A DNA stretch of 64,000 nucleotides, taken from NCBI GenBank assembly GCA_020747065.1, contig JAGMVK010000002.1, forward strand, positions 806,001 to 870,000. The letters are read 5' to 3'. Position numbers and translations under genes: made by a program. Every line of letters starts with the position of its first letter. Position 1 is the stretch's first letter. This DNA comes from Cadophora sp. MPI-SDFR-AT-0126. Lineage: Eukaryota > Ascomycota > Leotiomycetes > Helotiales > Ploettnerulaceae. Of this stretch, positions 1-64,000 are shown piece after piece. The notes below the pieces were generated by a model, which saw only the letters and a list, made by a program, of their open reading frames with translations, made no database searches and was not told the DNA's origin.

Positions 1-142
1 TCTTTTGAAAGTGAGGGACAACACGAGGAAGTGCGAGGTCTCGCTATCTATTTTTTCATCATCGTAGGCTCTTTGACATTATCCTTCCTGTATTGTGGCC
101 ATTCAGTATTACGCAGGACATCCCAGTCCTCTGTCTACAGGT

Positions 143-1846
143 CTACAGATATCTAACTATAATCTGATATCTATATTGAGACAACGATTTGCCACGGCAA
201 GCCGCCTGTCGTCGCCGAATCCCGACTGATATCTTTTTCCCACCAGACAGTAAGAGTGCACAGCGATCAGCAAGATGAGATGAACGAAATGGTGCATGTG
301 GCTTACGCGATCGCATCCCCTCTTTGACCTCAGCCACTTCTTTAATTGACCAAACCTTGTTAATCCTGATCAGCTTCAAAGAAATCTTCATACTTGAGTC
401 CTGAGAATCTTCGATCTGACATGACACTAGAGCGGAACGCTTGGAGTCCCCCGACTCGCTCGTACGGACCTCAAACTCCCGATTCACTAGCAGGTTTGAG
501 TGCTGAATGCTCCCTTTTGCGCTCCATTCCTGAGCAAGAAATGATTCGCCTTTGATAGAAAATATTGTGTTTACGGGGTGGTGCTGCGTTGAATTACTTG
601 CGCCAGGACAGATAAGTATCTTGGTTTTCTGTAGCTTGGATTCGAGCTCTCCAAGCTGGGGCAGAAGGGCAGGGAAACTACGGACGCGGTGGAAAGCCTC
701 CAGGCTTGCTCCTCGACGCAATAAGAGGCATAGGGCGCCTTTCTTGTATGCTTGCTTGCTTAGCGTATGGTTGAGAACTGCTACATGAGTTACCCCGACG
801 TTTTCGTTGTTGTCGGGTAAAATCAGCTTTTTAGAAACATCCCGATACTCCAGCAATGGAAGCGTAGTGGACATCTCGTTTCGGCGTGGAGAAACAGTCG
901 TCATTATCTGCTCATGTGCTTGAGTTGTCCACCTCTCAGATGCAACAATGCTCGTGTACCGAGTATCAGACGCTAAGCACCGGACGGTCTGCAATCCACT
1001 CGACAGACACAGCGTACATTCTACCCTGTCACAGAAGCGTGTTGGTGAGTCGGCTAATAGAGGTTGATCATTGTGGTGCAGACTGTGGCGAAACAGGAAT
1101 AGTGAATGGTCGGCTGTGGAGTTATAGATTGCTTCTTGAAGCCTGATGAAAGCCTTCTCTCGGCCCTCTCCGTACAATAGGGGCATATTGACCTCGAACA
1201 GGCCTAGAAGCGAATATGCCTCGTCTTCTTCCCTGGTGACGTTCCGATGAGCTACCCAAGAAAGCCTTTCTGCAGCACTGAATAGATCAATATCCTGAGT
1301 CCCAACGAGGACACTTAAATCGATTTGCGTTATATCAGCGATCTCTTGATGTCTCTCAACTTTCGTTCCGATCGGTGCCCAGTCTTCCGCGTAGAACTCG
1401 ACGGAAACAGGAGCGATCAGCTCTTGTAGTGTCCAACCACGGGTGAACCATTCGCTCTCACGGAACCGCTAGTCCCAACCAGCTTCCGAATTCTGAACGT
1501 CTGCCATGTATACGTAACAATTGTTTGACTCCGCGTAGTAGTTCCACATGGAGTTAATGGCTTCCTGCAATTCCGCTGAGCTAGACTTGTCGATGCAGCA
1601 GCTGTCGATCCAGATCCAAGAGTACTGATCTCTAAGAGCCAAGCGGCAAGCGCCCTGGATTTTGAGAAACCCTTGCTTTTTTCGAGCTGCACAGTTTGGA
1701 TCCGAAATGGGAGTTTGGGTCATGTCTTCGAAGCTGCATTCCTCAGAGGTCTGAGCGTTCCAGCGATGCGAGAGAATGACATAATCCGGGACGGAGGAAG
1801 GCATGAAGAACCGCAGTTCAAGAGATTCCGTATTGAGAAGTCTCAT
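143..1846 (-). pseudogene. HET-domain protein gene interrupted by one in-frame TAG
   Basis: HET-domain proteins mediate heterokaryon incompatibility and cell death in filamentous ascomycetes. The reading frame starts at the ATG at 1846 (protein begins MRLLNTESLELRFF, a usual HET start) and stays in one frame to the stop at 143-145, 567 sense positions, except for a single TAG at 1469-1471 (codon 126). Before the stop lie the HET blocks YVILSHRW and YSWIWIDSCCIDK; after it, in the same frame, lie SEWFTRGWTLQELIAP and MPLLYGEGREKAFIRLQEAI, both classic HET motifs. No GT-AG pair of realistic intron length removes the stop. It is therefore a nonsense-mutated gene, unless the codon is recoded or RNA-edited (UAG to UGG would give Trp). 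Recognition of the family is firm; whether the gene is dead is inference. Confidence 0.85.
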
Positions 1847-2868
1847 GATCGAAATGCTTGGAAGTGAACAGTGATAATCGACATCTAAGTCAGTTCCGAC
1901 AATATGAGGCTGAGAGATTGAGGCCTTGGATGTCGTCCAGGCCAAAAGTGATGACAAAGAATCCGCTAATCAAAACACTCTAGCGTCGCCACGCTTGATC
2001 TAGGACTCTACAAACTCCCAAGTTCCCCGGGGGGGAGCCGAAAACAAAGTCCGCTATAGCACAACGAATCCCTTTGATTTGAGCCTTGGTGTGAGTGAAA
2101 TAATTGATAACCTAAAATTTAAATGGCTTTGGTTTAGGATGATGTTTAGCAGGCTTTGTTTTTGTGCGCTTTTCTGAGAGGTGGGAAGCGAGCGGGTGGG
2201 AAGGCGGGGAAGCGCTTTTGTTTACTTGCGGGTGTTGCTAAGTCTTGCTATCTATTTTGTCGATTTGGACGGCTGTAGGCTTTTGAGTGAGAATTTATTT
2301 TTCAGACTCTGGCATCATTTCCAGCCAACAGATCGACGTCCAGCAGCGTTTTCGCCGCCACCATAAAACAGAGCGTTTGTGGACTGACTGGCGCTTTATC
2401 TAGAAGTAAGAGTTGTCTCGACGTCTTCTGATCACTGAGAATGTTCTCTTCGCTTTCCCATCTCAATACGGTCAATATTCTTGCCGTTCACGTGCTTCAG
2501 TACCACTGCGCTTCTATTTGGCTATTCTCTTCTATAAAATATCGCTCCCAATTGACCATGAGACGGGATCATAACCCATTACAAAAAGCTCGCGCGCCGC
2601 TGCGACAGAGCTCTACTGTCGGCGTCATGCTGTGTCGGTCTCCAATCTCAATTTCTACCGCATTGTCGTTTTTCCTCGCAACCCGAATTGGTACGGTTTC
2701 TCTTTACTTCAAATCACTTGGCTACAATGGTACCAAATTCTACATCTGAACACCTCAGCTATCCCGATCTTCCTCGACATCAGGGAATCTCTGTCGTCAT
2801 CTCGCTTGGCCTTATAAATTAATGAGGATAACGAATTCGATGCTTTCGATTTGATAAGTATCAAAAAA

Positions 2869-3310
2869 CGAGGTATTCTACCATTAATTAACTTTCCATT
2901 TGGGGCATTAAACCCGGTTTCACAGTTTCTAATACAATTTTGATTTGATTATTTCGTTCAACGTTAAGCGTGTAAGCTTGTAATTTGACATTATTATATG
3001 TTAAATCTGAAAAGTGATATTAGAAAGATAAGAATGAGCATATACATTAACATACTCGGACGAGGTATTGTACCCCAAAACGCTACTTTATTTAGGGTAA
3101 AATACCTCTTTTTACAATTTCCACTGCAAACACTTTAATACATTACTTGATCAGATATCAAGCCTATTAAATGACTTACTATAAGTATGAAACATCCTTT
3201 TACCAAAGTTTAAACAAGAAGTTGCAAATATATTCAAACGAGGTATTCTACCCCGAACTGCCTCCTGGTTCAGGGTATAAACCCCCACTTCATATTTTTA
3301 ATTTGTGTAT
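2869..3310. repeat. Three degenerate direct repeats, period about 180-190 bp, with internal dyad
   Basis: A block beginning CGAGGTATTCTACC recurs at 2869, 3061 and 3239 (spacings 192 and 178). About 50-70 bases of each copy can be aligned; they share CGAGGTATT.TACCCC, then a GGG(T/C)A..AA.CCC-like half. In the middle copy 3062-3075 and 3095-3108 are inverted repeats matching at 13 of 14 positions around a 19-base loop. The other copies have lost most of the dyad. Looks like a decayed satellite or the relic of a small element. Confidence 0.6.
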
Positions 3311-3449
3311 CTAATTCTACGATATAAGTTCGTACTGAATCGCAAAACTCGAAATATGCCTTATCATTTAATCTTTTATTATCAAGGTTCGAGAGATGCG
3401 GTAATAAAGGAATTCACGGTCATTCTATTCGCACAGCGTTCCACAAATA

Positions 3450-3476
3450 TTTTTTTTTTTTTTTTTTTTTTTTTTT
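3450..3476 (+). repeat. Poly-T run of 27 bases
   Basis: An uninterrupted run of 27 T, followed by CTTT. It sits about 100 bases downstream of the stop of the small Cys protein gene on the minus strand. It could be the mark of a poly(A)-tailed retroposed insertion read from the opposite strand, or a simple homopolymer. Confidence 0.8.
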
Positions 3477-3579
3477 CTTTGAAAAGAAATGATATTGGTT
3501 TCGAGAATCAGAAATCTACCTAGATAGCCTTGGCCATCTATCGACTCCATGATACTATTGTCATCTGATTGATCGCCCG

Positions 3580-3798
3580 CTATTTCCGAGTTGACGAGCC
3601 AGAGAAACCTGCATTCTCCTCGTTCTTCTCGGCTTCCAACCTAGCTCGCCATTCCTCAGCTGCAACGCAATCTGGACACTGCTTGATCGGCTTTACAAGT
3701 CCTTTGTAAGGGATGATGCAGTTCAGCTCGCAGCGATGGAAAGTATCAGGGGCCCAACCATGACCGCAGGAATAAGGGTGGAGAGCTCGATGACACAT
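3580..3798 (-). CDS. Small CGH-motif cysteine protein, copy 1 (72 aa)
   Basis: A short intronless frame from the ATG at 3798. The protein starts MCHRALHPYSCGHGW and carries further Cys in a CELNC pair and a CPDC pair, then a charged tail. It resembles the adjacent 99-aa protein in start (MC......Y.CGHG), spacing and the closing C-P-x-C-x4-E-x-W block, so the two are paralogues. Many ascomycetes encode small proteins with this MC...CGH start; the Cys/His pattern suggests metal binding, but no function is known to me. An earlier ATG-less extension of the frame was not used because the conserved part begins at this Met. Confidence 0.6.
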   Translation of the reverse strand: MCHRALHPYSCGHGWAPDTFHRCELNCIIPYKGLVKPIKQCPDCVAAEEWRARLEAEKNEENAGFSGSSTRK

Positions 3799-4265
3799 GT
3801 TGTTGTTTTCGAGACTTGTGGATCGGGACACAAGTAAAGAACTGCTTTGGTCAACACTGTGGGAGTTGCCCAGATGGGGATGGCTGGACCAAGAACACAT
3901 GCGCCTAATTGCTTTGAAAACGAATCTCAGAGTTGGATTGATATAGGGCTTCTTAACGCATTGTCTTTCGGTACCGAAACAGGCTATCGTGAAAGACAAT
4001 GGAGATGAAAGAGTTCAAAATGGCATTATGCGTGTCTTTGAAGAGGCGTTTCACTTTGTTGCACTTCAAAGAACAACTTGGCTCTGCTGAACTGTTTGTT
4101 CTTCAGAAGCGAGGGGGTCACTGAAAACCTCGCCCTTGTCTACTCGCATTTTATTGCGGTTTTACCGAGATGTTCTCACCATGAATTACTTCACCTTTCT
4201 CCATTCATGGAACATGAATGTCTTTTTGATGTTGGATTTGGAAGTCTCAGTCATCAAAGCAGAGA
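3799..4265. other. Spacer between the two small Cys genes
   Basis: About 470 bases separating the two paralogous minus-strand genes. It should hold the promoter of the downstream copy. Nothing else is recognisable. Confidence 0.5.
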
Positions 4266-4565
4266 TCAACTTGGTACGGACGAAGTACCCTCGCCCTCCT
4301 CGCCCTCCTCGTCACCTTCCTTTCCTCCTGTCCCAGCGTCAACATCCGGCTCTTTGATTTCAGTCAGCCATTTTTCTACATGCAAGCACTTCGGACATTG
4401 GCTTGTACTCAGCACATCCTGAAGATTAACCTCTCTAAAAGGAGCAAAGCAGCTAATTCTGCCCTCATACCTACGCCAGGCGTGGCAGCGGACAATTCGA
4501 GGAGGGCCAAGCGAGTCATCGTGCCCATGACCGCAAGTGTATGGGATGACCTGAACAAAGCACAT
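4266..4565 (-). CDS. Small CGH-motif cysteine protein, copy 2 (99 aa)
   Basis: Frame from the ATG at 4565. The protein starts MCFVQVIPYTCGHGH, has further Cys in RCHAW and ISCF, a closing CPKC block followed by LHVEKW, and an acidic Gly/Glu-rich tail (GKEGDEEGEEGEG). It is a tandem paralogue of the 72-aa protein encoded about 470 bases downstream on the same strand. The arrangement points to a local duplication followed by divergence; this copy has a longer middle section and tail. Function unknown; zinc binding is an inference from the Cys/His pattern. Confidence 0.6.
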   Translation of the reverse strand: MCFVQVIPYTCGHGHDDSLGPPRIVRCHAWRRYEGRISCFAPFREVNLQDVLSTSQCPKCLHVEKWLTEIKEPDVDAGTGGKEGDEEGEEGEGTSSVPS

Positions 4566-5163
4566 ATTACTGGTGTTTGACTGGATGATAGAGAACAGAG
4601 GTTGTAACTTTTGGCTGCAAAGAGATGCGATTGCCCCTGGATGGCTGATAGTCATGGCGGGGTAGGGCAACTTTGCGGGGAGCTGGGCCTGGGATTTATA
4701 CATGGTCAGTGGCATTGTTCCCAATCTTGAACATGGCGAAAGAACAGCTCATTCACAGTGATACAATGAATGGTTGTCATGGATCCAGTGTCCGCGTATG
4801 AAGGTGGATATCGAGGTTCAGATCCGCTGAAGAGAGGGGAAATGTCCGTTTGATTCCGATGTTCACTATGCTTCTGGTCGAAGCTGCGTATACCAAAGGT
4901 GATAATTCTGAGCCAAACCTAACATGAAGGAGAGTGAGGAGAAATCTTTTCCTTGCTCGAGATAGTCCTTTCTTTGCATCGCCGTATCATACAAATGAAG
5001 TGCAGATTTTGTCAGTGCTGAATTCTTGGATATCCAAGAGCTGTCAGGCATGGGTGGCAAGAAGCTACCCGGACGAAGGCTCGCATGGCTAGACGAGAAT
5101 TTTGGAGGTACAGCTTAAGTAAACGATTCCAATTCAAGAAAATCTCTACTTCTGCGCTTTCCG
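4566..5163. other. Spacer, no gene seen
   Basis: Lies upstream of the second small Cys gene and downstream of the decayed glycosylase. Short minus-strand frames have no recognisable content. Confidence 0.5.
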
Positions 5164-5932
5164 TCATTTTCTTTTGACCAAGTCTTCCAACGGGCAATCG
5201 GCATCATTCCAGTTCCTAGAAGATGATGTGACATTTCCCTTGCATCTCCCACATGCTCTCCCGTGTCGAATCATCAAGTAATGCAGATCAAACTTGAGGT
5301 GGTCAGCAATCTTGGTCTCTAGGTGTGCAAACATCCCATCCCGGTCAGTCCCAGAAGGTGCCCAGCCCAGTCACGTACAGATCCTGTACACATGTGTGTC
5401 CACGGCGGAGCTATTGTGTTGCATGCAGATTGATATAACGCAAGCTGCGGTCTTCGGCCCAACACCTGGAAACGCAAGGAATTTCTCGAATGCCTCATCC
5501 TTTGAGAGGCTTCGCATGTGCTCCAGGGAAAGAAGATCTATGGGCTTCACATTGGCTGGAATCTCTCCCTTCTCTTGCCAGACAACGTTCTCATCATGAA
5601 CCATGTCAAGGATGACTTTCAAGCTACGACTCTTCACGTTTCCCATGCCTCCAGTTTTGATGGCTTCGTAGAGATCTTCCACGGGAGCAAGCCGAACTGC
5701 TTCCCAATCGACAATTCCGATACCGTCTCCAGGATCACGCCTGCCAAATCTTTTCAGAATGCATGAAAGCGCGAGATGCATTCATGACATTGGTTCCAGC
5801 ACCGAGGCGCGCTCTGATGATCGCATCAATCAAGGCCGGCTCCTCTTCATTGCAGCTTTCGATCTGGAGTCCCAGGGATTGTTTTGATTGTGTGAACTCA
5901 ATCTTGCCATGTTTGAATAAAGCTATAGCCAC
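5164..5932 (-). pseudogene. Decayed HhH-GPD base-excision DNA glycosylase
   Basis: Reading the minus strand, family features appear in order: a degraded N-terminal helix region (PALIDAIIRARLGAGTN, where the family has a conserved ...LSxQTT-like segment), DWEAVRLAPVEDLYEAIKTGG, the helix-hairpin-helix FPGVGPKTAACV, the catalytic-Asp region AVDTHVYRI, and a C-terminal Cys group (RACGRCKG ... ADCPLEDLVKRK) ending at 5164-5166. Two lesions are visible: a one-base frameshift near 5762-5763, between NASRAFM and ILKRFG, and an in-frame TGA at 5371-5373 just before LGW. No ATG opens the upstream part. No intron repairs either lesion. The family removes damaged bases in DNA repair; this copy is most likely dead. 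Confidence 0.75.
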
Positions 5933-6696
5933 TGTTCCTATAGCAACCGCATCCTAGTCCTAACTTAGGATATCTCCTAGGGGTCTATTGCCACGGGTTT
6001 TCTGGGATCGTACGATCCGAGTTAATTTCTAGATACGAAAAGACTGAACTAAGGAGAAAACTCTGCTTCTAGTGAAGGGAAAGTAAACGATGCCTTCGTA
6101 TGAAAGAGTTGGCCTAGCAACCATAAGCGAATCACAGGTGCACAGTACCAAGACTAATACAGCGGTTCAACCCCTCACACTAAGCGCAATACTAGATCAC
6201 TTAACAGTATACAGCAAAGTGCAGATTTTACTGCATTACAAACATCTTCATTTTTTAATAAAATAATATACTTAATAATATTAATATGGTACATATAATT
6301 TTGTGGGGTGCGACACTTGCTTTGGCCGACTGTGAGCGAAGCGAGCAAAAGGAGAACCGGCAATTAATAAGCGAATACCAAACTCGATGAATGAGACGCT
6401 AGAAAATCTTTTAATGGGATTGTTATCGATGTCTCGACATCCAGTGGCCTCTCGAATAAGTTAAAGCGAGACTAACTAATTGCAACTTCATATTATATAA
6501 ATAATTAGTTATGTAAAATAAGAATAGTAGATTATATGATGAAACTAACGGCATTTTGCTACCATACGGGATGCGGACCCGTACCGTCTCACTTAGTTCC
6601 TGTCCCTCACCTCAGCTGAATTATTCTTGCAATTGAACAATCTATTGCGGCAAGTACCATACAAAAGGCGATTGCATTTTGTTTTAACGATCTTCC
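5933..6696. other. AT-rich gene-free stretch
   Basis: Strongly AT-rich between about 6230 and 6560, with no coding frame. Contains a GAGCGAAGCGAGC motif near 6332; a similar GCGAAGCGAGCG occurs near 14299. Looks like decayed non-coding or element-derived sequence. Confidence 0.45.
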
Positions 6697-9218
6697 TCAG
6701 AAGCCGAGTCGTGGGCTTTGCATGATATCGTCCTCGTAACCACCATGAAATTCTGATACAGCTTCCGATGCGCAAGATCCAAAGCTACTAAAACTGCTCC
6801 TATTCGAGTTAAAGCCATCTTCATAGCCGCCATCAGCACCCGCTTGTGGAGACTCTGACCAGGCCAGATTTGCAAGTGCGGGATATTGAGCCAGCAAAGC
6901 ACTCGGGAAGGCTCCCTTATCCCGTAATCCCTCTTGAGCCTCTTCCCGGCAAAGTGGCTGGATACAAACACTTCCTGCTTCTGATCGGAAATGCCGCGCG
7001 AGAGCATCTGCACGAGCAAAGCGACGACCGCATCCCCATTGTTCCCCTTCCTTCAGTTCGCCCTTACACACGAATTTCTTTTCCCCGGAATGGAGACCTT
7101 CGTGACGCCTTCTATCGTGCTGTCTCGCGAATGCTTTCCCGCAAACGGTACAGATGAATGGGCGTTCGTCCGTATGTGTTCGGAGATGGCTACGCAAGTT
7201 GTATGCGCGCGTGAAACGCTTGGGGCATAAGGTGCATTGGAATGTTGCTGGGTGATTTTGCCCGAGGGTTGGTTTTAAACGGTTTCTGGGGTGTGCGAGA
7301 GTCGAGGTCGAAGTCATCGAGAGCATAACTTTCGTAGCCCCCGAAAGTTTTAGACCTCTTGATGGGTTTTGGAGCAAGGAAGACATCGTTTTCGTAACCC
7401 GTTGCTGTTCTAAGCCCCTTGCTGGACGATGGAGCAAAGCTGACATCGATAGCGGGTGCGTGAAGTGTAGATTCTTCGCCTGCTCGTCCGTGACTTGCTG
7501 GAGGAGATGGTATGCGTATTGCCGGCGCCAGGTTTTTGGCCATTAATGGCTCGTTCCATGGTACACTGGACCCCGGTGCGGCCATGTTCCCCTTGTGAAC
7601 TTTGTCATCAGAGTTCCATGTTGCCACTTGTGATATCGACCTCCCTGCTGGTAGTCCTTGCGACTGTATTTGAAGAGATTGTTGGATCTCGTCAACTCCA
7701 CTGGCCGCTTCCGCTTCCAACGTGTTCCTCTTCGTTTCCAGCCACGTCTGCAATTCTACATTGTCTTCCCAAGTAACTTCTCGCAAGTAGTTCATAGATT
7801 CCACGTATCCGATAAACGAGCAAGCTAGATGTTCAGGTATGAAATTCCAGATAAACACGGGAACAGACAAAATGAGTAAAGTTGAATGACTTTTGTATAT
7901 CCCTTCGATGGTGGCATACTTCGCAAGTGCAGGGAATTCGCTGATCCATCGCGTCCAAGGTCTGGTATCCAGAAGTTGGTCCCCTTCTAGAGCAAGAGAA
8001 ATAAGGACATGTGGTATTGCCAGCTCACCGTCTGGCGAGATCTTGTTCAGCTGGCTTTCAGAAAATTGCTCGGGACAGCTCGGTGCTTCTAGAGGAACAC
8101 CTTCGGAATCCTCTTCGGAAAGCGACAATGAAGCGATATCCGCCAAGTCCCTTGAAACCCCGGAAGCCGTAGCCCCGGGCTTAGGGGAAGTCTCTGCTTC
8201 ATGATGACTTGGTTCTTTCCCTTTTCCACTTGGCTCTTTTGGAGCCCTTCGTGCGAATTCAATGCTAACAGCCTTTGCATTCGACGTCGTGACAACATAG
8301 ACAGGAGACCGTCGAGATTCAACTACCTTCCCGTACATGTCCTTCTTCGGTTTGTGATGCCTTAATCTAGCAAGCAACTCATTATGTAGCATGGCAGCAG
8401 AGAAGACATGTCGATGTTTCCACTCCTCGAGCACTTCAATCAAAACGTTGGTGAAGGAATGGCCACCTGGTTCTGGAGCTTGAGCTTCAAATCCGCATGC
8501 TGCGATTGTTTCCTTGATACCAACGGCAGAAGAAGAAGATGTTGTTGCTGATGCTGCTGAGCAGCAATCGAGCAGGAAGAGTACGTCTGCTCTGGCATTG
8601 AGGAATATTGGTTGGATAGCAAACCATTCGAGCGAACCCCGGTTCCAGTTTCCTGTTCTGCGAGTTTCCTGTCAGGCTCTTTTCCTCAATATTTGCTACT
8701 AATATCTGGAAATACCTCAGCCATATCTGCTGCCTCGCATCATTCATCGCCGCATGGCCTCCATAATACAGAATAACGAGATTATCTTCACTTCCAATCT
8801 CGTTCACCAATGCAATAGATTTCGTCATGATCTCGAGGAGTGGATTTTCTGTCGGTATAAGCCACGTCGTAGTCTTGAATCCGTAGCCATGCTCGAAGGT
8901 TCTGCACAGATCTTCCATCTCACACCAGACTCCTAGATGATTATCGTCTGCCCATCGGATCAAGACTACCTGCACATCTTTGTAGCGAGTCTGTGATCTG
9001 CCCGCGTTTGGGAATACACTGTTTACTGCCTTGAAGCAGTCAGCCAGGGAAGCACCAAGATTGGGCAGAAGGAATAATGTGGCGGAGGTTTGAAAAGAGA
9101 AGAAGCATACCTTCTGGAGAATTCTGGTGAAATCGTCAAGCTCATCCATGTGGTACAGTGTGAGGCTTGTATCATGGGTTCTGGATGACGGTGCGCTCGA
9201 CGGACGGCTTCTGCTCAT
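6697..9218 (-). CDS. Caspase-like protease fused to Crz1-type C2H2 zinc fingers
   Basis: Proposed exons on the minus strand: 9218-9111, 9029-8716, 8657-7356, 7285-6697, giving 770 aa. The N-terminal half is a caspase/metacaspase-like (peptidase C14) fold: VQVVLIRWADDN, the catalytic-His segment LVILYYGGHA and the catalytic-Cys segment VLFLLDCCSAA. The C-terminal part has ATFQCTLCPKRFTRAYNL, then a second finger (CTVCGKAF), the linker HSGEKKFVC, and a third-finger block with GCGRRFARADAL, a pattern typical of the calcineurin-responsive factor Crz1. Introns 1 (81 bp) and 2 (58 bp) have canonical sites and CTGAC branches. The last intron (70 bp, donor GTCTAA) is less certain; it is needed to pass from the caspase frame, which otherwise ends at 7190, into the finger frame. 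Just before the junction is a twofold ~20-residue repeat (FAPSSSKGLRTATGYEN / FLAPKPIKRSKTFGGYES). Alternative: two adjacent genes, with fingers from an ATG at 7446. Confidence 0.65.
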
Positions 9219-10497
9219 CTGAAATCTGTTTCAGTACATGAATCGCGGATATTGTTCCGGGGCCGAATAACTGACACTCTCATTTGAAGAGCTAGAGCTC
9301 TCAGCCTGCATGCCGTTGGCGGCAAGGGTCACAAATGGCAATTCCATGCTGCCTTCGATAGCTTCCATCGTGATATTGTACGGCTTTGTCGAAATTACAG
9401 GATTCAAATGAACTTTACAGCGTGAACTTATTACATTTGCGCGATTTCTGGAGTCGAACCAATTCTCTACTTGGAGGTGTGGCTTAGACTTCGAGGCTAA
9501 GCCGTTCTTGCCACCGAGTATGGAAGCCAAATTGACCTATGGGAGAGCCCAAATTTCTGTGTGTGCATTATGGGCCAAACGTGGCATATATGGATGATTG
9601 TCTGCCCATTAGTTAGATAAACGAAATGTGGAGCAACCATGATCCCCATACTGAAATATAATTAGGAGTGGGGTAAACCCCCGTGTTGTCTCGCACGTGC
9701 TACGCTTACCTGCATTTTCCAATACACTCGTCACATAGTCCCATGCACAGCTCTGACTATGCAAGCAAGGACAGCAAATGAGCTAGAAGATGTCAATATA
9801 CCTCTTATTCCTCCAGAATTTCTTGCCCGGCCATCAACATTGCTCGTGCCCAGTCCTCACCAATGGGCAGTGAAACCCCGACCTTGCCGCTCAGGGGCAC
9901 TTCGCTTACCATATATAAACACAACAGAGGTATTAGAAAAGTCGAATGTCCAGCCACGGCGCGGGACCTAGATCTGCGTTGGAGAACTAGGCGCCACGCT
10001 GCCGCGTGGCGCAGCTGCAGGCTTTCCTCATCGGCTATTTGGATAGAAGCAGAAGCGACATTCTGGTCAGGATGGCAGAACGAGTCCAAAGTTGGACTAA
10101 CCTCGGCGATTTGACTCCCTCGCAACTCTCCCGGCCAGTCCCTGATTTCTTTCGCTTCACCAAGGAAACCTCCTTGCCAATATTTCTTAGGCCTAGTCCT
10201 CACAATCCAGCCAATGCAACCCGACTTCTTCGAAAATAATCCTTGCCGTCTATTTACGCTATCTGGTGGTCGCCCATTGGAGGCGACAGAGTGCATTATC
10301 TACCATTTGATATTCTGCGTCGCCAACTGTTCACACGAACACAAAAGCTGAGCTTGAGCGTCCTGAGCTTGAGCGTCAAGTCGAGCAGCTAAAAAGTGTT
10401 TCCCCTAAGGATTCACGACCGAAGTCATGAGTTGTGGACCCTCGGTAAATCAACTGAAGCTGCGAGTAGGTATATCTGAGAAACATAGCTTCCGCCT
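9219..10497. other. Spacer between the caspase-like gene and Pol eta
   Basis: About 1.3 kb. A 163-codon ATG frame on the minus strand (9805-10296) has no recognisable domain and overlaps open frames on the other strand, so it is not called a gene. A GC-rich perfect hairpin at 9991-10012 is listed separately. Confidence 0.4.
9991..10012. repeat. GC-rich perfect inverted repeat
   Basis: GCGCCACGC, four-base loop TGCC, then GCGTGGCGC: a perfect 9-bp stem. It stands out from its surroundings. Could be a protein-binding palindrome or an RNA hairpin; no transcript is evident. Confidence 0.7.
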
Positions 10498-12189
10498 TCA
10501 GGGTTGTTCTTGCAAATCGAATGCCACATGCCAATCCAAGTGCTCGAGGACATTGGCGGGAGCGATTGTTTTTGTGCAGGTCGGGCACAGATAGCCATCA
10601 GTACCCCCGGTGTCTGGCCCATCAACTTCAGCATGGAGCGTAGATGTAGTATCTTTCATGCTTATATCAGGCCCAGGATCTGACTTGATGCGCTTCCGGG
10701 TTGGTCCATCACCGTCATCCTGTTCTGGAGCCATCGGCATAAACCTGGTGATTCGTTGATTCTTCTGCTCCTCCTTCACCAATCCATGGAAAGCTAGACC
10801 GATACTCAAGCATGGCCATGCGGGAGTCGCCTCATCTGCCGCAGCCTTCAGCTGCTTCATCGCCAGATCGAAAGCTGCATTTTCATTAATCTCCTTCTGC
10901 GGCGGTATTCCACACTGTTTTGAAATGGTAGGTCCAAAACGTCCCCGAATGTGGTGATGTACAACCAGTGTACTCGGCCGGTAGGAGCACCCCGACTCAG
11001 CCTCGAGATCCTTGAGCCGACTCAAAAGGTCAGCAGAAAACATTCGCAGCCAAGAAGATGCCTGACTGATGTCCGTGAGGGGTGGCACGAAGGTCTTCTG
11101 CGTGAGCATTGACTGAGGGTCAGTTCGAGGGACCACTTCGCTGTGATCGATACCACGAATGAGGCGGAAGAAGTATAGACCATCCCGTCCACCGAGTGTG
11201 GCGACCATGTGCTCTTGTGATATTGTAAGCAGGTCGGCGATGCTGCTGGAGCCAAATGCTTTCTCCGCCCTGGCACCAAATATACCTGCTAATCCTCGCA
11301 TCGAGGTCATCTTGTAGGTAGAGAGGAATGGGTCTACAGCACGCGCGCGTATCACAGTTTGCTGATTTGGTTTCTTGTACCCGGCACCAAGTTTTGCTAG
11401 TACTTTGTTGTGTGCAATACCCGCGGAGCAGGTATATTGTAGACTGTCGAAAATCTCCTTACGCAGATTACGTGTGATCTGAGCACCAATGTTCAACACA
11501 ACGTCATCCCAATCGAAGTGATGGGGATTGAGTGTATCCGCTGGGAAATCAACAAGATGATCCGTCTCCCAGTCAAGAACGATATCTTGTGGTGGTAGCG
11601 GAAGCAGGCTTTCTTGATCATTCTCGAGAGCGAGTTGCGGGTATCGCTCAAGGAGGATTGCATGCACCTGTTTGGAAAGATCCAGAAACACCTCATCCAC
11701 GCTTGCCTTCTCAATGCGCTGCAGTGGCGTTGGCGGTAGATGATTCATTATTATCTTGAGGCTTTTCCGCGACTGTATCCGGTAGGGATCCAGGGCAGCT
11801 TTGTCCCTCTTCATCATGGCTGGATCGGTTGCATCTTCTCGATAGGCCCAAGACGACTCGCCTTCCCTCCATGTTGCAACATGTTGCAGAACGATGTTGG
11901 GACATAGCCGCTTGACATCTTCAACGGAAGCACCCCGGGAAAAGCCAAAGCCGCGTGCAGCATAGTTAAGTGCAATGATTGCATTCCATTGCTGCACAGC
12001 AAGTGGCTGTGCAGGATCGAGTTTCAGCCGCACTGTCTCACACTGTGCGTAGAAAGCATCATAATCAACAAGCGCGATGACGCGCAAAGGCGAATGTGGT
12101 GAGTAGTTGCTAAGTCGTCGGAGATCGCGATACGTAAATTGAGATCTTGCACCATCCGAGGAAGCAGATCGCTGAGATAGACCTGACAT
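10498..12189 (-). CDS. RAD30: DNA polymerase eta (Y-family translesion polymerase), 563 aa
   Basis: Inserts bases opposite UV photoproducts during translesion synthesis at stalled forks in the nucleus. Single exon from the ATG at 12189. Catalytic acidic residues are seen in LVDYDAFYAQCE (Asp42, Asp44) and in the second motif ASVDEVFLDL (Asp165, Glu166); the little-finger and thumb region follows (GIAHNKVLAKLGAGYKKPNQ). A basic stretch (TRKRIKSD) lies near the end and could be a nuclear signal. The C-terminus has a ubiquitin-binding zinc finger with CPTC and HLDWH, expected to bind ubiquitinated PCNA. No clean PIP box is visible at the extreme C-terminus; a weak PIP-like NQRITRFM precedes the basic stretch. 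Divergently arranged with the alcohol dehydrogenase gene, about 740 bases apart. Confidence 0.95.
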   Translation of the reverse strand: MSGLSQRSASSDGARSQFTYRDLRRLSNYSPHSPLRVIALVDYDAFYAQCETVRLKLDPAQPLAVQQWNAIIALNYAARGFGFSRGASVEDVKRLCPNIVLQHVATWREGESSWAYREDATDPAMMKRDKAALDPYRIQSRKSLKIIMNHLPPTPLQRIEKASVDEVFLDLSKQVHAILLERYPQLALENDQESLLPLPPQDIVLDWETDHLVDFPADTLNPHHFDWDDVVLNIGAQITRNLRKEIFDSLQYTCSAGIAHNKVLAKLGAGYKKPNQQTVIRARAVDPFLSTYKMTSMRGLAGIFGARAEKAFGSSSIADLLTISQEHMVATLGGRDGLYFFRLIRGIDHSEVVPRTDPQSMLTQKTFVPPLTDISQASSWLRMFSADLLSRLKDLEAESGCSYRPSTLVVHHHIRGRFGPTISKQCGIPPQKEINENAAFDLAMKQLKAAADEATPAWPCLSIGLAFHGLVKEEQKNQRITRFMPMAPEQDDGDGPTRKRIKSDPGPDISMKDTTSTLHAEVDGPDTGGTDGYLCPTCTKTIAPANVLEHLDWHVAFDLQEQP

Positions 12190-12927
12190 GGCCAAAGCAG
12201 GGTGTGGATCTTGGGAAATTAAGCAAGGTCATACCAAGAGGTCTGAATGCGACAAAGATAAGGTAGATTTGTTCACCTTCCCGACCCTGTCAACTGGTCG
12301 CTCTTGTTGTTGTGTGAAAGGCGACCATCGCTTTCTGCAGAACTGCATGGCTCTAGTTAGCGTCACAGTACACAAAGGAAGTCATTCCTAGCTCTACCAG
12401 ATGCAAATCTGCAAGAAATGAGAGATTGTGTTTCCACTTGCTTATTTGATCCCCATCTGATGCTGCCGTAACGAGTCAGTGCATGTGTTTCCCTTCGATA
12501 TCAATGAGGCGATCTCGGGAAACAGCCCCACGCTAGCTCGGTACTGAACCCGCACTACTCCTGTACGTTCAAAGAGGCAGATTAGCATCCAAGATCTTAA
12601 TGTGGAACCAGGGAGGCCTAGTTGTTGCTTTTGAGTCACTCATGTTATGGATAAATTAAAATCAAGTCTCGACTGACGATAAGTCGAGAAAAACTAGTAA
12701 GTCTTCACGTCATGACTTTTGATTGACTCTATTATGTGCCTGGAAAGGTTTCTATAAGTAGATATAATTCTGGCAAGAAATAATAATCCAGCTGGTCCTA
12801 TCGGTCTCTAAAATTTCGTTGAAAGTATCTCGTGCGTCACTGTTCAAGACTTCCAGAAAGTCAAATTATACTTTCGGATAAAACCTTCAGAAAAGAACCA
12901 CGCCAATCCTGGCAAGCTAGTCTAATC
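12190..12927. other. Divergent intergenic region (Pol eta / alcohol dehydrogenase)
   Basis: Shared upstream region of two divergently transcribed genes; expected to contain both promoters. No coding content seen. Confidence 0.5.
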
Positions 12928-14106
12928 ATGCGAGAGATGATGAAAGTCGCGCGTGTTGTCGAAATAGGTAAACCCTTGCAGGTCGGCAGCACCGCCAAAC
13001 CGGTGCCTGGGCTGAACGACGTATTGGTCAAGGTCGAGGCATGTTGCCTGGTCCCGAACGCCCATAACCTTATTACCAATGTAGAGGCGGACCAGTTTTC
13101 TCTTCCCAAACTCCCCTGTGTCTTCGGCCTCGACGCAGCAGGTGTCGTAGAAGCGGTCGGTGATCGAGTCTTTGGTATCAAACCTGGAGATCGCGTTTAC
13201 GTGGATCCGTTGCTTAGCTGTGGAACATGTCACTATTGTCGACAAGGTATGTGAAGTCGAGGGGCTTTTTTTGCCAGAAGCGCAGTCAAAATTGACATTC
13301 TCTCAGGAAGAAAGGATCTCTGTGCCAACTATTGCCTCCGAGGATACTTCGCCCAATCTCCAGGCGGCGAGCGAATGCTCACCCACTATCCCATTGGTGG
13401 TTTGTCTGAGTACTTGCTTTCACCAGATGCCAATCTTGCACTACTACCTGTAAGCATCGACTTCGCCACGGCATCGCGATTTGGCTACATTGGTACCTCA
13501 TTCGGGGGCCTGAAGAAGGCACAGATTGGTCCAGGAAAGGTCTTGCTCGTCAATGGAGTCACCGGAACACTCGGGTACGCTGCTGTCGCCATTGGGTTAG
13601 GACTTGGCTGCACGCGGATTCTAGGAATTGGGCGAAACAAGGAACGCCTCGCTCAGCTTGAAGGCTTCTGCCCTAACAGGCGTATACGAACGATATCATC
13701 GGAAGGTGGAGCTGATGTGCCTGCTTGGATTCGAGAGCAGACCAATGGACTCGGGCCAGATGCTCTCTATGACTGTCTCGGAAACGGCGGTGATGCAAAT
13801 GCAACAAGTGCATTGATCGGCTCTGTGAAGAGAGGTGGTCGGGCAGTGTTGGCAGCAGGTGGCGCAGAGGGAGAGATTGTTCAAACCTATCTTGAAGCGA
13901 TGAGCCATGACGTTGCTGTTCTCGGAACCTTGTGGTTCACCAGTGGGGAGGTTGACGAGCTCATTGCGCTCATCGATGCTGGCGTTATCGACCTCTCTTT
14001 CCTTCACCATGAGCTCTTCCCCTTGGAAAAGGTCAATGAAGAATTTGAATTCGTCGGGGATCGTCCTGGAGGAGCTGTCAATGTAGTTGTTCAGCCTTCA
14101 AACTAG
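12928..14106 (+). CDS. Medium-chain alcohol dehydrogenase-like oxidoreductase, 372 aa
   Basis: Exons 12928-13246 and 13307-14106, joined across a 60-bp intron (GTATGT...CTCAG). Three in-frame ATGs (12928, 12937, 12940) compete for the start. The fold is GroES-like followed by a Rossmann domain (LLVNGVTGTLGYAAVAIGLG). The structural zinc lobe is present: DPLLSCGTCHYCRQGRKDLC spans the intron. The usual catalytic zinc ligands are not: the first ligand region reads ACCLVPNAHN instead of xCHTD, and the GHE motif is replaced by FGLDAAG. Such fungal members may act as zinc-free reductases. Substrate cannot be told from sequence. Confidence 0.88.
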
Positions 14107-15681
14107 ACAAACGGATCGAATGGAACTCTAACCAACGAAGATGGTGGGAATTTCTCACTTACATGTCTGGACGTCCTTTGGTTGGGAAACTCTTAGTTTC
14201 TGAGCAGCAATATTGAATGAGACGCGTTGTTGCAATAGATTACTTTCACTGTTTCTTCGGCTCGCTTAAATATAGGAAATATCTGTACTCGTAAACAAGC
14301 GAAGCGAGCGTTCAAAAATAGAGAGAAAGAGGAAGGAGACAGCCATTCACGCGATCAACCTTCCCACAAAAGATATCCCCATATTTTGCCTCAAGAATAT
14401 CCTCCTTTTGCCATTTGGAGAGCCGACCTGCAGGATGGCTGAGGCCCAGGCCTGGATCGATTCGCTCCTTGGTGGGGGACCTGGGGTATGCCTACAGGAG
14501 CTAGAACTTTCGCCAGTAGAACTACTGGTTCTAGACTCGACGTTCGTATCTTGCTCGAACGCCGTTAGGAAAATTTCAAGAAATTGGAGGAGAATCTTGC
14601 GTTACCGAACCGAGTCCTGGGGATGGAGGAGCCTCAAAAATAAATGCACCTCTGAGACTGGGCCAGCCTGCTTTGCTTTAACAATGCTCTTGATGATTCG
14701 GGCCAGATTCGAAATCCGGGGCCCATTGAGTGACTACACGTGGTAACCGTCATAAGGCAGCCCATCTTTTCAACGTATTTGAAAACCTCCAGTTGATTGC
14801 AACGGCGGCTGCTGTCAGGATAATACTGGTCCAAGCGCCAGGCAAGATGGATGCCGAAGGTCCCTGAAGGGACAGCCTGTAAGCGAAGTGTATTCCTGGC
14901 AGCAGCCCGTTGGACATGAGAGTGAGGGACCGTACGGTGGACCGTGTCACTGAAATGCCGCTGAGCCTCATCAAGCCAGGCGACCTTCCTAAGGACCAGA
15001 TATAAATAACATCATCTCATATTGCTCACCGTAACAAGTATGTCTATCCATTCTCAATTACACACAAATTGGCGATGGTATAAAGATTTGACTTATTCTA
15101 TCTTTCAACAGGTCCCGAAATCAAACACAGGTCCCATTCGGCCGCGGGGTTCCACCAGTTGGATTTGGATTCCGAGTCAGACATAATCTCAGTTGCCTCT
15201 ACTCGTAGTCGCTTGACTCAATAGTTCCGTTCTGCCACAAATTATTCGAAAAGGACCTCAAGTGCACTTTCCTCTGAGTCCGCAAAACTTAGCGATTCAA
15301 ATCCACTAGGAGTCAATTGAAGTGAATCATCCAGCTATTGCTCGTTCCAAGAATGAATATCTTGCGAGAATCTCTCAAATACTTACGTCCCCGATTCCCC
15401 TACGAACTTATCAAACACCCTCCAAAATTCCACGGAAAACCTAAACCTCTAATTCCCATTTCCATCTATCTCTCACACCTCAAACTCTAAGCTACATTCC
15501 GGCTTCTTTCCCCCTCACTAGCGCTTTCACCCACGTCCACTCCACCCCACCTTTCAACCACACCACACCCACACCCACACCCACAATCAATTCTTCCAAA
15601 ATTTCATTCCCATCATGTAACGAAATAAGCACATCCCATACATCCAATCAGCAAATCCAGCAGATTAGATAAGCAAAACTA
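14107..15681. other. Gene-free interval before tRNA-Gly
   Basis: About 1.6 kb. Small open frames (for example an ATG frame at 14434-14746) show no domain. A run of C/A-rich ACCCAC repeats lies near 15560-15590, roughly 100 bases upstream of the tRNA gene. Confidence 0.4.
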
Positions 15682-15790
15682 GCGTTTGTGGTTTAGTGGT
15701 AAAATCCATCGTTGCCATGTGACTGTTTCTGAGCGATCAGAGCACAGTTCCAGCGTCGATGGGCCCCGGGTTCGATTCCCGGCGAACGCA
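15682..15790 (+). tRNA. tRNA-Gly(GCC) with a 38-base intron
   Basis: The cloverleaf folds: acceptor GCGTTTG / CGAACGC plus discriminator A, D-arm GTGGTTTAGTGGTAAAAT, anticodon stem CATCG/CGATG with loop TTGCCA and anticodon GCC, and T-arm CCGGGTTCGATTCCCGG. The intron occupies 15718-15755, directly after the base 3' of the anticodon, the standard position. Mature length is 71. Internal A and B boxes (TGGTTTAGTGG, GGTTCGATTCC) are intact, and a T-run follows within 20 bases as a Pol III terminator. Confidence 0.93.
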
Positions 15791-17068
15791 ATGAGCATTA
15801 TTTGTTTTTTTGCCTTCATTTTTTATTGTTTTGGATTGTAGCTGTGGTGTTTTGAGCAGCGGAGGTGGAAAATCAAGGTGTGGATTTTTCTCTTTTTGCC
15901 GAGGTTTGAGGCGGAAGGTGAGTGGAAAGCCTTAGCGCATTGGGGCAGGTCCAATGTGCGACGCGATAACTTCCTTCTTCAATTACCTTTTTGCCTACCG
16001 CAGGACTTGAAGTGCTAATTTCGTCATCGCAAGCAAGGCTTTTTATCTTCCAAGAAGCTTCTTGATAGGTCTTCATACTTATTTATCAACGAATAACATG
16101 TTAGCACGTACTCGACTTCTAGATTACTTCTTGTTTTATACGAGCGAGGAACCTTTCATTGTTCACTTACAATGAACCTAGAACTACTTCAAGGAGCGAC
16201 TATATGTTTCAAATTCCAATTTACTAATTCTCAACACTTGTATCTAAACTTTACTCAAGCGAAGTCTGGGATATTATATCTCAGTTTGTAGATAGTGGCT
16301 GATGATCGTTACATACCGGCCCTTGTATTGTTCTAAGCACCAACTCACCAAAATGTTTTCAAAACACAGCAAAAATTTGGTAGGGATTGTAATTGGGAAA
16401 ATCAAAGGGGGTGTGCTTCTGTTTGGTGTGAGGGTTCTCGTGTGTCGGGCTGGCAGAGAGGAAAACAGTAGCGGATTTGGGGGGGAAAAGGGCAACAAAA
16501 CTAAGCGGCCGTGTTGCCGACCCTCCTCCTCCTCATTCATATACACTATCCATCACAGCAGACTTTCTTACAATAGAGTAGATCATAAGAAAGAAACTAG
16601 CAGGACCATGAGGCATTAAGCACAGAGCAGCTCTGTTTCGTTGTAAAAGGCGGAAAGTTTATGTGAAGGAAATCAGCTATAACAAGGCCGCAGCGCGTAT
16701 ACGTCTCCTCGTCCCGGGTCACTTTCTTTCTAATACTCAGTAAGGATCTGCATTTGTAGATAGTAGTAACACTAGTTGTAAGAGTTGGATTGCGGATTCT
16801 ACTCTTTCTGGGTTTTGGTGATTGTTCTCAAATCTTATACTGCTTGAAATTACTTTGCGCGTATTAATGATTTGGGCTCCGCTCACTTCAATCATTGAAT
16901 CAAAATTGTATCTGGTGTGCCCCCAATGCAAGACCGCCACTTTGAAGTTGATATTCCAGGAACTTCAGAACGAAAGCGCTCCACTACTCCACAAAGATAT
17001 ATACACTCCCATACCATTTCCACTTCCTCTTTCCACTCCCCTCTCCCCTTCCACCATCAAACCCTCCA
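15791..17068. other. Gene-free interval
   Basis: Between tRNA-Gly and the 3' end of the glutathionyl-hydroquinone reductase gene. Overlapping small frames near 16300-16620 are open on both strands and have no domain. Nothing else recognised. Confidence 0.45.
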
Positions 17069-18635
17069 CTACTTCTTCCCAGCCATCTTCAACGCATAAG
17101 CAACAGCCGGGACCTCCTCATCGATCTTCAAAATCGGTGGTTCCGGCCCTAACGGCGTGATACTGAAAGGATTGATCTGGGTATGACTCTTTGTATAATG
17201 GTTCTTGATATGCGTGAACTCGGTTGTGTCGTGGAAGGCTGGGATGGTCCAGTAGAGATTGCGCAGCCATTTGTGGATGTAGGGATAGTCGGCGCGGATG
17301 GTGCGGATGTTGGTCTAGTCTTCCGTGTAAGTTTTGATTCCCCAAGCTTTGGAAATTCCTCTGAGATGAAATGGAGGGAGGGAAAGAGAATGGGCGAAAT
17401 GTACCTTGAAATGCTGCACGTAAACAACATCAAACCTCACAATTGTCGTATATAGCCTGACATCCGCCTCTGTAACGTCTTTTCCAAAATAGAAAGGCCC
17501 ATCCGTCACCTCACTTAGATGCTTCTCCACTCTATCCAGGCTGGCAAAAAGTGTGGTGACGGCTTTCTCGTATGCCTCTTGTGTGGTTGCGAACCCGGAT
17601 TTATAGACGCCATTGTTGATATCATTGTATGTCCATTCATTTGTTGCTTCGATTTGGGATTGCAGGGGAGAAGGGAAGAGGTTGACGTTCTTGTATTCGG
17701 GAGCAAGGAGATCGTCGAACTGTGGGAGGAGAAATGTGTTAGTCTGTGCTCTCATGCCATTTCCAGTCCCTTCTCTTGAGTGCCTAGAAGAAGGGAAGGC
17801 ACGGAAGACAAACCTCTGTATAAAACATCCTAATAATCTCACTACTCTCATTACTAACAATCTTCCCCTGCTTCACATCATACAGCGTCGGCACCGTAAA
17901 GCGCCCCTTGTACTCAGGGTCGACCTCGAAGTACACATCCCTGATGTGCTTGTATCCTTCATGGCCCTTGACGGGATCAGGGCGGACGTTCTCGCCGGGC
18001 GCATTATCTGCGTTCGGCGTGGGAGCAAAGTGCCATCCTAGCGCTTGCATGTGCCAGTGTACGGAAGTGAAGGGGATGATATCTTGAAGACCTTTGAGTT
18101 GGCGGACGATGAGGGTTCGGTGAGCCCAGGGACAGGCGTAGGAGACCTGACAGCGCTCTGTCAGTACAAGTTCCAATCCAGCCTCTCGTATGGAGGCAAA
18201 GTTTACAAAGAGAGGAATAGGAGCTAGTAGGAATTAAGGTAGACGTACATAAAGATGATACCTCCCCTTCTCCGGCGGAAACTCCCCTCCCTTCTTAATG
18301 AAATTCCGAAACTGCGACTGTCCCCTCTTGAACTCGCCGCTCTTGTCGCCAGGCGCTACCCAGTTGGTGATTTTATCGGCTGCCTACACATCACACATAT
18401 ATTAGCCTCTTTTCTTTCTTTCCTCTGTCCTCTCCCCTTTTCCTCCCTCCAAAATACGCCTTTACAGATCTCGCGAAAGTAATTGCCCGACAGGATCTAG
18501 AGGAGGAGGGGTAGCTCAACATACCATCTTGACCACGCTCTTACTCGAAAATTGCTTTGAATTTCCCTTCTTCAAATTTAATATCGATTGGAACTCTCGT
18601 CTTTGCGCTGTACCAAGGCGGGAATAGAGGAGCAT
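17069..18635 (-). CDS. Glutathionyl-hydroquinone reductase (Xi-class GST, ECM4/GTO type)
   Basis: Exons 18635-18525, 18383-18249, 18146-17814, 17719-17405, 17314-17069; all junctions are phase 0. Family landmarks: KITNWVAPGDKSGEFKRG, the catalytic-Cys motif SYACPWAHRTL, SVHWHMQALGWHF, RFTVPTLYD and a C-terminal helical domain with YKSGFATTQEAYEKAV. These enzymes remove glutathione from glutathionyl-hydroquinones in quinone detoxification. The start is ambiguous: an ATG at 18635 gives 379 aa with a basic, Ser-rich, acid-poor leader (MLLYSRLGTAQRREFQSIL...), which looks like a mitochondrial presequence; an ATG at 18527, the last codon of the same exon, gives 343 aa of normal family length. Introns are 90, 94, 102 and 141 bp. 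Confidence 0.9.
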
Positions 18636-19306
18636 TAAATACAGCTTCTTCAACAAAAAGAATGATGTGTTGTCGTGTCGTGGTTTTGTAGACTGAAGGC
18701 GGGGGTCCAAAGCTTCGAGTATCGCTGAGTACTGGTTGATAATTTCGACCAGGGTGCTTGATAATGATGACGGCACTCTTTGGCGGGTTCCTGCAAAACA
18801 CCGAGAAGTCCCCTGCACCGCGATTACTCAGCCTGACAAAGGGCACGTTGCCCCGCCATGGGGGAAGGAATTTTGGCTGTTGTTTCGTAGTGATGGATGA
18901 GCGTTGTCCGTGTCAAGTGGCTCTTGAAGAATTTGGAGTATGTCTATTCGCTCCTGCGATGTCCTATTTGAGGTTTGTAATGCAGCCACCGATTGGAGGC
19001 GTAGATCGAAGCAGGAGAGTTTGTCATGCTACTTTACAGTAATGTTTTGAAGAGCAATTTTAAGAATTGGCATACAGGCAAATATTCAGGGAGAACACAG
19101 TTTCTATTTTGTTTACTTGTTACGTACTAACGAATCGCAATCTGAAAATGCACCGGAACTTTCTTGCTTGCTTTCTGTCTAGGTCTCATGAGCCGCATCG
19201 CGTCGCATCCATCCGTCAAACATAACCGCCGAGGAAATAAAGAAACCCATTGTTCGTTCATCCGTCCCATCATCATTCATCCTGCCAAGCATGCATGTAT
19301 ATCTAC
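18636..19306. other. Spacer, no gene seen
   Basis: Between the 5' end of the glutathionyl-hydroquinone reductase and the 3' end of UBA1, both on the minus strand. Should hold the former's promoter. Confidence 0.5.
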
Positions 19307-22300
19307 CTACTTTCCCATATTCATCGTGACGAACGGAACCTCAACATCCTCACCAGTCTGATCCTCGACACACACTTCGAAGATCACGGCCTTTTGGTGC
19401 TCAGGAACTGGCTTCTTGGAAATGTGGGCCACCAGATCACTCAGCTTCATTGCGTAGCGGTCGGCGAGCTTGGAAGGCGGGAAGAAGCTGGCGTAAAGTA
19501 AACTGACTCCCGAGCTGAGCATCGTGACTGTGAGTCCCTTCTTCTCGAAGTACTCGAGGAGCTCCTTAAGAGTGACGTTGTCAACTTCAAAACGGTCCCA
19601 GATCTTATCGATGGCGACATCGCCGTTATGACTCTTGTACTTAGCCTTCGGGCTCTCGACGGGTTCTGAGAAGCCGAAGAATGGTAGAGCGAGGTTGACG
19701 AAGCCGTTCTTGTACGCCTCGAGCTTGTTCTTGCCATCAACGACCTTGTAAAGCTCCAAGATGACCAAGCCAGTGACGAGAGCTGTAGTAGTGGCGATTG
19801 CGGGAATGATCTTTCCGGCAATGAACTTGGTCTTGTGTCTATCAGCAAGCTCAATCTTGTAGTTCTCGGCACGAAGATTGCTGGCAGCGGTGATGAAGTC
19901 GATGTGGTGGTTGGTATCATCATCCTTCTCGAACTCGACTGGATCAAGCTTGAATCCAGCGAGCTGCTTTGGTGATGGGAGCTTCTCAACAATCTTCTCA
20001 AGCTCGGCGTTGTCGTCGAATGCAGATGAGTTTGCATTTGGATCCTGAAAATCTGTTAGCACTGAAGGCTTCATTATGAATAGCAAAATACTTACTGGCT
20101 CACTGTCATCCGCTTGGATCTTTACGGATGCATTTGGTGAGAAGTCGGGAATGATCATGTTGTCCAAGACCTTGAGAATCATAGCCTCATCCATATCCTT
20201 TGTGTTGATACCATAGTTGTATGCGTGTAGGTTGGCACCCGCGACAACGAATGTGAAGTGGAATTCGTTCTTGGGGTCGAACTTCAATGGATCAGGGGCT
20301 CGCTTAGGACCTGACCAGAAAGGTTGTCCGCTGGAAGAAACTGAGTCCTTGGGGAAGTTGTAGAGTAATTGTTGAATGGCGTTATTATATTGCTTCTCAA
20401 AGAGTAAACGAGCCCACTTGATGCAATCCTCGACGCTGAGAGGCTTGTCCTCAACCAAGAAATCTCGAATTTGCTCAAGAGTTGCCTTCTCGTTACCGCC
20501 CTGCTTCAATGTTGTCTCGATATAGTTTGGCTGGCTCAAGTACAGGTTGACAGTCTCTGCAGGCTTGACGAAAGATGACTCGAACAGTTCACGAGCCCAT
20601 GCGATAGTGTGCTCGATCTTGTTGGGGAAACTTCTCAGAGTACACATAGGGAATGATTGCTCCGGAGGATCCTGAGATGATGAGTATGACTCGGTCAAGC
20701 TAGGAATGACGACTTGGGTGTTTCCCTTAGTACCCAAGGTTCCACTCTCTAGTAATGGCTTGCGGAAGAATACACATCGACGATCGACATATGTACGAGC
20801 ATCAACATTATCCAAGGCATTGGTTACACCATCAAGGCCAGTCCAGAACTCCTCGTGGAAAATGTGTTCCGTATCCTGTCCAACTCGGTCTCTCATCGTA
20901 ACAATGTGGCCCTTCAAGTCGGGGTTCATGGCTTGAACGGCAGCGGCAGCACAGTCACTCTTCAATTGTCCGACATCTTTGGGTCGGAACAGGAATTGTC
21001 GGTTGAGATTACTCTTCTCAATTGAGTCCATATCAGTCACGCTGATCTTTCCCTTTGGTCCAGTGGCAAGACCGATCATAGCCCAATTCTTCAACATTTC
21101 ACAACCAATAGCTCCTGCGCCAACCAAGAATTGCTGTACATTTGAGAGCTTCTCCTGGAATTCTCGTCCGAAAACAGCGATCTGGCCATCGTATCTGGAA
21201 TTCAGAGGCTTGCAAAGTTCCTCGGATCTGGCCGAATTCTCTGGCAGCGACTCCAAAGAATCAAAGTAGAGCCACTGGTTGATAGGCATGAACTTTCCTG
21301 AGACAGCCTTCAACACTTCTTGTGCAGCAAGACCACCAAAGAAAGCTGCCATAGGACTCAAGTCACCTTGAGCCTGGTAACTCAGCTCTCCGAGCAATTT
21401 CTTGTCGATTTCGATATCGAGCTTTTCCTGCTTTGCAAAGGCCTCGGCAGATCCAATCACAATTGCAGCATCGATCTCGTTATGTGGCTTGGGTAGACGG
21501 CCGTGTTGTTCAGCGAAGGCGTGCAGAGCCTGGAATCCAACATGAAGTTGTGCTGGGCGATCGAACTTGGCATAGTCGGAGATGAGGTGTTCGGGTTCCT
21601 TAAGCGCGACTGAAAGAGGCTTAAAGTTAGCGAACTTGGGCATCTTGACTTGTGTAAAGATACCGCCTCTTTGATACTGTCCTAATCCGGAGACATCTCC
21701 GATCGAGAAGGTATATGGTCCCTTGACTGTGACCTTCCGCGGCTCAGTCGAGTTTAAGGCTTCGAGTCCCTGCACCTCTGTGAAAGTAACATAATCCCCA
21801 TCTTCCAGGCCATGTCTGGTCTCGTCCAAGGCAGATACCAATCCTTCCTCGTCGATACCTGCAACGATTCCTGACACTGGAGTCTCTCCTGTAGGATCGA
21901 TAACAGTGAACTTCTCTCCGAAGTCGCAGAATATAGATCCAAACAGGCCGAATGTGTCCGCAACAACCAAGTATATCCCCTTCTGGTGTAGGTAATCTCC
22001 GATTATGATTTGGTCCTTGATGGGGGTATTCGTAAGAACAACGACTTGGAAACGATCGAACTGGGAAAGGTTCGTGGTAAGGCTGAGGGGATTAGCTGAC
22101 ATTTACGCAACACGGATATGGCAGCATACCTGGTAGAATCTAGAACAGAAACTGGAGTATAGGCATTCAGTTCAGCTACACGTGGCGCAGTAACTGCAGC
22201 TCGAGGCTTTCCAACATCCTCAGGGTGAAGGAAGAACTGGGAGGAGAGGTCGGCAATGGCAGCAGGGGCGGGGTCGTAGAGGGTCAGACTCTTGACACCT

Positions 22301-22621
22301 GCCAAAGCAATGTTCTTTGCGATCTCAACACCTAGTCCCTTCAGTCCGACAATGAGCACGTTCGACGCACTCATGCGCTTCATAGCCTCGTGTCCAAGGA
22401 CATAGAGCTGTCTGCTGTATAGAGACTCGTCGATATCGCTGTGGCCTACCACCGACTCATCCACCTGCATTTTGGTCTCCATATCGATGTCTTTAGAGTC
22501 CTGTAGGGATGCGAATGTCAGTAGTTTTTCTTCCCTGAATTTTGAGGCCGTCTAGTGCTGAGAGGAAGCTCCTTTGGTAGCTTATTTGGGTGATGGAGGG
22601 GTAAAATGAACATACAGTCAT
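19307..22621 (-). CDS. UBA1: Ubiquitin-activating enzyme E1, 1033 aa
   Basis: Adenylates ubiquitin and passes it to E2 enzymes; essential and both nuclear and cytosolic. Exons 22621-22616, 22500-22130, 22082-20096, 20044-19307. The first coding exon is only ATG ACT; introns are 115, 47 and 51 bp. Seen in order: [16 protein letters not shown] with the inactive adenylation half ([16 protein letters not shown]), the active adenylation site [15 protein letters not shown] (about residue 447), [14 protein letters not shown], the catalytic Cys in [16 protein letters not shown] (about residue 606), and a C-terminal ubiquitin-fold domain ending [10 protein letters not shown]. The 51-bp third intron is a multiple of three with no stop, so it can be missed as coding. 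Upstream of the first ATG the frame stays open for 68 codons with a basic KRKLSNPDFSQPSKK segment. Confidence 0.95.
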
Positions 22622-23698
22622 GGCTTTTTTCGAAGGCTGGGAGAAGTCTGGATTGGATAGCTTGCGTTTCCCCAGCTTGCCTTCGCCGTTCGGAATCACC
22701 TGCGATGAAATCGTGGCGTTTGATCTGCGTCCCAACTCTTGTCGCTCTTCAGGTACAGCGGGTATTGGACCCTGATCGCGGGAGGTGGAGTTTCGGTCCC
22801 AAGGAAAGCCAACTCTGGAAGTTGACTATGTAGATGGAGTTACTTTCAACAGAGATCGCAGATACTTCAGGTTTAATGTGTAGGTCGTAGCGAGAGTAAA
22901 GAAAGCTTTTGGTGTAGGTTGAAGCGTAGAAGGCGACAAAACAGTTCGACGAAGTGAGCCTCACAGCAACGAATCGAAGTGTATGGAGCTAATGACATAA
23001 CGGCAGGGAACATTAGAAATCCCGCTCTGCCTCAGGTCACCAAACGTTGGTCAGGCAGGAATTACGTTTTCAGTTACAGGTTTGAAATCAGCATTACTTT
23101 GGAGTCCTTTATAGATGACATAAGTATGGGGTGGCTTTACTGTCACTACCCAAACCCGTTCTTAGATTCTAACATCGAGAAATCCCAAGAACTTGAAGTC
23201 AATAATGCCTGTTCTAGCGCTATTCTCGCAGGGGCGGTAGATCTTCGGCATTTGAATCATGAACCCCGCGATCTTCTTTCCTACGACTGAGCTGAGGGAA
23301 GTGATGGTGAGGGTTTTCGGAGGCCTTGAGAGACAAACACTTGTCAGAGTCTTCAAGCAATCTAAAAAGCGAGACCCCGGATACCTAGCAGAAGGATACA
23401 GTGAGGCAATAATAAACGTGGCATGAAATCGGAAGGATTTGACGATGTTCAGGCACGGTGATGCAAGATAACCAAGGCGATCCCACTCCCACCACACCAC
23501 CTGTACAGCTCGCTAAGGCCGACAGTTGAGAATCACAGCTGCATGCATGAACCCCTGTCAGAAAAAGCATTTTCATTTTGTCCATTGAGAAGTATCCCCC
23601 GTGAACTGGTCCGTAATATCCCCCATCCCAATCCAAGCCTGAGCTTTGCTGCCATGATATCAATGTCTAGAAAAAAGGAAGTCTCGATCTGGGTCACT
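22622..23698. other. UBA1 upstream region and spacer
   Basis: The first ~200 bases next to UBA1 form an in-frame open extension without ATG (see findings); the next part is pyrimidine-rich on the minus strand, as expected of a 5' leader. The remainder up to the FKBP stop shows no gene. Confidence 0.5.
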
Positions 23699-24694
23699 CT
23701 AGTTGATCTTTTGAAGCTCAACATCGCTACGTAATACGTCAGCGGCTGCAACGGACAGTGCAGGAAATACATACAAGATAAGATCAGCCTTAGCTGGAAT
23801 ATGACCTGGGAAACCACTGGGTAGATGTCAGTTGTGGCAGCCCTTCTGAATATATTCGTCGGGATGCGGTGTGGGATGTAGATATTGGCATCAGCTCAGG
23901 GTCCAACGCCATGCCGCTAGGTATGCCCGTAGGTTGTGTACAGAGTACGGATGCGGTGTGACCAGATGGTGCAAGGGGTTCGAATGAGTTGGATCTCTTA
24001 CCGGTCGCCATACGCATAGTCGCTGCAAAGAAGATGGTAAGCATTGGTTACTTTGCCCGAAAGAAAGGATCTGGGTATGGTATCGTACCTGGTGATATCC
24101 AATGTGGCCTTCTCACCGACCTTCATGGTGGTGACGCCCTCATCCCAACCTGTTGTAAAGCTGTCAATTCCCTATTCGAGGATGTGTTGGGGAATTCTGC
24201 GAGGAGGATATACCCTTGATGACTCTACCAATGCCGATTTCTGTGACGAAAGCTCCACGGCCAATCGAGGAGTCGAACCTTAGGTTTAGTAAGTCAGCAA
24301 TTGGTTCAGCCTGCAGATCTGCCAGGTGATGAGGTATGGGTAGACAATGCCCAAAAACATCGGCCCAGCTCAGAGCCAAAGGCTGGGTCGTAGGCCACGA
24401 GCCTATCGGTAATCAAGCTTTCCCAAGTGCCCAATGAGGGGGAGATTTGATTGACAGTGAGACGTACTTGTCGCCCTTGTTCTCAGGCTTGGATGTATCC
24501 TTGAGATAACCAGTGTACTCGATGGTGACTCTGTCTCCGACCTTGGGAATAGCTCCATCACCCTCCTTGAGAACAGTCTTGGTGACACCCATGGTTGCTG
24601 ATGTGCGAGAGAAGCTTCGGATTGTGCTTGTAACGGTAGCTGTTGTGAGAGATTGTGTAGAGAGTCTGAGAAGTTTTGATGCTGAAGAGAACAT
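23699..24694 (-). CDS. FPR1: FKBP12-type peptidyl-prolyl isomerase with organelle leader, 147 aa
   Basis: Six exons: 24694-24468, 24278-24214, 24149-24089, 24022-24002, 23816-23775, 23726-23699. Introns are 189, 64, 66, 185 and 48 bp; exon 4 is only 21 bases. The spliced protein carries the whole FKBP core: VTIEYTGYLKD, KFDSSIGRGAF, VIKGWDEGVTTMKVGEKA, DYAYGDRGFPGHIPAKADLIFDVEL, the residues that line the FK506/proline pocket. The first 34 residues (MFSSASKLLRLSTQSL...IRSFSRTSAT) are basic, Ser/Thr-rich and free of acids, like a mitochondrial presequence. An in-frame ATG at 24592 (MGVTKTVLKEGDG) would give the 113-aa cytosolic form of normal FKBP12 length. Confidence 0.93.
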
Positions 24695-24881
24695 GGTAGG
24701 AGAAGGGAGCAAGCGGGAGAGGGGAGGAGAGGAGAGGTCTTTATGGTCTGCCCCGAGACGGATGATGTCGTTTGTTCGGCACAAGTAAAATGTTCTTTCC
24801 TTAGGTACATACCACCAACCATGCCATGCCATACCTTACCCTGCCATACCCTTCCTCCCCTGCACCTTGCCTTACGAATTA

Positions 24882-24914
24882 CTTTACTTTACCTTACCTT
24901 ACCTGACCTTACCT
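24882..24914 (+). repeat. TTACC-type simple repeat
   Basis: Imperfect run of ACTTT/ACCTT/ACCTG units upstream of the FKBP gene, within a longer CCTTACC-rich tract from about 24830. Confidence 0.6.
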
Positions 24915-25491
24915 TGCGTCTCTCTCAGCTACCTATAGCCAGGTAGCTCATCAGAATCAGCAGGAGTCGCGTTCCTCTCTTCATCCGGGGATGGATCCGG
25001 CTCGATACTTTGGTAGTGTGGCAGGCACCGCACCTCATGGAAGGTACCGGTCCAAGTCCAGTCAGTAACTTAGCTACCTAATTAGTCCGATTCAACGTTA
25101 AACCCTCCGAGCCATCTCTTGCCTTGTCTTGTCTCTCCTTTCCTCAACCTGAACCTGAACCTGAACCCCTCACAACAATTAACAGGCATGGGGCTGGTTG
25201 GCATGAGTATCGTGCTTAACTTCGTAAGGGCTTTCGCGCTTTTTGGTCCAATGCACGACCCTTTCCTTAACTGCCCTGCGAGGCGGGCATGCATGCGGTT
25301 GTTTTGGAACGGTACTGTACATACGGTACGGCGGTACGATGGTGCTACCCCTTGGAGTTTTTTTGCTTTCTTTTCTTTTGTTTCCTTTCCTTTGCCTTCC
25401 CTTTGATTCCTACCCTGCCCTGCGCCGACTTGGCTGCCGTTGCAATCACTACGCTATTGTGCTCGTGCTGCTGCTGTCCGCAGCCAGAACC

Positions 25492-25516
25492 AAAGCCAGA
25501 GCCAGAGCCAGAGCCC
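25492..25516 (+). repeat. AGAGCC hexamer repeat
   Basis: Four near-perfect AGAGCC units in the pyrimidine/GC-rich part of the gene-poor block. Confidence 0.6.
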
Positions 25517-28500
25517 ACGCCCACCCCTCACTACGTCAGAACAGGCCTTGGATCTGCGAACTTTCTTTCTCTCTCTACTCAACCGACCTCCCCTCCCTTT
25601 CCTACCCTAAAGGCCCGACGAACCACCGTCAACCCTCCGCAATTCCCAGACGACTCCCAGACTCCCAGACTCGTAGACTCCAAGTCTCGCCGAACCTTAC
25701 GATCGATGACTTAGCAGACCCAACTTAGATCAAGACTTTCTCCGCCTTGCGAGCCTACGAATATCGAAGCCTCACCCTACTTTGCCTTGCCCTACCCTGC
25801 TGCTCCGTTTATGCCGCTCCATACCATATCATGCCGGGCCCGCCGTCGTCACGTCTCAAGTCGAGAATAGCCCTCGCTATCCAAACCTACATTCTCCTCC
25901 AGCCGAATCGGTACCTACTTGTCCATACCCTTTTCGGCTTACACACCTTCCATACCCATACATTGAGCGAGCTAGCCTCCCGTCCGAGTGAAGCCCAGAG
26001 AGCCAGACTTCCTATTCTCCGCAAGCCACCCTGGATTGCCACCTCCACGAGCCGGCTGTCGACGCTATGCTATCAACTCCTGTACTCTGTAGAGTTTCGC
26101 TACCAAAAAGATACTTACTCGCGCTTGCCGCCAGTAAATCCTCGAATACTATCTGCCCAGTCACAACATCCGCGGGCTACAGCTGAGTCTGCGAGCGGAA
26201 GTTTACACCGCTGCAATCGGTGATCAACCAAACAGAAAGTACTGCAACAAACAATGGCTTTCCACATCTAGACACGGCTATCTACACCACACTAGGCATG
26301 GTCAGATGTGGCTTTCCAGGACCTGCACCGCATAGATCGGACTCTACGATTCGGCATGCTTGAAGAGAGCAGCAGCCACAGAAGCGGCTTGCCCATCAAT
26401 ACACGGAGACGGGCTATGGCGTGCAGGGCAAAGAGCCAATTCAAACGCTCCAACTACCGAAATGGCGATAGCAGCAACCCGACTGGCGGATTCCAAAACT
26501 CCTCAATTTTGCCCTGCATATTTTGCGGAGGAACTTGGCCAACAAATCCTCAATCTTTACGGTGCCTTACGCGCACCAACCCCTCTCACATTCAGCAGTG
26601 TCGTGCTATCATTTCACCTGGCCATCAATGGCCTCAATGACTGAAACCCGCATCTGATTGCTTGGAGTCTCGAGAAACATGCACGACGCGAGGGAGCGAC
26701 AAGATACTGGCTTAGCATCACACATGCACCAAAAAGATTGTCCCAGGCTTTGGAGCTACCGTCCATGAAATCTCACGGTTCATATTAACCTACGCGCCCT
26801 AGCTATACGCCCACTTGGTCTTGCATCCACTTTCTTTGGACGATTTCCCAGGTCAAGAATAGGAAAGAGAACATCCTTTGCGGTTCCCCGTATACTTGTG
26901 TGTGCCATCATATTAATCATGTCATGAATATGATCGATCTTGCGGCCCAATGACCGACCGGGTCAATCCCGATGTCGATGTTGGGTCTTCCTCGCTTGAC
27001 AGAGAGAGGCCAAGGTCTGGGTGTGACATGAAGTCCTTTGTTGCCAGTACCAGAACGGACTAATAAATGTGGACCTTGTCAAAGACCTTATTGCAAGCTC
27101 CTTTCACCCGTTCTCTCTATTTCTTCGTTCCATTCTACTGCCTGTTTATTCTCTCTGGGGTTTTATCCAAATATTGTACTTGAACTCGGCCCACAGCTTT
27201 GCCACAATTAATGCAAGACAGGGCAGTTACATCAGTTCTTCATCACGTTTTACTCGGCTATTGTATCTCTTCCGAGTTAAGGGCGCATGTTTGATGTCGC
27301 ACTCTTGGTAATCCTAGAACATTTTGCGCCATTAAATGTGGCTGTATTCTCGGGACATTGTCACCATTATAGGTCTTCTGAGGACATTAGGCCGTCCAAC
27401 TTGGGGTCTTCCACTGTTGCTACATGATTCCCAAGCACATATGGTATTGTTTTGCTTATGTCTTTGGACCACAAAACCGCTTCTGGTCCCGAAACACACC
27501 AGAAACAAGTATATCCGGCGTCTTATAGCTTGAGCCTGCCAATAGAACGTTTGATGGATGCTTTTCGGGAAGCCGGAAGGTTCCTACCGCAGTTTTATTG
27601 CATCACGATTCTATTATTATCATAGCATGCATGTTCCAGTGTTGATGACCTGGATTTGAATGTAAGACTAAGGAGTCAGGCTGGGTTCGATGCCTTTCTC
27701 TGCTCGGCTTCTTGATCACGCGAATGCCCTCTGGATGAATTGCTCGGTTCGTCTACTGCTGCTGCATTTTCATCAAACAATTCATCCAAGATGAACTCAT
27801 GGTCCACGCAAGCTTCCCCACAATAGCAAGGGTTTCCTGCCTCTTTCTCCAGAGTAATGTTATCACCCGCTGAAGATCTTGCTTTCAATTTTCTGCTCAC
27901 TATGAGCATCCGGCGCATCGGTTGTCCAGGACGGCACAAAGAGCTGGGGGTATAGGAACCAGTCTAGTACTAAGGTACACACACCTTCTGTGGGTCCTGC
28001 CATACGAAAATGACGAGGGGCATGATGCAGTCCACACATGTCGTCTGGCCAGATGTCGAAGGTCTTCTTTCGTGCCGCACGGGGAAGAAGGCCCGCTGAA
28101 GTTGAAGTATGGTACCGCTATTTCTTCAGACGTCTCTGGCTAATGGAACCCTTTACGACGAATGCGGAGCCTTCTTTTGGATTTCATTGCATTCGGTGTG
28201 GTAGTGCAGCATGTCAGTCTCCTCTCAGAACGTCCCTGGTTGATGTGATTGACTTCTTCAGCGAGAAGATCTCTCTTGGCCCATCACTGTCAATACAATT
28301 ATACGGCCGGCGACTGAGTTCTTGTCATATGTCATGTATCCTCTCTATGATGAGCGTGGCACGGCTTCTCGCGCTTAGCGTTGTGGACCTTCTCTGGGTT
28401 TCTTGATAGCAAAACCACGGCAAAAATCGTACTGCGGGACCACGAGTAGACTGCGGAGACATTCAATTTTGGTGTGTCTCTGCCTACTGGTTCGTATCTT

Positions 28501-30492
28501 TGGTATCATCTACTAGGATATTACCCTTGAAATCCGCGAGTCAAAAAGTAAGAGCACAGGTCTTTAGGGGAATGGATGCGCTGAGGCTGCTTTTCCTTTC
28601 ATCCTCCGTTCCCGTTCTGCACCGCACTTATCCCGCCTTTGGCTCAACTCCCAGAAAACGCTGTCGTGGCAAGTGCACATTCACACGTCATCTTTAAAGA
28701 ACAGAAAAATACTTTTGCCTCGCGGTCGAAGCATCTTCACCACAGCATTCTGGACATTGCTCGGTGAAAGCAATCCTCTGCCAGCATGCGGTCCCTCAGA
28801 TTCGAAGCTTCGATGTTGGACTCGTCACCTCACATCCTTTTGATATTTCGGCGCCTCTGAATTGTGGAGCGTATGGAGCAAGCTCAACGCTTCAGTTGAC
28901 CGTGGACACCTCGCAGCCGTCTTTCTTTTCAAGACGGCTGGTACCTGTCGACCTCTGCACGATTCCCTTTCACGCTCTGCCGTCGCTTATCCCGTTACCA
29001 ACAAGCATCGACAGAAGGCCGTGACCAACTTGAGCTTCAAATGCCACGATTCAGACCAACAGATATGGGCAAGCCGCTGGTGTGGCCGGAGACATTGCAA
29101 TACGACCCAGACAGCATAGGGGAATGCATTCTGCTTCGAAATCTCCTTGCATGGCAATCCAAGGTCTCGTCGCGCCATTTTATGGAATCTCGGACCAAAC
29201 ATTTAGTGCTACGAGGGGGAGAGAGCATGGCAGACGAGATGAAAGTTCTCCTAGGCCTACTCCAGTCCTCGAAGTTCTATCGAAGTGGAAAAGAATGAGA
29301 AACGAGGCTCTTGACTATCGTTTTCGGAGTTGATATTGTCAATTGCTGATCTACTGTCATATTTCCGGCTTTCTAATTCTCCAGATTTCACAGAGTGTGG
29401 AGGTATCTCGTTCCGGGGAATTTCCTCCAACGGCGTGAAGGTCAATCCAAGGATAATTGGCACTACACGTTTTGGCCTGGCTCCTAGAATATCTACTCAA
29501 TCCCATGGGGACCACGTCACCTTCAAAAGTTTACTGGCGACAGTCGGTCCGAGTTTGCTCTTTCACGGGGTCCTGACCGGGGCAGTATAAATACTCCGCC
29601 TGGACGTGAATGCCAGTCCAAATCACCAACTTTTGTGTTTGGGTTCGGAATTGGAGCTTGGACTTGACACACGTCGAAATACTTTACACCAATTCGCCGA
29701 TGTCTGCGATTGTTCCCTCTACATCGCACTGACTATTGAGGGCTTTGAAGAGCAGGATAACCTGCGAAATCTACCCAATTTCCCGGAATTGCGATATTTG
29801 AACCTGCAGAAACTGAAGCTTTAAGAGGGAACAAGTGTTCAGCCAATGTCGAAGTATGGCATGGCCGCTCACGGATCTTCTTCATGATACTATGCCACAT
29901 CTTTGGTCTTTTGATTGTGACTCTTCGTTCATGGTCCCAGGTACTGTTGTTTATACTTGTCGGGTCATGTGCGTCGCTTGAGGTTAACGTCCTTGGTGAT
30001 CAATATTATATGTTTCAAATGCTCGATCCGTGGAATAGAGATAGCTGAGCTTGAGCGGCCATTGGATTCAGGCAGATCGTGAAATTTAGCTTGTAGGGAG
30101 AAGGAGGTAGGAAGGGTTGAGAATGCTGAAGAAATGTTAGCGACCTTGTATGACACAAAATACGCCTGAGGAGCACTCTTGGGCATAAATGACCCCAGGA
30201 CTCAATTTCCTCAGCGACCACTCCCTCCTGAAGCCTCATGAGACATCATGAATCGATACATAAAGATCAGGTAGGTCGCTTACTGTTGTAGCCCAAGATC
30301 TTTTGCTTACTTCCAAGTCCAACGTACTCTAACGGAAAAGCAATTTGAGCAGCCAAGAGACTGGTATCGCCGCAAGCCATCACCCCGCAATTCCTAACCA
30401 CAGGACATTGGCTCCACTCACAATTAATACAATGCTTCATTAACAGCCCGCAGCCCTCTCATCTGACAAGGTATGATTGACTCATTTTCAGG

Positions 30493-32846
30493 ATGTTCAA
30501 GAAAGCCAAACAGTTCGCACTTAGTCGGCGTGCGTCCACCACCAAGCAAACAAATAGTGGGGGGCTGTCTACGCCGTATTTACCTACAGTCACTCCCGAT
30601 GCTGTGTCACCTGGGATCAGAGACCAGGTTCAGTACTCATCCGCCTATCATGAGTCTGAGCCTACTCGTGATGGATTACCTACGATTACAGTAGATAGCG
30701 AGGATGTAGACGGTCTACAGGACCGTGGCGAGACGACACTCTGCGTGACATGCGGCCCTTTGACAACATGCACTGAACAACCCGTCTCGACAATAGATAT
30801 TTTTAGGTCTGCCGACGGCCATTGCTCCATCTGCCTTCTCTTCTCCAGTGTCTGCCTGCTGGCAGACAACAATGTTTCCGTCGGCTATTTATCATCCTGG
30901 TCTGGCATTAAAGGCGGCTTCGGGGTCTATTTGATCACGAAGATTATCGAAGGCGGCCTTCAGCGACCTGGGATCACTGTTGCCGTCGTGGTTCTCGCTG
31001 TGGACGGAGGTATGTGTCCTGGCTAGGTTCTCCCTCCTACTAATTCAGATCAGAGAGGTCTCCATCGCCATTTCCTTGGTTACCGAATGTTACCAAGTCT
31101 CCGTTCACTCGGAGTCAAGTGCGAGATACTCAGATGCTCTCGGCGTGGATCGGTGAATGCCAGGCAAATCATCCATCGTGCCGGCAAGACATGTTACCGA
31201 AACTTCCCACGAGAATCATTGATGTTGGGAGTAACACAGTACAGCCATCTCTCAAAATTACCAATGGTGAAGTTGGAAGATATCTGGCTCTTAGCCACCG
31301 CTGGGGAACTCTGAATTCCCAAGTCAAAATGCTTGTCACGAAGCGGGGGTCCATCGAGGACTTCTGTCGCGAAATATCCTTGGACTTATTTCCTCTGACA
31401 TTCAGACACGCAATCGAAGTCTCTCGCTCGCTAGGAATCCAGTATATCTGGATCGACTCTCTATGCATTATTCAGGATGACTATCAGGACTGGGAGATCG
31501 AGGCAGCTAGGATGGGCGACATATATGAAAATGCTTACGCAACGCTCTTCGCTGAACGAGCGGCCCACTGCGACGAAGGCCTTTTCCAAAATGAAGAAGA
31601 CAAGAGTATCACGAATGACTTCATCCGCGAAATCAAGTATCAAGATCCGCAGACAGGCGATAATTATTGGATCTTGGCGTCCACTCGACACACATACTAT
31701 CCGAATTCTCTCGCTCCTGAAGAAGCATTCTGCTTAGTTGACAAAGCCGTCTCGCAACTCCAAAATCGAGGCTGGATCATGCAGGAGGAAATTCTTTCCC
31801 GTCGCAAGATTTGCTTCTCTAGCACTGAGCTGCATTGGCAGTGCGCCTCAATATCACGTTGTGAATGTGGTCTGCAGTCCCTGACCGAGGCGCGATTTAC
31901 GGACAATGACTTGACCAGGAATCTGTTGATGACTCAAAGGTCTGACGGTAACGTGACAAGAGGATTGTCAGCCAGCAATAGTAGCAGGAGACTTGCTGGC
32001 CGCACCACAGACTTGAACAAGTCATGGAAGAAATTAGTCGAGATGTACGGTCACCGCACGTTCACATACGAGAGAGACAGACTTTCTGCCCTCGCAGGAG
32101 TCGCGTCTAAACTCGGCCGTCCACCAGAAAACTACTGGGCGGGAATCTGGCGCGAGAATGCTAACAGCCAGCTTCTCTGGCGTGGCTGGAATCGACCGGA
32201 TGCTCTTTGCGCGAGACACGAAACGTATTGCGCGCCTACTTGGTCCTGGGCTTCCCTCCAAGGAGGGATAGTTTTCTGTTCTTTTGGAACAGACAGCCGT
32301 CAATATCCAGCTACACAGATATGGAAGGTCATGGATGGGTCTTGCAAGCCCTCGGGCGAGAACCCCTTGGGTCCCGTCTCGATGGGGACCGTGAGGGTTC
32401 AGAGCAAAGTTGTCGAAGTGTTTGTCGATGAGTGCAAAGGGCCGGCTCCGAAGATTGACACTTATGCTGCCATGCAGTCGCATGAGCGACGGGGGATACA
32501 CGAGCGTACACGGGAAGGAAAGACATATCACCTCATTGTACGGCCTACCCAAGCGGGAAATACTTCTATGTTAGAAGCAGGTCCCTCGGTCATATCTCTT
32601 GATACTGTAGACGACTGGGAGATGTTCGCTGGGAAGACTGAGCAGAGGTTCCTTTACCTCATTGCGCAAGTCGGGTCTGCGACTGGAGCGGCGATGACGG
32701 ATTATACGTTAAGGACTATGGGATTGTTGATCCGTGAGTCTGCTTCGCATCCCGGGTGCTGGGAACGGGTATGCATGGTTGCGCCAAGGGGGTGGTGGGG
32801 AGATTGGCAGGTTCTTGCTGAGGATCGTGAGCTTGTCTTGAGGTAG
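30493..32846 (+). CDS. HET-domain protein, 769 aa
   Basis: Exons 30493-31009 and 31054-32846 joined over a 44-bp intron (GTATGT, branch CTACTAAT, CAG). HET domains act in heterokaryon incompatibility and regulated cell death. The domain is seen as YLALSHRWGTLNSQVKML, IQYIWIDSLCIIQDDYQDWE, AARMGDIYENAYATLFAE and, downstream, QNRGWIMQEEILSRRKICF; then YCAPTWSWASLQGGI, typical of the C-terminal half. An N-terminal Cys-containing part (LCVTCGPLTTCTEQ, HCSICLLFSS) precedes the domain. Converges tail to tail with a second HET gene about 200 bases downstream. Confidence 0.9.
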
Positions 32847-33047
32847 TCATGTGTCATCTGTTCCCTGACGAGGGCATATGAATAGCTCCGAGGCTTCTCA
32901 AGAGAAATGATGGATTGTCTATTCAATCAAGTGTGGACCTCGGGGAAGCGAGGGATTCGCATCATCCACATTAAATTATGGAGCTTTGAACTGTAGTCGA
33001 AAGTCTACAACCACCCAAATATAGTTTTAAATGATTACTCTTCGGAT

Positions 33048-34865
33048 TTATCTCGTCAGCAGTTGCAAAGTCGCAACGTCAACATAAAAGCTAATGCTAT
33101 TGGTACACGCCGGAAACTCCTCTTCATTCGGGACGAAATACTTGAAATTCTTCGTCGACCACTCATTAAGTCTCATCGAACTGCATCCCTCACGATTGAA
33201 AATCAGAGATCTCCCAACAAAAACGTACTTGTCACCCTGGCGACGAATGATCGCAGCAGCATCACAATTCAAGAAGTGACAAGTGAAGTCACCTTCTTTC
33301 GCTTCAGCCGGCGCGATACCCATCAGGCCGGACTTCTCGAGGAAAAGTTTGAATCCGCCCTCTTTCTTGACCTCGAGACTGTTCCGCCTCTTCACGTTGC
33401 GCCCGTGAGCTTCGGGTATGAAGCCGCCATCGCTGACTTGTTCTTCGTCTCGAGGCTCGTACTGTTGAGGAGACCAGCCCCGCATACCGTATGAGATACG
33501 ACTGTTGAAGGAAACCACTCTCCTCTGATCATCCTCGTCGAACCCGTCCACGCCGTTTTGAAGGATGGTCGTCCGCTTGAGTGTCTTTCTTGGTCTGCAG
33601 TGGTATGTTGGGAGGCTTCGGAATGTGTTTGCGACATCGTCGACTGATGTGTCTTTGGTGTATGGATGAGAATGAGTGATGGCCCCGCCAATGAACCCCT
33701 TAATCAGGATGACTCCAGCAGCCATGGACCGTGGGATGGACAATGATGCCGATATTGCCTCCAAAACGTCTTGGTTGATGTTAAGCGAGACATCTCCGAG
33801 GTTCCTTTGGACAGACTGGCTAGCTCTCACGATAGACTTCGAGAAGCCGAGATGTCGAGTTCCGAGCGGCGTCTTGGACTCATAGTTCCGTGCCAGGAAC
33901 CAAGTGACGTCGACGTAGACTTCAAGTAAAGTCTTCTCATAGTTGGCGATGAGTGGCTCTGGTGACGAGAGGTCGGCAAGTGCTAGAACTGCGTAAATTT
34001 TGTCTCGAGGCTCCTTGCATCGGGAATGTTCAAAGGCTTCTAGAAGAAATTGTAGGCTGAAAATACGTCGGCCTTGGCTTCGAAGCCGTGCATGTCTTGT
34101 TGCTAGGCTTTCTTGAATGGAATCAACAGCGCTCGGATACTGCTGGTCACGGTCCTTTGGGTGTGGCAGTTTCTCGATTTCTTGACAGACGGCCTCAAAA
34201 GGTTCCCAATCTAGAGAATCTTCGCCGCATTGTATCCTGCATCGGGAAGCGAGTGCGATCTCTTGGATGATCCAACGTCTCTTCCAGTATCGTCGCTTGC
34301 ACAGATCGTCCAGGGCTTCCCATTTCTGTTGGTTCTGGGGGTTTTGGATGAACTTCAACAGCTCATACTTGCGCAACAGAGGGTCATTCTCTGGGCCATA
34401 CGGGCACATCTCTTTGTAGATGTCCATGATGAAGGAGAGAGCCATGCGGCTGTTGTTCGACTTTGCACCAATATAGATGAAAACTCTGTCAGCTTGCCCA
34501 TAGATCTCGCCCATACGGGGAATCTGCGAACTACGCTCCTTGTCGTTCGACTGATTGATACAGATTGCGTCGACCCAAAGCACACGTTCATGGTACGGGC
34601 GACGGAGAGAAAGAAGTGCATCGTACAAGTTGTCTCTTACTCGTGCCGAAACACCATCGATCCAGACATCATGGTGCTGATCTTTGCTGCTGCCCCAAGA
34701 GTAAGACAGAGCCTCGTAGCTGGGCTTGGATTCGAGATATCCTGAGGCGAGTCTGCACTGGATTCTGTCGGGCTGAGACCCAGGAAGTAACTTGAGGAGA
34801 CGGATCTGACCTGCCTTCAGGGTTTGATATGGGTAGGGAATATTTATCGATGGTGTATTCGCCAT
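33048..34865 (-). CDS. HET-domain protein, 605 aa
   Basis: Single exon from the ATG at 34865. HET motifs: YEALSYSWGSSKDQHHDVW, RVLWVDAICINQSNDKERS, QIPRMGEIYGQADRVFIYIG and RRYWKRRWIIQEIALASRC. The C-terminus keeps the usual HET-family ending pattern (GDFTCHFLNCDAAAIIRRQG, YVFVGRSLIFN). It belongs to a different HET subgroup from the neighbour on the plus strand, so the pair is not a simple duplication. A predicted role is allorecognition and cell death; the partner is unknown. Confidence 0.9.
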   Translation of the reverse strand: MANTPSINIPYPYQTLKAGQIRLLKLLPGSQPDRIQCRLASGYLESKPSYEALSYSWGSSKDQHHDVWIDGVSARVRDNLYDALLSLRRPYHERVLWVDAICINQSNDKERSSQIPRMGEIYGQADRVFIYIGAKSNNSRMALSFIMDIYKEMCPYGPENDPLLRKYELLKFIQNPQNQQKWEALDDLCKRRYWKRRWIIQEIALASRCRIQCGEDSLDWEPFEAVCQEIEKLPHPKDRDQQYPSAVDSIQESLATRHARLRSQGRRIFSLQFLLEAFEHSRCKEPRDKIYAVLALADLSSPEPLIANYEKTLLEVYVDVTWFLARNYESKTPLGTRHLGFSKSIVRASQSVQRNLGDVSLNINQDVLEAISASLSIPRSMAAGVILIKGFIGGAITHSHPYTKDTSVDDVANTFRSLPTYHCRPRKTLKRTTILQNGVDGFDEDDQRRVVSFNSRISYGMRGWSPQQYEPRDEEQVSDGGFIPEAHGRNVKRRNSLEVKKEGGFKLFLEKSGLMGIAPAEAKEGDFTCHFLNCDAAAIIRRQGDKYVFVGRSLIFNREGCSSMRLNEWSTKNFKYFVPNEEEFPACTNSISFYVDVATLQLLTR

Positions 34866-37408
34866 TCTGATTTGAGTCTTGGCAGCCTCGTGTGTAAGAT
34901 ATCGTCACCAATACTGCGTTGCATTTCCACTGATCGGCACTTGCAGTCGCCCACTTCCTCCATGAAAGGACAAGGCAAGCATCTTATACCTGAGACGATG
35001 ACGTTGGAAGGTAAGGCTACGCTGACAGCTGTCATCGCGGTGCCCTTTGCCCTTCGGCTCTCTAGATGTAGAAAGTATATTTTCGAAGGATGAGAACGTG
35101 ACGGAATTTGGCTGAGACCCTCGTCAAGCGATTTGTTCGCTAAGCTCGCCCAGCACCACAGTCGAATCATCGTGAAGAGTGCCACACCACCCACTAAAAT
35201 GGCAGATAGGCTGCAGACTGGGCGAATCTTTAGACAACAGGTGTGAGAGCAAATCTGCTGCAAACGGGCCTTTCTTTCGAGGTGAAACCCAAGCCATCTC
35301 GGCGTAACCTGGTCTTATGATCTTGGTGTCGCCCGAGGCTGTGTTGGTGAGGTGGTGTTACCGTCATTGATCGTTTCAGCCTGAGCTTGATAGATCTAAC
35401 CTTGGGATCGGTCAGACTTATCAGATGCTGACATGCGATATGGTAGGATGCTTGGAGTTTCCTTGGACCCTGTGTAACCGAGCCTTGTTGACTTCGACCC
35501 GTCGGCATTTGTTACTCGACACTGAAAGCAAGTAATAGGTAAGAAAACATTGAGTAATTGACAAGATCCCTAGCTCCAAGTCGGTATAAGCAGGATATGG
35601 ACTTATATTAGTTTACAAGGACAGCAAATAGGTTTCAAACTTGAAACGACGGATTGAAAATGCAAGCCCAAACAATGCGACCATACCTCACGGCACGTTT
35701 GCGAAAAGACCCCGACAGCTTATATCAAGCAAAATGAGGTACAAGAAGCTGACAAATAAATTAAAAACGATGAGCTATCATTCTTGTAGACACCCCAGCC
35801 CGGGGTTCCCCATTTCGCAATAATAAGGCGGCTGTGGACAAAACGTCCGCCTTGTCGCAGAGAAGAGAAGGCGGAGAGCAGTTTTGATGCCATAGAGAAG
35901 CTTTCATGTCTTCAACAACATGTAAAACTGCATCGCTGTCTCAACAGTAGGAGAGGAAAGTATTGACACCCATCAGACCGCCCAACGAAAACTTGGCTCC
36001 TCGCCGATAAAGCTGTTTCGAGGTAAAGTTCCTGAGAAGCGGGACTTCCTCCGCAGGGTCGGCCCACACTTATGCCAACCCCTCTTTCTTGAATGCCAGC
36101 CCTCAGCCTTCGAAGAACTCGTGATGGCACTCACCGAATCACCTCCACTACCGTCTGCGGGTGCGGGGGCGGGGGAAGGATGATGCGGTGCACCCATACG
36201 TGTTGTCGCCCTTGCTCTCAGAAGCCACAGCGTCACGACACAGATTCTCGGAATTGATTCAAGCCTTCTGGCATGCTGCCAAGCTCTCGGCACCGCTGAT
36301 CTTTGACGATGCCCAGACAGTAGCTGTTCAACGTCGTTTCATTGATTTGTTGACGTGGAGATCTCATGGAGTCTCCGCTGCTGGAGCTGTTGGGATGATG
36401 CCAGCCACGCTGCCAAATCGATGGTGGGGTATGGCGTAAGAAAGTGGAACACAATGTACGACCACCACGAGAACACCAGCATGCTCAAATTGTGTACCGG
36501 GCGAAACGATTTTTGGTTGAGAGACATTTACTTCAACTAGCTCTTTTGCAATATTTGACTTTGTTGGTTATTGCTAGGCTGTATCTTAATTCCTACTTCC
36601 TCCGAATCTGCCCGACTAACAAAACGAATCACAATCAATCACTTGATTGAGGTCCGGATCTTTTTCTTTGGCCGATAGAAGGAGATGAGTCCGTATAACA
36701 AAGACTATGCCAAAAGGAGGCGTACACTCGGGAAATAACTCTACCAGACACGGATCTGTTCTTCCAGGCGACGGAACCAAAGCTGGGGATTTCTCGGGCT
36801 TTGACGGGTACCCCATGGAGAAGGATGAAGGTTCAGATACCATGTTGATGATTGGACAAAACAAGACGGAGCAAAGAAGCGCATCAGGGGTTAGAAAGAA
36901 GCTATTTCCAAGAGTGCCACAACACTGGCCAAAGGCTTGTTTTTCGTGCGGGGACACTAGTTTGGGGGGAGGGTTGACAGGCATGATGACAGGGCTACAC
37001 AACACTACGGGCTGCGAAAAGTCAAGATCGTCAGTCAACAATGCAACTTGTTTGGCCAGTACCAGGTAGGACCACCTCGATAGCGCCGTAGACATAAACT
37101 AATGTACGACGACGAACAGGGTTGCACTTCCCCTCCTCCTCGTGCTCCATGCCTTTGAGAAATGATAAGAGATAAATAGTGATGATCGCCCATTCTCTCT
37201 ACTCGATTTCTTTTTCTTCACAGTACTGCGACAAGAGAACTCGTGCTACCAGCTAAAGGCGATCTTTGGGTAAGTGGAATCAAGTTCCGCTACCATCTCA
37301 CCGAGGGAAAGAACAACCAGCCGACTACTTTCCATCTCAGCTGCGGGGGAAAAGTCCAAGGAAACCACTGACTTTCACCAGAAAATCGACATCAATTCAG
37401 AAGTCAAA
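34866..37408. other. Gene-free interval between HET and JEN1-like genes
   Basis: About 2.5 kb with only small frames that lack domains. The right end should hold the permease promoter. No repeat or RNA gene was noticed. Confidence 0.4.
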
Positions 37409-39074
37409 ATGGCCGAGCAGATCAGCGACGAGAAAGTCGCTCGTCCGAGTCACAGCCATGATGCTGTTGTTCACGAAAGTCATGCTCCAGAAGAGATGAC
37501 GATTGCCGAATATGCAACAACACGATTCAGCACCCTCAAGCCTCCGATGCACAAGGCACCCAATCCATTCAAGTTACTTGCTATGCTTAACACCAAGCAA
37601 TGGCTGTTCTTCCTAGTAGCTTTTCTTGCCTGGGTAAGTTGCAACATTTGCCTCGCCGAAAGCATTGACTAATGATACGGCGCAGAGTTGGGATGCATTC
37701 GATTTCTTCACCGTCAGTTTGACAGTTCACGACCTTGGAAAGACATTCGACAAGACCAACACACAAATTACATGGGGTATCACGTTGGTTCTGATGTTCC
37801 GATCCGTCGGGTCTGTCATATTTGGTCTTGCCGCCGACCGATACGGACGAAAATGGCCCTTCGTCGTCAACAATCTTCTCTTCATCGTTCTCGAACTGGG
37901 CACTGGATTTTGCCAGACGTACCCCCAATTCCTTGCTTGCAGAGCCCTTTTCGGGGTTGCGATGGGTGGTCTCTACGGAAATGCCGCGGCTACAGCACTC
38001 GAAGATTGTCCCGAAGAGGCTCGTGGTCTGATTTCGGGCATGTTGCAGCAGGGCTACGCCTTCGGTTATCTGATGGCGACTGCATTTTCCAGAGCTCTCG
38101 TCAATACGACTTCCCATGGATGGCGACCACTCTTCTGGTTTGGTGCTTGTCCACCTGTTCTGATCATTGCCTTCCGACTCTGTCTTCCTGAGACTGATGC
38201 GTACAAAGAGCGAGTCCTGGTCCGAAATGAGCGTGGAAATATCGGAAAGACTTTCATTGCTGAGGGTAAAGTTGCTTTGAAGCGTCACTGGATTCTCCTT
38301 ATCTACTTGGTGCTACTGATGGCTGGTTTCAACTTCATGGTAGGGTTTTTCGGTCGCCGCTTGGTCTTTGCGTTTTTGCTAACACTTGTCTAGTCTCACG
38401 GATCTCAGGATCTCTACCCCACCATGCTTCAGAACCAGTTCAATTTTAGTCCCAACGCCGTCACTGTAACCCAAGTCGTTGCCAACCTCGGAGCCATGAC
38501 AGGCGGTACTGTGATCGGGTACTGTTCACAAATCTTCGGGCGTCGCTTCTCCATCATTTTCATCAGTATCATCGGTGGTGCTCTGCTCTATCCGTACACC
38601 TTCACCAGCAGCAAGGCCGTCATTGCTGCTGCTTTCTTCGAGCAGTTCTGCGTTCAAGGAGCGTGGGGTGTGATTCCCATCCATCTCATGGAATTGTCTC
38701 CAGGATCCTTCCGTACATTCGTCGTCGGCACATCTTACCAGCTCGGTAACCTTGTCTCATCCGCGTCTTCGACCATCGAGTCAACAATCGGGTCTCAATT
38801 CCCACTTCCTCCTAAGGCTGATGGTACCAAGAGATATCAATACGGTAAAGTCATGTGTATCTTCATGGGCTGTGTGTATGCCTATGTCATTATCTTGACA
38901 TTCGTTGGGCCGGAGTACTTGAAGCGAAGCTTTGAGGTTAGGGAGGATTCGGATATTGCTGAGGCTGCGGGACATGATACCATTGATGCTGCGTTGAGAC
39001 GGAGACACGAAGCGATGGGTGTCGATAGCAGTGATACTGAGAAAGGAGCTGCAAGGACGAGAGAAGTTTTGTAA
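37409..39074 (+). CDS. JEN1: JEN1-type monocarboxylate/proton symporter (MFS), 519 aa
   Basis: Plasma-membrane uptake of lactate, pyruvate or related carboxylates. Exons 37409-37633, 37686-38339, 38394-39074; introns 52 and 54 bp. The family signature NxxS/THxS/TQDxxxT is present as NFMSHGSQDLYPT (residues 291-303), formed across the second intron. MFS landmarks include WDAFDFFTVSLTV in the first transmembrane helix and GLAADRYGRKWPF between helices 2 and 3. A hydrophilic N-terminus of about 55 residues and an acidic C-terminal tail are cytosolic. In yeast this class is induced by non-fermentable carbon and repressed by glucose; regulation here is not visible. Confidence 0.93.
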
Positions 39075-40068
39075 AGGCTGACCGACAGAGTCTAGGACTT
39101 TAAGGAAGGAAAGGGGAGTAACGAGAGAGATTGGACCACAGACAGATTAGCTTTCCCAACCAAGTTGCTATCACATACCTGAAACAGATTTCCGTCAAAA
39201 GATTCTGCGTGTTTCCTCACGATCTTTGCATCTCTGTCTCTTTCTTCAGCACTTGCCATCAATACGTAGTTCCGGATTTATTTGCACGTGATGTACATCA
39301 AATCCATCAACTTCGTTCAGCTCAGGCTACTCTTTAGTTGAGGCTGTTGGGGACAAGCTGTTTCTTGAATAATATCCCGGTGAAAGGAGAAATAGGTATG
39401 GCTTAGCGTGGTGGCGCTCCACACAAATTTGTATTCAACCGATATTCACGTGACCGGCTCAATGTCTTCCCGCTCGGCTTCGCTGTTCAGGCTCAGGGGT
39501 ATCTCATTCCAGCCTCAAACAATTGAAGACCCGATCCCCTTTCTGCAATCGCAACTTTTTCAATATCTCGGAATAGAAACCAAGTGGTGTATCTACGGCC
39601 GTAGCTTATCGCTTCGCTATCTTCTTGTCAACGTGTGGACTGCCTTGCGTTATTCGATGAATGAAGCGCTGCGCTGAACTATGCATCTGCCCTCTCGGCC
39701 GAAATTGGCATGGCCTCCTTGTTGATTAGCATCTCTCGTACGTGTATGTACAGCCTCTCTAGGCAGAGCAGCCCAAACCGCTGCGACGGGTCAATTGATA
39801 TCTGAGCTTCAAGCAATGCGCCGCCGGGCTAATCATTGTGATGTTTCGAGATGCCCAATGTCGTGGCAAAGGGGTGTTGATCTTGAGATGTTATCATCGA
39901 ACGAAGATATATAAGTCGAATTGCTCTTTTGTCTTTTTGTTCTTCACAGTCCTCCACTAGCATCTGCATCCATACCACCAGTCTTGCCATCACTTGCATT
40001 TCATATCCTAAAATCATACATCAACATTCCAACCTTCCCAATCCTCTAAATCCGACCCCGTAATCAAG
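39075..40068. other. Spacer, no gene seen
   Basis: About 1 kb between the JEN1-like permease and the NmrA-like gene. Its right end is pyrimidine-rich, as expected of a 5' leader. Confidence 0.5.
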
Positions 40069-40842
40069 ATGTCAACACCCACTCAAAAGACCGTCGCCAT
40101 CTTTGGTGCAACAGGAGGAACTGGGCTCGCAAGTCTCAAACTCGCCCTCAAAGCGGGACATAACGTCAACGTCCTCGCCAGGACTCCTTCAAAACTTGCC
40201 GACCTCTCAGCGCAATATCCCAAGCTCAACGTCATCCAAGGCGACATTCGCGACATCGCGTCCATCAAATCCACTCTCACTCTCAACAACCGAGTCGTTG
40301 ATGTAGTCGTCTCAGCAATCGGTATGGTCATCGAGCTTGTCGGTCTAGGATTCTCGTCCAAAGACCCCACGATTTGCGAGGATGGCACGAAAGCAATTCT
40401 CTCAGCACTTGCTCAGCTGGAAGCAGAGAAGACGGTACAGATCCCAATTGGTGGACCGGAATTCGTGCTGCTGAGCACGACTGGAATAAGCGACAAGGGA
40501 CGCGATATCCCGATCGCCATGATGCCCATGTACCACTGGATGCTGAATGTTCCTCACAAGGACAAGAAGAAAATGGAAGAGACGATGATCCGCGGCGAGG
40601 GAAGGACGCGCAAGTGGGTGATGATCAGGCCTAGTTTCCTCTGGGATGGCGAGAGCAAAGGTCTTGGAAAGATTAGAACTTCTACTGAAACTCCGGGTGC
40701 TGTGTCTGAGAAGAAGAACGCTGGGGGTGTGGCTGTTGGGTATGTGATCCATCGGGAGGATGTTGGCTTATGGATCGTGGAGGAATGTGTCAAGGGCGAT
40801 GCATCTAAGTGGCATGGAAAAATGGTCACGTTGACTTACTAG
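40069..40842 (+). CDS. NAD(P)-binding NmrA/SDR-like protein, 257 aa
   Basis: Single exon from the ATG in AAGATGTCA. The N-terminal Rossmann signature is TVAIFGATGGTGLASLKLAL, followed by LARTPSKL, NVIQGDIRD and VVVSAIGM. This is the atypical short-chain dehydrogenase type (NAD(P)H-binding family) that includes NmrA-like regulators and reductases. Downstream FVLLSTTGISDKGRDIP and VMIRPSFLWDGESKG resemble the substrate side of these folds. No classical YxxxK pair is clear, so catalytic activity is uncertain. Confidence 0.88.
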   Translation: MSTPTQKTVAIFGATGGTGLASLKLALKAGHNVNVLARTPSKLADLSAQYPKLNVIQGDIRDIASIKSTLTLNNRVVDVVVSAIGMVIELVGLGFSSKDPTICEDGTKAILSALAQLEAEKTVQIPIGGPEFVLLSTTGISDKGRDIPIAMMPMYHWMLNVPHKDKKKMEETMIRGEGRTRKWVMIRPSFLWDGESKGLGKIRTSTETPGAVSEKKNAGGVAVGYVIHREDVGLWIVEECVKGDASKWHGKMVTLTY

Positions 40843-41953
40843 CCGAGACTGGGTGATGCAATTCGTGGAGATATCCTTCTTGTACAGTACTATTGTTGAA
40901 TTTTGTTCAAGTTTTTCGCAAATAGAAGTTCGTTGTTCTACGGCCCCTTCCACTCTCCGAAAGCAACACATGGGATGCGAGTAGAAAGGGACGGCAGTCT
41001 TTCATCAGCCACATTCAAGGATGATCACAGGAAACGAGAAGAGTGGTATCTTGTTGGCTTGGCTCACAGTGTACGCAATTATCCGCATAGCAGAATCGAC
41101 CCTTCCTTTGAATGTATTGAAAAACGACGAGAATCTCGTAAGACACAACTTAAAATATAGGCAAGTAATACATGCTTCTTCTGCGGAGAACGAGACGTTT
41201 TCATGAAATTTATTCATGGATTGATATCATAGCTGTCTATTTAAAAGAGAGTACTTCATCAATATCGGGAGCTTGGGTTCGTATCTTTGGCATGCACACC
41301 CTCCAATGACAACCTCCATATATCACGTGCGAGGCAGTTGACACATGTGAGCCCTCGGAAAAGTTTTTAGGAAAACTCATGGGGAATTGTTAGAGTCTAA
41401 CAGAATCTGCATTGGCTCGGGCCGCTGTGACCGGGTAAGAGCTTACCTGCCTATTGGAGAATTTACTGGAACTTCTCTGGTATGACAAGACTTGACATGC
41501 AGAAATCACTTTACGCGAATACGTGGACACGCGAGCACGAGAAACGACAATCTCCCCACTCCCAGGAAACGCCTTCAACGCTGCAGCTGCAATCACGGAC
41601 CTACGTATCTGGGTTCTCCCCACCCACGCCGCCATGAAACTGCAGTGCTGAATACCCTGATTGGAAGTCTCAGGCAATGCTGATGCCTCATCTCACTTGC
41701 TTATGGACACCCAGGAGGCTCAAGAGGCGCCCCTGTCCGCGACTCCTGGGGCTAATAATGTATTTTGAGACCCGGCAGTCCGGGCGGAGAGATACACAAA
41801 CGTGGTTTAATGATCTCATATCATGCTTGACAGCTACATAAGCCATGGACTTCCCAGATATGGTTTGCTGATTTCTGTTCAGTGTTCATACTGCATCCCA
41901 TTTCGCGGCAGCCCCTTGCTCACTCGACCGGCAGATACCAGTGTGTTAGAAGC
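40843..41953. other. Upstream region of the PDR transporter
   Basis: About 1.1 kb without a supportable gene; the right end must contain the transporter promoter. No textbook PDRE palindrome was noticed by eye. Confidence 0.45.
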
Positions 41954-44900
41954 ATGGCTTTGAATCAGGATGGCAACAAACCTGAGCTTGGTGTTTGGAA
42001 AGAGTCCAACGGAATACCAGATGCTCGAGACGATTCTAGACCTCCATATGGCCATGCCAGACCTCAGAGCCTGGAACTCACTCACGAAACGGAAGACCGC
42101 ATCCAAAGCTTAGCACGTGTCTTCTCTGGCATGTCAAAAGCTCCAAGCTCGAATACGACGATGGTCAATCCCTTTGATGATCACAAGATCTCGGCACTCG
42201 ACCCGTTCTCCAACGACTTCGACGCAGAACAGTGGGCGAAGCACTACTTTCACACTATAGGCAGTGATCCTGAGAGATACCCTCAACGCACTGCCGGCGT
42301 TTCATACCGTGATGTTTCAGTGTTTGGTTTTGGAAGCGACACTGATTACCAGAAGGATGTTGTTAACGTCATGTATCATGCCGTCAATGTCATCAGGGAA
42401 TCCTTCAGGCCCAAGCGAAGAGTGCCCATTCTGACTGGGTTTGACGGTCTGATCAAATCTGGAGAGATGTGTGTTGTTCTTGGTCGTCCAGGAAGGTATA
42501 TTATATAATCTCGATCACAGTAATGCTCTCGCTAATTGGCGGCTTAGTGGGGTATCAACTCTTCTGAAGACAATCGCTGGTAAAACCCATGGCCTCTCTG
42601 TTAGTGACCAGGCGAGTTTCAATTATCAAGGTATGTGGAGCGAAAACAACACTTTTATACTTGATACTGTTTCTGACTCCTCGTACTAGGTATCAGCCGC
42701 GAAGCCATGCAGTCTCAATTCCGTGGAGAGCTTATCTACCAAGCCGAGACCGATGTTCATTTTCCTCGCCTAACAGTCGGCCAAACACTCATGTTCGCTG
42801 CACAAGCCAGAACGCCACGAAATCGAATGCCCGGCGTTTCGCGGCATCGGTATGCCGAACACCTTCGAGATGTTGTCCTCGCGGTCTTTGGACTCTCGCA
42901 TACGATCGATACGCAGATTGGCAACGATTTCATCCGAGGCGTTAGTGGTGGTGAACGGAAAAGAGTCAGCATTGCGGAAGTCATTCTTACTCAGGCATCT
43001 GTTCAGTACGTGCTCGGCAATCTCGGTTTCTCCTCATTTTCGTTGTCTCGGGAATCGGAATATTCCTGAGTTATGTTATACGACATATCTGGTAGCAATT
43101 GCTAACTCCCCATTGCGTATAGATGTTGGGACAATAGTACGAGAGGTCTGGATAGTGCGGCAGCGCTCCAATTTGTCAAGACCCTACGACTAGCCTCAAA
43201 TATGTCAGGATCAACTACAGCCGTCGCTGTCTACCAAGCTTCGCAAGAAATTTATGATGTAAGTGCTACCATCGCCCGCTTGGTTGAATTATCAAATACT
43301 TAACCCGACTTAGACTTTTGACACAGTCGCGCTACTGTACGAAGGTCGTCAGATATTCTTTGGCAAGACTACCGAAGCGAAGAAATACTTTACAGACATG
43401 GGCTATATCTGCCCTCCGCGACAGACAACCGCGGACTTCCTGACTTCCCTTACCAATCCAGAGGAGCGAGTTGTTGCTCCTGGATTTGAGCAAATGGTGC
43501 CCCGCACTCCTGAGGAGTTCGCGAAGAGGTGGGCCACCAGTCAACAGCGCATGCGACTCCTTGAAGACATCGCAAGATTTGAAGCAGATTATCCTCTTAC
43601 CGGTTCCCAGCTTGAACAATTCAACAAGTCCTGGAAGGCGCAGCAAGGATCACTGACGTATGGATCCATTCTCCTTCTAAGTAAGATTTTGAGACACGAA
43701 TAGCTGATGCGTGAACAGTCGCTCGAAATCTCCATACACAATATCAGTGCCGATGCAAGTCAAGATCTGTATCATTCGGGGCTTTCAAAGGCTTCGTGGC
43801 GAGATGGCTTTCACTCTCATCACAATTTTCGCTAATCTTTTAATATCTCTGGTTCTTGGGAGCATCTTCTACGATTTGCCAGACTCCGTCGCCAGTTTCT
43901 ACAGCAGGGGTGCTCTACTTTTCGTCACAGTTCTTTTCAATGCGCTGACCAGCGCCCTTGAAGTAAGTATACACAGCTTCCGATGGTCGATTTAAAAGCT
44001 AAGTTTCTAGGTTCTACCGCTATACGTTACACGCCCAGTTATCGAGAAGCATGTCTCATTTGCATTCTACCATTCGGCTTCAGATGCAATCGCCTCGATG
44101 GTGACGGAATTTCCCTCCAAAGTCGTTTGCGCGATAGTCTTCAACGTGCCACTCTATTTCATGGCCAACCTGAGACAAGAAGCTGGACCATTCTTCGTCT
44201 ACTTCCTGTTCGTATTCAGCTGTACTTTAACGATGTCCATGATATTCCGGTTGACAGGACAGGTGACACGAACAATCTCACAAGCAGTAGCGCCAATGAC
44301 CGTCTTCATCCTGATGCTCATCATCTATACGGGATTCGTTTTGCCAATCAGGAGTATGCAAGGCTGGCTTCGATGGCTCAACTACCTCAACCCTATCGCC
44401 TACGCATTTGAAGCTCTCATGGCCAATGAGTTTCATGGAAGACAGTTTCCTTGTTTCGAATTCATCCCCGCAGGTCCATCGTACGTGAATGCTACTGGAA
44501 CTCAGAGAACATGTTCTGTGGCTGGTGGACCACCTGGATCATCCCTTATCGACGGCGATGTCTACATCAATGCAACATATGGGTATTACCATTCCCATCT
44601 GTGGAGGTACGTGCCGTGCTTGGAGCACCTTGAAATTGGGAGATGCTCAAATTAACAATCTTTAGGAATTTCGGAATCATGATATCCTTCATTCTGTTCT
44701 TCTTAGCTGCCTATTTGCTTGCAGCTGAAAAGATTTCGTTTGAGGAGTCCAAGGGCGAGGTTCTGATTTACCGTCGAGGTGATACCTCTCCCTTGAAATC
44801 GAAGTCAACTGTAGATGAGGAGTCTCAAGGTGGGAATGAAAGAAACATCAACACTGCATCCACTCTTGTCGAAGAAAAGAAGCAAGACTCCCAACCAATT

Positions 44901-47250
44901 ATCCAACAGCAGACCGCAATTTGCCACTGGAAAAATGTTTGCTACGACATCTCAATCAAGGGCAAGAATCGGGTCATTCTAGATCACGTCAATGGCTGGG
45001 TAAAGCCAGGAACGCTCACGGCACTTATGGTGAGTTTTTCGAGATGATGTAGTAGCTTCAGCCTAACTCGATTACAGGGTGCAAGTGGCGCTGGAAAGAC
45101 ATCATTGCTTAATACTCTTGCTAATCGAAACGATGTCGGTGTGGTGACTGGAGACATTCTGGTAAATGGCCGGGATCGACCAAACTCTTTCCAAAGGCAG
45201 ACCGGCTACGTTCAACAGCAAGACATCCATCTCCTCACTTCCACTGTGCGCGAGGCATTACAATTCAGTGCACTGTTGCGTCAACCGGCAAGCGTTCCCA
45301 AGCAAGAGAAATTGGATTACGTTGAGGAGATTATCAAGCTACTCGAGATGGAGCAGTATGCTGGAGCAGTCGTTGGCGTGCCAGGTGAAGGTATAATATT
45401 CATCGATGCCGGTCCTTGATCGCATTCTGACTTTCATCTAGGCCTGAACGTCGAGCAGCGTAAGAGACTTACCATTGGAGTTGAACTTGTTGCCAAGCCC
45501 GACCTGTTACTTTTCCTGGATGAGCCCACCTCAGGATTGGATTCTCAGACAGCATGGTCTATTCTCACACTCATCAGAAAGCTTGCAGATAATGGCCAAG
45601 CAATTTTGTGTACTATACATCAGCCTTCAGCAGTCCTTTTCCAACGATTTGATCGTCTTCTCTTGTTGGCCGGTGGTGGGCAGACTGTTTACTTCGGAGA
45701 CATCGGAGAGAACTCGAGAATTCTGATTGACTACTTCGAAAGTGGTGGCGCTGCTCCTTGTGGCAGAGAAAGAAATCCTGCAGAGTGGATGCTTGAGGTT
45801 ATAGGGGCTGCTCCAGGAGCCACAGCAAGCAGAGACTGGGTCCAGGCATGGAAAGACAGCCCAGAGTTTGTGGCGGTCAACCAGCACCTCGACGATTTGA
45901 AGAACCAACTCCCATCCATGTCCTCCGAGAAGCGCGACGCATCACTCTCAAGATCATACGCTGCACCATTTCACGTTCAACTTTTCATGTGCACAAAACG
46001 TGCTGCTGAGCAATCCTGGCGGGATCCTTCTTATATTTATTCCAAAATTGGACTCTGCACCACAGCAGTGAGTGCAAAATCCCTCGAATGTCAATTGATA
46101 CTAATATCTGCATGCAGAGTCTGTTTCTAGGTCTTTCTTTCTACAATCAACCCGTCAGCCTCCAAGGCGTTCAAAACCAGATTTTCTCATTCTTCATGCT
46201 CCTCCTCATTCAAATTTTCATGTGCTACCAAGCAATGCCAAGTTTCATCACGCAGCGAGATCTCTATGAGGCGCGCGAACGTCCAGCAAAGACATATACC
46301 TGGAGAGCCTTCATGCTCGGGAACCTCTTCGTGGAAGTCCCATGGAACACCCTTGCTGCCCTGATCATCTTCATTTGTATGTAGTAAGTGCTCCCGACGA
46401 GAGTCAATGATACAAACCTTTTAAATTCCCTCAAATTTCCTCCTCCGAAATTTCCCTTGAGAGAAGAGAACGCCGTTGCTGACTTTCCAGCTACCCTATT
46501 GGTCTGCAACATAACGCCGCGGAGACAAACACAACAGTTGAGCGCGGTGGCTTGATGTTTTTCCTCACGTGGACTTTCATGATGTTCGGTGTCACTTTCA
46601 CAAGCATGGTACGTTCCCACTACTTTTCGAGAATGGATGGGTTTCTTTGACTGACTCTCAATCCAGGTCGTAGCCGGCGTAGAAACTGCAGAAATTGGAG
46701 CCATTATTGGCGTCATCCTATTTGCCATGAGCTTGATATTTTCTGGGTGAGTCAACTGCTTCACCCACTCCAAATGTATCCGCTAATGCCTCAAACCAGG
46801 GTTCTCGTAAAATTCCAAGACCTCCCAGGCTTCTGGAAATTCATGTATAGAGTCTCGCCCTTCACCTACCTAATCAGCGCATTCATATCAACAGGCCTTG
46901 GGAACACCAGCGTCACCTGCTCACCTCTGGAAATCACCACCATCGACGCCCCATCCGGAGAAACTTGCGGACAGTACTTGGCAGCTTTCATGGAACTTGC
47001 TGGAGGAACACTTTCCAACCCTGAAGCAACGCAACAATGCCAGTACTGCCCCATCGCAACAACTACTCCGTTGCTCGCTGCGTCTAGTATTTTCTACGAC
47101 GATAGATGGAGGAATCTGGGACTGTTGTGGGTTTATGTGTGCTTCAATGCTGCTGCTGCCTTGTTCTTTTACTGGCTGGCGAGGGTTCCGAAGCAGTGCA
47201 GGAAATTGCTGGGTGTCTTTCAGCCGAAGGTTATTGAGGAGGTTCATTGA
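41954..47250 (+). CDS. PDR-type full-size ABC transporter (ABCG), 1492 aa
   Basis: ATP-driven efflux pump of the plasma membrane, layout NBD-TMD-NBD-TMD. Fourteen exons: 41954-42495, 42548-42630, 42690-43005, 43123-43258, 43314-43657, 43719-43962, 44011-44606, 44666-45029, 45078-45390, 45442-46067, 46118-46383, 46491-46608, 46667-46746, 46800-47250; frames add up exactly. NBD1: Walker A GRPGSGVST (residues 177-185), C-loop [13 protein letters not shown], Walker B region [15 protein letters not shown]2: Walker [10 protein letters not shown] (876-884), [35 protein letters not shown]. As in other PDR pumps, NBD1 is degenerate, but at the Lys position it has Val183, where Cys is usual. Substrate unknown; family members export azoles and toxins. 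A Upc2-like Zn2Cys6 factor lies next to it, convergent. Confidence 0.96.
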
Positions 47251-47791
47251 GTTTTCGTTCATAAATGGACGGACCAATTAAAGGAGCCATGCTGCACGCT
47301 CGGAAATTCCTTTTGTTTACTTTCTTGCTCCGCATCTAGACTGACTGAGATACCTCCTGAACTTTATTTCGTTAAATTTATTCGTCCATAGACGTATATT
47401 CCTTAGAATGCCTTCTAAAAAGCCTTTTGAATGAAATGCAGTACTAGATTTGTTTGCAAGCACCTCAGATGCGGACCGTGAATTTTGGACTTCTCATCAC
47501 ACCACCAGGCGAGATATCATGACCTTTATGCAGAAGTAAACAATGCCACAAGCGTCCGTATACGACTCAACGCCTCTCCGGATTAAATCAAATCTGGATT
47601 CCTCGATATTTTCGGGTGGTACAGAAAGATGGGGTCGAATCATCGTCCTCTTTAGATGGGGATAAAAATGTCTAGTAACGTGAACAACAAGATGCAGAAT
47701 GTCGCATGGTCTGTGAAGGGTATTGGAGTGGACTAATATACATTCGCACAACAGATCTTACTATGTTATTGATCTCATACCCCTCTACAGA
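47251..47791. other. Convergent 3' intergenic region
   Basis: Between the stops of the PDR transporter and the Zn2Cys6 factor. No coding content recognised. Confidence 0.5.
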
Positions 47792-49034
47792 TCATAATCC
47801 GACTGCCATCCTCGGCCAACTCACAATGTCAGACCATTCATCTCCAAGTTCCATACAAATCTTCTCAACCAGGGAAGCCCCCAAGCCTTGCAACCACCAG
47901 ACATCATTATGTCTATGCAGCAGAACGGCATAATGGGCCAGAATCGCAAGTGCACTCGGATGCCCTCTACTCAGCTGTATAAAATACTCATCCGACACCG
48001 AGATCGTCCAGATCATGACCGCCCCAATCGTAAACCTATCTGTACTCGTCGTGTCGACAGTAGTAGCGAACGTTGACCTCAGAAGAACTATCGCCGAGCT
48101 GAAGATATTCCTTTGCATCTGATCCTGGAAGGATGTCGTTGAAGTCGGAAAATTTGTACACGCGAGTTCTAACCGCTCAAGTGAATCCATGCCAGGGAAA
48201 CTGGATGGCTCTGGCAGTTTCTGGGTCGTGATCTGGAGAAGTGGACTAATGGTGCTACTTGTGTAGACATCAAGTGAAGGTAGAAGCAGATGGTTGACAC
48301 TCCGAAATAATGAGAGGGAACTCAGGAAAGATGAAAGTATATCTGAGTCCGAGTGTGCTTGCTTGTAGGCGGATCCAGCCGCCACTGCAATTGAGTGGAT
48401 CGGAATCACACATGAGAAGGCGAGAACAGCGTCGAAAGTCGTCGCATCAATGTTCTCTAGGACTTTTCGGAAATCACTCAAGCCAATGTTCTGGTGCATT
48501 GAAGCCTTCACCATGTATTCCATCGAATCCGCCGGTGACTCCAGCTGAGCTAAGTGACCCAGATGAAGAGCCGAAAGGCCCAGAATACCACGAAGCAAGA
48601 ATTTGTGCCTCAGTCCAAGCTTTATGAGAGTCGTTTGCCATATTTGCTGTTCGGCAGGGACATTGCTCATAGTCAGATATGTTGACGTTGAGAAATGGTG
48701 CAGCAACTCCAAGTCAGAAGTGTTGATATCGTTTTCCGGTTCAGCCGAACCCTCTGACCGAGATCGACTCGCAGCTCTGGATACAGCGGGACTCTTTCGA
48801 GAATTGCATACATTGCAAGATGGATGGGCTCCTTTTTTGAGAGTGGTTGGATCGGGAAATTGACATTCAAGCTCGTACTCAATACAGTTCTGACAAACCG
48901 GGTGTTCTTCGCCGCACTTCGTTCTGTTAAGCTTTGCCGATGCGTGGTGGGGCAGAAAATGGTACCTTTATGTGACGGCTCTTACAGGACAAGCATCCAT
49001 TTCGACTTTTCCTGTGAGGTTTTCTGGCGGACAT
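47792..49034 (-). CDS. Zn2Cys6 transcription factor, Upc2-like type, 397 aa
   Basis: Exons 49034-48966 and 48916-47792 joined over a 49-bp intron (GTACCA...GCTTAAC...AAG). The binuclear cluster is assembled across the intron: GCLSCKSRHIK then CGEEHPVCQNC and ELEC, with C-x2-C-x6-C-x6-C-x2-C-x6-C spacing. The long C-terminal part begins with LELLHHFSTSTYLTMS and continues with LGLRHKFLLRGILGLSALHL, the pattern of the small Zn2Cys6 proteins related to Upc2/Ecm22 sterol regulators. Position tail to tail with a PDR pump invites, but does not prove, a regulatory link. A CGG-N4-CCG palindrome lies about 130 bases upstream of the start. Confidence 0.9.
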
Positions 49035-49161
49035 GATTTGATAAGTGGTGAGAAGCCTTTAAGATGATACACAGGATCATCTTCTTGTTCAGACGACGGA
49101 ATTTTCATGTGAAAATCCACTGTCTAGGTTTCACCGCCACTGCCGCCGACATTCCGCCACA

Positions 49162-49173
49162 CCGGAGGTCCGG
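49162..49173. promoter_or_regulatory. CGG-N4-CCG palindrome upstream of the Zn2Cys6 gene
   Basis: CCGGAGGTCCGG: inverted CCGGA arms with a two-base centre, equal to inverted CGG triplets spaced by four bases. Such everted or inverted triplets are the usual targets of Zn2Cys6 dimers. It lies about 130 bases upstream of the factor's ATG, so it could serve autoregulation. No experimental support. Confidence 0.35.
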
Positions 49174-49527
49174 ATGAAATTTCCTTCCGTTCTGAACTTA
49201 CAAGAACAAGCCTCACTGCCTGGATCTGCCCTGTAATTCACTTGTCTGGTTCCCTATTATCAAGGCACAGCGCATCGCATCAGTACTTTGTAACCACGAT
49301 CCAGGGCGCGGACGTGCTCGCTGATTTTGGATTAATTGTATCCAGGCTCGCGGGACAAAACCCCCTCCTTAGAACTAAACAGGCGTGACCATAAGGGACC
49401 ATTCTTGTATAATTCAAACTATGTAAAGTTATTTATTTCTACCAGCAACGCGACTTAAATCGAAGGGTCGGATTCCCACGAGTACGATTCATAGATCTGC
49501 TTCTCGGTTCTGAGAGACTACACGAAT
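49174..49527. other. Spacer, no gene seen
   Basis: Upstream of the Zn2Cys6 gene and downstream of the ornithine aminotransferase stop. No coding content. Confidence 0.5.
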
Positions 49528-51185
49528 CTATCCTCCATGCCTGGGATCAAAAAGAGACTCAGATGGTAGCTCTCCAACATGCTCAATATCTCTTATTGCT
49601 TCAATTACCCTTTCAATACCTTCCAGCAATTCTTCCTTCGATATCGTCAGAGGTGGGCATATGCGAACCCTGTTCAGGCCCGCAGCACTGACAAGTACAC
49701 CCCTCTGAGCCAACAGAGACACAATTCTCCTGGGCGTTATTTTTGGAGGTTTGGGCTCGAACACTACTGACCAAAACAAACCAGCTCCGGAGAAGCCCGT
49801 CACATGTGGCAGTTTAGCAGCTTCAAGTGTTGAGATGAGGAGTGCGCCGAGTTGATTAGCTCTATCCGAGAGCTTTTCTTCCACGAGAACATCCAGTGCT
49901 GCAATGGCAGCAGCACATCCTACAGGCGTTGCGGCAAACGTGGAACCGATTCTATATTGATTAGTTTCTGCACTATCAAGAACAAACTGAGACAATCTTA
50001 CTCAAAATTATCGAGAAGTCCCATCGTGCGGTCATCACCCATTACACCAGAGAGTGCGTACATCCCTACGAACTTCAGCAGAAGACATCAACAAGACAAA
50101 ATTCAGAGACAGACCTCCTGAAAGTGCTTTCCCGAGAACTACCATATCGGGTCTGACGCCTTCTCTCAGGTGAAAGAGGTCAGATCCGGCTCTGCCGAGA
50201 CCGCATTGAATCTCGTCGCATATAAACAAAACATTGTATTCTTTGCAAAGGGCTTCGACTCCTTTTAAATAACCTTTCGGTGGGGTAATCATACTTTAGT
50301 GGTGATATTAGTATATGGTCAGAATTCTCAACGACGAAATTTACCCTGCTGCTCCTTGCATGGGTTCAATCATGAACGCAGCAATGTTTTCTCCGTCGGC
50401 TTCGAATGCCTCCTTCAGGTCTTCGATTGAACCGAAATTCACGACCTTGCCGGAAGGCGAAGTAGATCCCACATGAGGTACGAAAGGCCCAAAGTCTGCT
50501 AGTAATCAGCATCAGGCTCGGGGAATTGCAGCAATGTGTCATGTAATCCATTGCGTCAGTGTGGTCTCCATTTACAATTGCTCTTTTTGCTCGCTAACGA
50601 GACTGTAGAGATCGTGACACCATGATAGCAAGAAGCTGCAGTCAAGATGTGACACTTTCCATCCGGGATCTTCTTCGACAGGTATCCCCATTTCCTGGCA
50701 ATCTTCACTGCAGCATCAGCTGCTTCGCCTCCGCTCGTGAGAGCAACAAATTTGTCGTATCCGAACATCTATACTAGACTCAGCATCGACGTCTTCGGCT
50801 CTTCAAATTGAGCTTCAAGATCTCACTCACATTGTGAAGCTTTCTGGCCAGCTTTCCATAGGCTGGATTATGGAACGGCAGATTCACGATCGCTCCTTCT
50901 TTCATGGCTTCCACAGCAGCAGCTAGGATCTTTGGGTGAGAGTGTCCCATATTGACAACCGCATACATGGAGAGAAAGTCGATATATTCTTTCCCATCAA
51001 CGTCCCATGCCTTTGAATTGAGAGTTCGAGTCAATGCCACCTGTATAATTAGTCACAATCGTAGTCTATTTCCCGGCTGTACTTACTGGATATGGAGCAA
51101 AGCCTCCAGCGACATAATTTGCATAATCATTGACTACCTCTTGAGTTTTGGCAGAGAGGGAATACGATTCCTGTAAAGATCCCAT
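49528..51185 (-). CDS. CAR2: Ornithine aminotransferase (class III, PLP), 439 aa
   Basis: Transfers the delta-amino group of ornithine to 2-oxoglutarate in arginine catabolism. Seven exons: 51185-51087, 51040-50831, 50768-50576, 50495-50345, 50293-50115, 50065-50002, 49951-49528; introns 46, 62, 80, 51, 49 and 50 bp. Motifs: WDVDGKEYIDFLSMYAVVNM, MGHSHPKI, LTSGGEAADAAVKIARKWGY, AFMIEPMQGAAGMITPP (across an intron), FICDEIQCGLGRAG and the PLP lysine in VVLGKALSGG (about Lys273), then IGSTFAATPVGCAAA. Donors GTCTGT and GTAAAT at introns 5 and 3 are weaker than usual but restore the family sequence exactly. A closely related acetylornithine or GABA-type specificity cannot be fully excluded. Confidence 0.92.
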
Positions 51186-51589
51186 GGTGTAGTATTTGAA
51201 CTACAAAGATCAATTGTGGATGTCGCCAGTCTCGAAATGACTTTGTTATGATGGGAAAGGGGGTCACGTAGCGGGGTTATAGAGGGGTTCGTTCAAGAGT
51301 GGGGCAGGCTCTGAATTCCCGTCTTCTTATCTGTTAGCCTCTCAGAATCCCACAAACAGAAGAAAATGCCGAGAGGCGTACAACTACACATCTCCCTCTT
51401 TGGCTTCGCCAAGGGCGGTCTCTTCGCTCCGATGGGTTTGTTTACATGGACACGTGACTCGCTTGATCAAAGTTTTAACGATTTATTGACCTTGGGATTT
51501 GTAGATATTACCTGAAGCAATCCACGGAAAGCCAAGACATGCGAACAGAGTCTAGTTTCATTGGGAAACTACGTAGCGGTGTTCCCTTG
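51186..51589. other. Spacer upstream of ornithine aminotransferase
   Basis: About 400 bases with no coding content; should include the aminotransferase promoter. Confidence 0.5.
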
Positions 51590-51941
51590 TCACGCTACTT
51601 TATCCAACCCTGCTTCCAACCCGAACAAATCCTTCAAAGCTTCCATGCATTCTTCTCCTTCTGTTTTTCTCAAAGGCAGTAGTGGCTTCCTTGGTGCGAT
51701 TCCGTAACCTTTCATCTTATCTAGAGCATATTCTGGGGACAGATTAGCCACGACGACCGTCTTTAAGAGAAGAATACTTACTTATTCGTCGAATACATGT
51801 TCCTGTTCTCGAAAGTTGTGAAGCAGAAGATCCCGTCCAAGTCAATCGGACGAGGGAACATATAGCGAGGGGATAGACTGTGGATTGGAAGCAGAGTATG
51901 TTCTCGGGCTGTATGATATCAGCACTTGTCTTTACCGGCAA
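51590..51941 (-). pseudogene. C-terminal relic of a DapA-like aldolase/lyase
   Basis: Two minus-strand blocks, up to 51782 and 51732-51590, join over a 49-bp intron with good sites (GTAAGT...CCCCAG). The joined end reads GTCIRRIKYALDKMKGYG then APRKPLLPLRKTEGEEC and FGLEAGLDKVA before the stop. This matches the end of dihydrodipicolinate-synthase-family proteins, where a K-AL helix is followed by PRxPLxPL and a terminal helix. The catalytic barrel is absent, so only a tail remains. The left part overlaps the last exon of the neighbouring small membrane protein. Family assignment rests on a short stretch and is tentative. Confidence 0.35.
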
Positions 51942-52170
51942 GTAGATTCATTTCTTGGATGTACTTGCATATAGCCTGAAATTGCTTGAAGCTTTTATAA
52001 CTGATGATGACCCCCAAAATTGTCGCAATAGTGCTTGGGATACTGAGGATGAGTGTAATAAGAGAGATTTTATCACTTGTTGAAAGAGCTATTGTAGTTT
52101 AGTAAATCGAGGATAGACACTACTTGCAGGGAAAAGACTTACACATAATGGTCCCCGAAATTTGCCATTC
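51919..52170 (-). CDS. Possible small single-pass membrane protein, about 65 aa
   Basis: Two exons, 52170-52143 and 52088-51919, joined over a 54-bp intron with GTAAGT donor and CTAAACTACAATAG acceptor. The product starts MNGKFRGPLSLSTSDKISL and contains one hydrophobic helix (ITLILSIPSTIATILGVII) followed by a basic SYKSFKQF. An LSxSDKI-helix-basic arrangement is common in small fungal membrane proteins of unknown role. The frame is open further upstream (towards 52346) without an ATG, so an upstream exon is possible. Support is the clean splice and the helix only. Confidence 0.35.
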
Positions 52171-52888
52171 ATTTTTTGAAACAACGTTATGCTATATGGG
52201 TTTATCCAGCAGTCCGGTATTTGAACGCTTTTGGCCCTCGAACCGCCTGCGTAAGTCACTGATTCACTTGCTACAACCGTAAACCGCCGAAAATAAAAAG
52301 TACTATGTATGCTGGCAACCAATAGTCTGTTGTCTAGATACTCTCTTCAGTGACAAATGTTCATCAAAAAGTACAATCTCAACTGCGTCTGCAGCCTTGC
52401 GCTGAGACGCCCTGCAATGCCTTCTCATGGCGGTTTTCAAGCAACATGATTCGCCCAAGAAAATAGGACTTTAATGGTACACCGAAAACAAAAGTACTAT
52501 GTATGCTACAGCCAATAGTCTGCTGTTCCATACACTCCTTCACTTACAAGTGTTCATCAAAAAGTACAATCTCAACTGCTCTGCAGCCTTGGGCTGGAAA
52601 CCCCTGCGATCTCGTCGCGTGGCTTTTTTCAAGCAATATGAGTCGCCTAGGAAAATCGGACTTTTTTTCGTAACGGACTTGTCTTGCCAAGAGGTGACAC
52701 AACACGGGTCATAGGCTGACAGTGAGGATAGTACTTTTTTCTGAGGCCGGCTCAGCCAGGTATCTTGCATAACGCGTGACTTATTTCCTTCAAGCGCCCT
52801 GCGCAAGCATAGTTGTCTGTCTGAAAAGAACTCAAGCTCCACAAACAAGACTCACACATTTCATTCTTTGCTAAATACTTTGACAGAT
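52171..52888. other. Spacer carrying a tandem repeat
   Basis: Upstream of the Clr5-ankyrin gene; holds the two 194-bp direct repeats listed separately. No convincing gene. Confidence 0.5.
52286..52675. repeat. Two tandem direct repeats of about 194 bp
   Basis: The unit starts near ACCGAAAA and AGTACTATGTATGCT (52299 and 52493). Both copies share CAATAGTCTG, TGTTCATCAAAAAGTACAAT, CTCAACTGC, CTGCAGCCTTG, TTTTCAAGCAA and an ending GGACTTT. They differ at scattered positions and by small indels, so the duplication is not recent. It lies directly upstream of the Clr5-ankyrin gene. Confidence 0.75.
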
Positions 52889-55800
52889 ATGGATATCTTC
52901 AATACAGATATGCGCTTCGAGATGGAAGACATTCCTCCATATTCCTACCCTCAAACATCGTTGGAGCCTTCTTCACCTGACACGACTCATAACGATTACA
53001 ACCGTCCAGTCATTCAATTGCAAGACATTCCTGCACTTGATGAGAGAATCAATGGATCGATGGAATTTATATGGGCAGAGCCACATGCAATTTTACCCCC
53101 AGAGACATCGTTACAATGTCCTGCCATTGTCAACGGTGTTGGCATACCGCCAGATCAAGCGACTGCCCACAATTTCTCGTCATGCGATGACTTCTCTCGA
53201 AATCATAACGCAGTACCTACCCTTGATCAGCCTTCCAACCAACGGCCAACAACCCCATTCGTGACTCGAAAGCGCGCCCCAAAAGCTCCGACTATGCATG
53301 CGAAGGATTGGGAGCCTCACAAAGATCGGATAAAGAGGCTGTACGTCAGCGAGCACAAATCTATCGAAGAATTACGCGAAATCATGAATACAGAGCTTGG
53401 AATCAGTGCTACGTATGTTTCTCTACTACACATGGTGAGATCAATGAGTTGGCAAGAGGAAAGGTAGTCCTCTATCCTCTTGTTATATTCAGGACCAGAC
53501 AGAAACAGGGCACGGTTTAAGATACTACCAGTTTAACTAACTTCGTTTTGACATAGTTTGCGTCAATATAAAGTCCAAATCCAGCAAATGAAGATCGAAA
53601 GAAATGTAAAACTCAAAGAGAGGAAAGCTGTTGTGAAACACATTCAGCATCGAGCACAGACAATGGGAAAGAAGACTGGCCTTACTCGAATCAGAGGACA
53701 TGAAATAGATCAGGAAAAGTTGCTCCGCTGGGCGAAAGAGAATCACACGCATCAGCCATTCATGTCTGCCACCCCACCTTCGCGTAAGTCTTTCTGTGAC
53801 GATTTTCGTGTTCCGCTAATTATCATAGCATTACCAAGTTGCATTAGCATATACACGGACTCAGCTCGTGGGTCTCTGAAGAGAGCATCACTATCGAGTC
53901 CCAAGCATCGGCGACTGGCTAACCGTTTTACGGTCGCGACCGACGCAACAAGCACTCCGATACAGAGACTTCTCAACTATGCTCACTGCCCGAAGCATAT
54001 GAAAGAATCTCAGGAAGCACGGGCAGTATTCAACGATCTTCAGCTTATCCTTAGCAATGACTATACTGCTGGAAAAAGATGGAATGAGGCCCATTGGAAT
54101 CCCAACGTGACGGAAGACATTATTCAAGTCCGGAACTCGATGAATTTGACTCAAGGACTCCTCGTAACTGGCGACTTGAAAGGTATGTACTTGTACGTCG
54201 AGTTGAAACATGTATTAATGATAAGTCAGAGATATGCGAACTTGTCTCAGTCAATGAAACTCGAGATCGAGATGCCGATTCATCGAAATTGGCCAACAGA
54301 CATGCGGCCTGGACAACCCCTTTCGGAAAAGTCCAAGCGTCATTTTGGGTCGTATCAAATGATCAGAGCCTCAAAACTCTTGAAGATGCCACTACGACAG
54401 CTGAAAAAGTTGTGGCTGCTAGGCTAGCAGTTGTCCCAAGCAGCATGGGATCATCTCCGTTTCGCGTACTATTCGACTTCACTCCACAGCTTAATCCATC
54501 CGCGACAATAACATATCAAGCAATGATTTCAAATGATTCTGAAGTCTTTAAGATTGCCGGCTCTGGAGAAGTCAAAGACCTTCTTAAGCTTCTGGAAGAA
54601 GGCACTGCATCGTTGACTGATCGCGACGAGGAAGGCCGCTCACTTCTTAGTGTGAGTTGTGGTAGGCGGTTTTTTCGAAAGCTCTGACACGAACATAGTA
54701 TGCGAATTTTAATAGGAATGTCGATATGTGCAAATTTCTTGTGCATAAGAAGGCGGATGTAAACGCGATTGAGCCTGACTTGTATGGGTATATCGGGTAA
54801 GTATCTACTCTAAATCTTTTCCATGGCTATTAATGAAACTATTTCTTCCCCTTTGCAACACAGGCCTTGAATGTTTCCAGCGGTGAAAACACATTCTAAC
54901 ACAATTTAGGCCATTGCATAGTGGTCAATGGGTGCTACCGGCTGAAGCGACTGAAATTGAGCTTCATAAAGGAGCCCAATGCATTCGGATAATGCTAGAA
55001 GCTGGTGCGGATTTTTCGCTCGAAGCGGATCATGGAAATGGTGAGTGGTTAAATGGTTTTATGGACGCTGTTGAATGCAGGTCACTTGTAAGTAGCTCTA
55101 TCTATTTACATTCAACTTAAGCGTACGCTAATCCTTGCCAGGCACAATTCCAGCACATCGTGAATCTTGGAGAGCCATTTATAGATCTGAGAGTCAATTA
55201 CAAGATTCCCTCCGGAGAATGCTCTGCTCTTACGATCCTTGCAGATACTTGTGGGTACGCAGCTCGGGAGACGATTGATGTGGCCGACAAGGCGATTCTC
55301 CTATTGAATCGGAAGGCCGATATCTCTTGTCGCAACGGAATTGGGGACACAGTCCTTCACACAGTCCTCAGATGCATGCGACTGCATGAGCGAATATCAC
55401 GAACAAAAGCACGCCGAAGTGGCATAGTGGAACGTTGGAAGCTCTCCTTTACGGCGCCCAAAGATCTTCTCATGGTATTTGTAACTGCTGGTGCGGATGT
55501 ATGCGCAACCAACGATTATGGCGAAACGCCTTCTATGGTGGCTTTGGAATATGGGCGCGAGGACGAGTGGATCGAAGCTCTGGAACTATGCGGGTATGAC
55601 CCTGAGGTGGTCTTGAATTCGTGTATCCATTATCCTATGGGTGAAGATCAGAGGTCCAAACTGTCATTCCAGGAATACTGCCAGCAGCGGCAGCAACGGA
55701 AACATCATGGTCCATTCGAACAAGTCGATGTTGAAAGTATTGAGAACGATTCGGACAATGATGATGAGCAAGTATGTGGAGAAGTCCAGAGCGAAGATGA

Positions 55801-56023
55801 CGACGATTCACATTACGATGACAAGAATGCATACGAAGAAGACATCCATGAGGAAACAAGAGCTATTGCAGATGACCCGGAGCGTATTGATGGTGGGAGT
55901 GGAAATATAGGGATATTGGGCGGATATGGCATGGACATCGGTGTCGACAACGAAGGCAGAGAACATACATATCACGCAGAGGAAATTTTCTATCATCCAG
56001 TCTTAAGATTTGATGAGATTTGA
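52889..56023 (+). CDS. Clr5-domain ankyrin-repeat protein, 894 aa
   Basis: Exons 52889-53412, 53557-53783, 53829-54182, 54230-54651, 54699-54796, 54910-55087, 55142-56023; frames add up to 895 codons including stop. The Clr5 domain, a fungal DNA-binding-like module, is seen as MHAKDWEPHKDRIKRLYVSE, KSIEELREIMNTELGISAT and, over a 144-bp intron, LRQYKVQIQQMK. Ankyrin-like repeats follow (AGSGEVKDLLKLLEEG, MCKFLVHKKADVNA, CIRIMLEAGADFSLEADHG, DLLMVFVTAGADVCATNDYG). The C-terminus has a very acidic low-complexity segment (ENDSDNDDEQ, SEDDDDSHYDDKNAYEED). Clr5-ankyrin fusions are frequent in Pezizomycotina; their role is unknown. Boundaries of exon 6 are the least certain. Confidence 0.85.
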
Positions 56024-56368
56024 ATACTGAGATCGAGGGAATGGATGTCACCATGGACGAGGGACTCAACAACGGCATGGATTTCATGCAGAGCTTCATT
56101 GATTTTGACACATTCCTAGATATGCCCTCGGAGTAGGACGATCAAGATCTAGCTCGCTAGAAATCATATTGTTAGCTCTCATCCCTTTCAAACTCAAATC
56201 GTATCGCTGTGAAACTCACATGCATCATTCTTGCTTCGCTAGAGAGTTCAAACAAGTCATCACGTCTCTCTATACCCTTCGAGTTGAAGCAAGATAATCA
56301 CTGACTGAATACTTGGAAGGTAAGAAGGACTGACCAAGATTCAAACAACCCAAGGTCTACACTAAGCG
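56024..56368. other. Spacer, no gene seen
   Basis: About 345 bases between the Clr5-ankyrin stop and the TauD start codon. Confidence 0.5.
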
Positions 56369-57973
56369 ATGTCTCAAATGTTCACCACCAAATACCACAA
56401 CACGTGCCCAGCCCCATCTGGGACTGGCGTGCTCCAACTGCGAGGTGCACCATCTACAATCAAAGATGGAGATCTCACCACTATCCCCGTGTTGTACACG
56501 GGAGTTGAGTACTTCGGTGCAGAGGTTATGGGTGTGGATTGGAGTCGTCCTGTTCTTGAAAGTGTTGTTGAACAGGTGAGAGGAACCCATCCCAAAGATT
56601 TATTAGAAAATGCTGAAAACTCTGGATGTTGACAGTAAAGCTAGCTTATATCTCAATCAAACAAATACGCTTTCCTGATCTTCCGCAAAACCGGGCTCGA
56701 CAACGAGAGACATATCGCATTTTCACAACAATTAGGCGAGAAGCTTGAGATCAACCCATTTTTCTATGGGCGAGAGAATGATCGAGTTGGCGAGCCATTT
56801 TTGTGGGATGTTGGAAAGTAAGTCGGTCGACACAACTAGCCTCCTTAACAGTTGTATTTGAGATGGAGTATACTGACAATTCCCTCGCATCATAGCATCG
56901 AGCTCGATGGCTCGCTAGTCAAAGAAAACAGTCGAAGATGGCACCACTCACTTGGCAACACCTTATGGCATACCGTTCGTCTCTCCTATCCAAACATACT
57001 CTGACCTCTTTTGATCTCCGAGTATATGGATCATGGAGTCATAAAAGCTGACCGTGACTGGGCAGGATTCATCCTACCACCAAATCCGCTCCAAATACTC
57101 CATCCTCCTCTTCCACGGCACACCCAGCCGCGGCGGCTCTTGGACGCATTTCGTAGACATGCGACAAGCGTATGCGGATCTACCGCAAGCGAAGAAAGAT
57201 CAGCCTGAGGATTTGGTTGTAGAGCATGAGTGCGTTTTCTCCCCCCTCCACCTCCCAAAAACAAGATCACAGTCAAAAAGCGCAACGCAGAAAAAGCAAT
57301 AAAGGTAAGAAAGCAGGCTAACACCATCCTCCCCTCCCAGCCTCTGGCATTCCCACAAACTCGGCTCCCCAAAAGTCTACCACGCACCCACAGCTTCCGA
57401 ACTAGCAGTAAAACCACCAGCTTACCACCGGCTCGTGCAAACAGGGCCAGATGGACGGAAAGTGCTGTATCTGGCTGCGCACGCGAAGAGGATCGGGGGA
57501 AAGGGGTTGGAGGAGAGTCAGAGGCTGGTTCGGGAGTTGAATGAGTATTGTACGCAGGTGAAGGTATGGTAATTCCTTATTTTCTTGGTGTGAGAAATGG
57601 ATTGGAGGTGAATGTGTGTGTTGATGTTGGGATTGTAGTATGTGTTTAGTTTTGAGTGGTTGGATAGTGGGGATATGGTTTGGTGGGATAATAGGTTCGT
57701 GACTTGACTTTTACCTTTCCTTTGAGTTTTCCTCATCTATTCATCACGGCTTCCTTCCCTTTTGAGTTTTTTTCCCACGGTTGTGATGTTTTGACTACGA
57801 TGATTGACTGGTTTCACAGACAATCAATGCATCGCGCGAACCCTTATACCAACGAGATGACCGCGAGAGATGTCCGGAGATCAACGATCATCGATAATGG
57901 ACCCCTTGCATTTGGGGTCTCGGAGGAGGAGAAGATCGCTGTTGGGTTTGGGAAGAAGAAAGTCGGTGAGTGA
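56369..57973 (+). pseudogene. TauD/TfdA-type 2-oxoglutarate dioxygenase with a one-base loss
   Basis: Fe(II)/2-oxoglutarate dioxygenase family. Exons 56369-56575, 56645-56817, 56897-56974, 57066-57229, 57341-57563, 57639-57694, 57820-57973. Family sequence is continuous: KYAFLIFRKTGLDNERHIAF, NIELDGSLVKENSRR, LGNTLWHTDSSYHQIRSKYS (iron ligands His and Asp), THFVDMRQAYADLPQAKKDQ, AAHAKRIGG, WWDNRQSMHRANPY (distal His). Inside exon 3, after ENSRR, the frame must shift: about position 56940 reads AGATGCACCAC where one more G (codon for Trp) would keep the family frame. Read as it stands, translation ends at a TGA near 57011-57013, before the iron site. Downstream exons are otherwise intact with good splice sites, so the lesion is recent, or a sequencing error. 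Confidence 0.75.
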
Positions 57974-58370
57974 GAGAAAAGAGAGGCATTTTGTGACAGT
58001 TTTGGGTGGAAGTGTGAAGTATTTGGGGTTCTTGAGTATATATGGAGTCTCGTCTTGATTCGAGGTTCTTGCTGAGAATGAGCGAGAAGGAGAGTAGGCT
58101 TGTCGTGGAACTGAAAGAGAGGTGAGGTTGAAATTTAGGTGCAAAAGTGGAACCCAACAACACATACTGCAGCACTTCGAATCCACCATGACATATCCAC
58201 GTGTTGCGGTGACCGCAGATAGCGCTTTCAAACCAGAGCTTAAAAGCGTGATGATTGTAAAATGAAGAGACTTTCGATCAATATTCGTTGATCACGTCGC
58301 GCATTTAGTTTCTTTCTCTCAACCTTTAATTGCGGATTTGGGGGTGGTATTTTGAGAGGAAAAAACAGTC
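57974..58370. other. Spacer, no gene seen
   Basis: About 400 bases between the TauD-like gene and the amidohydrolase-like gene; should hold the latter's promoter. Confidence 0.5.
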
Positions 58371-59804
58371 ATGACACAACCACACTCACGACTCACGATC
58401 CACACATCCACACTCTTCGATCCCAGGCAGAAGAAATTCATCTCCGATGTCTCAATCACAGTCGATACCATCACGGGCCTTATTACAAGCATAATTACTC
58501 GAGACGATGCCGCATTCCCGCTACCAGATCCTCTGCCACAGGATGCAATTGATTTGAGGGGGAAATTCGTGATGCCCGGTTTCGTGAACGCACATACACA
58601 TATCTTCTCCCAAAACACCGAACCGATCTCTCATCAAATTCCGGATCCGCCTCTGAACTCAAACACAGAATCCAATGTCAGATTTGGAGCTGAAACGTTG
58701 GCGAGTGCCTCCTGGTGTGGAGACACCGAGATATCGTCGTCGACTTCACCAACAGCTGGATTTCTGAAGCGAGAAGAAAGCTCAACGGAGAGGATCATTC
58801 GCGCCGTGAGTCATGCCAGATATGCTCTGCTGGCAGGGTATACGACGTATCGCGATCTTGGATCCGAGGGGATGAAAGAAGCAGATAGGGATCTCCGGAA
58901 TGCCATTTCCAAGGGCTTGGTTCCCGGTCCCAGGCTCTTCGTTGCTACGCGGCCACTTGCCAGCGGTGATACTTTCGGAATGCACGATGGGAGGAGTGCG
59001 CGGGATAGTACTCTGCCCGTCGGTGCAGAGGGCGTGAACGGCGTGGAGGAGATCAGGTATGCCGTGCGGAAGAGAGTCATTGCCGGAGCGGACGTGATCA
59101 CTTTCTTCGCAGACTATCCCAGGAAGGCGAAGACGAAGCGTGCGCCGTTAAAGCAACAACATCCTTACACGGCTGGCGTGCTCTGTTTACTGAAGGGACT
59201 GAATCCAGATTTCGTTACGTTCTCGCAGGAAGAGATGGATATGATTGTTGCGGAGGCGAGATTGGCCAGACGCCCAGTTGCGGCTCGTTGTGAGAGTTTG
59301 GAAGGCGCCATGGCGGCCATTAAGGCGGGCGTGAGGAGCATTGAAGGAGGTTATGGGGTTACGGAGGGCATTTTGAGGGCTATGGCTGAGAAGGGGGTTA
59401 TTTTGGTGCCGAGTTTGGCGAGTGCTGAGCTGGTGCACCCGCAGAAGTTGCCAGCTTTGCTGAAACAGACAAAGAAGGCGTATGATTTGGGAGTGAGGCT
59501 TGCGTGTGGAGGGAGTACGGGAATGCTGAGACATGGTGATAATGTGCGAGAGATGGAGTTAATGGTTGAGTGTGGGATTCCGCTTGAGGAGGTTTTGGAA
59601 ATTTGTATGCTGGGTGGGTGGCAGTCTTGTGGTGGCGTTCTTTGTGGGAGCAGATTTGGTTGGTTCGAAGAGGGGACGCAGGCAGATATCATTGCTTTTG
59701 AGACGGACCCAAGGGTAGATATTAACACGTTGAGGAAGGCGGATTTTGTGATGAAGGATGCGAAGATATGGAAATTGAATGGGAGTGTATTCGGGATGCT
59801 TTAG
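58371..59804 (+). CDS. Amidohydrolase-family protein lacking most metal ligands, 477 aa
   Basis: Single exon. The fold is that of the imidazolonepropionase/prolidase-like amidohydrolases: an N-terminal beta part, then GKFVMPGFVNAHTHIF with the HxH pair (His75, His77), YALLAGYTTYRDLG, KGLVPGPRLF and a C-terminal GTQADIIAFETDPRVD. The other active-site positions differ from the family: the carboxylated Lys site reads GADVITFF (Thr244), the third His site reads RPVAARCESL (Arg306), the IEHG motif reads SIEGG (Gly326), and the GTD motif reads ACGGSTG (Ser382). The frame is nonetheless open for the whole length. It is either a pseudo-enzyme with another role or a gene that lost catalysis but not its frame. 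Confidence 0.85.
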   Translation: MTQPHSRLTIHTSTLFDPRQKKFISDVSITVDTITGLITSIITRDDAAFPLPDPLPQDAIDLRGKFVMPGFVNAHTHIFSQNTEPISHQIPDPPLNSNTESNVRFGAETLASASWCGDTEISSSTSPTAGFLKREESSTERIIRAVSHARYALLAGYTTYRDLGSEGMKEADRDLRNAISKGLVPGPRLFVATRPLASGDTFGMHDGRSARDSTLPVGAEGVNGVEEIRYAVRKRVIAGADVITFFADYPRKAKTKRAPLKQQHPYTAGVLCLLKGLNPDFVTFSQEEMDMIVAEARLARRPVAARCESLEGAMAAIKAGVRSIEGGYGVTEGILRAMAEKGVILVPSLASAELVHPQKLPALLKQTKKAYDLGVRLACGGSTGMLRHGDNVREMELMVECGIPLEEVLEICMLGGWQSCGGVLCGSRFGWFEEGTQADIIAFETDPRVDINTLRKADFVMKDAKIWKLNGSVFGML

Positions 59805-61656
59805 AATTGGCCATATATTCTCAGCAATACAGCCTACTAAACAAGGTGTAGTGCTCGTCGTTAGAATAAAAAGAAATGGAAAGAGAGACACGTGATTGAA
59901 GCGCTATAGAAAACGCGCTCAGTTCGAACGTAACTTTCATCCCAGGCGTAAGGTTAATCGGATCGGGCGACAAGCAGCAAGTGCGTTGCTCGAACCTAAT
60001 CTCCCTCCACGGAGCCTGATAAATGCATGTCTCAAACTGGCTCTCATCATTCAATGATGATCCTGAGATAAACTTTGGGTTCTTGTACTATGTCTCCCGT
60101 CGGGTTTATCGGTTTACAAGTTTCTGGGGAGGGAGGTGCAGAATCGACCAGGATCTCAATGAGGCGGAGCACATCATGTGTCTCCCACGTTGATTCCAAT
60201 TATGATTCCAAATCCGACCGTAGAACCCCAAAACAAAGAAGCGAATGTAGCATTCGTAACAAAACATGACAACGAGTGCTTCCTAAATTATGATGAAGCT
60301 TGACTGGATGCCCAGCAGAAATGTAAGACTTCTCTCGCTTGGATGGCACCACAAACATGGAATCCCCCGCCTGGCGCTCGAAACCCCCAGGTTTTGTGAC
60401 ACATGTAAAATCTTTGCAAAACAGTGCGACGACTCAACGTTGAAAAATAACTCGGAAATGATTCTTGTACGCGGATTTAGGTGGACAATGAGAAACAGAG
60501 ACAGGTTCCTGACGTATCAAGCCATGGCTATGAGCTGAAGAAAGCCAAGCCGAGAGGGAGGCAGAGACATTGATAGACATCGTTTGGCCACGGGTCGAAA
60601 GTCGAGTGACCCCTCAATGCAAACCCAATCTGAACCCCGACCCTTTGCAGTACAGTAGTGGCGGGAGTGCCTGGTGCAGTAGTGTTGATAAAGTAAAGTT
60701 AACTTTTGGTGTAAAGTGTCTGGTGTGGTTGTTCAGAATCAGAAAGGAAGGTCGTAAGGCATCTTGCCATCTCGCCCAGTATGACAATGACAGAGCTCGC
60801 TCAGACAGGGATGTTACGCTTGAGAGTTTCAATGCCAAGAATCGGTTCCCCAGATTCAAAATGGGTCAACCTATCGCCGCTTCCCAGATGCTGCATTCAA
60901 GCATTGGCAACTGCATCCATAAGTGCATTCTTCGCAGCTGACGCCTCGCAAGGAAGGTTTCGTACATAACGCATTTTCATTTTCACTTGGATTTGTCGTA
61001 TGGTATGTATACTGTAGAACCCCCCACTCAAGATTACAAGAAGTTTGAGAGAAGAGGCAGTGGTTCATGGTGGGTACAGGCCATTATTCGTTAGGATCGG
61101 ATCTCTCTTCATCCCCGGCCGTTCAGCACAAAATTTGGGCCGGACGGGAAGCCAAAGCTGCTATGCTAGGCGAAAGTGGTCTAGGGGCAAACTCAACCAC
61201 CACTCACTGAGTCTCAGTCTCCGCGTTATTAAACGTCCAGCCCGGCGAATAACATCACCACCGCCGCCTTCCAAGACCTAGCAAGATCTAAGCCAAGTCC
61301 AGGTTCTGGCCCGACTTGCTTTCCTTGTCTTGTTTGCCCATTACAGCCCGATAAAACAAACCAGTTGCCGTGTACGGTACCTACCACGCCGTCCCTTCCT
61401 TCGTCCGAACCAGCCAGCCAGCCAGATGTGAGGGCATTCCCGACTTTGTCTACTCAATTCCGAACCACTTGCTCCTGACCAGCCAGAGCAACCCGATATC
61501 CTTTTACGACCGTCCCCTTTCGGATCACTTTGCTTACTCACTTAATTGATCCAATACTGTGGCGCTAGCCCGTATCCCCCCATACCATCTCCGATAAACC
61601 TGCCTCAGCCCAGCATCTCGCATCCACTCGCCAGCATCACCTCAGCCAATAGCAAC
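59805..61656. other. Gene-free interval
   Basis: About 1.85 kb between the amidohydrolase-like and ubiquitin-like genes. Small frames only. The last 400 bases are pyrimidine-rich, fitting a promoter and 5' leader of the ubiquitin-like gene. Confidence 0.45.
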
Positions 61657-62593
61657 ATGGAGACTTCGGGCGCAGGCCATGCCCATGCCTCACAACCTCT
61701 ATCGTCGTCGACAACCGCACCACAATCATCCCATATTCCCGTCGAGATGACCGATCTTGATGCTTCGAAGAGGCCGGCAGCAGGAGCAGCAGATTCAGGA
61801 GCAGGCGCAGGTTCGCAGGGCCTCCTCAATGACGTCTCGATCCCCAGCTCCTCGCCCATAGACACTTCATTTCCAAATGCATCCACCATGGCTCAACCAG
61901 CTCCTGTCGATGAGAACACAAAACCAGAGCCGGTGGCCGAGGCTTCACATTCAACAGTGACTCCATTACCCACGGCTCAGGGGACAATCACATCTGAGGC
62001 TGGGGAGTCAAGTTCTGCACCTGCGATTACACGATTGGATTCGGAGGCTATCGGTCCATCTACAGATAGCAGTCCTGCACCACCAGCGGTTGAAGCAGGA
62101 CCAGTTCTGGTCATCACACTGCTCCTTGGAACGGGAGCACGGCATCCATACAGAATTGACGAGAAGTACTTGACGAAGCGGAATGTGACTGTGCCGGGCA
62201 TGACTGAGGGTGGGAGAAAGGATCCATTCAGCATCAGTGTGTATACATTGAAGGAATTAATCCTGCGGGAATGGAGGGAGGAGTGGGAGGCTCAGCCGAG
62301 TAGCCCGAGCAGTATACGGTTGATTTACTTCGGTCGATTGCTGGATGATAAGACGCCGTTGAAAGGTATGCGACTTCAGTCTTGGTTCCATTGCCACCCA
62401 CTAGATGGAGGATATAACTAACACTATTCCTTTCTCAGAATGTAAATTCAACGCCGAATCGGCAAACGTAGTACACATGACAGTCCGACCACAGGACATC
62501 GTGGACGAGGAGGATGCATCAAAGAGCAAAGCCTTGGCTAGAGATAGAGAAGGCGGCGAGAGCACAGCAGGATGTCGATGTGTGATACAATAA
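61657..62593 (+). CDS. Prenylated ubiquitin-fold protein (UBL3/MUB type), 287 aa
   Basis: Exons 61657-62365 and 62439-62593 over a 73-bp intron (GTATGC...CTCAG). The first ~145 residues are a low-complexity Ser/Ala/Pro-rich, probably disordered region. A ubiquitin-like domain follows: GPVLVITLLLGTG, SVYTLKELILREWREEW, SIRLIYFGRLLDDKTPLKEC, VVHMTVRP. The protein ends GCRCVIQ, a C-terminal CaaX box (CVIQ) with a second Cys nearby, predicting prenylation and perhaps palmitoylation. UBL3/MUB proteins are membrane-anchored in this way and bind E2 enzymes or sort proteins to vesicles. The long N-terminal extension is the notable difference from animal and plant members. Confidence 0.88.
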
Positions 62594-63233
62594 GGAGACG
62601 GACAACGATCAATCATCAATACATTCCCATGACATCTGGTCCCAATCCACGGGCCACGCTAATAGAGAACATCCAGCCACTCCATCAGGCTGGACATGCA
62701 TACGTACAAACGGCATTCATTTTGGTTGACAGACTCGATATGTAGTCGAGTAATGCAACGGACGAGGGTTTGAGATGGCGTTACGGACATAGTATTCTCG
62801 TTTTCTTTGGTTACAAGGTTTGGTCCGAAGCAGCGATTTGGCATATCTGACTTGTACGAATCAGAGCTGCAAGGCTTGGGGGCGGATGGGTGTGGAGGGT
62901 GTAGTGTAAAGTTAGGAAGGGTCAAACGTTATATATCGATACGTGTATAGCGGTGGTTAGGTAGTCCGGGTTTGGGTTCGAAAGACCCTGGATAGAATGC
63001 AGTCACTGTTTATTTATCCCATTTTGATCCACTTTCAGTGGTCCATCGGCATCATTGACAGATTTCATGTGCAAGAACCCATTATCGATTCCTCTATGGC
63101 CAGTCCTCAACGCCATCTGAAGCCCAGTGGTATTACAAGCCATCTAGTCCACCTCCCACACATCCACCATTCTTTCCTTCGTACCCCTAGCAAATCATAA
63201 ATCCATCCATTCATCCAGTGATCCCACCACCAT
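62594..63233. other. Convergent 3' intergenic region
   Basis: About 640 bases between the stops of the ubiquitin-like gene and UMP1. No coding content recognised. Confidence 0.5.
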
Positions 63234-63832
63234 CTACTGCATCCTAACCTTCCTCTCAAGCTCATCATGAAAGCCCGGCACACTCCTCAACTCATCCCCC
63301 TTGAACACATCCTCCCACGTAATATCCGTATCCATGCCCCTCAAAATATCCTCATGGACACCGCTCTCCAATCCACCCCCAAGCACAGCAGGTCTCCATC
63401 CGCCCTCCCTCGCAATCTTCAACTCCATACCGCGTCTGATCGGCTCAGCGACGCCGAACGTGCGGCGCAGACCTTCCATCTTGAGTGCGTTTTGCGTCTC
63501 CTCCCATTTCTTCAGGCGGGTTTCGAGCGGGTGGGCGGAGTCGGGGAGGGATGAGGGGGAGGTTGAGGTGGTTTGGGCGAGAGAGGGTCCGACGCCGGCG
63601 CGCAGCGTGTCGTGGATTCCCGGGGCGGAAGGAGCGCCGGTGGTCTTGGAGGAGAGGTGGCTGTGGGTTGTGGAATGCCCGGCGGCGGGGGCGATTCTCA
63701 TTGACTGTGAAGGAGAGGACTTTGTTAGCTAGATGTTTCTTACTTGACTTGAGCCGTGGGGGGAACAGCTTCGGAGCCAAGGCAGCTGCTTGAAGACCGT
63801 CTTGTAGCTGTTCAGGGGGTAGAGCTTACCAT
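63234..63832 (-). CDS. UMP1: Proteasome maturation factor Ump1 (POMP), 157 aa
   Basis: Chaperone that guides assembly of the 20S core and is then degraded as its first substrate. Two exons: 63832-63830 (the ATG alone) and 63704-63234, joined over a 125-bp intron (GTAAGC...CTAGCTAACAAAG...CACAG). Family landmarks: GIHDTLRAGVGPSL, HPLETRLKKWEETQNALKME, LRRTFGVAEPIRRGMELKI, VHEDILRGMDTDITWEDVF. The protein length fits the family. If the first exon is not used, the Met two codons into the second exon (63701) would serve with almost no loss. Confidence 0.93.
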
Positions 63833-64000
63833 GGTGAGGTCGATAACGGTGATGTGACTTAAGGTATTGTTGTGGTGTTGATGGAAAGTTTGTGGCTTGA
63901 AGAGTGTGTGGTATTGATAGAAGCTGTTGATAGAACAAGCTCGAGGCTCCAGGCACGAAAGCGGACGTGGAAAGCGAGCTCCTTATGAAAGCCTAACCCC
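63833..64000. other. UMP1 upstream sequence
   Basis: 168 bases at the window edge upstream of the UMP1 start; no further gene begins here. Confidence 0.5.

Follow-up and report, generated by a model that had tools for sequence, protein, structure and literature searches.

The locus described here lies in the root-endophyte fungus Cadophora sp. MPI-SDFR-AT-0126, within a window (the whole stretch of DNA analysed, 64,000 nucleotides; G000:C12:806001-870000), and corresponds to NCBI gene BKA64DRAFT_653228, which encodes the 801-aa protein P0001 from five exons on the minus strand. Its features, in window coordinates, are as follows:

9276..9368, minus strand: exon 1 of P0001 (31 aa), placed by mapping the N-terminus of that protein onto the window
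9111..9218, minus strand: exon 2, where the gene model of the first-pass annotation starts
8716..9029, minus strand: exon 3, with the first half of the caspase-like domain and the catalytic His (YYGGHA, 8768-8751)
7356..8657, minus strand: exon 4, with the catalytic Cys (FLLDCC, 8578-8561), the second conserved domain, a disordered linker and a docking-like motif
8578-8552, minus strand: FLLDCCSAA segment
7796..8008, minus strand: second conserved domain of the module (VLISLALE...ACSFIGYV), modelled within 7697-8062 with a mean pLDDT of 74.7
7424..7459, minus strand: PxIxIT-like putative calcineurin-docking segment (PAIDVSFAP) in the protease frame, from the Crz1 docking profile
7328..7447, minus strand: two tandem 60-nt units (DVSFAP..TGYEN / DVFLAP..GGYES), 39/60 identical
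7286..7355, minus strand: annotated fourth intron, with weak splice signals, leading from the protease frame to the finger frame
6697..7285, minus strand: exon 5, with the Crz1-type fingers and a Crz1-like C-terminus
6952..7242, minus strand: Crz1-type finger block, 97 codons (Pfam PF00096; identity to the own Crz1)

The YYGGHA and FLLDCCSAA segments, the triple finger from 7242 and the 70-bp GT-AG stretch 7355-7286 reported by the first-pass annotation were all located, on the minus strand. Its 770-aa product, which requires an intron at 9110-9030 (81 bp, minus strand), was reproduced and is identical to residues 32-801 of P0001 (100% identity over 100% of the query), the annotated protein having an extra upstream exon at 9368-9276. 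Both catalytic segments had been read in one caspase frame; they lie in different frames, and an intron at 8715-8658 (58 bp) is needed to join them. Its neighbours, both on the minus strand, are a gene resembling that of DNA polymerase eta at 10501-12195 (PF00817, UBZ finger) and, at 5374-5781, a weak match to the HhH-GPD family of DNA repair that stays below the cut-off. Stretches near the gene are A+T-richer (GC 0.425 at 6001-7000 and 0.359 at 2501-3500) and are possibly decayed repeats.

The window protein is predicted to adopt a caspase fold, the fold expected of clan CD. In this predicted fold and in its His-Cys dyad the protein resembles caspases and the paracaspase MALT1, from which it differs by the 8-18% identity of the listed fold matches and by bearing a DNA-binding tail. 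The dyad is intact in every covering row of the 120 homologues listed (H in 110/110, C in 119/119; YYGGHA and LLDCC). The catalytic-Cys segment, with D202 and C204, falls in a moderately modelled block (mean pLDDT 64 for residues 201-210). For the second conserved domain, a Foldseek search against the PDB gave no match at E<=0.001, and a sequence search of the PDB returned one irrelevant match (0.037). Between the module formed by these two domains and the fingers runs a long linker that is predicted to be disordered.

The protein had been grouped with the calcium-activated type I metacaspases, an assignment that found no support and was rejected. Pfam Peptidase_C14 (PF00656) finds no match in P0001 at E<=1, while it matches some relatives; its best matches in the genome are two other loci (1.2e-31 and 7.3e-27), and it is weak at two loci of the module family. 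The mark of type I metacaspases is a DSCHSG-type Cys motif, which is present at the own locus L002, whereas the window protein reads LDCCSAAS, and the module search gave no usable match to L002.

The C-terminal part of the protein is clearly related to Crz1. Its fingers share 87% of amino acids with those of the own Crz1 over 105 residues, and 74% of DNA over 310 bases. The match at the DNA level is limited to the fingers and the tail; what precedes the linker is the caspase-like module and not the N-terminal regulatory part of Crz1. Compared with Crz1/CrzA proteins, the window protein shares the fingers, a Crz1-like C-terminus and a putative docking-like motif, with the N-terminal Crz1 part exchanged for the module. 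A separate full-length Crz1, which the first-pass annotation proposed looking for, is indeed present and complete at C23:2198080 (L006/L059), and is 93-95% identical to the database protein P0140. Between the finger codons of the fusion and of the own Crz1 (97 codons), 15, 6 and 55 sites differ at codon positions 1, 2 and 3, respectively, with a dN of 0.098 and a saturated dS; moreover, 80 of the 84 positions conserved in at least 98% of 109 Crz1 rows are kept. Judged from these substitution patterns, the fusion fingers are under purifying selection and have evidently been retained as a working domain.

A tree was built from 33 rows, namely the fusion plus 32 Crz1 rows out of a choice of 35, the motif search having missed three. 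It places the fusion tail within the Leotiomycete and Sordariomycete part of Crz1 (95/95), where the tail forms a long branch that does not adjoin P0140. On account of this placement, the tail reads as an old or fast-evolving Crz1 duplicate. The present-day own Crz1 is not supported as its source, since the fusion fingers stand on a long branch apart from P0140, here a stand-in for it at 93-95% identity. A second, long-branch Crz1-type finger protein also occurs in Podospora didyma (P0127, 995 aa) beside the normal P0216; a caspase-like module was looked for in P0127 and none was found.

PMC3402410 attributes docking through PxIxIT to the majority of Crz1 proteins that have been studied, and PMC3704241 discusses it as well. 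Among the finger-matched rows examined, 78 of 117 contain the strict motif. The segment PAIDVSFAP of the fusion corresponds to PDINVEFAP in the own Crz1. A docking profile built from 76 Crz1 proteins scores 15.7 bits on the fusion linker and a modest 11.5 bits on the whole protein, the best of 1000 shuffled linkers reaching 8.6 bits; the best 14 rows for this profile include none of the other 119 homologues. Going by sequence likeness, the fusion probably retains a calcineurin-docking segment from Crz1. The repeat of some 20 residues before the junction that had been noticed earlier is real: its tandem units (7447-7388 and 7387-7328) are identical at 39 of 60 positions, a value reached by 0 of 2000 shuffles, and Tandem Repeats Finder did not report the 60-nt pair. 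It had been proposed as a docking or a cleavage linker; docking fits better, because the first unit overlaps the Crz1-like docking motif.

A search of the own genome with the module gave 51 matching pieces, which we grouped into 26 loci besides the window locus. The module is followed by Zn2Cys6 domains at L037 (19.0 bits, below the cut-off of 21), L038 and L041 (27.2 and 27.0 bits, above it), by a Myb-like domain at L034 (annotated as P0002; 21.8 bits, just below 22.9), by C2H2-like fingers at L044 (21.0 bits, below 27), by TPR at L039, by PF11001 at L035 (annotated as P0016) and by a GMC oxidoreductase at L056. Downstream frames hold further candidate partners, namely ULD_2 at L046 and L051 and HET at L052, and a Pfam scan of 20 open frames after modules found no family in 9. 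The joins at L037 and L044 need no intron: the catalytic Cys, the second domain and the fingers of L044 form one 688-aa open frame, and the Cys and Zn2Cys6 of L037 stand on a single open frame. At L038 and L041, the protease frame carries the first CxxC of Zn2Cys6.

Both catalytic residues are present in 21 of the 26 own loci as stitched. One or both are missing, as stitched, at L044, L050, L051 (poorly aligned) and L056, and the absence of the dyad at L034 is only an effect of stitching, the annotated P0002 having both residues. Further peculiarities were noted at three loci. At L056:2115-5363, a module remnant with both catalytic residues replaced, as stitched, shares one open frame with the GMC oxidoreductase; at L052, the module lies about 1.2 kb upstream of the HET-domain open frame, an arrangement that recalls fungal incompatibility proteins; and at L058 the caspase-like module occurs twice, as a tandem pair spanning about 3 kb.

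A similar variety of tails is found in other species. Among the 120 homologue rows listed, 52 carry a homeobox accession (hand count), and others carry HMG and Zn2Cys6 (P0021), C2H2 (P0040, where the module is joined by a weak generic finger match), C2 (P0054), Myb-like (P0036, P0115), HET (P0003, P0006) or PF24883 (P0024), which we take to be a NACHT-type domain. Pfam scans add Zn2Cys6 in P0031 (above the cut-off) and P0119 (below it), and weak bZIP matches, all below the cut-off, in P0008, P0013 and P0030. Gene calling could have produced some of these joins artificially, above all that of P0021. Fusions to DNA-binding domains other than Crz1 fingers occur as single proteins in several species. 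The L044-type C2H2 fusion is spread across Leotiomycetes and Sordariomycetes (best 120 of 560 matches), with the C2H2-like pattern in 120/120 and the Cys motif in 90/120 of those rows. To this kind belongs P0329, named 'Putative peptidase C14, caspase domain, Zinc finger C2H2-type', which like the window protein joins the module to C-terminal C2H2 fingers; those fingers are not Crz1-type, and the catalytic His is often another residue.

A tree of 78 modules was built from 64 of the 120 homologues (further homeobox rows being mostly left out) and 14 of the 26 own loci. By a quick method, it implies at least 28 partner changes and, counted separately, at least 14 changes between DNA-binding and other tails, the label 'other' also covering proteins that are truncated or had no scan. 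L038 of the own genome and P0119 of C. gregata come out as sisters (100), each with Zn2Cys6, so that the two species have this fusion in common. The window module groups with the metagenomic P0010 and P0028 (SH-aLRT 96), and the set that surrounds them has Myb-like and HET tails; single placements in this tree are unsafe because several branches are long. The nearest metagenomic relatives, P0010, P0028 and P0017, were rejected as orthologues with Crz1 fingers, as their predicted tails contain none and Pfam scans found no family in these proteins; their gene calls may stop at introns. All these proteins belong to an ascomycete family whose common module is combined with exchangeable C-terminal domains, DNA-binding ones among them in many cases.

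Known relatives are PAH7 and MoHOX4 of Sordariomycetes, which have the same N-terminal module followed by a DNA-binding domain (pah7, P0117, 40% identity over 55% of the query). They occur in many species and, where the window protein has Crz1 fingers, have a homeobox and a rhodanese domain; several proteins of this type are listed as 'tyrosine-protein phosphatase non-receptor type 6'. According to the respective papers, pah7 is orthologous to MoHOX4 and its deletion had altered perithecium distribution as the only phenotype detected (PMC3360767), and deletion of MoHOX4 leads to smaller conidia (PMC2779367). The word caspase occurs 0 times in the two papers, and it is likewise absent from PMC8406175, in which a Colletotrichum homeobox protein with a rhodanese-like domain is noted. 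In the open-access literature searched, we recognised no paper that describes proteins with this module as protease-transcription factor fusions. The combination of protease and DNA-binding domain is already visible in database names (P0329). As far as our searches reach, the Crz1 fusion is thus a new case of a kind that has been annotated yet not described.

That a caspase-fold domain and fingers derived from Crz1 belong to a single protein, as the first-pass annotation had it, is supported by the annotated P0001, by the finger identity and by the predicted fold, and we consider this architecture very probable. What the module does for its tail is less certain. The main competing explanation accepts the single protein and makes the module a structural or oligomerising platform, resembling a pseudo-protease, with the tail acting without cleavage. 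In line with this notion, the L044 clade keeps its architecture in Leotiomycetes and Sordariomycetes with the catalytic His replaced in 42 of its 58 full-length rows (those of at least 780 aa: H 16, Y 39, F 2, C 1), and, as stitched, L056 is without both residues and L050 without the Cys. The His replacements indicate that proteolysis is not needed for every such fusion, and some fusions appear to persist without catalysis; the branch of the window protein, by contrast, conserves the dyad. Its integrity in all covering rows nearest to the window protein is hard to explain without catalysis, and we regard the platform as unlikely here, if still the closest competitor.

A less probable reading is that the DNA-binding tail brings the protease to chromatin, where it would cleave other proteins and not itself. 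Conservation of both the dyad and the fingers agrees with this idea, as does the long, predicted disordered linker; however, it leaves unexplained why TPR, ULD and oxidoreductase tails stand on the same module.

Comparably improbable is the view that the locus holds two genes, or a broken former fusion, with the protease ending at 7192, a 249-aa finger protein starting from the ATG at 7446 and the annotated intron an artefact of the gene caller. The junction itself gives this view some substance. The protease frame is open to 7192 and the finger frame from 7542, so that they overlap by about 350 nt, and the ATG at 7446 lies in the latter. Counting the annotated pair, the stretch examined offers 27 GT-AG pairs of 40-250 bp that would connect both frames with no stop between them; by a crude consensus score, GTCTAA, the annotated donor, comes 23rd among the 27. 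The earlier observation that a 70-bp GT-AG intron joins the frames exactly is correct, and carries little weight by itself. Given the weak donor, the number of options and the position of the donor inside the second repeat unit, the frames may in truth be joined elsewhere, or what looks like an intron may be an indel of the assembly. The repeat units were also considered as a sign of coding within the annotated intron, and their differences by codon position (8, 8, 5) are not decisive. According to PMC8664821, the JGI pipeline used transcriptome data to annotate that study's 41 genomes; the strain number of MPI-SDFR-AT-0126 is absent from its main text. Elsewhere in the assembly, L055 (G000 contig C27, 32.7 kb) and L039 (C37) share 98.2% identity along 6.4 kb, an alignment that has 24 mismatches and as many as 68 gap openings; this looks like an unpolished duplicate contig, and the excess of gaps is a warning about indels in this assembly.

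The two-gene view would also agree with the outcome of the search for orthologues with both domains in one protein, which the first-pass annotation had suggested. Among the 239 proteins compared (the 120 module homologues listed and 119 new ones among the best 120 of 1137 matches, the searched proteins being limited to a length range and to words in common with the query), only P0001 combines the module with Crz1-type fingers, and no orthologue of the exact fusion was found. Against two genes stand the purifying selection on the fingers, the docking-like Crz1 segment located in the protease frame and the single-frame sister fusions of the own genome. Moreover, P0001 is the only one of the 120 homologues listed with at least two [TGDH]GYE motifs; its linker contains one and its tail two. 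One polypeptide is favoured, then, by the docking segment in the protease frame, by these motifs in linker and tail, and by sister fusions that need no splicing. Finger conservation, docking segment and sister fusions also dispose of a chance overlap of two open frames as the main reading.

Our preferred reading is therefore that of one gene encoding a two-domain caspase-fold module, a disordered linker and a tail from a Crz1 duplicate, within a tail-swapping family in which the protease gates the output; taken jointly, we assign it a probability of about 0.45. The gating itself we put forward only tentatively. In the mechanism that we infer, a signal would activate the caspase-like module, which would then cleave its own linker or a partner, and cleavage would release or switch the attached Crz1-type factor; the latter may additionally be recruited to calcineurin, as a second input. 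The joined transcript and the target genes are putative as well.

More broadly, one caspase-fold module may gate interchangeable outputs across filamentous ascomycetes, with tail swapping creating new protease-controlled factors and Crz1 added to them in what is so far one strain, a generalisation that is rather doubtful. If the protease controls its DNA-binding tail, these proteins would give fungi a switch leading directly from protease to transcription within one polypeptide, with varied outputs. The work on PAH7 and MoHOX4 in PMC3360767 and PMC2779367 would then have left their N-terminal caspase-like module out of consideration, and the Crz1 case would tie such a protease switch to calcium signalling.
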